Source of the DNA: Megasphaera massiliensis | Lineage (GTDB): Bacteria; Bacillota; Negativicutes; Veillonellales; Megasphaeraceae | Direction of reading: 5' to 3' | Assembly (NCBI RefSeq): GCF_000455225.1 | Contig: NZ_HF954537.1 | Coordinates: 1,147,416 to 1,187,328, forward strand | Length of the DNA stretch: 39,913 nt | Part shown: in pieces, positions 1 to 39,913 of the stretch | How the letters are laid out: each line of letters begins with the position of its first letter | How positions within the stretch are numbered: position 1 is the first letter of the stretch | Notes under the pieces: model-generated | The model's input: only the letters and a program-made list of their open reading frames with translations | Told to the model about the DNA's origin: nothing | Databases searched by the model: none | Program-made: the position numbers and the translations under genes

Positions 1-44
1 ATTTTGTGTGAGCTTTTTTTATACCCTTTTTACAGAAAACCGTC

Positions 45-76
45 AAAAAAAATCCCTCCGCACGAAGCGAAGGGAT
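45..76 (-). terminator. Terminator of the dapB-asd-dapA operon
   Basis: On the minus strand a 10-bp stem (arms at 67-76 and 52-61, one G-U pair) with a 5-nt loop is followed by a run of eight T residues (45-52). It lies about 10 nt past the dapA stop codon, as expected for a Rho-independent terminator. Bases 1-44 hold no recognisable gene. Confidence 0.9.
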
Positions 77-85
77 CGAAGATAC

Positions 86-967
86 TTATAATTTTCCGAT
101 ATCTTTCAAGTACTGCTGGCATTTTTCGCGGATTTCCGGATTGGCTTCGACTAAAGGCAGGCGAAGGGGGCCGGCGGGAAAAGCGAGCATATTGACCATG
201 GTCTTAATGGGAACCGGGCTGACCGTGCAGAAGACGCCTTTCATGAAGGGCAGGTATTTCTGATGAAGGGCAGCGGCCTTTTTGACGTCGCCGTCTTTAT
301 AGGCCTGAATCATGGCATCCATTTCCTTACCGATGACGTGGCCGGCAACGGTGATGACACCTTCGCCGCCGACAGCAACGATAGGCAGGGTCAAATTGTC
401 TTCGCCGCTGTAAAGGTGGAAGCCTTCCGGAGCATTGGCAGCGACGTAACCGGCGAAGTCGAGGCTGGCGCTGGCGTCTTTGAGGCCGATGATGTTGTCA
501 TAGTCACGAGCCAGTCGGCAGACCGTTTCCGGTTCGATACTGCCGCCGGTACGGCCCGGTACGTTGTAGATGAAAAACGGCAGGGACGTCGCCTTGGCAA
601 TGGCTGCAAAGTGGGCGTAACAGCCGTCCTGGTTCGGTTTATTGTAATACGGTACGATGCACAGCAAGAGATCGACACCGGTGGCTTCGGCCTTTTTAGC
701 GATGGCAATGGACTCAGCCGTATTATTGGTACCGACATTGCCCATGATAAGGGTCTTGCCTTTCAATTCGTCGGCAACGACTTTAAAAAGCTTGAGCTTT
801 TCTTCTTCGGTCATGACGGCTCCTTCACCGGTCGTAGCACCAAGGAGGATGCCCGAACCTTCGTCGGCATACTTCTTAGCCAGTTCGACAGCGGCTTCAT
901 AATTGACGGAACCGTCCTGATTGAAAGGCGTTATCATAGCAATGATGATATTCGGAAAGGTTAACAT
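86..967 (-). CDS. dapA: 4-hydroxy-tetrahydrodipicolinate synthase
   Basis: Cytoplasmic enzyme that condenses pyruvate with aspartate semialdehyde in the first committed step towards diaminopimelate and lysine. The 293-residue protein has the full class I aldolase TIM-barrel pattern. Visible are the TTGEG pyruvate-binding motif at 45-49, Tyr134 in YNVPGRT with the substrate-binding Arg139, and the Schiff-base Lys163 in GLKDAS. Length is normal for the family. The ATG at 967 is preceded by GGGAGAT. It is the last gene of a three-gene operon, 24 bp after asd, and is followed directly by a terminator. Family assignment is secure. Close relatives of the aldolase family (N-acetylneuraminate lyase, KDG aldolases) are unlikely given the dap neighbours. 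Confidence 0.97.
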   Translation of the reverse strand: MLTFPNIIIAMITPFNQDGSVNYEAAVELAKKYADEGSGILLGATTGEGAVMTEEEKLKLFKVVADELKGKTLIMGNVGTNNTAESIAIAKKAEATGVDLLLCIVPYYNKPNQDGCYAHFAAIAKATSLPFFIYNVPGRTGGSIEPETVCRLARDYDNIIGLKDASASLDFAGYVAANAPEGFHLYSGEDNLTLPIVAVGGEGVITVAGHVIGKEMDAMIQAYKDGDVKKAAALHQKYLPFMKGVFCTVSPVPIKTMVNMLAFPAGPLRLPLVEANPEIREKCQQYLKDIGKL

Positions 968-991
968 AAAGATTCATCTCCCATCGTGATC

Positions 992-2029
992 TCAGTGAAT
1001 CATATCGTGATCCAGCATATATTCGGCAATCTGCAGGGCGTTGAGGGCTGCACCCTTGCGGATCTGGTCGCCGGAAACCCAGAGGTTGACCGCCTTCGGA
1101 TTGTATAAATCTTTGCGAATACGGCCGACGTAGCAGTCGTATTTTTCCGACGTAAATAAAGGCATAGGATATTCCATCGCTGCCGGATCGTCCTGAACCT
1201 GAGCGCCTGGGAAGGCATCGATGGCTTTACGAACGGCATCGACGGTCAATTCATCAGCCGTTTCTACGTAAATCGATTCGGCATGGCTGCGGAAAACAGG
1301 CACGCGGACTGTCGTCGCCGTAATGGCAATAGAGTCGTCATGAAGCATTTTGTGCGTTTCGTTGACCATCTTCATTTCTTCCTTAGTATAATCGTCTTCT
1401 ACAAACTTATCAATTTGCGGAATGAGATTAAAGGCAATGGGATAGTGCTTCGGCAGGCTCTTGCTGGGCAAGATTTTCGGTTCCATCTCCCGACCGGCTA
1501 AGAAAGCTTCCGTTTCTTCGCGCAGTTCGTCGAGCCCTTCTTTCCCGGCACCGGACACAGCCTGATAGGTGCTGACGATGATCCGTTTGATGGGCGACAG
1601 ATCATGAATCGGTTTCAAAGCCATGAGCATGATAATCGTCGAACAGTTCGGATTGGCAATGATGCCCTTATGAAGGGCTATATCGTCCGGATTGACTTCG
1701 GGAACGACCAAGGGGACGTCGGGATCCATGCGGAAAGTGCTGGAGTTGTCAATGACGACGCAGCCGCGTTTCGCCGCTTCCGGTCCCAGTTCTTTACTGA
1801 CCGAGCCGCCGGCAAAGAGTCCGATATCTACCCCATCGAAGGATTCCGGCTTGGCTTCTTCAACGGTATATTCCTTGCCATTGACCGTCAACTTCTTGCC
1901 GGCCGAACGGTGGGATGCCAACAACTTCAATTGGCTGTACGGGAATTTTCGTTCTTCAATCAGGCGGATAAATTCTTGGCCTACGGCACCTGTGGCACCT
2001 AAAATCGCTACTACCGGTTCTTTCGTCAT
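992..2029 (-). CDS. asd: Aspartate-semialdehyde dehydrogenase
   Basis: Reduces aspartyl phosphate to aspartate semialdehyde with NADPH, supplying the substrate of DapA. The 345-residue protein opens with the nucleotide-binding loop GATGAVG at 11-17. The catalytic cysteine is Cys129 in NPNCST, the conserved YQAVSGAG segment is at 155-162, and the catalytic histidine is His249 in RSHAES. This is the short Gram-positive type of Asd. The ATG at 2029 has a clear AGGAAAGGAAG ribosome-binding site. It lies 30 bp downstream of dapB and 24 bp upstream of dapA, so the three genes form one pathway unit. Nothing is missing from the active site. Confidence 0.97.
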   Translation of the reverse strand: MTKEPVVAILGATGAVGQEFIRLIEERKFPYSQLKLLASHRSAGKKLTVNGKEYTVEEAKPESFDGVDIGLFAGGSVSKELGPEAAKRGCVVIDNSSTFRMDPDVPLVVPEVNPDDIALHKGIIANPNCSTIIMLMALKPIHDLSPIKRIIVSTYQAVSGAGKEGLDELREETEAFLAGREMEPKILPSKSLPKHYPIAFNLIPQIDKFVEDDYTKEEMKMVNETHKMLHDDSIAITATTVRVPVFRSHAESIYVETADELTVDAVRKAIDAFPGAQVQDDPAAMEYPMPLFTSEKYDCYVGRIRKDLYNPKAVNLWVSGDQIRKGAALNALQIAEYMLDHDMIH

Positions 2030-2059
2030 AACAAACTTCCTTTCCTCATGGTTCTTTAT

Positions 2060-2857
2060 TTATAAATAGTTTTCCAGCCCGAAGACGAGTCCCGGACGGG
2101 AGCTTACTTTCTTAACGGCTAAGATGACGCCGGGCATGAAAGATTTACGGTCGATCGAATCGTGACGAATCGTCAGTAATTCGCCGTATCCCCCGAAGAG
2201 GACCTGCTGGTGGGCTACGTATCCCGGCAGACGGACACTGTGAATGGGAATGCCGGCAACAGAAGCACCGCGGGCCCCGTCCAGGCTTTCATGGGTCTTG
2301 TCCGGAGCTGCCTTAACACCGGCAGCTTTCCGCGCTTCATCGATTTTATCAGCCGTCATGATGGCCGTCCCCGACGGAGCGTCGAGTTTATTGTTGTGGT
2401 GGAGCTCGATGATTTCAACGTCCGGCAGATAGGGCGCGACTTCCGTCGACAACTTCATCATCAAAACGGCGCCGATGGAAAAGTTCGGTGCAATGAAGAT
2501 ACTGGTCTTCTTTTCCAAAGCCAGGGCATGGAGCTCATGGCGCTGTTCGGCCGTAAGTCCCGTCGTACCGACGACCATGTTGATGCCGTGAGCTATGCAG
2601 GTTTTAGCATTTTTAAAAATGACGGCAGGCGTCGTAAAATCGACGACGACGTCCGGCTTAATATCGTCAAGGGCCTTGGCAAAATCGCCTTCGATGGCAA
2701 GGCCTAAATGACCGATACCTGCGACTTCGCCGACGTCTTCCCCGACGTGGTCGATACTGACACCGCCGGCGACGGTCAGTTCCGGATCTTCAAAAACGGC
2801 TTTGACGACCTGGCTTCCCATGCGGCCGTCTGCCCCATTTACTAATACACGAAGCAT
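2060..2857 (-). CDS. dapB: 4-hydroxy-tetrahydrodipicolinate reductase
   Basis: Reduces the DapA product to tetrahydrodipicolinate with NAD(P)H. The 265-residue sequence has the dinucleotide motif GADGRMG at 8-14 and GTTG at 97-100. The catalytic block is ELHHNNKLDAPSGTA at 151-165, with the His153/His154 pair, Lys157 and the substrate loop. The start is ATG 2857 with GGGGGAA upstream. It is the first gene of the operon: a consensus promoter lies about 60-90 bp upstream, in the gap after recN. The inferred leader is only about 55 nt, too short for a lysine riboswitch, so any lysine control must work differently. Confidence 0.97.
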   Translation of the reverse strand: MLRVLVNGADGRMGSQVVKAVFEDPELTVAGGVSIDHVGEDVGEVAGIGHLGLAIEGDFAKALDDIKPDVVVDFTTPAVIFKNAKTCIAHGINMVVGTTGLTAEQRHELHALALEKKTSIFIAPNFSIGAVLMMKLSTEVAPYLPDVEIIELHHNNKLDAPSGTAIMTADKIDEARKAAGVKAAPDKTHESLDGARGASVAGIPIHSVRLPGYVAHQQVLFGGYGELLTIRHDSIDRKSFMPGVILAVKKVSSRPGLVFGLENYL

Positions 2858-2917
2858 ATTGATTCCCCCTGTAGTTTTATGATTTGATAGCGTATTTTTA
2901 TTTTAAAATTATCTTTA

Positions 2918-2946
2918 ACTATATACCTATCGCGGACATTCGTCAA
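2918..2946 (-). promoter_or_regulatory. Sigma-A promoter of the dapB-asd-dapA operon
   Basis: On the minus strand TTGACG (2941-2946) and TATAGT (2918-2923) are separated by exactly 17 bp. Transcription would start near 2911, giving a leader of about 55 nt to the dapB ATG. The position just downstream of the recN stop supports an independent dap operon. Confidence 0.75.
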
Positions 2947-2973
2947 CCTGTATCTGTCACTTCGAAGGCTGCC

Positions 2974-4656
2974 TTACGATCCCTTCACCTGTTGTACGAT
3001 CTGTCTGGCCGCTTCAATACTGGCTTTTGTCGTATCGTTGCCGGCAAACATGCGGGCGATTTCAAGGACGTGTTCACCGTCAGAAAGGCTGCGTACCTGG
3101 GTGACCGTCCGACCGTCGGCTTCCTTCTTATAGATGAAGAAATGGTGGTCGGCAATGGCCGCCGTCTGCGGCAAGTGGGTGATACAGAAAATCTGTCCTC
3201 GGCCGGCGAGTTTCCGGATATGGTCGGCGACCTGAAGGCCCGTCTGACCGCTGATGCCGACGTCAATTTCATCGAAAATCATGGTCTTATCGGCATCCTG
3301 GCCGGACCCGGTCGTCTTCAAGGCCAAGGCAATACGCGAGACTTCACCGCCGGAGGCAATTTTTGCCAAGGGCTGCATAGCTTCCCCCGTATTGGCCGAA
3401 AAATAAAGTTCAATGCCGGAAGCACCGTCCGGTGAAATTTCCTTCATAGGCTCTATGTGGAAGGCAATGCGGCTATTGGGCATACCGAGCTTGTTTAAGG
3501 TCTCAGTCATAACCTTGCTGAACCGGGCATCGGCTTTATGGCGCAAATCCAGTAAAACCCCTGCCTGATGCCGTACAGCCTCCGCTTCTTTCGCCAGCTG
3601 CGCCTCGAGTTTTGCCAAGTGGCTTTCCGACTGGTCAAGGCGTTCATAGTCTTCCTTGGCTTTGGCCAAAAACTGCAAAATGTCAGCCACGGTGACGCCG
3701 TATTTGCGCTTTAATTTTTCAATGGCTGCCATGCGAGACTGCATGGCGTCCAAAGCGTGCTCGTCGAAGTCGAAGGAATCGGCATAGCGAAGAAGAGCAT
3801 CGTGGATATCTTCGATTTCATAGGACAAGGTTTCTACCTTTCCTGACAAGGCACTGAAGGTATCGTCGTAGGTCGAGGCCTTCTCGAGGCTGCGGTGAAT
3901 CGTCTCTAACTGTTCGATAGCCCCGGTCTGACGCTCGCCGCCTTCTAACGCAAAGATGGCATCCCGCAGATTATCCTTCAGGTGTTCCGCATGGGACGCC
4001 TTATTGATCTTTCCTTCAAGCTCATCGTCTTCGCCTTCCTTTAACTCCGCCCCTTCGATTTCTTTGATTTGAAAGGCCAGGATACTGAGCATCCGAGCCT
4101 TTTCGCCTTCATCGCGGCGCAGGGCCTTGATGGCCCCTTCCGTTTTATGCCACGTGCCATAGAGCTCGTCATACGTTTCTCTGGCCTTACGGACGTCGTC
4201 ATTGAGGCCGTCTAAAATGGCGACGTGATAGGCAGGATTAAAGATGAGGCTGTTGTCAAACTGGCCGTGAATATCGAGAAGATAATCGCCTACGCGGCGC
4301 AGGACCGCCGTCGGCACCAAGGTGCCGTTAACCAGAATGGTCCCCCTTCCGCTGCGCTGGAACTGCCGGGAAATGATGAGCTGTCCCTCGTCAACTTCGA
4401 TGTGATTATCTGCCAAAAGGGCTGCCAATTCGGCAGGCATATCGGCAAAAAAGAACGAGCCTTCGACGAGAAAGCCCTCGGTGCCGTGGCGGACGAAGGA
4501 GGCCGACGCCCGTTTTCCGGCCAACATACCGATGGCGTCGAGGAGAATCGATTTGCCGGCCCCTGTTTCGCCGGTAAAAATCGTCACTCCGTCCTCTAAG
4601 TCCAAATGCAGGTCTTCAATCAGCGCAAAGTTATGAATGTGCAGGGACTGCAGCAT
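2974..4656 (-). CDS. recN: DNA repair protein RecN
   Basis: SMC-like ATPase that acts at double-strand breaks early in recombination. The 560-residue protein has the Walker A motif GETGAGKS at 29-36 and a long, charged, coiled-coil middle region. The C-terminal half carries the ABC signature ASGGEVSRIALALK, Walker B MIFDEIDVGISG and a switch histidine in CITHLPQ. This is the full RecN architecture. The start ATG 4656 has GAGGTTCTT upstream and lies 7 bp after argR, an arrangement common in Firmicutes. No obvious terminator follows; the dapB promoter sits immediately downstream. Confidence 0.97.
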   Translation of the reverse strand: MLQSLHIHNFALIEDLHLDLEDGVTIFTGETGAGKSILLDAIGMLAGKRASASFVRHGTEGFLVEGSFFFADMPAELAALLADNHIEVDEGQLIISRQFQRSGRGTILVNGTLVPTAVLRRVGDYLLDIHGQFDNSLIFNPAYHVAILDGLNDDVRKARETYDELYGTWHKTEGAIKALRRDEGEKARMLSILAFQIKEIEGAELKEGEDDELEGKINKASHAEHLKDNLRDAIFALEGGERQTGAIEQLETIHRSLEKASTYDDTFSALSGKVETLSYEIEDIHDALLRYADSFDFDEHALDAMQSRMAAIEKLKRKYGVTVADILQFLAKAKEDYERLDQSESHLAKLEAQLAKEAEAVRHQAGVLLDLRHKADARFSKVMTETLNKLGMPNSRIAFHIEPMKEISPDGASGIELYFSANTGEAMQPLAKIASGGEVSRIALALKTTGSGQDADKTMIFDEIDVGISGQTGLQVADHIRKLAGRGQIFCITHLPQTAAIADHHFFIYKKEADGRTVTQVRSLSDGEHVLEIARMFAGNDTTKASIEAARQIVQQVKGS

Positions 4657-4663
4657 AAGAACC

Positions 4664-5119
4664 TCATTCCTTCATCAACGATACGATCAATTTAATCAAT
4701 TTAGGAACTGTTTCTGTGTCTTTCACAATGAGCAGGACCGTGTCGTCGCCGGCTAAGGTACCGATGACGTTTTCCCAGCGGGCATGGTCCATAGCAGCGG
4801 CAATATGGTTGGCCGATCCCGGCAGGGTATGGACGATGATCTGATTGTAAGCCGAATCGACGCGGACGATGGAGTCCTGGAAGAGACGGGCCATGCGGTT
4901 CTTGGACATGAGCATGTTCTGTTCCGGCGACAAAGCATAGCGATAATGGCCGTCACTGGTCGGGACCTTGATCAGCATCAGTTCTTTGATATCACGAGAC
5001 ACCGTCGCCTGGGTGACTTCAATGCCTTCTTCCTGCAGTGCCTTGGCTAATTCCTCCTGTGTTTCAATCGGTCTGGACTGGACAATCTCTTTAATCTTTG
5101 TGTAGCGAAATCTTTTCAT
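4664..5119 (-). CDS. argR: Arginine repressor
   Basis: Arginine-responsive hexameric regulator of arginine metabolism. The N-terminal winged helix contains the recognition segment VTQATVSRDIKEL. The C-terminal oligomerisation and arginine-binding domain contains GTLAGDDTVLLIV, with the paired Asp residues that contact arginine. The chosen start is the ATG at 5119 (MKRFRYTKIKEIV), preceded by AAAGG. This gives 151 residues, the usual ArgR length; an upstream in-frame start at 5176 would add 19 residues unlike the family. The start overlaps the end of the preceding methyltransferase gene by 29 bp, suggesting translational coupling. Confidence 0.95.
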   Translation of the reverse strand: MKRFRYTKIKEIVQSRPIETQEELAKALQEEGIEVTQATVSRDIKELMLIKVPTSDGHYRYALSPEQNMLMSKNRMARLFQDSIVRVDSAYNQIIVHTLPGSANHIAAAMDHARWENVIGTLAGDDTVLLIVKDTETVPKLIKLIVSLMKE

Positions 5120-5705
5120 AATGACCTTTCCCTCTCTTCTGTACGACATATAATAAGGGCGGACAGTGGACCTCATTGACGGGTTTCCACGACGAGACGT
5201 GAAAGGCCCCTTGGGGTACGTCCTTCAAAAATGATTGCAGCGCTCTTTCTTCCTGAGCGCCGGCCTCAGTACCGGGATAAGCTGCTATTATAATTATCCC
5301 ATTTATCGCAATTTTATTCAAGCCTATTTTTAGAGCCCTTAGTGTTATTTCATAATCCGTATGGATATGATGGTCTCCGGACGGCAAATAGCCCAAATTG
5401 AATACCATGACATCGATGCCGTCAGGGACCGTTTCCAAGAGTTCGTCATGAGAGCCACACTGGCAGCGGACATCGCGGTCGGTCAGCTTTTCTTCCAGAA
5501 GCCGCTGTTTCGTCCGTTCAACGGCACAGGGCTGTATATCAAAGGCATAGAGGACGGCATCGGCCGGCATGAGTTTTGCCAAAAAAGCCGTATCATATCC
5601 GTTCCCACAGGTCATATCGACAATCACTCCGGCCCGGCGGACATAGGGATCGAGGAGCATGTGCGATACCGTAACGGCATTGCGGAATGGATACATATCA
5701 ATCAT
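5091..5705 (-). CDS. mnmM: MnmM/YtqB-like class I methyltransferase
   Basis: Class I SAM-dependent methyltransferase of the family annotated rRNA_methylase (YtqB). A B. subtilis member of this family is known to methylate the wobble uridine side chain of tRNA (nm5s2U to mnm5s2U). The 204-residue sequence shows the SAM loop VDMTCGNGYDT and the acidic strand-2 residue in YAFDIQP. The family hallmark FNLGYLPSGDH is also present. ATG 5705 overlaps the nadK end by 8 bp; an alternative ATG at 5696 lies just past the nadK stop. The family call is strong. The exact modified nucleotide is inferred from the family, so the symbol is tentative. Confidence 0.82.
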   Translation of the reverse strand: MIDMYPFRNAVTVSHMLLDPYVRRAGVIVDMTCGNGYDTAFLAKLMPADAVLYAFDIQPCAVERTKQRLLEEKLTDRDVRCQCGSHDELLETVPDGIDVMVFNLGYLPSGDHHIHTDYEITLRALKIGLNKIAINGIIIIAAYPGTEAGAQEERALQSFLKDVPQGAFHVSSWKPVNEVHCPPLLYVVQKRGKGHYEKISLHKD

Positions 5706-6570
5706 TTCCCATCATCTTAGTAAATAAATTACTATAAAAATAATTTTGGTTAAAACGAATCAGTTTCAGTACGTGATCGGCTTTTCGGATTTCAAGGGTC
5801 ATATTGCCCATCAATTCCTGATCCATCACGCCGTCAACGGAGACGCGGACGCTGTTGCGGCTGTGGGCCGACGTGACTGAAATCTGATCGTCGTCGCGCA
5901 GGACCAGGGGTACTTTCAGGAGCAGATGCGGACAGATTGGCGTTACCATGATGCAGGGCACACTCGGCGCTGCAATGGGGCCGCCGCTCGAAAACGTATA
6001 ACCCGTGCTGCCCGTCGCCGTCGATACGATGAGGCCGTCACCGGGATACTGCTGAATAAAATGACCGTTGATGCTGAGGTCGACGCGGATCAATTTGCCG
6101 ACATTTCCGTGGCCGATGACGATATCATTTAAGGCATCGGGAAGAGACTGAATCATACCGTCTTCGTAGCACAGATCGGCATGGAGCATCATCCGTTCTT
6201 CGAGGAAATATTTTCCGGCCAGGATATCGTCCAGACGCTGTTCGAGGTTCCGCGTTTCGACTTCATAGAGGAACCCCAAGGAACCGAGGTTGATGCCGCA
6301 AATGGGGACGTCTGCCGAAGCAAATTTATTGGCCATCTTAAGAATCGTCCCGTCGCCGCCGAGAACCATGGCGATATCGATGGTGTCGTAAATCGTCATT
6401 CGCGGCCGGAAATGGTCGGCTGCAATTTCCTGATAGGCCGGCTGACAGCTCTCACTGACGTAAGCCGGCAAGTAGTATTCAAGACCCCGGGCTTCACAAA
6501 TCCGGATGAGTTCTTTGACGATCGCTGCGCTTTCGCGTTTAACAAGGTTCGGAAAAATACCGATACGCAT
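5698..6570 (-). CDS. nadK: NAD kinase
   Basis: Phosphorylates NAD to NADP. The 290-residue protein has the diagnostic GGDGT motif at 71-75, then NLGSLGFL, and the second conserved block PGDGLIVSTATGSTGY that contacts the nucleotide. Length is typical of the bacterial enzyme. ATG 6570 has a TAGGTGA ribosome-binding site. It sits 10 bp downstream of tlyA and overlaps the next gene by 8 bp, within the same long operon. The tlyA-nadK-argR-recN order is a familiar Firmicutes arrangement and supports the identification. Confidence 0.96.
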   Translation of the reverse strand: MRIGIFPNLVKRESAAIVKELIRICEARGLEYYLPAYVSESCQPAYQEIAADHFRPRMTIYDTIDIAMVLGGDGTILKMANKFASADVPICGINLGSLGFLYEVETRNLEQRLDDILAGKYFLEERMMLHADLCYEDGMIQSLPDALNDIVIGHGNVGKLIRVDLSINGHFIQQYPGDGLIVSTATGSTGYTFSSGGPIAAPSVPCIMVTPICPHLLLKVPLVLRDDDQISVTSAHSRNSVRVSVDGVMDQELMGNMTLEIRKADHVLKLIRFNQNYFYSNLFTKMMGND

Positions 6571-6580
6571 GAGAAATCAC

Positions 6581-7384
6581 CTACATTTCATGAGATTTAC
6601 CGACAATATCTTCGACGACGTCATCGGTGATATCGTTGTGACAAGGTTCATCTTTACGGCTGTACAACAGATATTCGATATTGCCGTCGGCCCCCTTTAT
6701 CGGGGAAAACGTGAGCCCCAGCGGCGACAGCCCGTTTTCGGCGATGCCGTCGACGACGCGGCGGATGACGTCACGATGGACGGTGATATCGCGGACGATA
6801 CCACCCTTGCCGACGTGTTCCCGCCCGGCTTCAAACTGAGGTTTTATAAGGGATACCATGACGCCGCCCGGTGCCAGAAGGGGCACGACGGCCGGCATGA
6901 TTTTGAGGAGGGAAATAAAGGAGACGTCGATGGAAATGAAGTCCACGGGCTCGCCGATATCGGAAACGGTGACGTTGCGGATATTGGTCCGTTCCATATT
7001 GACAACGCGCTCATCGGTCCTGAGTTTCCAAGCCAACTGACCGTAGCCGACGTCGACGGCAAAGACTTTCACGGCGCCGCGCTGAAGGGCACAGTCTGTA
7101 AAGCCGCCTGTCGAGGCGCCGATATCCATCATCGTCTTTCCCGTAAGGTCGATGGGAAATATTTCCATCGCTTTTTCTAATTTCAGGCCACCGCGGCCGA
7201 CGTAGGGAATGGGATTGCCTTTGACGGTGATTTCTACGTCGTCGGCCAGTTTGGTACCGGCCTTATCGACGCGCTGATTGTCAACGAAAACCAGGCCGGC
7301 CATGATGGTAGCCTTGGCTTTTTCCCGACTTTCAGACAAGCCGCGGTTGACGAGGAGTACGTCCAGTCTTTCTTTATGCTGCAT
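6581..7384 (-). CDS. tlyA: TlyA-family rRNA (cytidine-2'-O)-methyltransferase
   Basis: Member of the TlyA/RrmJ-like family; characterised members 2'-O-methylate cytidines in 16S and/or 23S rRNA. The 267-residue sequence begins with an S4 RNA-binding domain (about residues 5-60, LDVLLVNRGLSESREKA). A Rossmann methyltransferase domain follows, with MDIGASTGGF at 86-95, VDVGYGQLAWKL and the family motif GKGGIVRD. The start ATG 7384 follows AGGAGAGG. It lies between ispA and nadK in the operon. Some family members have been called hemolysins; the methyltransferase role is better supported. Confidence 0.93.
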   Translation of the reverse strand: MQHKERLDVLLVNRGLSESREKAKATIMAGLVFVDNQRVDKAGTKLADDVEITVKGNPIPYVGRGGLKLEKAMEIFPIDLTGKTMMDIGASTGGFTDCALQRGAVKVFAVDVGYGQLAWKLRTDERVVNMERTNIRNVTVSDIGEPVDFISIDVSFISLLKIMPAVVPLLAPGGVMVSLIKPQFEAGREHVGKGGIVRDITVHRDVIRRVVDGIAENGLSPLGLTFSPIKGADGNIEYLLYSRKDEPCHNDITDDVVEDIVGKSHEM

Positions 7385-7405
7385 ACGATCTTACCTCTCC
7401 TATCA

Positions 7406-8290
7406 TTAATGGACCCGGGTCAGCAGGTGTTCGACGAGTTCCTTCAGGAACCAGGCCTTGTCCCCTAAGGGTTCAAGGGCCATAACGGCTTTATCAGCCG
7501 CATCGCGCGCCATTTTCCGCGCTTCTTCGAGGGAAAATATGGTGACATACGTCGCCTTGTCGTTTTTAAGGTCGCTGCCGACGGGTTTTCCCAAAAGGGC
7601 TTCGTCGCCGACGACATCGAGGATATCATCGGTAATCTGGAAGGTCAGTCCCATATAGGTCGCGTATTCATCGAGGGCCTTTCGGACGGCCGGTTCGGCC
7701 TCAGAAACGATGGCCGCCATATCGATGGCCGCTTTGAAGATGACTCCCGTCTTAGAACGATGGAGGAGTTCCATCCCTTCCCGACCGATTTCCATCTTGC
7801 CGTCTGACGCCAGGTCAAAGGCCTGACCGCCGACCATGCCGGAAGGACCGGCTGCCTCGGCAATGACGGCAATACAGCGGTTCAGTTTATCCGGATCCAT
7901 GTCCTTCTGACGAGCCAGGAGTTCAAAGGCAAAGGTCAAGAGGCCGTCACCGGCGAGAGTGGCAATGCCCGGCCCGTACATAACGTGATTCGTCGGTTTG
8001 CCCCGGCGCAGATCATCGTTATCCATGCAGGGCAAATCGTCGTGAATCAAAGAATAGGTATGGATACATTCCAGGGCACAGGCCATTTCCGTATAAGGCG
8101 CCGCATCATGCCCCAAGGCTTCGATCGTCGCCAACATGAGAACCGGGCGGATCCGTTTGCCGCCGGCCATGAGGCTGTAATTCATCGATTCATACAAGGT
8201 CCCAAACTGGGGCTGCTTCGTCTGAAGAAGCTGTTTAAGGACTGTTTCGATATGATTCTTTTTATCGTTCAAATAGTCTTTAAACATCAT
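7406..8290 (-). CDS. ispA: Farnesyl diphosphate synthase (polyprenyl synthetase)
   Basis: Builds farnesyl diphosphate from IPP and DMAPP for undecaprenyl carrier and quinone side chains. The 294-residue protein has GGKRIRP at 43-49. The first aspartate-rich motif is DDLPCMD at 84-90, in the bacterial FPP-synthase context IHDDLPCMDNDDLRRG, and the second is DDILD at 221-225. The start overlaps the xseB stop as ATGA (8287-8290), indicating translational coupling. The xseA-xseB-ispA order is common in bacteria. A longer-chain product cannot be excluded by sequence alone, but the residues before the first motif match FPP synthases. Confidence 0.94.
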   Translation of the reverse strand: MMFKDYLNDKKNHIETVLKQLLQTKQPQFGTLYESMNYSLMAGGKRIRPVLMLATIEALGHDAAPYTEMACALECIHTYSLIHDDLPCMDNDDLRRGKPTNHVMYGPGIATLAGDGLLTFAFELLARQKDMDPDKLNRCIAVIAEAAGPSGMVGGQAFDLASDGKMEIGREGMELLHRSKTGVIFKAAIDMAAIVSEAEPAVRKALDEYATYMGLTFQITDDILDVVGDEALLGKPVGSDLKNDKATYVTIFSLEEARKMARDAADKAVMALEPLGDKAWFLKELVEHLLTRVH

Positions 8291-8529
8291 AAGTCCAGCA
8301 CTCCTTCTGCCACATCAGCCGTTTCGTCGCCTTTATCGACCATGGCCGCTGCTTTCTGGCGGGCATAATCCAAGGCGTCTTCGCAGTCCTTGGACAATTT
8401 AACGGCCTTTTCATATAAATCGAGGGACTGTTTCAGCGTCAAATCCGGCGCTTCGAGGTCGCGGACGAGCTGTTCCAGTTTCTCGTAATTGCTTTCAAAA
8501 TTTTTCAGTTTATCCGTCGTTCTTGCCAT
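8287..8529 (-). CDS. xseB: Exodeoxyribonuclease VII small subunit
   Basis: Small helical subunit of exonuclease VII, which degrades single-stranded DNA from both ends. The 80-residue protein has the family core FESNYEKLEQLVRDLE followed by LTLKQSLDLYEKAVKL. Length is typical. It overlaps xseA by 20 bp and ispA by 4 bp. The ribosome-binding site AAGAGGTGAAG precedes ATG 8529 and lies inside the end of xseA. Confidence 0.94.
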   Translation of the reverse strand: MARTTDKLKNFESNYEKLEQLVRDLEAPDLTLKQSLDLYEKAVKLSKDCEDALDYARQKAAAMVDKGDETADVAEGVLDL

Positions 8530-9724
8530 ATCGCTTCACCTCTTTCACGTCTGTCACAATCGTACCGTCGACGAGCTGTATTTCAAGGGGTTTGTCGGCG
8601 GCTACGCTGTCGATGGCGGTAATGATTTTTCCGTCCTGTACGAGCTGGCCGTAGCCGCGGCGCACGAGGTTTTCCGGATTCAGGCCGTCCAGGCGGCCTT
8701 TTAAGGCCAGAATTCTACTCTGTCCTTGTTCGAGCTGCCGCTGCCACTGATGGCCGGCACCTTCCATGAGCAAGGCCAATTGAGCCTTTTTCATTTCCAA
8801 AAAGCGTTCATAGTGCGGCAGGTTAAGCCGGCCGGCCGCGGCGTCGACGCGGCGCTTTTCACTGTCGATACGCCGCACGATGATGTCATAGGCCCGTTCC
8901 GCCAAGGCGGCTAAGTCGAGCTGGGCTTCCTCAAAATCAAAAAAAGCCAGTTCTGCCGCATGGGTCGGTGTCGCCGCCCGTACATCGGCGGCATAGTCGG
9001 CCAAGGTCGTATCCGTTTCATGACCGATGGCCGTAATAACCGGGACCTTAGCCCCATAGATGGCCTTTACGACAGCCGGGCTGTTGAAGCACCACAGGTC
9101 TTCCATCGATCCGCCGCCGCGGCCGACGATGAGAATGTCCAAGTCTTTTCGCTTGCCCATCTCATCGATGGCAGCGGCGATGGTCTTATCGACGCCTTCT
9201 CCCTGGACGGGGATGGGTCGGAGGACGATGTCGGCAAAGGGATTTCTTTCTCCGGCAATGCGGCGGATATCATGGAGAACGGCACCGGTCGCTGAAGTCA
9301 GGACCCCGATGCGCCAGGGAAAGCGAGGCAGTTCTTTTTTATGGGAACTGTCGAAATAGCCCTTGGCCTCCAGGTCTTTCTTAATCTGTTCGTACTGAGC
9401 CTGGAGGGATCCCGTCCCCTGGGAAAAGAGCTGTTCAATGATAAAGGACAGGGCGCCGCCTTTTTCATAGACGTTGACGGCGCCGATGACGACGACGTGA
9501 TCCCCTTCGCGCAGGGCCCTTACGGCAGCCGTAACCCGACTGCGAAAGACAATAGCCCGTAGAGAACAGGCTTCATCGCGGATATTCATATAATAATGGC
9601 CGTTAGATGCCTGCTTCAAACCGATGACGTTGCCTTCCATGGCAATGCTCTGCAGTCGGTAATCCTTCTGTATATCCTCTTTAATGCGGCGGACGACGTC
9701 CGTAACCGATGCATATTTCATCAT
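8510..9724 (-). CDS. xseA: Exodeoxyribonuclease VII large subunit
   Basis: Catalytic subunit of exonuclease VII. The N-terminal OB fold (about residues 1-95) includes NGHYYMNIRDE. The nuclease core has ITSATGAVLHDI, GRGGGSMEDLWCFN and AIGHETDTTLADYAADVRA, followed by a helical C-terminal region. The chosen start is ATG 9724, which overlaps the upstream stop as ATGA and has AGGAAGGG upstream, giving 404 residues. A start at 9751 would add nine residues inside the preceding gene without family support. It is expressed with xseB in the same operon. Confidence 0.95.
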   Translation of the reverse strand: MMKYASVTDVVRRIKEDIQKDYRLQSIAMEGNVIGLKQASNGHYYMNIRDEACSLRAIVFRSRVTAAVRALREGDHVVVIGAVNVYEKGGALSFIIEQLFSQGTGSLQAQYEQIKKDLEAKGYFDSSHKKELPRFPWRIGVLTSATGAVLHDIRRIAGERNPFADIVLRPIPVQGEGVDKTIAAAIDEMGKRKDLDILIVGRGGGSMEDLWCFNSPAVVKAIYGAKVPVITAIGHETDTTLADYAADVRAATPTHAAELAFFDFEEAQLDLAALAERAYDIIVRRIDSEKRRVDAAAGRLNLPHYERFLEMKKAQLALLMEGAGHQWQRQLEQGQSRILALKGRLDGLNPENLVRRGYGQLVQDGKIITAIDSVAADKPLEIQLVDGTIVTDVKEVKRYGKNDG

Positions 9725-10671
9725 TTCTTCCCTTCCTGTAGGGCCGCCCAAAAAGCAGCTCCCGAAGCATTGTCGGCACTGAATCCGTCCTCGGCAAGGT
9801 CGAGTCGGATGTGCTTTTTTTGGCAGTATGTGCCCAGTTCTTGGCGCAGATAGGCATTGGACATGACGCCGCCGGCCGCGACGAGGTGGGTCATGCCGTC
9901 AGAGACGGCGTAATCGAGGAGGCGATGAAGTCCCCTCCAAACCGTAGCCAGCGTCCAGCGGCAGAGTCGAGGTATATCGGCGTCCCCGTCCTTTAAAAAC
10001 CGCTGACCCTGTGATTCGGGACCGGAAAAACTGACTTCACCGTCTTTAAAAAAGACCGAGGCTCCTTTGAGGGTTCCCGAAAACGACTGTGCCATCTTAT
10101 CGACGTGGACACCGGCCGGAAATGGCAGATTCATGGCGACGCCCATGCGGTCGATGAACTGGCCGGCGCTGATGTCGCTCGTACCGCCGATGCGGGTGAT
10201 GTCAAGGCCTTTATCGTCGGCAACGGCTCGGACGAGCTCCGTCGTACCGCCAGAGAGATGGATACCGTAAAAAGGCTCTTTTTCGATTTTCCCCAAACTG
10301 CGAAGAACAGCCAGCAAATGATTTTCCTGATGGCTCAAGCGGTATAAGGGTACCTGTAAGACGGCCGAGAGAGCCCGGGCATACCCGAGGCCTGCCAAAA
10401 AAGCCGGCATATACGAGTCGTCCCGGCGCCGTGGCTGGTCGGTCACGGCAATAGCCCGAATCCGGCGCGTCTTCAGTACTGCTGCCGCCCGTTCAAAGAG
10501 AACCGGCAGGTTGCGCGTATGCTGATAGACCATGTTCGACTGGGACAGGCCGCGGCCGCCTTTGGGAACCGTCAGGATGATCCGTTCATCAGCAGCGACG
10601 CCATAGGTTTCATCGACCAGGCACAGGGACGTCGTATAGCAGCTGGTATCGATACCGAGATAGGTATCCAT
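9721..10671 (-). CDS. TsaD/Kae1-like paralogue (ASKHA fold)
   Basis: A 316-residue relative of TsaD (Kae1), the tRNA t6A carbamoyltransferase, but not a canonical TsaD. It keeps the putative metal ligands His114 and His118 (SHQENH), Asp300 in SADNASGAAF, the N-terminal GIDTSC loop and the phosphate-2 loop LSGGTTEL. It differs at places usually fixed in TsaD: GIDTSCYTTS replaces the ETSCDET pattern, SGGTT replaces SGGHT, and the GPGL loop is replaced by the basic-acidic segment DQPRRRDDSYMP. Divergent single-domain relatives like this occur in Firmicutes, often annotated as O-sialoglycoprotein endopeptidase. A true tsaD is presumably elsewhere. Start ATG 10671 overlaps the nusB stop by one base (TGATG). 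Function unknown. Confidence 0.75.
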   Translation of the reverse strand: MDTYLGIDTSCYTTSLCLVDETYGVAADERIILTVPKGGRGLSQSNMVYQHTRNLPVLFERAAAVLKTRRIRAIAVTDQPRRRDDSYMPAFLAGLGYARALSAVLQVPLYRLSHQENHLLAVLRSLGKIEKEPFYGIHLSGGTTELVRAVADDKGLDITRIGGTSDISAGQFIDRMGVAMNLPFPAGVHVDKMAQSFSGTLKGASVFFKDGEVSFSGPESQGQRFLKDGDADIPRLCRWTLATVWRGLHRLLDYAVSDGMTHLVAAGGVMSNAYLRQELGTYCQKKHIRLDLAEDGFSADNASGAAFWAALQEGKK

Positions 10672-11117
10672 CAGTCTTTCGACCTTACGTAGGCGCCGAG
10701 GATGCCGTTGACGAATTTCGCCGACTTATCGCCGCTGAATTCCTTGGCCAGGATAATGGCTTCATTGAGTACAATGGACGGCGCCAACGTTTCTTTCGGG
10801 TAGACCAGTTCGCACAGAGCCAAGCGCAAAATATTGCGGTCGATGCGGTTCATCCGTTCAATTTCCCAGCCTTTGACGAAGGGACGGATGATGTCGTCCA
10901 ATTCAGCACGATGAGCCGTCGTCGTTTCGACGAGGTACTGGCTGTACGTATGCCGTTCCGATTCGCTGAGTTCCGGACCGTCTTCAGTCAGCATATCCGT
11001 CGTGATGAAATCGCTTTCCATGATTTCATGTTCGTGGTACTGAATGTCGTTTTCTTCGTGAAATTCACGGGAATATAAGAGTTCGAGCGCCTCTTGGCGC
11101 GCTTTATGTCTGCTCAC
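10671..11117 (-). CDS. nusB: Transcription antitermination factor NusB
   Basis: RNA-binding protein that works with NusE on boxA in rRNA antitermination. The 148-residue protein is all-helical. It has the start pattern RHKARQEALELLYSREF and the C-terminal signature LAPSIVLNEAIILAKEFSG followed by FVNGILG. It begins with GTG at 11117 behind a perfect AGGAGG. The middle (about residues 20-60) is acidic and somewhat longer than in E. coli. It sits directly downstream of the Asp23 pair, a common Firmicutes arrangement. Confidence 0.95.
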   Translation of the reverse strand: MSRHKARQEALELLYSREFHEENDIQYHEHEIMESDFITTDMLTEDGPELSESERHTYSQYLVETTTAHRAELDDIIRPFVKGWEIERMNRIDRNILRLALCELVYPKETLAPSIVLNEAIILAKEFSGDKSAKFVNGILGAYVRSKD

Positions 11118-11137
11118 AAAAAACCTCCTGTTGGTAA

Positions 11138-11434
11138 CTAATCTGCCGGCGGCAGTACCAAATCTTCTATAGTAACAGAAATATCAAGGCCCTTCGGGTC
11201 GGCCATATCCTGCACAGCCCCGGCGGTACACTTTTGGATGGCGAGGGCCAACTCATGCAGGTTAACACCATAGACAGCACGGATGCCCAAGCGAAGGGAG
11301 ACACTGCCGTCTTTTACGGAAACACTGCAGCGGGTCACGGCCGTGACGCCGTCCACGTCTTTGGCCGCCGTTTCGGCAATGTTGCGCAGGGCCTTATCAC
11401 TGACGGCATAAGCAAAGTCCTGATTGTCATCCAT
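11138..11434 (-). CDS. Asp23/Gls24 family envelope stress protein (second copy)
   Basis: Small protein of the alkaline-shock Asp23/Gls24 family; in other Firmicutes members associate with the membrane through AmaP and respond to envelope stress. The chosen start is ATG 11434 (MDDNQDFAYAVSDKALRN) behind GAGGAGG, giving 98 residues; a start at 11488 would lie deep in the preceding gene. The family pattern of AETAAKDVDGVTAV followed by alternating strands is visible. It overlaps the first copy by 8 bp and lies 20 bp before nusB. No AmaP-like membrane partner is present nearby. The specific role is unknown. Confidence 0.82.
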   Translation of the reverse strand: MDDNQDFAYAVSDKALRNIAETAAKDVDGVTAVTRCSVSVKDGSVSLRLGIRAVYGVNLHELALAIQKCTAGAVQDMADPKGLDISVTIEDLVLPPAD

Positions 11435-11795
11435 CTTGACCGGCCTCCTCGAAAACCACTTGCTGGACGATGATGTGAACGGCCGCAACGGGGCAGGCCG
11501 TCACCTTTTCAACGGCGTCTTTGACCGTCTTTTGGACTTCCAAGGCGACGTCAGGGATGCGGCAGCCATAGCGGATGAGCAGCCGGACGGTCAACTCAAT
11601 CACCTGTCCGTCAATGGAGACATCGACACCGTGATTAGGCCGTGTCCGGCCCAGTTTTTCAGCCGCCGCATCGGCAATATTCGTTCCTAAAGCAGCGACT
11701 GACGGAACCTTGGCCGCCGTCAGCGAAGCAATGGCGGCAATGACTTGTTGGGAAATGTGAATACTCCCCCATTCATTGACTTCTGTCGTTTCCAT
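11427..11795 (-). CDS. Asp23/Gls24 family envelope stress protein (first copy)
   Basis: The larger of two adjacent Asp23/Gls24 proteins (122 residues from ATG 11795). The Asp23 core runs from GSIHISQQVIAAIASLTAAKVPSV to VQKTVKDAVEKVTACPVAAV, with the typical IHI strand and the final VxxVxxxxxVxF pattern. The start at 11795 is preferred because AAGAGGTG lies at good spacing; ATGs at 11801 and 11813 sit too close to or upstream of it. A terminator hairpin lies between efp and this gene, so expression must come from readthrough or a weak promoter not identified here. Confidence 0.85.
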   Translation of the reverse strand: METTEVNEWGSIHISQQVIAAIASLTAAKVPSVAALGTNIADAAAEKLGRTRPNHGVDVSIDGQVIELTVRLLIRYGCRIPDVALEVQKTVKDAVEKVTACPVAAVHIIVQQVVFEEAGQDG

Positions 11796-11815
11796 GGACA
11801 TCACCTCTTTCATCC

Positions 11816-11849
11816 AAAAAAAGGGGCTGTCGCACGCGCGAAGCCCCTT
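11816..11849 (-). terminator. Terminator after efp
   Basis: A perfect 8-bp stem (11842-11849 with 11821-11828) with a 13-nt loop is followed on the minus strand by T residues (11816-11822). It lies between the efp stop and the Asp23 pair. It could end most efp transcripts while allowing partial readthrough into the downstream block. Confidence 0.85.
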
Positions 11850-11890
11850 GAATACCCTATGCTAGCGGCTAACACGGTAATCCGTTAACC

Positions 11891-12448
11891 TTAAGCTCTG
11901 CCGATATACTGGCCGGTTCTCGTATCGATTTGGAGAACTTCGCCTTCATTGATAAAGAGCGGTACTTTGACGACATAACCCGTTTCAAGCGTGGCCGGTT
12001 TGCTGCCGCCGGTAGCTGTATCACCACGGACGCCGGGGTCGGTTTCGATGACTTTAAGTTCAACGGAAGCCGGCAAATCGATGCCGATGACCTTGCCTTT
12101 GAACATCATGACCGATACATTCATTTCTTCTTTGAGGAAGTTAGCTGCATCACCCAAGGCATCTTTGTTCAATTCAATCTGTTCATACGTTTCATTATCC
12201 ATGAAACAGTACATGCCTTCATTTTCATAAAGGTACTGCATCTGGCGGCGGTCGACGTGGCCGTCCTGAACCTTTTCGCCGGCATTCCATGTGCGTTCGA
12301 TAACGGCACCGGTTTCGAGGTTTTTAATCTTAGCGCGTACGAAGGCAGCGCCCTTACCCGGTTTTACATGCTGAAATTCAACAACCTGCCATACCTGGCC
12401 GTCGATTTCAATCGTTACGCCTGGTCTGAAATCATTACTTGTAATCAT
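11891..12448 (-). CDS. efp: Elongation factor P
   Basis: Relieves ribosome stalling at polyproline stretches by binding between the P and E sites. The 185-residue, three-domain protein begins with [16 protein letters not shown]. Lys32 sits at the tip of the domain I loop (VKPGKGAAF), the residue that is post-translationally modified in many bacteria. The modification is not determined by this sequence; no epmA/epmB or earP is nearby. ATG 12448 has AGGAGGAG upstream. It lies 13 bp after the M24 peptidase gene, the usual pepP-efp pairing in Firmicutes. Confidence 0.97.
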
Positions 12449-12461
12449 GTCTAAACTCCTC

Positions 12462-13529
12462 CTATAACAGCTCCATCAATTCTTTGGGTGTTTTGGTTAA
12501 AATTTCACAGCCGTCGGCTGTTACGGCAACGGAATCCTCAATGCGGACGCCAAACTTGCCTTCTATGTACAGTCCCGGTTCGACCGTGACTATCATATTC
12601 TCTTGTAAGACACCGGTCGAGCGAGGTGACAGCACCGGCTGTTCATGGATTTCAAGCCCCGTCCCATGTCCCAGGGAATGGGTAAAATATTGACTGACGT
12701 GATAGCGGGCAAAATAATTGCGAACGGCATAGTCAATGGCTCGGCAGGAGCTCCCCGCTCTTACCAGCGATACGCCCATCTGCTGCCCTTCTAAGATGAG
12801 ATTGTAGAAATCCTTTTGAGCCTCTGTCGCCTTGCCGACAACGACGGTACGGGTAATATCGGAATGATACCCATCCCAAACGGCACCGAAATCAAAGGTA
12901 ACGAAATCGCCCTTTTCAATGACCTTGGAGCTGGCTGTACCGTGAGGCATGGCCGAGCGCTTGCCCGAGGCGACGATCGTCGTAAAAGATTTTTCTTCAG
13001 ACCCGAGAAGCAGCATATTGCTTTCAAGTCTGGCGGCCATTTCCTTTTCCGTAACGCCGGGCTTGATGTAAGGCAGGAGGTCCGAAAAGGCCTTGTCGGC
13101 GATCTGACTTGCTTTGCGTGTCGCTTCCAGTTCGTACGATTCTTTGACGGCCCGAAGATGGGTCAAATCGCAGGGCAGGAAGCCGCAGAAGGCCCCGTCG
13201 GCAATGGCTTCATATAAATAATGGGTCAGAAAATTTTCTTCGTAGGCCGCAACACCGATTTCCATCTCCGTCAGGGATTGGCGTATGGAGCGGGCCAAGG
13301 CCCCTTGATGATTTTCGATGTCATACCACGAGCCCGACTGCTGTGCGGCCTGTTCCGTATACCGGGAATCGGTCCACAGTACGGCCTTATCAAGGCCGAT
13401 GACCAAGGCCCCTTCGCCGCCGGTAAAACCGCTGAAGTAACGCAGGTTTTCGGGCTGAACGATAATGGCGCCGTCGGCATCGTGTGCTTCGAGGAAGGCA
13501 CGCAAATCGGCAATTCGTTGTTCTATCAT
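12462..13529 (-). CDS. M24 family Xaa-Pro aminopeptidase
   Basis: Metallopeptidase expected to release an N-terminal residue preceding proline. The 355-residue protein has a creatinase-like N-terminal domain (residues 1-125) and a pita-bread catalytic domain. The metal ligands are visible in [17 protein letters not shown] (two Asp), [14 protein letters not shown] (His) and [17 protein letters not shown] (two Glu). This short form resembles YqhT/PepQ-like proteins paired with efp. It is the first gene of its operon, with a promoter directly upstream and a ribosome-binding site AAGGTGAT before ATG 13529. Substrate preference (aminopeptidase or prolidase) is not settled by sequence. Confidence 0.92.
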
Positions 13530-13561
13530 ACTATCACCTTATATTAATTCAATCATATTTT

Positions 13562-13590
13562 ATAATACCATATTTTATCTTGCCTGAAAA
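13562..13590 (-). promoter_or_regulatory. Candidate promoter of the peptidase-efp operon
   Basis: On the minus strand TTTTCA (13585-13590) and TATTAT (13562-13567) are spaced by 17 bp in AT-rich DNA. Transcription would start near 13555, about 26 nt before the peptidase ATG. Confidence 0.6.
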
Positions 13591-13622
13591 GGAAAAAAAT
13601 CAAAAGGATATATTCTCCATTA

Positions 13623-14330
13623 TCACGATAAGCTGTCTCGTTCGTCATCCGTGAGCGGACGAAACTCACCGGGGCGCAGCCCTTCGTCGAGAAAGACCGG
13701 ACCGATAGATTGGCGATGGAGTGCCGTCACCGTAAGTCCGACGGCAGCACACATGCGTTTTACCTGGTGGAATTTTCCCTCTTCAACGACGACGGTAATG
13801 GTGTGTTCCCCCGTCTTTTCCGCAGTTGCCGGCAGGCATTCGAGACCGTCAGAAAGGACGATTCCAGAAGCGAAGCGTTCCCCTATATCAGAGGGAATAT
13901 CGCCTTCGACGACGGCTTCATAGCGTTTGGGCTGATGTTTCTTCGGCGACGTAATGCCATGGGCCCAGGTTCCGTCATTGGTCAAAAACAAGAGGCCCGT
14001 CGTATCTTTATCCAACCGGCCGACGGGAAACAGGCGGCTTCCCTGATACCGGCGCGGCAGGAGATCCAAGACCGTCTGCGACACGTTGTCTTCCGTAGCC
14101 GACACGACGCCGGCAGGCTTATAGAGCATGAGATAAATATATTCTTCATAAGATACAATCTCTCCGCCGACGGCGACGACGTCCGCTTCCGGATCGACCT
14201 TACGACTGCTGTCGCGGCAGATGGCACCGTTTATCGTGACCTGACCGCTCTTACATAAGTCTTTTAATTCCTTTCTCGTCCCCCAGCCCGTATGGCCCAG
14301 GAGTTTATCGAGACGCATCGCCTTTCCCAT
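13623..14330 (-). CDS. RsuA/RluB-family pseudouridine synthase
   Basis: Isomerises specific uridines in rRNA (16S U516 or a 23S site, depending on the member). The 235-residue protein has an N-terminal S4 domain (about residues 5-55, MRLDKLLGHTGWGTRKELK). The catalytic domain follows, with Asp107 in VGRLDKDTTGLLFLTNDG and the C-terminal motif GKFHQVKRMCAAVG. The start ATG 14330 lies 6 nt after AGGAG and 8 bp after the phosphatase stop; a longer reading frame from 14480 lacks family support. It is the last gene of the cobalamin-linked block, probably by co-transcription rather than function. Confidence 0.9.
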   Translation of the reverse strand: MGKAMRLDKLLGHTGWGTRKELKDLCKSGQVTINGAICRDSSRKVDPEADVVAVGGEIVSYEEYIYLMLYKPAGVVSATEDNVSQTVLDLLPRRYQGSRLFPVGRLDKDTTGLLFLTNDGTWAHGITSPKKHQPKRYEAVVEGDIPSDIGERFASGIVLSDGLECLPATAEKTGEHTITVVVEEGKFHQVKRMCAAVGLTVTALHRQSIGPVFLDEGLRPGEFRPLTDDERDSLS

Positions 14331-14338
14331 AGGCGCTC

Positions 14339-14992
14339 CTATAAAGAAGGCATCTTGTCCCACTGGGGCAGATAGCCGGCCGTACCTTCTAAATGACGGG
14401 TGCTGTTGAGGAGGGTCAAGACGTTGCGGTCGCCGTAATATTCGACGACATTGAAGGCCGTATTGAACTGTTGGAAGCACCAGATACGGCGCATATCGAG
14501 GCCTAAAAGGCCGAAGAGGAGGCAGCGGATGGCCGCTCCGTGGGAGACGATGAACACGCTGTCGCCGTCCTTATGCTTGGCCAGGATGTCTCGGGTTCCC
14601 TTTAAAATACGATCCCGGACCTGGCAGAACGATTCGCCGCCCCGAGCCGGCAAGGTCCCGTCTGACGCGTAGACCGCTTCCAGCTCGCCCGGCCACTTGG
14701 TCGTAATCTCTTCATACGTATGGCCTTCCCATTCACCAAAATCGGCTTCCTTCAACGATTCATCTGGGATGACCGACAAGCCGTGCGGCGCCGCTACGCA
14801 TTCCGCCGTGGCCATGGCCCGCTGGAGGGTACTGCTGTATACGGCATCGAGGTGGGTATGGCTGAAAAAGTCACCGAGGTGTTTGGCCTGTTCCAGCCCG
14901 TGGGCATTGATGGGTACATCGGTAGAACCTTGGTACCACTGCTGTACATTTCCGTCCGTTTCACCGTGACGCGCTAAATATAATGTAATCAT
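14339..14992 (-). CDS. cobC: Histidine phosphatase, probable alpha-ribazole phosphatase
   Basis: Phosphoglycerate mutase-like phosphatase of 217 residues with the catalytic RHGET motif at 8-12 (phospho-accepting His9). It also has YSSTLQRAMATAE, the acidic residue in KEADFGEWEGHTYEE and the second active-site histidine in VSHGAAIRCLL. This superfamily covers CobC, which dephosphorylates alpha-ribazole 5'-phosphate before or after CobS action. Position downstream of cobU and cobS suggests that role, but the superfamily is broad and a general sugar-phosphate phosphatase remains possible. ATG 14992 has GGAGG upstream. Confidence 0.75.
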   Translation of the reverse strand: MITLYLARHGETDGNVQQWYQGSTDVPINAHGLEQAKHLGDFFSHTHLDAVYSSTLQRAMATAECVAAPHGLSVIPDESLKEADFGEWEGHTYEEITTKWPGELEAVYASDGTLPARGGESFCQVRDRILKGTRDILAKHKDGDSVFIVSHGAAIRCLLFGLLGLDMRRIWCFQQFNTAFNVVEYYGDRNVLTLLNSTRHLEGTAGYLPQWDKMPSL

Positions 14993-15049
14993 GAATATCC
15001 TCCATTATCGAAAATTCATCTAAAAAGCTTCGTGTCGTCCCATCCTTAC

Positions 15050-15084
15050 AAAAAGGACGGACGCCGGAAAATAAGCGCCGTCCC
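15050..15084 (-). terminator. Terminator or attenuator between cobS and the phosphatase
   Basis: On the minus strand a GC-rich stem (arms 75-83 and 55-64 of block 15000, with one bulged base) is followed by five T residues. It lies in the 110-bp gap between cobS and the cobC-like gene and would reduce expression of the two downstream genes. Confidence 0.65.
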
Positions 15085-15102
15085 AAGCGAGAGACATAGA
15101 TA

Positions 15103-15855
15103 TTATAACAGGAAATGAACGGCCTTGCTACCGATAACGACGAGAAGAAGCAAAACCATTTCACTGCCTTCGATGACGGCGCCGTACGTATCGCCTGTGA
15201 CGCCGCCGAGTTTTCGGCTGATGCCGTGGTTCACCCATAGGGACAAGATCATGGCCGACCCTAAGAGGGCCAAATAAAAAGGCCCGCAAAGGAATACGGG
15301 CAAGAGAGCCAGCATCAAGGCCTTCGCCGTCGTATAGGGCGGACCATAGGTCACGAAGGCCTTTCCCAGTCCCTCTTTACGGGCATAGGGAAACTGGAAA
15401 ATACTGATCAGCGTTCCGAACCGAGCTGCTGCCGGAATGGCCACGAGGCTGAAGACAGCGGCTTTCGGTTCGAGCTGACTCAAAAAAGTCACTTTTAAAA
15501 GGACCAAAAAGACGAAGGCCATGACGCCGCCAGAACCGACGCGGCTGTCCTTCATGATGTCCAGCATCCGTTCCCGGCTGCGGCCGGAAAAAAGACCGTC
15601 AGCCGTATCCATATAGCCATCGGCATGGAGTCCCCCGGTCACGTAGAACCAAAAGGCCACGACCAAGACGGCGCGGCCAAAAGGATCCAAAATAAACGAC
15701 AAAGCGCCGTACAAGGCGGCCAATAAAAGGCCGATGATAAGGCCTACGAGAGGAAAGAACATCACTGAACGGCCAAAGTCTTCGTCCGTCCAAACATCCT
15801 GCGACGCCAGGTGGATCCGCGATAAAAATTGCAGGGCTATCAGAAAGGCTTTCAT
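15103..15855 (-). CDS. cobS: Adenosylcobinamide-GDP ribazoletransferase
   Basis: Membrane enzyme that joins adenosylcobinamide-GDP to alpha-ribazole (or its phosphate), completing the nucleotide loop of cobalamin. The 250-residue, multi-spanning protein has the family signature GGLHADGYMDTADGLFS at 74-90 with the conserved acidic residues, followed by KDSRVGSGG. Several hydrophobic helices follow to the C terminus. The chosen start is ATG 15855, overlapping the cobU stop as ATGA, with GGAGGTGA upstream; a start at 15894 would lie inside cobU. cobU and cobS are consecutive steps of the same pathway. Confidence 0.95.
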   Translation of the reverse strand: MKAFLIALQFLSRIHLASQDVWTDEDFGRSVMFFPLVGLIIGLLLAALYGALSFILDPFGRAVLVVAFWFYVTGGLHADGYMDTADGLFSGRSRERMLDIMKDSRVGSGGVMAFVFLVLLKVTFLSQLEPKAAVFSLVAIPAAARFGTLISIFQFPYARKEGLGKAFVTYGPPYTTAKALMLALLPVFLCGPFYLALLGSAMILSLWVNHGISRKLGGVTGDTYGAVIEGSEMVLLLLVVIGSKAVHFLL

Positions 15856-16430
15856 GGGTTCACCTCCGGCAGGATCACGGCCCGATGCTTCCATTCCGTC
15901 GTAATGCCGCAGACCGACACGTAGACTTCATCGGCCTCGCTGGCCGCTTCCTGATTGATGCGGCCCATAATATCCCGATAGAGACGGCTGACATGCTCCA
16001 TGGGCACGATGCCGCTTCCCAGTTCATTGGTAACCAAAACAGCCGTTACACCGGCCCTTCGAAAGGCCTTCAAGATGGTCCTAAGCTCCGTCAGAGCCCC
16101 ATCCAGGAGAACATCGTCACTCTCTCCGTCATGGTCCCACAGATAATTTGAAAAATAAATCGTCAGGCAGTCGACGAGGACGACATCGGCCTGCTTACAA
16201 AGGTCGTCGACGACGTCGGGCAAGTGACGGGGAACTTCCCAAGTCGCCCACGATGCCGGCCGGCGCTTCCGATGAAGGGCGATTCGCCGGGCCATTTCAT
16301 CGTCAGAAACGAAAGCCGTCGCCACATAGGCATGACGGCCGGGCAGGACCGCAGCATAGCGCTCTGCAAAGTCGCTCTTGCCGCTCCGGGCCCCGCCCGT
16401 TACCAATACCAGTTTCGAATTCCTCATCAT
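15852..16430 (-). CDS. cobU: Adenosylcobinamide kinase/guanylyltransferase
   Basis: Bifunctional cytoplasmic enzyme that phosphorylates adenosylcobinamide and attaches GMP, activating it for CobS. The 192-residue protein has the P-loop GGARSGKS at 12-19 and the guanylylated histidine His53 in RIALHRKRRPASW. Walker B-like VLVDCLTIYFSNYL and the conserved TNELGSGIVP are also present. Length is typical. The start overlaps the preceding MoaB-like gene as ATGA (16427-16430); the ribosome-binding site is weak, which suggests translational coupling. Confidence 0.96.
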   Translation of the reverse strand: MMRNSKLVLVTGGARSGKSDFAERYAAVLPGRHAYVATAFVSDDEMARRIALHRKRRPASWATWEVPRHLPDVVDDLCKQADVVLVDCLTIYFSNYLWDHDGESDDVLLDGALTELRTILKAFRRAGVTAVLVTNELGSGIVPMEHVSRLYRDIMGRINQEAASEADEVYVSVCGITTEWKHRAVILPEVNP

Positions 16431-16918
16431 TTCTTGATTTCCGAATACAGATGGAACACTTCGGGCAGGACGATTTTTTCCATGCCGATTTTAATCAGGC
16501 TGGGAAGGGCCGGCAGGCAGTAGACCTGACACTGGTGGATGATGCCGGCCGTCGCCCGATAGGCCATAGCCTGAACGCCGCAGACCCGCCGATAGGCAAA
16601 GTAAGTCATCATTTCGCCAAAGGCCGGAATCGTTTTATCGAAGAGGGCTTCCACGGTCTCAACGGTCACGTCCCGTTTGGCAATCCCCGTACCGCCGCTG
16701 GTAATGACCAGGTCAACACTGCATACCCATTCATGGAGATGGCGTTCAATTTCGGCCCGGTCGTCCTTCACGATCTGATAGTCGACGACTTGGTGGCCGT
16801 GCTGTGCCAACAGCGATTGAATGAGCAATCCGTTCGTATCGTCGGAAAAGGTACGGCTGTTGCTGATGGTAAGAATGGCTGCCCGCAACGGGTGTTCTTC
16901 TGTTTTTTTGTGATTCAA
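16427..16918 (-). CDS. MoaB/MogA-family protein
   Basis: Member of the molybdopterin adenylyltransferase fold family (MoaB/MogA/CinA N-terminal). The 163-residue protein has TISNSRTFSDDTNG at 17-30, the nucleotide loop SGGTG at 74-78 and RDVT at 82-85, with the closing helix pattern MEKIVLPEVFHL. Two positions are unusual: LPALPS at 135-140 where the family normally has LPG, and YRATAG where most have SRAxAG. It begins with TTG at 16918 behind AGGAGGG. It sits between an unknown acidic protein and cobU, with no other molybdenum cofactor gene in view. A cofactor role is likely; the substrate is uncertain. Confidence 0.8.
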   Translation of the reverse strand: MNHKKTEEHPLRAAILTISNSRTFSDDTNGLLIQSLLAQHGHQVVDYQIVKDDRAEIERHLHEWVCSVDLVITSGGTGIAKRDVTVETVEALFDKTIPAFGEMMTYFAYRRVCGVQAMAYRATAGIIHQCQVYCLPALPSLIKIGMEKIVLPEVFHLYSEIKK

Positions 16919-16935
16919 AGTAAAACCCTCCTAAC

Positions 16936-17559
16936 TCAGGACTCGTACGATGCTGCGATGGAAAAGGGGTCTTGTCCTTCTAAGAGTCCCTGGAGAAAAT
17001 AAGGAATAAACATTTCGCTGACAACTTGCTTGTCATAGTGCCGCTCTTCGTTGCCGTCGGACACGGTAATTCCCGTTCCGATTGCCAGTCGGACGGCACA
17101 CTTCGGACTGCCCGTCGGCAAGATATCCCCGTGAGCCCAAAGGACGGTCGCCATAGCCCGCCAAGGATAGGGATCGTCTTCATCCTCGTCGCATTCGGCA
17201 ACTTCTGCCGCCACGATGAGTCCGTTTTCCCGAGCCAGTTCCGCCGTATGGAAGACGAACTGTGTATATTCATCTTCTGACGTCGCCGCCGCTTCCGAAA
17301 TATACAGCAAGGGGAAATCTTCCCATAAGACGTGTTCCGAAATAAATTCTTCCGTCGGCGCAATATCGGCTTCTTCTTCGACAAAAGACGTATGCAGGTT
17401 GTAAGCCGCACAAATCTCTTCCGCATTGTCGCCGGCGTTGAGCGGATAGACGTGAAACCCTATTTTTTGGAACCCTTCGGTCACGTGAATATCCAGCCCG
17501 TGTTTCGATTCATCTTCCTGCCAAAAGACAAAGGGCAGTCCAATGTATATCACATCCAC
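16936..17559 (-). CDS. Acidic protein of unknown function
   Basis: A 207-residue, strongly acidic soluble protein I do not recognise. It has no signal peptide or membrane segment. Visible features are a hydrophobic start (VDVIYIGLPFVFW), an acidic patch ECDEDEDDPYPW near the middle and a C-terminal stretch YDKQVVSEMFIPYFLQGLLEG. The preferred start is GTG 17559, six nt after AGAGGTG; a GTG at 17568 is nearly on top of that site. It is the first gene of the operon leading into the MoaB-like protein and cobU-cobS, 17 bp before the former. It reads as a real gene because of its promoter, ribosome-binding site and operon position. Confidence 0.7.
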   Translation of the reverse strand: MDVIYIGLPFVFWQEDESKHGLDIHVTEGFQKIGFHVYPLNAGDNAEEICAAYNLHTSFVEEEADIAPTEEFISEHVLWEDFPLLYISEAAATSEDEYTQFVFHTAELARENGLIVAAEVAECDEDEDDPYPWRAMATVLWAHGDILPTGSPKCAVRLAIGTGITVSDGNEERHYDKQVVSEMFIPYFLQGLLEGQDPFSIAASYES

Positions 17560-17615
17560 TATTATCACCTCTATACTTATAGTATTCGACCTGATCTGTC
17601 TAAACTCCTACTTCT

Positions 17616-17644
17616 ACAATATATATTCTTGTATTGTCTGTCAA
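17616..17644 (-). promoter_or_regulatory. Promoter of the acidic protein-cobUS operon
   Basis: A perfect TTGACA on the minus strand (17639-17644) precedes TATTGT (17616-17621, 17-bp spacing) or TATATT (17618-17623, 15-bp spacing). The predicted leader is about 50 nt, too short for a cobalamin riboswitch. An inverted repeat ACAATA...TATTGT (17616-17637, 10-bp spacer) overlaps the -10 region and could be an operator. Confidence 0.6.
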
Positions 17645-17650
17645 TTCCTA

Positions 17651-17656
17651 TATAAT
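17651..17656 (+). promoter_or_regulatory. -10 element for the secreted protein-exonuclease pair
   Basis: A perfect TATAAT lies about 54 bp before the ATG at 17710; the best -35 match is a weak TTGTAT 16 bp upstream (17629-17634). It is back-to-back with, and overlaps the -35 of, the minus-strand promoter. The leader contains a 7-bp hairpin (17674-17691, GGCCTTT/AAAGGCC) starting about 11 nt from the expected transcription start. Confidence 0.5.
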
Positions 17657-17709
17657 ATATTTATAGCTAATACGGCCTTTCTAAAAAGGCCAGAAAGGAA
17701 GTATGCCTT

Positions 17710-18153
17710 ATGTTCAAAAAAACGGCCAGTCTTGCCGTCTCCTTCTTCTTTTTGTTGACCCTTTTCGCATCGGCGAATAATTTTCTCGACAACAATCCCC
17801 GCTTCGTCCAAGTCGGCCACGACGATACGACGGAATCGTACATCGACATGAATACGATTCAATCCGTTCGCTACGATCCGCCGTACTACATCATCCGGGC
17901 GACGGTCGTGACGTACGATTATGCCAACAATACCTTACAAGGATATGATAACAATTTTTTCTACAATTTTAAATCCCAATCGGTAAAAACGCAGACCTTA
18001 GGCGACGTCGGCTACGACCCTGCCGGTAACATCCTGTCTACCCTGGCCCTGGCTAACCCGGAAGTCAAGACGACAGACCGCCTCTCGGCCAACGGCAATG
18101 CAGCCAATCGTGCCTTCCGAGCCTGCTACAACATGAATTTTTTCCAAGAATAA
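17710..18153 (+). CDS. Secreted protein, possibly adhesin-E-like
   Basis: A 147-residue exported protein of unknown function. The N terminus is a clear signal peptide: KK, then a hydrophobic run to about residue 20, then LFASA before NNF, with cleavage probably after ASA. The mature part is beta-rich, with YIDMNTIQSVRYDPPYYIIR and ATVVTYDYANN. This resembles the pattern of small surface proteins annotated as surface-adhesin protein E-like in Negativicutes, but I cannot confirm that match. There is no lipobox. ATG 17710 has AAGGAAG 8 nt upstream. It is followed after 23 nt by the membrane-anchored exonuclease-fold protein, probably in one transcript. Confidence 0.72.
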   Translation: MFKKTASLAVSFFFLLTLFASANNFLDNNPRFVQVGHDDTTESYIDMNTIQSVRYDPPYYIIRATVVTYDYANNTLQGYDNNFFYNFKSQSVKTQTLGDVGYDPAGNILSTLALANPEVKTTDRLSANGNAANRAFRACYNMNFFQE

Positions 18154-18176
18154 TACACTGAAAAGGATTGATAGTT

Positions 18177-19136
18177 ATGGATTCCATCATCCACATCGTA
18201 ACCACCGTCGCTACCATCATCTTCATCGGCGCCGTTCTCTACTCCCTGACGTCGGCCCTTAGAAAAAAGCGGCGCAAGGCAAAGTATGAAAAAGACCTGG
18301 TGACCAAGGTCCACGTAAAAGTCGACAATCTCCACCAATACGACATCAAACCGGAAAAGGGCTACTACAAGTATCCCCTTGTCGAAAAGGGAAAACTCCG
18401 CCGCTTCCCCCAGCACTTTACGAGTATCGCCATCGAGCTTGCCAATGAGCAGCCTTACTCCATCTGTCTCCTGGCTCTGGCCGAATTTGATAAGGGCGAG
18501 ATAAAAGACACGCGGTACTTCTACATCCGTCCGCCTGAAAACAACTTGTCCGCTACGGGAGGCCGACATCGCTGGGAAGACTTGTCTAAAGCCGATGAGT
18601 TCGGCGAATACTGGCAGGCCGGTCTTGAAAAACTCATCGAAGGCAAGACCCTCATCGCCCACAACGCCCCCTTCGTCCTGGGCTGCCTGACCCATGCCCT
18701 TCACATTTACGGCATCAAGGCCCCGTCCTTCCGCTATGCCGACACGATGGAAGCCGCCAAAAAATACTACCATTTCTCTTCCAATAAGATCGAAAACATC
18801 TGCGATGAAATGGACATCAAGACCGAGGAAGGCAATCTTCTCAGCCAGGCCATCGGAATTGGGAAATTCTTCCTGGAGGCCAAGAAAGACTATCCTCTCT
18901 ACCTGCCGTCTCTGACCTACATCGAAAAAGAACCGACCGATGACGATCGAAAAGCGGCCTACATCGCCGCCGTCGAACGAGAAGAAGGTACGCCGGAAGA
19001 AATGGCGGCCCCGGAAAAACCGGATTTGGCTCTCGTTAAAGACCTGGTCGACACGGGATGCATCACCGCGGGAAAACAATCCGGCACCTACTACGCCGTC
19101 GACAAAGGCCTTGCTCTATTAGAACAGGCCGACTGA
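18177..19136 (+). CDS. Membrane-anchored degenerate DEDDh exonuclease-fold protein
   Basis: A 319-residue protein with an N-terminal membrane helix (about residues 4-27), a basic stop-transfer segment (LRKKRRKAKYEK) and a DnaQ-like exonuclease fold (about 78-240). Fold landmarks remain: FTSIAIELAN at 81-90, AHNAPF at 161-166, and DTMEAAKKYY leading to KIENICDEMDI. Catalytic residues are mostly gone: the first Asp of exo I is Ala85 (Glu87 kept), the exo II Asp is Val167, and the exo III His and Asp fall at Gly219 and Gln224. A C-terminal segment (about 275-319, LVKDLVDTGCIT...YYAVDKGLALLE) looks like a small winged domain. Start ATG 18177 is preferred over TTG 18168 because AAAAGGA is too close to the latter. 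Nuclease activity is unlikely; nucleic-acid binding or scaffolding is inference. Confidence 0.72.
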   Translation: MDSIIHIVTTVATIIFIGAVLYSLTSALRKKRRKAKYEKDLVTKVHVKVDNLHQYDIKPEKGYYKYPLVEKGKLRRFPQHFTSIAIELANEQPYSICLLALAEFDKGEIKDTRYFYIRPPENNLSATGGRHRWEDLSKADEFGEYWQAGLEKLIEGKTLIAHNAPFVLGCLTHALHIYGIKAPSFRYADTMEAAKKYYHFSSNKIENICDEMDIKTEEGNLLSQAIGIGKFFLEAKKDYPLYLPSLTYIEKEPTDDDRKAAYIAAVEREEGTPEEMAAPEKPDLALVKDLVDTGCITAGKQSGTYYAVDKGLALLEQAD

Positions 19137-19165
19137 CTTCAAACCGAATTCTTATTTTGCACATC

Positions 19166-19201
19166 AAAAAAGCGCTGTCTTTGAAAGACAACGCTTTTTT
19201 T
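19166..19201. terminator. Bidirectional terminator
   Basis: A hairpin with GCG/CGC and TGTCTT/AAGACA arms (one mismatch) is flanked by AAAAAA on the left and TTTTTTT on the right, so it can end transcripts from both directions. It separates the plus-strand exonuclease-fold gene from the convergent rpsD gene. Confidence 0.88.
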
Positions 19202-19219
19202 ATCATACTCAAATAGTTC

Positions 19220-19807
19220 TTATTTGGAGTACAATTCGACGATCAGTGTTTCGTTGATTTCTACAGGGATTTCGTCGCGTTCAGGCATACGGGTAAGGGT
19301 GCCTTCGAAGCCATCGAAATTCTTTTCAACGTAGGGAACGTCGAATGCTTTTAATTCCTGGAAGGATTTCTTGTACATTTCGTTCGAACGGGAATCTTCT
19401 TTCAATGTGATAACCGTACCAACTTTTACGTGTGCCGACGGAATATCGCAGCGTTTGCCATTGACCAAAATGTGGCCGTGGTTGACCATCTGGCGTGCCT
19501 GGCGGATAGAGTTAGCAAAACCGATACGGTATACTAAGTTATCCAAACGGCATTCCAGCAATTTCAGCATGTTCTGGCCCGTTACGCCTTCCATCTTCTT
19601 GGCTTTATCATAATAACGGACAAACTGACGTTCGAGCAAATTGTAGTATGCGCGAAGTTTCTGTTTTTCCAATAACTGTGTGCCATATTCAGACATTTTT
19701 TTCTGACGCTGATCTTTACGTACGCGTTTTAATGCCTTAGGGTGTCCGTACACATTAACTCCGAACCGGCGACATTCCTTAAAACGCGGGTCTCTCCTCG
19801 TTGCCAT
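19220..19807 (-). CDS. rpsD: Small ribosomal subunit protein S4
   Basis: Primary 16S rRNA-binding protein of 30S assembly. The 195-residue protein begins with an N-terminal arm ([24 protein letters not shown]), followed by [17 protein letters not shown]. The S4 RNA-binding domain is [24 protein letters not shown] with [12 protein letters not shown]. The four-cysteine zinc knuckle of some S4 proteins is absent (C-minus form). ATG 19807 has GAGGTG upstream. It stands alone, away from the ribosomal alpha operon, as in many Firmicutes, with its own promoter and a bidirectional terminator. Confidence 0.97.
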
Positions 19808-19867
19808 TTTCTACATCACCTCATATTAGTAATTCAAAAAAATAAATTTTGCTCACGCAATGTATTA

Positions 19868-19897
19868 ATGTTACCACAGGGGCATAGGGCCTGTCAA
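19868..19897 (-). promoter_or_regulatory. Promoter of rpsD
   Basis: A perfect TTGACA (19892-19897) and an extended -10 (TGG then TAACAT, 19868-19873) are spaced by 18 bp on the minus strand. Transcription would start near 19861, leaving a leader of about 54 nt. I see no clear S4-binding pseudoknot in it, though this cannot be excluded by eye. The 19898-20010 stretch between the divergent promoters holds no recognisable gene. Confidence 0.75.
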
Positions 19898-20010
19898 GTG
19901 GCTTGGGGCGTCTTTTCCGACCGGTTTCCAGGCCTCCAAAAAGCTGCCGCTAAAAGTATAGCTCACCCTATCAAAAAAAGAAAGGTATCTTCATAAATTC
20001 CGAAGAAATC

Positions 20011-20039
20011 TTGACTTATATCGTACAAGATGCTATACT
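20011..20039 (+). promoter_or_regulatory. Promoter of the nitroreductase gene
   Basis: TTGACT (20011-20016) and TATACT (20034-20039) are separated by 17 bp. Transcription would start near 20046, with an ideal AGGAGGT (20081-20087) before the ATG at 20093. No operator-like repeat stands out. Confidence 0.8.
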
Positions 20040-20092
20040 AGCTTAAAATAAAAGAGATTCATTATTAATTAATAAAACTCAGGAGGTGCCTT

Positions 20093-20689
20093 ATGAATAA
20101 CTTCACGACAGCCGTTACCAATCGGCGCACAAACTATGCTCTTAGTAAAGACGTTTCTATCTCCCAGGAAACGATTATAAAGACGATTGAAGACATGGTC
20201 CGCGAAGTCCCGTCGGCTTTCAACATGCAGTCCGGCAAAGTCGTCGTCGCCTTCGGTGAAACCCACGATAAGATTTGGCAGATCGCCATGGATACCCTTC
20301 GCGGCATCGTACCGGCAGCTAATTTCGCTGCAACGGAAGAAAAAATCAATTCCTTTGCCGCCGCGTACGGCACAGTCCTCTATTTTGACGATATCTCCAT
20401 CGTTGAAAAATTGGCCGACCAATTTCCGCTGTATGCACAGAACTTCCCCATCTGGGGGCAGCAGGCTAACGGCATGATGCAGTTCGCCATCTGGACCGCC
20501 CTTACCGACCTCGGCTTAGGTGTCAACCTCCAGCATTACAATCCCCTCATCGACGATGAAGTCAAAAAATTGACCGGTGTGCCGGAAGAATGGAAACTCA
20601 TCGCTCAGATGCCCTTTGGCCATCCCTTACAGAAACCGGATCCGATCGAAAAGGCTCCCATTGAAGAACGGGTCAAGATTTTCAAATAA
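20093..20689 (+). CDS. Nitroreductase family protein (FRM2/HBN1-like)
   Basis: FMN-dependent oxidoreductase fold protein of 198 residues. The N-terminal arginines (VTNRRTNYAL) and SAFNMQSGKVVVAFGE are expected to bind FMN. IWGQQANGMMQFAIWTAL and GLGVNLQHYNP follow the subgroup that includes yeast Frm2/Hbn1 and many lactic-acid-bacterial nitroreductase-like proteins. The physiological substrate is unknown; members reduce nitroaromatics or respond to oxidative or lipid stress. It is monocistronic, with its own promoter, a consensus ribosome-binding site and a strong terminator. Confidence 0.88.
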   Translation: MNNFTTAVTNRRTNYALSKDVSISQETIIKTIEDMVREVPSAFNMQSGKVVVAFGETHDKIWQIAMDTLRGIVPAANFAATEEKINSFAAAYGTVLYFDDISIVEKLADQFPLYAQNFPIWGQQANGMMQFAIWTALTDLGLGVNLQHYNPLIDDEVKKLTGVPEEWKLIAQMPFGHPLQKPDPIEKAPIEERVKIFK

Positions 20690-20725
20690 GACGCATATCA
20701 CTCACTCTCCCATCATAACATAGAG

Positions 20726-20755
20726 AAGGCTCCCTGCCAGGCAGGGAGCCTTTTT
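20726..20755 (+). terminator. Terminator of the nitroreductase gene
   Basis: A near-perfect GC-rich inverted repeat (AAGGCTCCCTG with CAGGGAGCCTT around a short CCAGG loop) runs into five T residues, about 37 nt past the stop codon. Confidence 0.92.
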
Positions 20756-20770
20756 CGTTATCGTCGTTTA

Positions 20771-21043
20771 TTATCCTAAGAGATCCTGTTCCTCTGTATG
20801 GCGCTTAAACCAAGCTTGGGCATAGGTGCAGCTGGTCGCCGTCTTTTTATTGCGCTTACGGATTTCATCGGCAGCGGCTTTGACCAATTTTCCGGCAGCC
20901 CCTTGGCCGCGCAGGCTGTCATCGACGAAAGTATGGACGATGTCATAGTTGCCGTCATCACGCTGGACAAAATCGACTTCACCGACGACCTTTCCCTGTT
21001 CATTTTCGATCCAAATCTTATGGTCACTGTATTGTAATTCCAT
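20771..21043 (-). CDS. Small GNAT-like N-acetyltransferase (YjdJ type)
   Basis: A 90-residue minimal GCN5-related acetyltransferase domain. It shows VGEVDFVQRDDGNYDIVHTFVDDSLRGQGAAGKLV, containing the acetyl-CoA pyrophosphate-binding RGQGAAGKL loop, then the family cysteine in TSCTYAQAWF. This minimal family is widespread in bacteria and its substrates are mostly unknown. The preferred start is ATG 21043 (MELQYSDHKIWIE) with AAAGGAG upstream; the longer frame from 21082 adds 13 residues that do not fit the family. It lies 40 bp after the histidine phosphatase gene, probably in one transcript. Confidence 0.85.
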   Translation of the reverse strand: MELQYSDHKIWIENEQGKVVGEVDFVQRDDGNYDIVHTFVDDSLRGQGAAGKLVKAAADEIRKRNKKTATSCTYAQAWFKRHTEEQDLLG

Positions 21044-21083
21044 GTTAAAACACTCCTTTCGCAAGGGATGATGAAAAACCAAC

Positions 21084-21665
21084 CTACCAGTTCATGGTAA
21101 CCTCGATGATCTGCCCGTTGCGGACCGAACGGCTGCGCCGGAAGGCTGCCATATACTCCTCGACGGGAAGGTTCGGATTTTCATAGACTAAGAGAAAATT
21201 CCGTATGAACTGGGCATGGGTAAAGACTACAATAAATTCTTCCGGGCGCCGCTTCAAAAGGGCCAGTGTCCGCTGAATGCGCTCGATGAGATTTCGATAG
21301 CTTTCGGCCCCTTCTCCATCGACGTAATCGGGATCGAGATTACGCCAATAGTCGATGACTCTGGGCCGCCGCTGGGCCGATGTCGTCCCGACACAAGTGG
21401 CCGGCGCCAAATAGACAAATTCATGGACGACATCCCAAATCCCCGTGGCCGCATCGGGAAATCGGCCGATAGTATACATGGCCGTCTGCTGTGCCCGAAG
21501 ATACGGTGAGGTCACGATGAGATCCGGCTGTTTCGGTATTTGCAGGGCCAGGGCCTGAGCCTGTTTCAGTCCCAATTCGGACAGAGGAATACTTTTGTGA
21601 TCGTCCGTCGCTTCACCGGCATTGGCAATGCTCTCGCCATGGCGGATGAGCCATATCCTCTTCAT
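21084..21665 (-). CDS. Histidine phosphatase family protein
   Basis: Phosphoglycerate mutase-like protein of 193 residues with the catalytic motif RHGES near the N terminus. PYLRAQQTAMYTIGRFP and the second active-site histidine in FTHAQFIRNFLLVYENP are also visible. It differs from the cobC-like phosphatase in the window in the middle region (VYLAPATCVGTTSAQRRP). Start ATG 21665 has AGGTGG 5 nt upstream; the in-frame GTG at 21674 overlaps that site. The substrate cannot be predicted. A small acetyltransferase follows in the same direction. Confidence 0.85.
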   Translation of the reverse strand: MKRIWLIRHGESIANAGEATDDHKSIPLSELGLKQAQALALQIPKQPDLIVTSPYLRAQQTAMYTIGRFPDAATGIWDVVHEFVYLAPATCVGTTSAQRRPRVIDYWRNLDPDYVDGEGAESYRNLIERIQRTLALLKRRPEEFIVVFTHAQFIRNFLLVYENPNLPVEEYMAAFRRSRSVRNGQIIEVTMNW

Positions 21666-21688
21666 AGTAACCACCTGCTTTCTGTTTC

Positions 21689-21697
21689 ATTGTATCA
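21689..21697 (-). promoter_or_regulatory. Extended -10 promoter of the histidine phosphatase gene
   Basis: TGA followed by TACAAT on the minus strand forms an extended -10 element; no good -35 hexamer is visible. The predicted leader to ATG 21665 is about 17 nt. Confidence 0.45.
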
Positions 21698-21737
21698 CAA
21701 ACTGTGCGTTCTTTGGAAGGAAAAAGGAGCCCCATAC

Positions 21738-21765
21738 AAAACGAAGGCTGCCGGAGCAGCCTTCG
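21738..21765 (-). terminator. Terminator of the PFOR gene
   Basis: A perfect 10-bp stem (21756-21765 with 21742-21751) around a 4-nt loop is followed on the minus strand by TTTTG. An outer CCCCA/TGGGG pairing could extend it. It lies about 70 nt beyond the PFOR stop. The intervening 21766-21832 contains a direct repeat AATCTATAG (two copies, 8-bp gap). Confidence 0.8.
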
Positions 21766-21832
21766 CCTTGGGGTATGTATATGGTTTTGAGCGTGAATCT
21801 ATAGACTGAGCAAATCTATAGTCGTGCAAACA

Positions 21833-24800
21833 TTATTTATCGGCCAATTCTTTGTATACTTCGTATTTCTTAGCAGCAAATTCTTCGGCCTTGGCAAAGA
21901 GTTCTTCGGCAATTTCCGGGAAGGTACGCGTAAGGGCTGCGTATCTCGTTTCGCCGAGGAGGTAATCGCGGAAGGACTGGGTCGGTTCCTTGGAATCGAG
22001 GATGAACGGATTCTTTCCTTCTTCCTTAAGGAGCGGGTTGTAGCGGTAGAGGTGCCAGTAACCGGCTTCTACGGCGCGTTTCATTTCATTCTGAGCGTTG
22101 CCCATGCCGCCTTTGATACCGTGGTTGATGCACGGTGCGTAAGCGATGACGATGGACGGACCGTTGTAAGCTTCAGCTTCTTTAACGGCTTTGATGAGCT
22201 GGTTGGCATCAGCGCCGAGAGCGACCTGAGCGATATAGATATGGCCATAGGTCATGAGCAGACGGCCCAAATCTTTCTTGTTGAACTTACGGCCCGAAGC
22301 TGCGAACTGAGCGACAGCACCGATCGGTGTAGCCTTGGACGACTGACCGCCCGTATTGGAGTAAACTTCCGTATCGACGAGCATGATGTTGACGTTGGCA
22401 TTGGTAGCCATGACGTGGTCCAAACCGCCGTAACCGATGTCATAAGCCCAGCCGTCGCCGCCGTACATCCAAATCGTCTTCTTGATGACGTGTTCTTTAT
22501 GAGCCAAGATGTCTTTCTGAAGGTCAGCTGCTTTGCCGGTCAGCTTCGCTGCCATCAATTCTTTGAGGTACGTCCGGCTGATGCCTTCCGTAACTTCACC
22601 TTCGTTGGCAACACCGATAGAATCGAGCCAAGCTTTAATAGCATCGTGGAGAGCGCCTTCCGTCAGCGGCAGGAGTTCTTCCGATTTCAGGATGATTGCT
22701 TCGCGCTGCTGATCCATGGAAAGGGACATACCGAGGGCAAATTCAGCATTATCTTCAAAGACCGAGTTCGACCAAGCCGGACCGAAACCTTCGTGGTTCG
22801 TCGTATACGGAATGCTCGGCATAGCAGAGCCCCAAGCCTGGGTACAACCCGTTGCATTGGCAACGATCATGCGCGATCCGAAGAGCTGCGTTAAAAGCTT
22901 CATGTAAGACGTTTCGGTACAGCCGGCGCAGGCACCATTGAACTCGAGGAGCGGCTGGTTGAACTGGCTGCCTTTAACGGAGAATTTATCGAGGCCCGTT
23001 TCTTTTACCGACAAGGTAAGGGCATAGTCAAAGTTTTCACTTTCATGACGCTGGGTATCGAGGGGTTTCATGGTCAGAGCCTTAGCCGGACAAGCGTTTG
23101 CACAGGCGCTGCAGCTATAGCAGTCGAGAGGCGAAACCTGAATGCGGAATTCATAATCTTCGAGGCCTTTGCCGATGGCTTTTTTGGTCTTGAAGCTTTC
23201 CGGGCTGTTGGCTTTTTCTTCAGCCGTCAAGAGGTACGGACGGATGACAGCATGCGGGCAGACCAGGGCGCAGCGGTTACACTGAACGCACTTGTCGACA
23301 TCCCATTCAGGAACCTTGGAAGCGACACCGCGTTTTTCGTACTGCGTCGTGCCCAGCGGATAGGAACCGTCAGCGTAAGGAACGAATTCGCTGACCGGAA
23401 TCGAATCGCCAATCTGAAGGTTCGACGGTTCGACGACGTTCTTAATGAAGTCAGGAATATTGCGCGTATCTTCGACGACCGGATCGGACGGGAGGTCTTT
23501 CCATTCTGCCGGGACTTCGACTTCGACGAGGTCAGAGATGCCACGGTCGACAGCTGCCTGGTTCATGGAGATGACCTGTTCGCCTTTCGCAAGGTAGGTC
23601 TTAGCGATAGCGTCTTTCATATGTTTAACGGCATCATCGATGGGCATGATGTTAGCCAGTTTGAAGAAGGCTGCCTGGAGGACCGTATTGGTACGGTTGC
23701 TGCCGAGGCCGATTTCTTCGGCAATCTTAGTCGCATTGATGATGTAGAATTTTACGTGGTTTGCAGCCAGTTGGCGTTTAACCTTGTTGCTCAGGTGGTT
23801 GGCGACGTCCGCTTTATCCCAGTTGCAGTTGAGCAGGAAGATGCCGCCTTCTTTGATTTCGCTGACGATGTCATAGGTGTCCATGTAAGCCTGTTTATGA
23901 CATGCCAGGAAGTCCGCCGCTTTTACGTAGTACGTAGCCCGGATCGGGTTGGTGCCAAAGCGCAGGTGCGACTTGGTAACGCCGCCAGATTTCTTGGTAT
24001 CGTATTCGAAGTAAGCCTGGACGTACATATCGGTATTATCGCCGATGATCTTGATGGAGTTCTTGTTGGCACCGACAGTACCGTCAGAACCGAAGCCCCA
24101 GAACTTGCAGCTGATCGTCCCTTCCGTATCGACGGCAATAGGGATATCCGGCATGGAGAGATGGGTTACGTCATCGATGATGCCCAAGGTGAAGTGGTTC
24201 TTCGGCTGGAGGGCTTCCATGTTGTTGAATACGGCGTTGATGGCTGCCGGCGGAACGTCTTTCGACGACAAGCCATAGCGACAGGCTAAAACAGTAACGT
24301 CCTGTTTAATGTGAGATACAGCAGCGCAAACATCTTCGTAAAGCGGTTCGCCCAAGGCGCCCGGTTCTTTCGTGCGGTCCATAACGGTAATCGTGCGAAC
24401 CGTATCCGGCATAGCTTTCATGAAGTGTTCGAGGGAGAACGGGCGATAGAGACGTACTTGGAGGAAGCCGACTTTCTTGCCGTCTTTGCTGAGTTTATCG
24501 ATCGTTTCCTGGATTGCGCCGGTAACGGAACCCATAGCGACGACGACGTGTTCAGCATCGGGAGCCCCGTAGTAATCGAAGAGATGGTACGGACGGCCCG
24601 TCAGTTCACCGATCTGATCCATGTAGTCCTGAACAATGTAAGGCAGACGCTGGTACCAGAGGTTGTTAGCTTCGCGGGACTGGAAGAACATATCCGGGTT
24701 GGTAACGGTACTGCGCATGACCGGATGTTCCGGGTTGAGGCCCGTGTGTTTGAAATCATAAAGTGCTTTGCGGTCGATCAATTTGCCCAATTCTTCGGCC

Positions 24801-25363
24801 GGCAGCATCTGAATCTTTTGAATTTCGTGAGACGTCCGGAACCCGTCAAAGAAGTGCATGAACGGTACGCGACCTTTGATCGTTGCCAAGTGAGCGACAG
24901 CTGCGAGGTCAGCACATTCCTGAACACTGGCACTGCAGAGCATGGCCCAACCGGTGTTGCGACAGCCCATAACGTCAGAATGGTCACCGAAGATAGACAT
25001 GGTGTGAGTCCCTACCGTACGAGCTGCGATGTGCAGGACGATCGGTTTCAATTCACCGGCCAGACGGTGCATGACCGGGATCATCAGCATGAGGCCCTGA
25101 GATGCCGTAAAGGAGGTACAGAGGCTGCCCGTTTCGGAAGCGCCGTGAGCGGCACCGATAGCACCGGCTTCGGACTGCATTTCAACCAACTTAACGGTCT
25201 GGCCGAATAAGTTCTTACGGCCGTTGGCTGCCCATACGTCAACGTGTTCAGCCATCGGAGACGACGGAGTGATCGGGTAAATAGTTGCGACTTCGGTAAA
25301 GTTATAGGCCACGTGTGCCGCAGCTTCGTTACCATCCAAAGTTTTTACGATTTGCTTAATCAT
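21833..25363 (-). CDS. nifJ: Pyruvate:ferredoxin (flavodoxin) oxidoreductase
   Basis: Single-chain PFOR that oxidatively decarboxylates pyruvate to acetyl-CoA and CO2, passing electrons to ferredoxin; the central step of pyruvate fermentation in anaerobes. The 1176-residue protein has the full domain order. First come the N-terminal pyruvate-binding region (YPITPSSPMAEHVD), a transketolase-like domain and the gamma domain. Two [4Fe-4S] motifs follow near residues 690-701 (CVQCNRCALVCP) and 745-757 (CYSCSACANACP). The TPP domain has GDGWAYDIGYGGLDH near 972 and the C-terminal cluster cysteines (ACAGCTETSY earlier, APCINHG later). Start ATG 25363 has AAGGAAG upstream; the GTG at 25372 is less likely. 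It is monocistronic with a strong promoter. Confidence 0.97.
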   Translation of the reverse strand: MIKQIVKTLDGNEAAAHVAYNFTEVATIYPITPSSPMAEHVDVWAANGRKNLFGQTVKLVEMQSEAGAIGAAHGASETGSLCTSFTASQGLMLMIPVMHRLAGELKPIVLHIAARTVGTHTMSIFGDHSDVMGCRNTGWAMLCSASVQECADLAAVAHLATIKGRVPFMHFFDGFRTSHEIQKIQMLPAEELGKLIDRKALYDFKHTGLNPEHPVMRSTVTNPDMFFQSREANNLWYQRLPYIVQDYMDQIGELTGRPYHLFDYYGAPDAEHVVVAMGSVTGAIQETIDKLSKDGKKVGFLQVRLYRPFSLEHFMKAMPDTVRTITVMDRTKEPGALGEPLYEDVCAAVSHIKQDVTVLACRYGLSSKDVPPAAINAVFNNMEALQPKNHFTLGIIDDVTHLSMPDIPIAVDTEGTISCKFWGFGSDGTVGANKNSIKIIGDNTDMYVQAYFEYDTKKSGGVTKSHLRFGTNPIRATYYVKAADFLACHKQAYMDTYDIVSEIKEGGIFLLNCNWDKADVANHLSNKVKRQLAANHVKFYIINATKIAEEIGLGSNRTNTVLQAAFFKLANIMPIDDAVKHMKDAIAKTYLAKGEQVISMNQAAVDRGISDLVEVEVPAEWKDLPSDPVVEDTRNIPDFIKNVVEPSNLQIGDSIPVSEFVPYADGSYPLGTTQYEKRGVASKVPEWDVDKCVQCNRCALVCPHAVIRPYLLTAEEKANSPESFKTKKAIGKGLEDYEFRIQVSPLDCYSCSACANACPAKALTMKPLDTQRHESENFDYALTLSVKETGLDKFSVKGSQFNQPLLEFNGACAGCTETSYMKLLTQLFGSRMIVANATGCTQAWGSAMPSIPYTTNHEGFGPAWSNSVFEDNAEFALGMSLSMDQQREAIILKSEELLPLTEGALHDAIKAWLDSIGVANEGEVTEGISRTYLKELMAAKLTGKAADLQKDILAHKEHVIKKTIWMYGGDGWAYDIGYGGLDHVMATNANVNIMLVDTEVYSNTGGQSSKATPIGAVAQFAASGRKFNKKDLGRLLMTYGHIYIAQVALGADANQLIKAVKEAEAYNGPSIVIAYAPCINHGIKGGMGNAQNEMKRAVEAGYWHLYRYNPLLKEEGKNPFILDSKEPTQSFRDYLLGETRYAALTRTFPEIAEELFAKAEEFAAKKYEVYKELADK

Positions 25364-25414
25364 AAAGTACACTTCCTTTTCTTAAAATGAACATAAATTT
25401 AATCCGGACTCGTA

Positions 25415-25428
25415 TAACGTTTAACGTT
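25415..25428. repeat. Tandem TAACGTT repeat in the PFOR leader
   Basis: TAACGTT occurs twice in direct tandem, just downstream of the predicted PFOR transcription start (near 25433). It contains the 11-bp core ACGTTTAACGT (25417-25427), which recurs with one change upstream of the promoter. It may be an operator. Confidence 0.55.
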
Positions 25429-25439
25429 TCTATGCTTTT

Positions 25440-25468
25440 AGTATAGTCGTTGGAGCTATAAAAGTCAA
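25440..25468 (-). promoter_or_regulatory. Strong promoter of the PFOR gene
   Basis: TTGACT (25463-25468) and TATACT (25440-25445) on the minus strand are separated by exactly 17 bp. The predicted start near 25433 gives a leader of about 70 nt. The promoter is flanked on both sides by ACGT-containing repeats. Confidence 0.85.
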
Positions 25469-25498
25469 GCATAGTGTTAATGCCATTTTATCATCGAT

Positions 25499-25554
25499 AC
25501 GTGTATAGTTATACGTTTTACGTAAACACTACGTAAATAGTTGAAATGGTACGT
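25499..25554. repeat. Cluster of ACGT boxes upstream of the PFOR promoter
   Basis: Five ACGT tetramers at 25499, 25513, 25520, 25531 and 25551 lie in AT-rich context, several as TACGTA or ATACGT. The pair at 25513-25523 reads ACGTTTTACGT, matching the downstream ACGTTTAACGT. The remaining part of the 327-bp gap (25555-25690) holds hairpins and no gene. Confidence 0.5.
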
Positions 25555-25578
25555 CCACTCTGGAAGTCTGCCGCAGCA

Positions 25579-25592
25579 GGCATATTTATGCC
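25579..25592. repeat. Palindrome GGCATA-N2-TATGCC
   Basis: A perfect 6-bp inverted repeat with a 2-bp centre lies next to the cfa terminator, in the gap upstream of the PFOR box cluster. It could be part of the termination region or an operator half; nothing distinguishes these by sequence alone. Confidence 0.4.
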
Positions 25593-25639
25593 AAAAGAGA
25601 GGACCTTTTGTGATAGTTATGTCACAAAAGGTCCTCTCT
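25593..25639 (-). terminator. Terminator of the cca-PBP-folD-cfa block (18-bp perfect stem)
   Basis: An 18-bp perfect inverted repeat (25596-25613 with 25622-25639) around an 8-nt loop, followed on the minus strand by TTTTGG. The T-run is short, but the stem is exceptionally stable. It lies about 50 nt beyond the cfa stop. Confidence 0.78.
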
Positions 25640-25690
25640 CAGTGGATATTCGATTTTTCTCGCTTTACAAAGAAGTACTATTGAAGTCCA

Positions 25691-26857
25691 TTAGTACCAA
25701 CGAGTCATAGGCAGGTCGTTCTTACTTCCCTTGGTCATCAAGATCTGATGAAGATCGATATTGCCGATGTAGAAGGAGACGGCGCAGCCGCAGAGATAGA
25801 GATCCCACATGCGGGCAAATTCTTCGCCTCTGGCAGCGATGACTTCGTCGCGAACCTTCTGGAAGTTGTCGAACCAGCACATCAACGTCTTGTAGTAATG
25901 ACGGCGCAGGCTTTCGACGTCGATGACCTGGAAGTCATTGTCATAAGCAAGGCTTACGATTTCACGGAGCGACGGCAAGGTTCCGCCCGGGAAGATGTAT
26001 TTTCTCATCCACGGGTTGCCGATGCTTTCGTCGTGGCCGCTGATATAGTGGAGCAGGAACATGCCGCCGTCTTTTAAGAGGTGGCTGGCCGTTTCCATAT
26101 ATAAAGGATAGTTGGAACGACCGACGTGTTCCAACATGCCAACGCTGACGATGCGGTCATACTGGCGGCCTTCGGCAACGAGGTCGCGGTAATCGACGAG
26201 GTCTATCTGAACCTTATCCTGAAGGCCCATGGCTTCAATCCGTTCCTGGCCTTTCTTCCACTGTTCCTTACTCAACGTGCAGCCATAGCCTTTGATACCG
26301 TATTTCTTAGCGGCTTCGATGAGGAGGTAGCCCCAGCCGCAGCCGATATCGAGGAGGGTCATCCCTTCTTCAAGGGCCAGTTTTTCCAAAATATAGTGGA
26401 CTTTATTGTGCTGAGCCTGTTCCAAGGTGTCGTCGTCCTTTTTAAAGTAGGCGCAAGAGTAACTCATGGACGGATCGAGCCATTTAGCATAGAAGTCGTT
26501 GCCCAAATCATAGTGCGATGAAACCTGCTGCTTCTGAGCGCTCTTCGATTCCGACGGATAGAGCAGACGCTTAAAGAAGGATTTATCCAGCGAGAACTGA
26601 CTGTTTTGCGATAAGAGGCAGCGCAAGGCCGTAAATAAGTCGCCTTCGATTTCCACATCTTTGCGCATATAGGCTTCACCGAGAGCCAGTGACGTCGAAG
26701 CCAAGAGCTCTTTCTTCGGGATGTCTTTGTTGATGACAATATTGAACAAGGGCGTTCCTTCGCCAATGGTATAAGTCTTATCGTGAAGTCGTACGGTAAA
26801 ACAATCTCTATCGAAGCGACGTAAATAATGAACTAGAAAATTATCTAAAATATTCAT
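25691..26857 (-). CDS. cfa: Cyclopropane-fatty-acyl-phospholipid synthase
   Basis: Transfers a methylene group from S-adenosylmethionine to the double bond of unsaturated phospholipid acyl chains at the membrane surface. The 388-residue protein has the family signature HYDLGNDFYAKWLD at 115-128 followed by MSYSCAYF at 131-138. The SAM loop LDIGCGWG is at 169-176 and the C-terminal substrate domain contains GNPWMRKYIFPGGTLPS. Length is typical. ATG 26857 has GAGGGGAG upstream and lies 17 bp after folD. It is the last gene before an 18-bp hairpin. Membrane cyclopropanation generally protects against acid and solvent stress. Confidence 0.95.
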   Translation of the reverse strand: MNILDNFLVHYLRRFDRDCFTVRLHDKTYTIGEGTPLFNIVINKDIPKKELLASTSLALGEAYMRKDVEIEGDLFTALRCLLSQNSQFSLDKSFFKRLLYPSESKSAQKQQVSSHYDLGNDFYAKWLDPSMSYSCAYFKKDDDTLEQAQHNKVHYILEKLALEEGMTLLDIGCGWGYLLIEAAKKYGIKGYGCTLSKEQWKKGQERIEAMGLQDKVQIDLVDYRDLVAEGRQYDRIVSVGMLEHVGRSNYPLYMETASHLLKDGGMFLLHYISGHDESIGNPWMRKYIFPGGTLPSLREIVSLAYDNDFQVIDVESLRRHYYKTLMCWFDNFQKVRDEVIAARGEEFARMWDLYLCGCAVSFYIGNIDLHQILMTKGSKNDLPMTRWY

Positions 26858-26874
26858 AGATACTCCCCTCTCTG

Positions 26875-27726
26875 TTATAAAATAGATTCTGTCCGGGCGA
26901 TGCCGCAGACGACGTTTTCAAGAATCATCATCGTCGTCACGGCGCCGACACCGCCCGGAACGGGCGTGATGGCTCCAGCACGAAGAGCGGCGTCTTCAAA
27001 GGCGACGTCGCCTACGGTCTTACCGTCGACGCGGTTGATACCGACATCGATGACGACAGCACCGGATTTTATCATATCGCCGGTGACAAGGCCGGCCTTG
27101 CCGACCGCTGCCATAATGACATCGGCCCTTTGGCAGACGGCCTTGAGATCATTCGTCCGACTATGGCAGACGGTCACCGTCGCATTGCGTGAAAGACAGA
27201 GCTGAGCCAGCGGTTTTCCGACAACATGGCTGCGGCCAATGATGACCACTTCTTTTCCGCTCAGCGAAATATGATAATAATCGAGGATAGCCATGACAGC
27301 CTGAGGCGTGCAGGGTACAAATCCGTCCCTTCCCGTATACAGATTGGCAATATTAGCATCGGTCAGTCCGTCGACGTCTTTTGACGGATCGATGCGATTG
27401 ATGATGCGCTGACTGTCAATCGACTTTGGCAAGGGCATCATCAACAGGATGCCAAAGACCGACGGGTCCTCATTGAGCCTGTCGATGAGGAGCAAAAGCT
27501 CGTCTTCACCTACCCCTTCCTTCTCCTGACAGATACGGGCATTGAGGCCGACGGACTCGGCAGTCCGCTTCATGGACGCCGCATACATAACCGACGGCGC
27601 ATCGTCACCGACGACGACGATGGCAAGTTCAGGATCAATCCCCCTTTTTTCCCGAACATCCTGTATCTGTTGGGCAATGCGCTTGCCATGAAAGGCCGCC
27701 ACATCTTTCCCATTGAGTAATTGCAT
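26875..27726 (-). CDS. folD: FolD-family methylenetetrahydrofolate dehydrogenase with altered cyclohydrolase site
   Basis: FolD normally interconverts methylene- and formyl-tetrahydrofolate through dehydrogenase and cyclohydrolase activities in one site. The 283-residue protein has the NADP-binding region GRSHVVGKPLAQLC with NATVTVCHSRT, the KDVDG motif at 116-120 and PVPGGVGAVTT. Two catalytic positions differ from the norm. The Lys of YVASK is Met52 (YAASM), and the Gln of ILVQLPLP is Met96 (ILLMMPLP); the conserved Tyr48 and Asp119 remain. In characterised FolD this Lys is needed for the cyclohydrolase step, so this may be a dehydrogenase only. Start ATG 27726 follows AGGGGGAA. Confidence 0.9.
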   Translation of the reverse strand: MQLLNGKDVAAFHGKRIAQQIQDVREKRGIDPELAIVVVGDDAPSVMYAASMKRTAESVGLNARICQEKEGVGEDELLLLIDRLNEDPSVFGILLMMPLPKSIDSQRIINRIDPSKDVDGLTDANIANLYTGRDGFVPCTPQAVMAILDYYHISLSGKEVVIIGRSHVVGKPLAQLCLSRNATVTVCHSRTNDLKAVCQRADVIMAAVGKAGLVTGDMIKSGAVVIDVGINRVDGKTVGDVAFEDAALRAGAITPVPGGVGAVTTMMILENVVCGIARTESIL

Positions 27727-27764
27727 GATATTCCCCCTAATTAGAACTATGATACTGTATCCGT

Positions 27765-29735
27765 TCAGCGTTTAAAGGTGACCGTTACGTCACTTCCGGA
27801 AGGCGCATAGCTTCCCGGCCTCGGATCCTGCTGAACGGCACTTCCCATCCCTTTTGGAACAAAGCCCAGGCCGGCTTCATTAAGCCAGTCGTTGACTTCC
27901 CGCGTACTCCAGCCGATAAAGGACGGGATGAGGACCCCGTCCTCTGTCTGATGGACAGGAGGGATGACTCTCGGCGGCGCCGTAACCAGCGGAGCCAAGG
28001 GCTTAAGTCCTGTATCGGAAGTCGGCCGCAGGCCTTTCATGCGAACGATTTCCGTCATCAAATCCTTAAAGACCGGGGCCGCAACCTGAGCCCCGTAATA
28101 GACGCCGCTCGGTGCATCGACGACGATTAAAACCAGGAACTGCGGATCTTCTACAGGACCAAAGCCGATGAAGGAACCGACATACTGCCCTTCGGCATAG
28201 CCCGTGCTGTCAGCCGTCTTCTTCTGGGCTGTCCCGGTCTTACCGGCAAAGGTATATCCTTCTATTTTTGCATTTTGGCCGCCGCCGGAAGAAATTTCTT
28301 CTCCCATAAATTTACTGATGGTTTCCGCCGTTTCCGCCTTAATAGGCTGACCGACTTCAACGGGTTCTTTCTTTTCGTAAACCGATCCGTCGGGATTGTC
28401 GATTTCTTTCACGATAAAAGGCTTCATCATGTGGCCATCATTGGCAATCGCACTGAAAGCCTGGACCATTTGCAGCGGCGTGACGGCGATCCCCTGGCCA
28501 ATCCCCATGGAGGCCGTATCGACGATGGACATGGTACTCGGCGAAAATAGGATACCCTCCTGTTCGCCCGGAAGTTCAATGCCCGTAATCGAACCGAAGC
28601 CGAAACGGTGAGCATATTCGGTCAATAATTTTCCGCCTGCTTTTACAGCAATGTGGACCATACCGGTATTAATAGAGTACATAATGATTTCTCGAAGGGT
28701 GACATTTCCAAGGCCCTTCTCATCCCAGTTATGCATCGTCCGATCGGCTACCTGAATGGAACCCGTATCGTGATAGACGTCACTGACGCTCCATTTCCCC
28801 GAGTCGAGAGCCGACGCTGCCATGAGTGGCTTAAAGGTCGATCCCGGTTCATAAACGTTGACGACGGCCCGGTTCCGATACGATTCTTTATCGCCCTTGC
28901 CATAATGATTCAAATCATAGGTCGGCCGGCTGGCCATGGCCAAAATTTCACCGGTCTTGGGATTCATGACGATGATGGCAGCCCCTTCCGGCTTGTTTCG
29001 ATTCATGATGCCGTCCAATTCTTTTTCAGCCAGGTACTGAATGGTACTGTCAAGGGTAAGGCTGACCGACCGTTCTTTATCGGGCAGGAATTTCTTCAAG
29101 GCCGATTCAAAGACCGGAATGTTATTGCTGTCGGTCTGAAGGCGGAAGGTCTGCTTGTTGCCACGGATTTCATCGTCGAGAATCATTTCGATACCATCGA
29201 GGCCGCGGTCATTATCGCCGACGAAGCCGATGACCTGAGCCGCCATGGAGCCGTTAGGATAAAAGCGGCGGTTTTCATCGCGAAAGACGAGACCGTGCAG
29301 CTTTTCGCCCTTGATGACCTCTTCGACGGCTTCGTATTTATCGTGGTCCATCTGGCGGTCGAGCCAGACAAAGGCCGTGTCTTCTTTAAGGCGCCGCAGT
29401 ATTTCATCCTGAGAAATGCGAAGGTACGGTGCCAAAAGCTCCGCCACCTTTTCCGGCGGTTCATTGAGCATCGTCGGATCGGCGTAGAGTGATTTCGACA
29501 TTTCACTGATGGCCAAAACCTTGCCATTGCGATCGAGGATCATGCCTCGCGGCGATTGAAGATTCCGTTCCGTCTCACTTTGCATCTCGGCCATGGCCAT
29601 CATATCATCATGATGAAGGACTTGATGATAAAAAAGGGCGCCCAGGACAGCTGCTGAAAGGAGCATCATAAAGAAAACGCAGACGGCGATATGGAAACGG
29701 ATATAGCGATTCTCTCTTTTTTCGGTATTATCCAT
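27765..29735 (-). CDS. Class B penicillin-binding protein (PBP2/SpoVD-like) with PASTA domain
   Basis: Septal or sporulation-type peptidoglycan transpeptidase, anchored in the cytoplasmic membrane with its catalytic domain outside. The 656-residue protein has one N-terminal membrane helix (about 12-36) and a PBP dimerisation domain (RGMILDRNGKVLA). The transpeptidase domain has SxxK at 299-302 (STFK), SxN at 354-356 (SIN) and KTG at 499-501. One PASTA domain follows (about 594-656, VLIPSFIGWSTREVNDWL). Start ATG 29735 lies inside the end of cca (8-bp overlap) with AAGGGGAT upstream; the frame from 29798 extends into cca. It may be FtsI-like, but cca and folD neighbours are not the usual division cluster. 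Confidence 0.9.
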   Translation of the reverse strand: MDNTEKRENRYIRFHIAVCVFFMMLLSAAVLGALFYHQVLHHDDMMAMAEMQSETERNLQSPRGMILDRNGKVLAISEMSKSLYADPTMLNEPPEKVAELLAPYLRISQDEILRRLKEDTAFVWLDRQMDHDKYEAVEEVIKGEKLHGLVFRDENRRFYPNGSMAAQVIGFVGDNDRGLDGIEMILDDEIRGNKQTFRLQTDSNNIPVFESALKKFLPDKERSVSLTLDSTIQYLAEKELDGIMNRNKPEGAAIIVMNPKTGEILAMASRPTYDLNHYGKGDKESYRNRAVVNVYEPGSTFKPLMAASALDSGKWSVSDVYHDTGSIQVADRTMHNWDEKGLGNVTLREIIMYSINTGMVHIAVKAGGKLLTEYAHRFGFGSITGIELPGEQEGILFSPSTMSIVDTASMGIGQGIAVTPLQMVQAFSAIANDGHMMKPFIVKEIDNPDGSVYEKKEPVEVGQPIKAETAETISKFMGEEISSGGGQNAKIEGYTFAGKTGTAQKKTADSTGYAEGQYVGSFIGFGPVEDPQFLVLIVVDAPSGVYYGAQVAAPVFKDLMTEIVRMKGLRPTSDTGLKPLAPLVTAPPRVIPPVHQTEDGVLIPSFIGWSTREVNDWLNEAGLGFVPKGMGSAVQQDPRPGSYAPSGSDVTVTFKR

Positions 29736-31161
29736 GATTTGCATCCCCTTCATGGCGTTCCATCCAGCGCCGGGCTGCCGCCGCCAAGGCATCGGCATCG
29801 TTGACGAGATCCTTATTCTGAACCCGTTTCAACAGGATGCGCAGGCACTGACCGGTCCGGTTCCGACACAGATCAGGAATGCGGCGGTCATAGACGAGAT
29901 CCTTCGTACTGACCGGCATGGCCTCTGCCAGCATGGCCATATACTCGCCAAAGGATTCTGTCCCTTCCGTATTAGAGTCAGGCCGGCCGCAGCCGATGAT
30001 ATCGCCGACGGACAGCGCCGTCGCCTGGCGGATGGCTTCAGCCAGTTCTTCTGTCCGGTGAAAAGGCCCTTGCAGGGCTTCGCGGCGAAGCCACTTGTCG
30101 ACGTCCCCTTCAGCCGTATTGGCAAAAAAGTGAAATTTCATATGGGTCTTGACCAGCCAGGCCACACGATCGGCAAAGGCCGGTTTCTTACGCCAGCGCA
30201 GCAAAATCTCTTTGGCCATATCGGCCCCCAGCGAATCGTGGCAGTAATCGGTATAACGGCCTTTCTTTTCACCGCGGATGCCGGGCAGGCCCTTGGCGAT
30301 GTCATGAAATAAGGCGGCATAGCGAACAGTCAGATCAGGTGGCGTATGAGCCACTGTCGCCAAGGTATGCACCCAGGCGTCAAAAAGATGGAAAGGCTTC
30401 GACTGCGGCGTATCGGGCAAGTGGCCTAATTCCGGCAGGATAGGAATCGCCGTATAAACCCCATTTTCTTTTTGACGGCACGAACAGGCTGCAAGGCCGC
30501 TGCGGACAAGAATATCCAAGCCGCGAAAAGAAGCCGGTGTCACCATCAGTCGGTCAAGTTCACTGACGACTCGCTCAAGGGACAAGCCGGAAACGCGGTC
30601 AAAGGCCGACGGCATGGCAGCTACGGTTTCCTTGGAAGCCATAAAATCGAGCTGACCGGCAAAACGGCACAGGCGAAAGAGGCGCAGGGCATCTTCCTGA
30701 AAACGACGCACGGGATCGCCGACGGTAACCAGCCGTTTCTTCTTCAAATCCTTTCGGCCGCCGACATAGTCGTAAATCTCACCGCTTCTGTCCATGGCCA
30801 AGGCGTTGACGGTAAAATCGCGGCGCAGCACGTCTTCGCGAAGGGACTCGGCATACCAAACCGATTCCGGCCGATGGCTGTCAGTACCGTAAGATTCACC
30901 GCGAAAAGTAGCGACTTCAAAGGGTTGTCCCTCAAGGACGACGACGACGATGCCAAAGGCTTCGGCGTTGATTTCCGCCGTATGCCAGCCCTTTTCTTCA
31001 GCGACGCGGCGGATATCGTCAGGCCGGGCCGACGTTGCAATGTCGTAATCATGAGGCGTCCGTCCCATGAGCAGATCACGGACAGCTCCGCCGACGACAT
31101 ACGCTTCAAACCCGGCCTCTTCCAGTGCCATAAGCAGTTGATGCGCTCGTTCTTCCATCAT
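29728..31161 (-). CDS. cca: CCA-adding enzyme / tRNA nucleotidyltransferase with HD domain
   Basis: Adds or repairs the 3' CCA of tRNA. The 477-residue protein has a class II nucleotidyltransferase head (GGAVRDLLMG at 24-33, metal-binding DYD at 38-40, RRDFTVNALAM). RNA-binding neck segments (FQEDALRLFRLCRFAGQLDF) follow. The HD-type domain in the second half has VHTLATVAHTPPD and AALFHDIAKG, then a C-terminal region. The HD domain resembles that of phosphohydrolase-containing CCA enzymes. Start ATG 31161 (MMEERAHQL) follows AAGGGGG; the frame from 31260 adds 33 residues lying beyond the predicted transcription start. It is the first gene of the block leading to the PBP, folD and cfa. Confidence 0.93.
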   Translation of the reverse strand: MMEERAHQLLMALEEAGFEAYVVGGAVRDLLMGRTPHDYDIATSARPDDIRRVAEEKGWHTAEINAEAFGIVVVVLEGQPFEVATFRGESYGTDSHRPESVWYAESLREDVLRRDFTVNALAMDRSGEIYDYVGGRKDLKKKRLVTVGDPVRRFQEDALRLFRLCRFAGQLDFMASKETVAAMPSAFDRVSGLSLERVVSELDRLMVTPASFRGLDILVRSGLAACSCRQKENGVYTAIPILPELGHLPDTPQSKPFHLFDAWVHTLATVAHTPPDLTVRYAALFHDIAKGLPGIRGEKKGRYTDYCHDSLGADMAKEILLRWRKKPAFADRVAWLVKTHMKFHFFANTAEGDVDKWLRREALQGPFHRTEELAEAIRQATALSVGDIIGCGRPDSNTEGTESFGEYMAMLAEAMPVSTKDLVYDRRIPDLCRNRTGQCLRILLKRVQNKDLVNDADALAAAARRWMERHEGDANHG

Positions 31162-31197
31162 CCCGGCCCCCTTTCCTTTAGAAATTAATGATGTTAT

Positions 31198-31226
31198 ATT
31201 ATAACACGAATAGACGGTACTGACCA
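31198..31226 (-). promoter_or_regulatory. Promoter of the cca operon
   Basis: TGGTCA (31221-31226) and a perfect TATAAT (31198-31203) are spaced by 17 bp on the minus strand. Transcription would begin near 31191, about 30 nt before ATG 31161. It is divergent from the cobalamin adenosyltransferase gene. Confidence 0.65.
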
Positions 31227-31247
31227 CTATCTGATAGCCTATCGTTA

Positions 31248-31256
31248 TGATATAAT
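31248..31256 (+). promoter_or_regulatory. Extended -10 promoter of the adenosyltransferase gene
   Basis: TGA directly before TATAAT (31251-31256) forms an extended -10; no strong -35 is visible. The predicted start is near 31263, about 50 nt before the TTG start codon at 31313. Confidence 0.55.
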
Positions 31257-31312
31257 TCACTCATAAGGTGAACATAACAGTCCGCCGGGGAACATAAAAA
31301 GGAGGTAATCTC

Positions 31313-31840
31313 TTGGACACTGGTTTAATACATCTATACTGCGGCGACGGCAAAGGCAAGACGACGGCCTCATTAGGGCTGGCCCTGCGCTGTGCCGGCC
31401 GTGGGGGACGCGTCCTCTTTTCCCAGTTTTTAAAAGGGCGGCCGACGGGAGAGCTCACGTCACTGGAGCAGATTCCGGCCATTACCGTCCTTCGGGGAAA
31501 ACCCATCTTAAAATTCACCTTCCAGATGACGGAAGCGGAGAAAGAGGAGACGAAGGCCGCCCAGACAGCCCTCTTCGACGAAGTCCGCACCTTCTGCCAT
31601 GACAACAAGCCCGATCTTGCCGTCTGCGACGAACTCATCGGAGCCTGCGCCCTAGGGCTGGTCCCGGAAGCAGAAGTCCGCCGTTTTTTACACGAAAAGC
31701 CGGCTAACACCGAAGTCGTCCTGACCGGGCGCAATCCCAGTCAGGCCCTCGTGGATCTTGCCGACTACGTATCGGAAATCAAAAAGATAAAGCATCCCTT
31801 CGATAAAGGTATCCCTGCCCGCCTGGGAATCGAAGAGTAG
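31313..31840 (+). CDS. cobO: Cob(I)yrinic acid a,c-diamide adenosyltransferase
   Basis: Adenosylates the cobalt of corrinoids with ATP to form the coenzyme precursor, the step before CobU. The 175-residue protein has the diagnostic P-loop GDGKGKTTAS at 11-20. FSQFLKGRPTGEL and the acidic Walker B-type segment DLAVCDELIGACALGLV are followed by the family end VLTGRNPSQALVDLADYVSEI. It starts with TTG at 31313, chosen because an ideal AGGAGGT lies 6 nt upstream and no ATG fits. It is followed 19 nt later by an amidohydrolase gene in the same direction. It works with the separate cobU-cobS cluster. Confidence 0.94.
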   Translation: MDTGLIHLYCGDGKGKTTASLGLALRCAGRGGRVLFSQFLKGRPTGELTSLEQIPAITVLRGKPILKFTFQMTEAEKEETKAAQTALFDEVRTFCHDNKPDLAVCDELIGACALGLVPEAEVRRFLHEKPANTEVVLTGRNPSQALVDLADYVSEIKKIKHPFDKGIPARLGIEE

Positions 31841-31859
31841 CCTGAAGGAGGCATCTCAC

Positions 31860-33119
31860 ATGATCAATATCTTTGAAGCTGTGAAAGAGGAACAGGAAGA
31901 ACTCATCGCCCTGCGCCGCCATTTCCACGAATATCCGGAATTATCAAAACAAGAAGACCGGACCATTGCTTATATTGCCCAAAAACTCGATGAATACGGC
32001 ATCTCCTACCGCATCGTCGACAAGGGCGGCCTCATCGCCTGGATTGACGGCAAGGGACCGGGAAAGACCCTGCTCCTTCGGGCCGACGTCGATGCCCTGC
32101 CAATTACGGAGGGTGAAAAGAATCTCTCCGTCCCTCGTGTCTGCCGCTCTCACCACGACGGCGTCATGCACGCCTGCGGCCACGACGGCCACATGGCTAT
32201 GCAGCTCGTCGCCGCCAAACTTTTAAACCGCTGGAAGGACCAGTGGGACGGCACAGTCCTCTTCATGTTTGAACGCGGCGAAGAAGCCTCCGGACCGCTT
32301 GAATACCTCCTGCGCTACCTCGAACAGGACAGTCCGTGGCACGTCGATGCCTGCTATGCCACCCACGTCCGCTGGGACATTCCGGCAGGGAAAATCGCCA
32401 TCTGCGACGAAGCTCCCATGGCCGGAGGCTTTGGCTTTGAAATCCGCATCGACGGCCACGGCGGCCACGGATCCCGACCGGACTTGGCCCAGAGCCCGAT
32501 TGACTGCTTCCACGATTTCTACGGCAACCTCCAGGCCCTTCGTATGCGCATCGTCCCGCCCAAGGAATGCCTGACCTATTCCATCGGCAGCCTGCACAGC
32601 GGCGACACACTAAACGTCATCCCCAATTCCCTGACCTTTTCGGGAACGTCGCGCTTCTTCAGTTATGACAATGCCGGGAAGGGCTTTTACGAAGCCTTTC
32701 AGGACATCCTAAAAAATTCCTGCCAAACCTATGGGTGCAGCTATGAGATCCTGCACATGCCCGACCCCTTATTCGAAGTGCAAAATGATCCTACCTGCGT
32801 CGGTATCGCCCGCGAGGCCGTCAAAAAGTATCTGGGCCCCGACGTCTTAACGGACTGCCAGCCCTGGATGGCGTCGGAAACCTTTGCCCTCACGGCTCGC
32901 CTCTACCCCGGCGTCCTGATCTTTACGGGCATCGAAAATAAAGAAAAAGGCTGCGGCGCCAATCATCATACGCCGGAATTCGACCTCGATGAAGACGGCC
33001 TGCCCTACGGAGCAGCAACCTGCCTCGGTTTTGCCCTCGATTATTTAAAAGAAAAGCCGGACATTCCCTTCAAAAGACCAGACGAGCCCCTTGAAAAACT
33101 CGTCGCCCGCAACATTTGA
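31860..33119 (+). CDS. M20 family amidohydrolase/peptidase
   Basis: Metal-dependent hydrolase of the M20D subfamily (hippurate hydrolase, N-acyl-amino-acid or indole-acetyl-amino-acid hydrolases). The 419-residue protein has RRHFHEYPELS at 19-29, the metal and catalytic segment HACGHDGH at 104-111 and the acidic pair ERGEEASGP at 138-146. A dimerisation domain around 190-320 is interrupted by GGHGGHGS. The C-terminal GANHHTPEFDLDEDGL supplies the last metal ligand. Start ATG 31860 has AAGGAGG 8 nt upstream. Its substrate is unknown; the neighbouring adenosyltransferase gives no functional clue. A strong terminator follows. Confidence 0.88.
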   Translation: MINIFEAVKEEQEELIALRRHFHEYPELSKQEDRTIAYIAQKLDEYGISYRIVDKGGLIAWIDGKGPGKTLLLRADVDALPITEGEKNLSVPRVCRSHHDGVMHACGHDGHMAMQLVAAKLLNRWKDQWDGTVLFMFERGEEASGPLEYLLRYLEQDSPWHVDACYATHVRWDIPAGKIAICDEAPMAGGFGFEIRIDGHGGHGSRPDLAQSPIDCFHDFYGNLQALRMRIVPPKECLTYSIGSLHSGDTLNVIPNSLTFSGTSRFFSYDNAGKGFYEAFQDILKNSCQTYGCSYEILHMPDPLFEVQNDPTCVGIAREAVKKYLGPDVLTDCQPWMASETFALTARLYPGVLIFTGIENKEKGCGANHHTPEFDLDEDGLPYGAATCLGFALDYLKEKPDIPFKRPDEPLEKLVARNI

Positions 33120-33124
33120 CCAAC

Positions 33125-33168
33125 ACGGTCCGAGACTGAAAACAATCAGTCCCGGGCCGTATTTTTTT
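33125..33168 (+). terminator. Terminator of the adenosyltransferase-amidohydrolase transcript
   Basis: A 15-bp stem with one mismatch and one G-U pair (33125-33139 with 33146-33160) and a 6-nt loop runs into seven T residues (33162-33168). The right arm overlaps the last 15 bases of the convergent HAD gene, including its stop codon. Confidence 0.92.
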
Positions 33169-33814
33169 CAAGGAGATCCGGTACTTCGGCAAGACTTTGA
33201 CAAATATGCCAGGCCATGGCCTGCACCTCTTTATCAATTTCAACCATATCCGGAATCCAAATGGACGGAATTCCGGCCCGATAGGCTGCCAAGATGCCGT
33301 TTTCTGAATCTTCCATGACCAGGGCCGTCTCCGGCAAGACACCGAGCTTCTCACAAGCAATGAGGAAGATATCCGGATCAGGCTTTCCGTGCGGCACTTC
33401 TTCCCCACTCTGGACGACATCGAAAAAAGACGCAATTCCCTTTCGCTCCAATAAGTATTCAATCATCGACGGTGGCGACGAAGAGGCAACGGCGCAAAGG
33501 AGGCCTTCTTTTCGGGCATAGTCTAAAACCTGACAGAGACCGGGTTTAAAAGGGATGTCGTGATGTCGATAATAGTCCATCTGCAGGGCCACTTCTTCTT
33601 GGCACACCTTGTCATAAGGATAGTCCGGCCCGAAAGCCTCTTCACAAACAAAGCGGGTCCTCACATTGTCACGACCTGCGATCTTATCATAGACCGTTCG
33701 ATCCAAATCATAGCCGTACCGGGCCGATATCTCTCGCCAAAAACGGTAGAAAATGGGCTCCGTATCAAACATCGTCCCATCCATGTCAAAAATTAAAGCT
33801 TTTCTTCTGTCCAT
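33146..33814 (-). CDS. HAD superfamily phosphatase (phosphoglucomutase-like)
   Basis: A 222-residue HAD hydrolase of the beta-phosphoglucomutase-like subfamily. Motif I is FDMDGTMFDTEP at 9-20, with the nucleophile and acid/base aspartates. The small helical cap follows, then motif II in AVASSSPPS, the lysine region HGKPDPDIF and motif IV MEDSENGILAA. This is a general phosphatase or mutase family and no substrate can be assigned. Start ATG 33814 has GGGAGG upstream; the longer frame from 33934 would cross the predicted promoter. The 3' end overlaps the terminator of the convergent plus-strand transcript. Confidence 0.85.
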   Translation of the reverse strand: MDRRKALIFDMDGTMFDTEPIFYRFWREISARYGYDLDRTVYDKIAGRDNVRTRFVCEEAFGPDYPYDKVCQEEVALQMDYYRHHDIPFKPGLCQVLDYARKEGLLCAVASSSPPSMIEYLLERKGIASFFDVVQSGEEVPHGKPDPDIFLIACEKLGVLPETALVMEDSENGILAAYRAGIPSIWIPDMVEIDKEVQAMAWHICQSLAEVPDLLEKNTARD

Positions 33815-33872
33815 ACTTCCTCCCTGTGTATAATGGTCCTCATTTGCAACCATAATTCTGAACTTCCCCTTT

Positions 33873-33900
33873 ATTATATCGAAATTAAGAGGAATTGCAA
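33873..33900 (-). promoter_or_regulatory. Promoter of the HAD gene with overlapping palindrome
   Basis: TTGCAA (33895-33900) and TATAAT (33873-33878) are spaced by 16 bp on the minus strand. A near-palindrome GGAATTGCAATTTCC (33891-33905) covers the -35 and could be an operator. Further AT-rich palindromes follow: GGTAATAATTATTCCC at 33917-33932 and GATAATATTATGAT at 33939-33952. Confidence 0.6.
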
Positions 33901-34017
33901 TTTCCCCTTCTATAGAGGTAATAATTATTCCCATTTTCGATAATATTATGATTTTTTCGCATTTATATTATTCTCATTTGCATTTTCATTATCTCTTGTA
34001 TCTTGCGTCAACTCTGC

Positions 34018-34023
34018 TATAAT
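34018..34023 (+). promoter_or_regulatory. -10 element of the CDF transporter gene
   Basis: A perfect TATAAT lies 31 bp before ATG 34054; the best -35 candidate is TTGTAT, 16 bp upstream (33996-34001). The leader of about 24 nt is too short for a manganese (yybP-ykoY) riboswitch. Confidence 0.5.
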
Positions 34024-34053
34024 AGAGGAAATCAGAAAGTCAGGTGAATCGAT

Positions 34054-35229
34054 ATGACTGAATTTATCATCCGCCGCTTCATTAAAAACTATGAAGACAC
34101 AGACAATAAAGGAGTCCGTGAACAGTACAGCATCCTCGGCGGCGTCTTAGGCATCATTTGTAATCTATTTCTCTTCGTCAGCAAATTTCTCGTCGGCATG
34201 GCCAGCAACAGTATCGGGATTTTGTCCGATGCCTTCAATAACCTGACCGACATGGGTTCCTCTTTCATTTCCATCATCAGTGCCAAACTGAGTAACCGTC
34301 CGCCCGATAAAGAACATCCCTTCGGCCACGGCCGCTTTGAATACCTGGCATCGCTTACCATTGCCATCATCATCCTCGTCGTCGGCTATAAGCTCTGCGA
34401 AACGTCGATTGGAAAGTTCTTCGAGCCGGAAGCCATGGAATTCTCCTACTGGAGCTTAGGGATTCTCGTCATCTCCATTGCCGTCAAGGTCTGGATGTGC
34501 GTCTACAACCGTTATATCGGAAAGAAGATAAATTCCAGCGTCAATGAAGCGACCGCCGCCGACAGCATCACCGATGCCATCGCGACGACCGGCGTCTTAG
34601 TCACGACCATCGCCCAGCAGTTTACGACCCTCCCCGTCGATGCAGCGGCCGGCACAGCCATCGGTCTCATGATCATGTACGCCGGCTACGGCATTGCCAA
34701 AGACGTCATCAATATTCTCCTCGGCAAGGCGCCGGATCCGGAGCTCATCGACGGCATCGTAGAAAGCGCCTTAAAGTGCCAATACGTCGTCGGCGTCCAC
34801 AACATCCGCATCCACGACTACGGCCCGGGTCGGATGTTCGGCACGATTCACGCCGAAGTCCCGGACACGGCCAATCTGGCCGACGTCCACGCCGCCCTCG
34901 ACGTATTGGAAGACGAATTAAAGGACCGCTACCAAATGGACCTCAACATCCACATGGATCCCTTGTGTACCGATCCCGATAAAATCGACGCCATCCGCCA
35001 CGTGTTGGACCACATCGTCCACGAAAAATACCCGCGCTACCATACGGACCACCTGCGCATGACCTCCGGTAACGCCCGCTTGAACATCATCTGCGACATC
35101 CACGTCCCGCCTGACGAATATAATAAAGAAAACATCGCCCGCATCCGCCGGGAAATCAACGCCTGCATGAGAAAGTACAACGACAAGTACCGCGTCGTCC
35201 TGGCCCAGATCATCGCCGACCCGCAATAA
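34054..35229 (+). CDS. Cation diffusion facilitator, probable manganese exporter
   Basis: Membrane antiporter exporting divalent metal from the cytoplasm. The 391-residue protein has about six membrane helices within residues 25-215, the family block DKEHPFGHGRFEYLASL at 85-101 and a long C-terminal cytoplasmic domain. The metal site reads N62-xxx-D66 in helix II (LSDAFNNLTD) and D170-xxx-D174 in helix V (AADSITDA). This Asn/Asp set, without histidine, matches the pattern known from streptococcal MntE rather than zinc-type HxxxD sites. Manganese selectivity is inferred from that pattern. It is transcribed divergently from the HAD gene and ends at a bidirectional palindromic terminator. Confidence 0.87.
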   Translation: MTEFIIRRFIKNYEDTDNKGVREQYSILGGVLGIICNLFLFVSKFLVGMASNSIGILSDAFNNLTDMGSSFISIISAKLSNRPPDKEHPFGHGRFEYLASLTIAIIILVVGYKLCETSIGKFFEPEAMEFSYWSLGILVISIAVKVWMCVYNRYIGKKINSSVNEATAADSITDAIATTGVLVTTIAQQFTTLPVDAAAGTAIGLMIMYAGYGIAKDVINILLGKAPDPELIDGIVESALKCQYVVGVHNIRIHDYGPGRMFGTIHAEVPDTANLADVHAALDVLEDELKDRYQMDLNIHMDPLCTDPDKIDAIRHVLDHIVHEKYPRYHTDHLRMTSGNARLNIICDIHVPPDEYNKENIARIRREINACMRKYNDKYRVVLAQIIADPQ

Positions 35230-35263
35230 AAAAGGTGAAGAAGGAATTCCTTCTTCACCTTTT
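35230..35263. terminator. Bidirectional terminator between the CDF gene and dnaE
   Basis: A perfect 34-bp palindrome with A-rich left and T-rich right flanks lies between the two convergent genes. It starts one base after the CDF stop and its end touches the dnaE stop codon, so one compact element ends both transcripts. Confidence 0.9.
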
Positions 35264-38200
35264 ATTTAACGACTAAAGACCGCGGTTCGAGCATGGCCTG
35301 CAGGGGCTGACGCAATTCTTCCGTCGTTTCGACCCAATACTGTTCGTCGGTCAGAATCGTCTTGCGACTGCCCATGAGGTGGAAATAAACTTTGACCTGG
35401 CCCGGATGTTGTTTCAGAACCTTGCCGATACGGCCGGCAAGGTCAGTCCGTTCGAGGTGGGCCGGGATCTTGATGAAGAGTTTCGTCCCCATGCCGGGAT
35501 GCCAGTAGTCTCCGGCCTCTCTAGCCGCGACAGCCGATACGACCGGTGTCGGCTGCGGGTCTGAGGCCGCCGTTTCCTGGCCGAGGGGCCGCACCTCTTC
35601 GGCCAAAATCTGGATGCTGTCGTCATTGATATCGGCTCGGCCGCGGATAGAGACGGCCATGTCGACGGCGACGAACTGCTGATAGCGCCCATAGGTCTTG
35701 GGGAATACGACGACCGACACAGCGTGGGTAAAGTCTTCGAGGGTGATGATGGCCATCTGCTCATTGCGCTTGGTCATGACCTGCTTTTTCGCCGTAATCA
35801 GACCGCCGACACGAAGCATCTTACCATCATACTGGCGCCCGTCTTCCCCATAGAGCAGCGATAGGGGACTAAGCTTATCCATGATTTCTTGATACTTGCT
35901 CAAAGGGTGGCCGCTGAAATAGAAACCGTCATACTCTTTTTCCATGGCCAGCCGCATTTCAATGGGATATTCCTCGATATCGGGGTATTCGAGGTCGGTC
36001 ATGACCTCTTCCGTATCGTCAAAGAGACCGATTTGGCCCGACGCATAGTCTTTTTGACTGAGGGACCCCATGGCCACAGCCTGATCGATGACGGCCATGA
36101 GCTGGGACCTTTTCTTGCCGAAGGAGTCCATGGCGCCGCATTTAATCAGGCTTTCCAGTGCCCTCTTATTGACTAAGTGATAGTCGACGCGGCTGCAGAA
36201 GTCGCCGAGGGACGAAAACGAGCCGCCTTCTTCCCGGGCTTTCACGATGGCATCGATGGCGTTGCCGCCGACGCTCTTGACACCGGACAGACCGAAGCGG
36301 ATGGCTCCGTCCTGAACGGAAAACATGGAGACGCTGTCGTTGACATCCGGCGATAAAACCTTGACGCCGTGGCGGCGGCACTCGGCGACGTAGTAGCTGA
36401 TTTTGCTGCTGTCGTTGATCATACTGGTCATGGTCGCTGCCATAAACTCGGCCCGGTAATGGGCCTTGAGGTAAGCCGTCTGCCAGGCAACGTAAGCGTA
36501 GGCTGCCGAGTGGGATTTATTGAAGCCGTATCCGGCAAAATAGACCATGAGGTCGAAAATTTTGTTGGCGATTTCATCAGAAATGTTATTCTTCCGCGTC
36601 CCTTCGAGGAAGTTAGCCCGCTGGGCTACCAGAATGGACTCTTTCTTCTTGCCCATGGCCCGACGCAGCAAGTCAGCCTGACCAAGAGAGAAGCCGCCTA
36701 AGACCGAGGCGATCTGCATGACCTGTTCCTGATAGAGGATGACGCCGTACGTATCCTTTAAGATCGGTTCCAGCTTCGGGTGCAGGTAGGTAACCTTCTT
36801 CTGACCGTGACTGCCCTTGATGAAGTCATCGACCATGCCGCTGCCCAAGGGGCCCGGGCGATATAGGGCCACGAGCGGAATCATGTCTTCAAAATGCTTC
36901 GGCGCCAGTTCCTTAACCAGGTTGGTGATCCCCGACGATTCCATCTGAAAGACGCCGGCCGTATCGCCTTCGGTCAAAAGCTTACACGTTTTCGGATCGT
37001 CGAGAGGAATAGCATCGATGTCGAAATCGATGCCGTAGTTCTTATTAATCATCTTGACCGTATCACCGATGACAGTCAAGGTTCTGAGGCCGAGAAAGTC
37101 CATCTTGAGCAGTCCCAGGTCTTCGACGAGATCCTTTTCATACTGCGTCGTAAGGTCGCCTTCCTTGGAGTGTTGGACCGGCACGTAATCGTCGACGGGC
37201 GCCGCCGAAATGACGACGCCGGCAGCATGGGTCGACGAGTGGCGCACCAAGCCTTCGAGAGATTTTCCGAAATCGACCAAACGGTGGACCGTATCGTTAG
37301 ACTCGTATTCACTGCGGAACTCTTTGCTCATCTGCAGGGCCTTGTCGAGGGTCATGCCCAATTCATTGGGCACCAGTTTTACGATGCGGTTCACTTCACT
37401 TAAGGGAATGTCGAGGACGCGGCCGACGTCACGCAAAACGGCTTTGGCCGCCAAGGTCCCGAAGGTGATGATCTGCGAGACGTGGCCGATGCCGTATTTT
37501 TTCGTAACGTACTGAATGACTCGACCTCTGTTTTCATAACAGAAGTCCATATCGATATCCGGCATGGTCACTCGTTCGGGATTTAAGAATCGTTCAAAGA
37601 GGAGATTGTACTTCAAAGGATCGAGGCCGGTAATGCCCAAGAGGTAGGCAACGACAGAACCGGCTGCCGAACCACGGCCGGGGCCGACGGGAATCTCATG
37701 GTCCCGAGCATATTTGACGTAGTCCCAGACGATGAGGAAGTATGACGGAAACCCCATGGTATCGATGACGCCGAGTTCATAATCAAGGCGTTCTTTTACT
37801 TCCGGCGTAATGGGATCGTACTTTTCAGAAAGGGCTTGTTCGCAGAGCTTTCGCAGATAGGAAGAATCCGTTTCGCCGTCGGGAACGGGAAACTGCGGCA
37901 AGTGGCGGTCGTCAAAGGAGATATCGACGTTGCATTTATCGGCAATTTCCAAAGTCGTATCCAAGGCTTCGGGCATATCCGAAAAGAGGTCGGCCATTTC
38001 ATCGCCGCTCTTCATATAAAATTCATTATTATAAAATCGGAAATGGGACGGATCGTCGAGGGTGCTGCCCGTCGAGATGCAGAGCTTGATTTCCTGAGCC
38101 GGCGCATCGGCCTGATCGATATAATGGTAGTCGTTGGTCGCCACCAATTTCAGTCCCAATTCCTGTGACCAGCGCTTAAAGACGGTACGGACCGTCTTTT

Positions 38201-38747
38201 CTTCAGGAATGCCGTGATTCTGGACTTCTAAATAGAAATCTTCTTTGCCAAAAATCGATACCAGTCTTTCCAAAGAGCGCCGAGCCCCTTGCTCGTTATG
38301 GTTGAGGATATCCTGCGGGACCTGACCTTCGATACAGGCCGTCGTCGCAATGAGGCCTTCGTGGTACTGCTCGAGCAAATCGAAGTCGACTCGCGGCTTG
38401 TGATAGTTGTTTTCCCCGTCGACGAAGCCTTTGGACACGATTTTAATGAGATTGTGATAGCCCTGATTGTTTTTGGCCAGCAACACCAGGTGGCAGAGCC
38501 GTTCCTTGGTCTTTTTCTCGAAACGGCTGCCGCGGGTCATATAGACTTCACAGCCGATGATGGGCTTGATGCCCTGGGCTTTCGCCTCCCGGTACAGATA
38601 GATGACGCCGTACATATTGCCGTGATCGGTAATGGCCACAGCGGGCATATCGAGTTCTTTCGCTCGCGATACCATGTCGGGAATCTTGCACAACCCGTCG
38701 AATAAACTGTACTGCGTATGAACGTGTAAATGAACAAAAGGCCGCAT
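35262..38747 (-). CDS. dnaE: DNA polymerase III subunit alpha (DnaE)
   Basis: Catalytic subunit of the replicative polymerase. The 1161-residue protein begins with a PHP domain ([24 protein letters not shown]). The HLHVH metal pattern there is intact, so PHP-based proofreading is possible. The polymerase core contains [16 protein letters not shown] and the catalytic PDIDMDF near residues 395-401, then fingers ([20 protein letters not shown]). A C-terminal OB fold is near 985-1060 ([16 protein letters not shown]). This is DnaE-type, without the embedded exonuclease of PolC. Start ATG 38747 follows GGGAGG; the TTG at 38753 is too close to that site. Confidence 0.97.
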
Positions 38748-38804
38748 CCCCAAAATCCTCCCTTATCCTACTCGGTCAAAATAGCCTGTTGCTAGTGATT
38801 TATC

Positions 38805-38813
38805 ATTATATCA
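38805..38813 (-). promoter_or_regulatory. Extended -10 promoter of dnaE
   Basis: TGA next to TATAAT (38805-38810) on the minus strand forms an extended -10; the -35 region is poor (TGTATA at 17 bp). The leader to ATG 38747 would be about 50 nt. Confidence 0.55.
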
Positions 38814-38843
38814 TATTCCGGCCTTGATATACAGACGGACGCC

Positions 38844-38871
38844 AAAAAAGAGACCGCCGGCAAACGGTCTC
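38844..38871 (-). terminator. Terminator of the small membrane protein gene
   Basis: A 7-bp GAGACCG/CGGTCTC stem with an 8-nt loop is followed on the minus strand by six T residues. It separates the small membrane protein gene from dnaE. Confidence 0.88.
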
Positions 38872-38884
38872 CTTCATACAAACC

Positions 38885-39319
38885 TCAGAAAAAGTCATCG
38901 TCATGCCGTTCCTCATAAGGATCGGCATAGTAGCTGTCATCGTCCGGTGCATCCCAGTTGCCGTCATAGTCCCGTTCTTCCCGGCTCCGGTGATGGCCAT
39001 GGATTTCATGGTAGATCATCGACGCCGTAAAGGCTGCCATGAAGGCTTCATCGGTCCCCGTATCCGGATGGTCGTCTTTCGGCACTGACGGCCGTTCATG
39101 AAGGGCCTTTAAAGCCTTGTTCTTTTTTTCAGCTTCAGCCTTTTGTTCGGCTTCGGCCTTTTTCTTCATCCCCGGCAAGAGAGCCAAATACAGGGCGATC
39201 AAGGTAAGCGCCGCCGCCCCGATGGCATAAATCGGTTCCGTCATATCAAAAATCCAGATATACAGTTTCGTCAGTCCCAGCATGATGACAAACAGCGTAA
39301 CAAAAACAGAAAAGGGCAT
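38885..39319 (-). CDS. Small membrane protein with charged C-terminal tail
   Basis: A 144-residue protein I do not recognise. Two hydrophobic helices occupy about residues 3-21 and 29-48. A Lys/Glu/Ala-rich, coiled-coil-like stretch (KKKAEAEQKAEAEKKNKALKA) and a low-complexity, acidic and aromatic tail rich in Asp, Tyr and His (YADPYEERHDDDFF) follow. The cytoplasmic tail is probable, since the basic segment follows helix 2. The preferred start is ATG 39319 (MPFSVFVTLF); an ATG at 39334 has a poorer site and upstream frames lack support. It is monocistronic, with a possible -10 TATAAT at 39356-39361 and its own terminator. Confidence 0.68.
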   Translation of the reverse strand: MPFSVFVTLFVIMLGLTKLYIWIFDMTEPIYAIGAAALTLIALYLALLPGMKKKAEAEQKAEAEKKNKALKALHERPSVPKDDHPDTGTDEAFMAAFTASMIYHEIHGHHRSREERDYDGNWDAPDDDSYYADPYEERHDDDFF

Positions 39320-39465
39320 AATCCCATCTCCCATCCGATTCGCACTCTTTTTTCTATTATAACACGATTCGATATGGACCGGCAGATTTCTTACCTGATT
39401 TCGAGGGGAACTTCCCTTTTTCTGGTACAAACTTATATTTTTATGATAAAATAAGAACACATCTA

Positions 39466-39471
39466 TATAAT
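39466..39471 (+). promoter_or_regulatory. Candidate -10 element of the ACT protein gene
   Basis: TATAAT lies about 27 bp before ATG 39498, so transcription would begin near 39478 with AAAGGGG in the leader. A second option is an extended -10, TGA then TAAAAT, at 39444-39452. Neither has a good -35. Confidence 0.35.
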
Positions 39472-39497
39472 TTATCGTGAAAGGGGATTCTTATTTC

Positions 39498-39908
39498 ATG
39501 CTCCATCAAGTTTCTGTCTTCGCTGAAAACAACAAGGGCACCCTGCGCAAGATGACCTCCATTTTGGCCGATGCCAATATCAACATCTACACCATGCTGG
39601 CCAATGACAGCGCCGAATTCGGCATCATCCGCCTCATCGTTACCGATCCGGAACTGGCCGTCCAAGAGCTGAAAAAAGCCGGTTACCAGTGCCATATGGA
39701 CCGCGTCGTCGCCGTCGAAATGGGCGATACGCCGGGCTGCCTGGATAAAATTCTCGACCATCTCTGCCAGGCCAACGTCGCCATCGACTACTTGTACATT
39801 TCTTACAACCGCCAGACGGCAACGCCGGTAGCCATCTTCAAGACCCGGGAAATGGAAACAGAAACCTTCCTGCGGGGCAAAGGTTATCGTCTCCTCGATA
39901 CATTCTAA
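39498..39908 (+). CDS. Tandem ACT-domain amino-acid-binding protein
   Basis: A 136-residue cytoplasmic protein made of two ACT domains. The first (about 1-66) is MLHQVSVFAENNKGTLRKM with LADANINIYTML. The second (about 68-136) has VVAVEMGDTPGCLDKILDHL followed by ANVAIDYLYISY. The DTPGCL turn is a typical ligand-binding ACT loop. Similar stand-alone proteins in anaerobes are often encoded beside phenylacetate-CoA ligase or indolepyruvate:ferredoxin oxidoreductase genes, which could lie beyond the right edge. Start ATG 39498 follows AAAGGGG; the GTG at 39477 lies ahead of that site and is unlikely. The stop is five bases before the window end. Confidence 0.85.
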   Translation: MLHQVSVFAENNKGTLRKMTSILADANINIYTMLANDSAEFGIIRLIVTDPELAVQELKKAGYQCHMDRVVAVEMGDTPGCLDKILDHLCQANVAIDYLYISYNRQTATPVAIFKTREMETETFLRGKGYRLLDTF

Positions 39909-39913
39909 AAAAA

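Follow-up and report, generated by a model that had tools for sequence, protein, structure and literature searches.

The gene studied here lies in a window of 39,913 nucleotides from Megasphaera massiliensis (the window being the whole stretch of DNA that was analysed) and encodes a protein of 319 amino acids, a putative membrane-tethered pseudo-exonuclease (Table 1). An intact frame preceded by a good ribosome-binding site had been noted from the letters alone, and both observations were sustained: the ORF runs over 319 codons from its ATG, behind an AAAGGA. The orthologue set comprised 15 sequences, 45–97% identical. Megasphaera records, at 93–97% identity, are the closest relatives that bear a name. 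The ATG start is kept in the orthologue alignment, and similar ribosome-binding sites precede the orthologous genes. An antisense ORF of 317 aa (18126–19079, minus strand) is broken in most orthologues and was set aside as a mechanical ORF.

Table 1. Features of the pseudo-exonuclease gene and its surroundings (positions in the window; residues of the encoded protein).
Feature	Position	Strand	Basis
Upstream secreted/surface-type protein, 147 aa	17710..18153	+	signal peptide seen by eye; neighbour, probably co-transcribed
Ribosome-binding site AAAGGA	18162..18167	+	9 nt 5' of ATG; read from sequence
CDS, membrane-tethered pseudo-exonuclease, 319 aa	18177..19136, stop included	+	ATG start; orthologues
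Predicted N-terminal transmembrane helix, residues 3-25	18183..18251	+	hydropathy in 15/15 orthologues; model helix 2-42
Basic juxtamembrane stretch RKKRRKAKY, residues 29-37	18261..18287	+	charge analysis
Conserved linker, residues 46-78 (HVKVxNLHQYDIKPxxGYYKYP...RRFP)	18312..18410	+	alignment; low pLDDT
DnaQ/RNase T-type (DEDDh) exonuclease-fold domain, ~residues 73-252	18408..18914 (residues 78-246)	+	profiles, model, structure comparison
Exo I remnant A85-I86-E87	18429..18437	+	D-x-E lost at D1; alignment
Region in place of H-G-I loop motif, ~residues 126-132	18552..18572	+	alignment vs relatives
Exo II remnant AHNAPFV, residues 161-167	18657..18677	+	V167 replaces Asp; alignment
Exo III remnant G219...Q224	18831..18848	+	His + Asp lost; alignment
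Likely C-terminal winged-helix domain, acidic, ~residues 253-317	18933..19127	+	separate model, fold and profile comparison
Inverted repeat resembling a terminator, 5' of rpsD and 3' of the CDS	19166..19202	.	by eye; scan did not list it

The gene for the 147-aa protein is found directly 5' of the pseudo-exonuclease gene in 11 of the 15 orthologous loci; it is missing in three, where the pseudo-exonuclease gene is kept alone, and one locus lies at a contig edge. The 147-aa protein has no Pfam match and has paralogues elsewhere in some genomes. A strict partnership between the two proteins was rejected on account of the three loci without it. Nearly all orthologous loci have divergent molybdopterin/cobalamin genes on the upstream side, and on the downstream side the neighbour varies. 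The locus is ancestral, and the neighbours of the orthologous genes indicated no single pathway. Membership in a defence system was rejected too, as only generic DEDDh-type models and the candidate PDC-S48 match the exonuclease region and the neighbours are cobalamin and housekeeping genes. A phage origin was set aside because the matches were solely to generic phage exonuclease-subunit families. Nor is the protein a stand-in for an absent RNase Y membrane anchor, since RNase Y is present in the genome.

The exonuclease fold and its active site

Single-sequence profiles placed residues 80–239 in the RNase_T/DnaQ superfamily, with a match to Pfam RNase_T (PF00929) above the gathering score (E 6e-7). 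NCBIfam PRK06195 was matched at E 4e-20 and 72.5 bits, short of its curated equivalog cut-off of 373 bits. Direct sequence search with the single protein against solved structures gave no match; the profile of the 15 orthologues led to PolC and Pol III epsilon among them. An AlphaFold2 model built from the 15 orthologues (mean pLDDT 81) aligned over residues 63–253 with DEDDh exonucleases, among them PolC (Z 17.4, rmsd 3.1, 163 aligned), S. aureus DinG (Z 16.8), E. coli epsilon (Z 15.2, rmsd 2.6, 145 aligned), ExoX (Z 14.0) and TREX1 (Z 14.0). The PF00929 match, together with Z scores of 13–17 to epsilon, PolC, TREX1 and RNase T, identifies an RNase H-like exonuclease fold. The DnaQ/DEDDh assignment, which had formed the basis of the original prediction, is secure.

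The PRK06195/NF004844-type DnaQ-like exonucleases (PF00929) share with this protein the fold, the F-x-x-x-(D)-x-(E)-x-A-N/T start, a K/R-P-P motif and the A-H-N segment of exo II. They are mostly soluble proteins of about 190 aa, in which D-x-E, the exo II Asp, the exo III His-Asp and the HGI loop are all present, whereas the pseudo-exonuclease has one catalytic residue left and has a membrane helix, a linker and a winged helix in addition.

The active site was compared with that of 34 intact relatives, all of which carry Asp, Glu, Asp, His and Asp at the catalytic positions. The M. massiliensis protein has Ala85, Val167, Gly219 and Gln224, exactly the residue numbers given beforehand, and keeps Glu87 as its sole remaining catalytic acid. 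Across the orthologues, the expected uniform loss was found for D1 and the exo II Asp, and not for the other positions. All 15 have Ala or Ser at position 85 and Val at position 167, where all 34 relatives have Asp, so that neither the D-x-E of exo I nor the Asp of exo II is present. Position 87 is Glu in 10 of the 15; in the others it is Asp, Thr, Val or Ser. In exo III, the His is found in six orthologues, and the last position is Glu in six and Asp in none; the His-Asp pair is thus lacking throughout. The residue following the exo I Glu is Thr in all relatives and Leu in 14/15 orthologues, and the core around the former active site appears to have been repacked with hydrophobic residues. 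An intact DEDD set elsewhere in the protein, named at the outset as an observation that would speak against a dismantled site, was not found in the alignment.

All 34 relatives have an H-[GQ]-I motif in a loop, and no member of the pseudo-exonuclease family has it. In epsilon, this loop takes part in nucleotide contact, so its absence suggests that part of the substrate site has been lost as well. Judged from the alignment, the metal site is gone. Since catalytic and substrate-contacting residues are both missing, nucleic acid is very probably no longer cut, and we infer with high confidence that the protein is nuclease-dead.

Membrane anchor, linker and C-terminal domain

An N-terminal membrane helix and a basic linker had been proposed, and both exist in all 15 orthologues. 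A single N-terminal hydrophobic segment (Kyte-Doolittle mean 2.0–2.5 in 15/15) is followed by a stretch of net charge +3 to +7. Because this juxtamembrane stretch is basic and the N-terminus near-neutral, an N-out/C-in topology is predicted, which would place the folded part in the cytosol. The conserved linker, of low confidence in the model, is a candidate partner-binding segment.

The segment originally described as wing-like turned out to be an entire predicted domain. Residues 243–319, modelled separately (pLDDT 78), adopt a winged-helix layout (H13-23, H31-35, H42-51, a hairpin and H67-76) with three helices and a wing. Structure comparison gave Z scores of 7.5–9.8 to MarR, PadR and Sso10a proteins (Sso10a-2, 9.8; MarR, 8.7), with Foldseek E-values of 0.016 or worse, and 12/14 members showed a weak match to HTH_45 (best E 0.003). 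The winged-helix fold is therefore likely, as far as the model can tell. Such a fold does not imply DNA binding, and the acidic pI makes binding doubtful: the domain has a pI of about 4.2 in 13/15 members, higher in the two whose C-terminus carries an additional tail, and a net charge of −6 to −13. The exonuclease domain is acidic too, with a median pI of 4.8 versus 5.8 in the relatives, and the conserved columns of residues 70–246 comprise 3 basic versus 11 acidic ones. The orthologues of the sister genus, L011:1501-2571 and L013, are longer at the C-terminus by a basic tail of about 36 residues.

Selection, descent and distribution

Whole-gene dN/dS was 0.06–0.08 in five close pairs. By part, values in the same pairs, which are rough as the segments are short, were 0.03–0.08 for the exonuclease domain, 0.00–0.07 for the linker and 0.09–0.22 for the C-terminal domain; the close pairs gave no signal of relaxed selection in the exonuclease domain or linker. 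The frame is open in all 15 orthologues. Random decay among orthologues, a further observation held in advance to be contrary, was not seen, by dN/dS and by the replacement of both key acids in 15/15. The original view that this is not simple decay was thus confirmed, anchor, linker and C-terminal domain being conserved as well. The protein is a vertically kept pseudo-exonuclease under strong selection.

Full-length matches were obtained in 13/15 Megasphaera genomes and in both genomes of the sister genus, that is in 15/17 Megasphaeraceae. Among 380 other genomes of the class, no full-length homologue was found; matches there were limited to the exonuclease region and linker (best E 8e-32). 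In 398 genomes sampled from the phylum, no further match was obtained at E 1e-24. Of the two Megasphaera genomes without the gene, one is just 78% complete. The other (G011; 1.6 Mb) is 99% complete and has lost it cleanly from an otherwise conserved locus, so whatever role it has is dispensable in some species.

In the tree, the family is a single clade with a support of 98/100 and a long stem, which fits one single loss of activity before the two genera split. The best match outside Megasphaeraceae is L037:1444-2496 (G062:C9), from another family of the class. It resembles the pseudo-exonuclease in its N-terminal membrane helix, its linker and its 'ETANAQPYSIC' start, but its DEDDh set is complete and its C-terminal domain is a SAP domain. 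A descent of the pseudo-exonuclease family from such an anchored enzyme was considered; the sister position of the two had a support of 46/83, with long branches.

Possible roles at the membrane

The absence of an intact DEDD set and the strong constraint on orthologues support the reading of this protein as a pseudo-nuclease, and the binding, sensing or scaffolding role first suggested for it is a reasonable one. The proposal we favour, at about even confidence, is a nuclease-dead DEDDh protein anchored in the inner membrane and serving as a protein-interaction scaffold in the cytosol. A single N-terminal helix would anchor the dead exonuclease, leaving the folded part in the cytosol, where the dead domain might act as a platform for protein interactions. 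Exonuclease fold, acidic winged helix and flexible linker would together hold one or more partners at the membrane. These partners could plausibly be nucleic-acid enzymes; the platform itself would neither cut nor grip a 3' end.

The main rival, which we judge unlikely though a good deal stronger than the others, is a nucleic-acid tether: RNA or DNA would be bound by the dead domain, possibly helped by the winged helix, and so kept at the membrane, in the way that Exuperantia binds mRNA. Dead DEDD exonucleases are already known in eukaryotes, and the two documented proteins with a dead DEDD fold, Exuperantia (PMC5597691) and the PXL domain of PML (PMC12934764), are reported to bind nucleic acid. 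Both resemble the pseudo-exonuclease in having a DEDD fold with a lost metal site, followed by a small helical domain. They differ in that this domain is SAM-like, while that of the pseudo-exonuclease is winged-helix-like and so departs from the Exuperantia-type EXO-like plus SAM-like arrangement, and no membrane anchor is mentioned for them (PMC5597691, PMC12934764).

The predicted winged helix would suit nucleic-acid binding, and so would a second dead DnaQ-like domain encoded in the same genome (L052; L118:6092-7213, G000:C1), with relatives L053-L055 and L096-L101. This L052 family is likewise membrane-tethered, with a DEDDh set that is not intact and a lost HGI loop, but its helix follows the exonuclease domain, a further C-terminal domain comes after, and an RNase-like NYN-LOTUS gene is linked to it. 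With a threshold of E 1e-5, the family was found in 11/15 Megasphaera genomes, including a strongly diverged copy in G011. In 9 of the 10 genomes with a well-conserved copy, and also in G011, the gene lies directly 3' of a NYN plus OST-HTH/LOTUS gene; at L097, no NYN gene was found within the stretch examined. A survey of 2010 reported bacterial NYN (LK-nuclease)-LOTUS genes without a conserved neighbourhood linking them to other known RNA-processing systems (PMC2848206). The two membrane-tethered types may belong to a system for membrane-associated nucleic-acid handling, one of them coupled genetically to a NYN-LOTUS ribonuclease and the dead domain serving as a bacterial docking module, a speculative idea that we hold to be rather doubtful. 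A test for a common origin of the two families gave a p-AU of 0.476.

The scaffold is favoured over a nucleic-acid binder because both domains are acidic, conserved basic residues are few and the HGI loop is lost, net charge being a weak guide to binding. The same points argue against the mere retention of nucleic-acid 3'-end binding, and topology alone accounts for the membrane-proximal basic stretch.

In an improbable alternative, the winged helix would act as a membrane-bound transcription regulator with the dead exonuclease domain as its sensor. The MarR/PadR/Sso10a and HTH_45 matches point that way, against which stand the acidity of the domain, the Foldseek E-values and the lack of a conserved target neighbour. 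The layout is not that of ToxR/CadC, where a cytosolic winged helix at the N-terminus precedes a membrane helix and a periplasmic sensor; here the membrane helix occupies residues 3–25 and the winged helix is C-terminal. A rearranged active site might draw on the several acidic residues and histidines that do not vary within the family, for example H162, H173, E144, D189 and E192; this is very improbable, since H162, N163 and D189 often occur in intact DEDDh relatives too, without being metal ligands there, and no in-register substitute exists for D1 or the exo II Asp. Least probable of all is a decaying, functionless relic, to which the loss of the active site and the two genomes without the gene might point and which the dN/dS, the intact frames and the conserved parts contradict.

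Vestigial exonuclease domains and membrane-anchored ones are each familiar. In Taq and Bst DNA polymerase I, the vestigial 3'-5' exonuclease domain keeps the DEDD fold after the loss of its metal ligands, but it sits in a polymerase, while the pseudo-exonuclease is a stand-alone membrane protein. TREX1 is, like it, a membrane-anchored DEDDh fold, but is an active enzyme and tail-anchored. Our search of the open-access literature turned up no paper on dead DnaQ proteins in bacteria, let alone on a stand-alone membrane-tethered family of them, and none on membrane-anchored exonucleases in Megasphaera. Annotation by PF00929 would name the protein an exonuclease, very probably wrongly. Together with the L052 family beside its NYN-LOTUS gene, it hints that Negativicutes may handle RNA at the membrane. 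A lineage-specific bacterial DEDDh nuclease would here have become a non-catalytic membrane protein and then come under strong selection, which makes it a tractable system for asking what use bacteria make of a dead exonuclease fold. Intact relatives are available for comparison, and a paralogue of the intact PRK06195/NF004844 type is found in the same genome (G000:C5:85196-85654).
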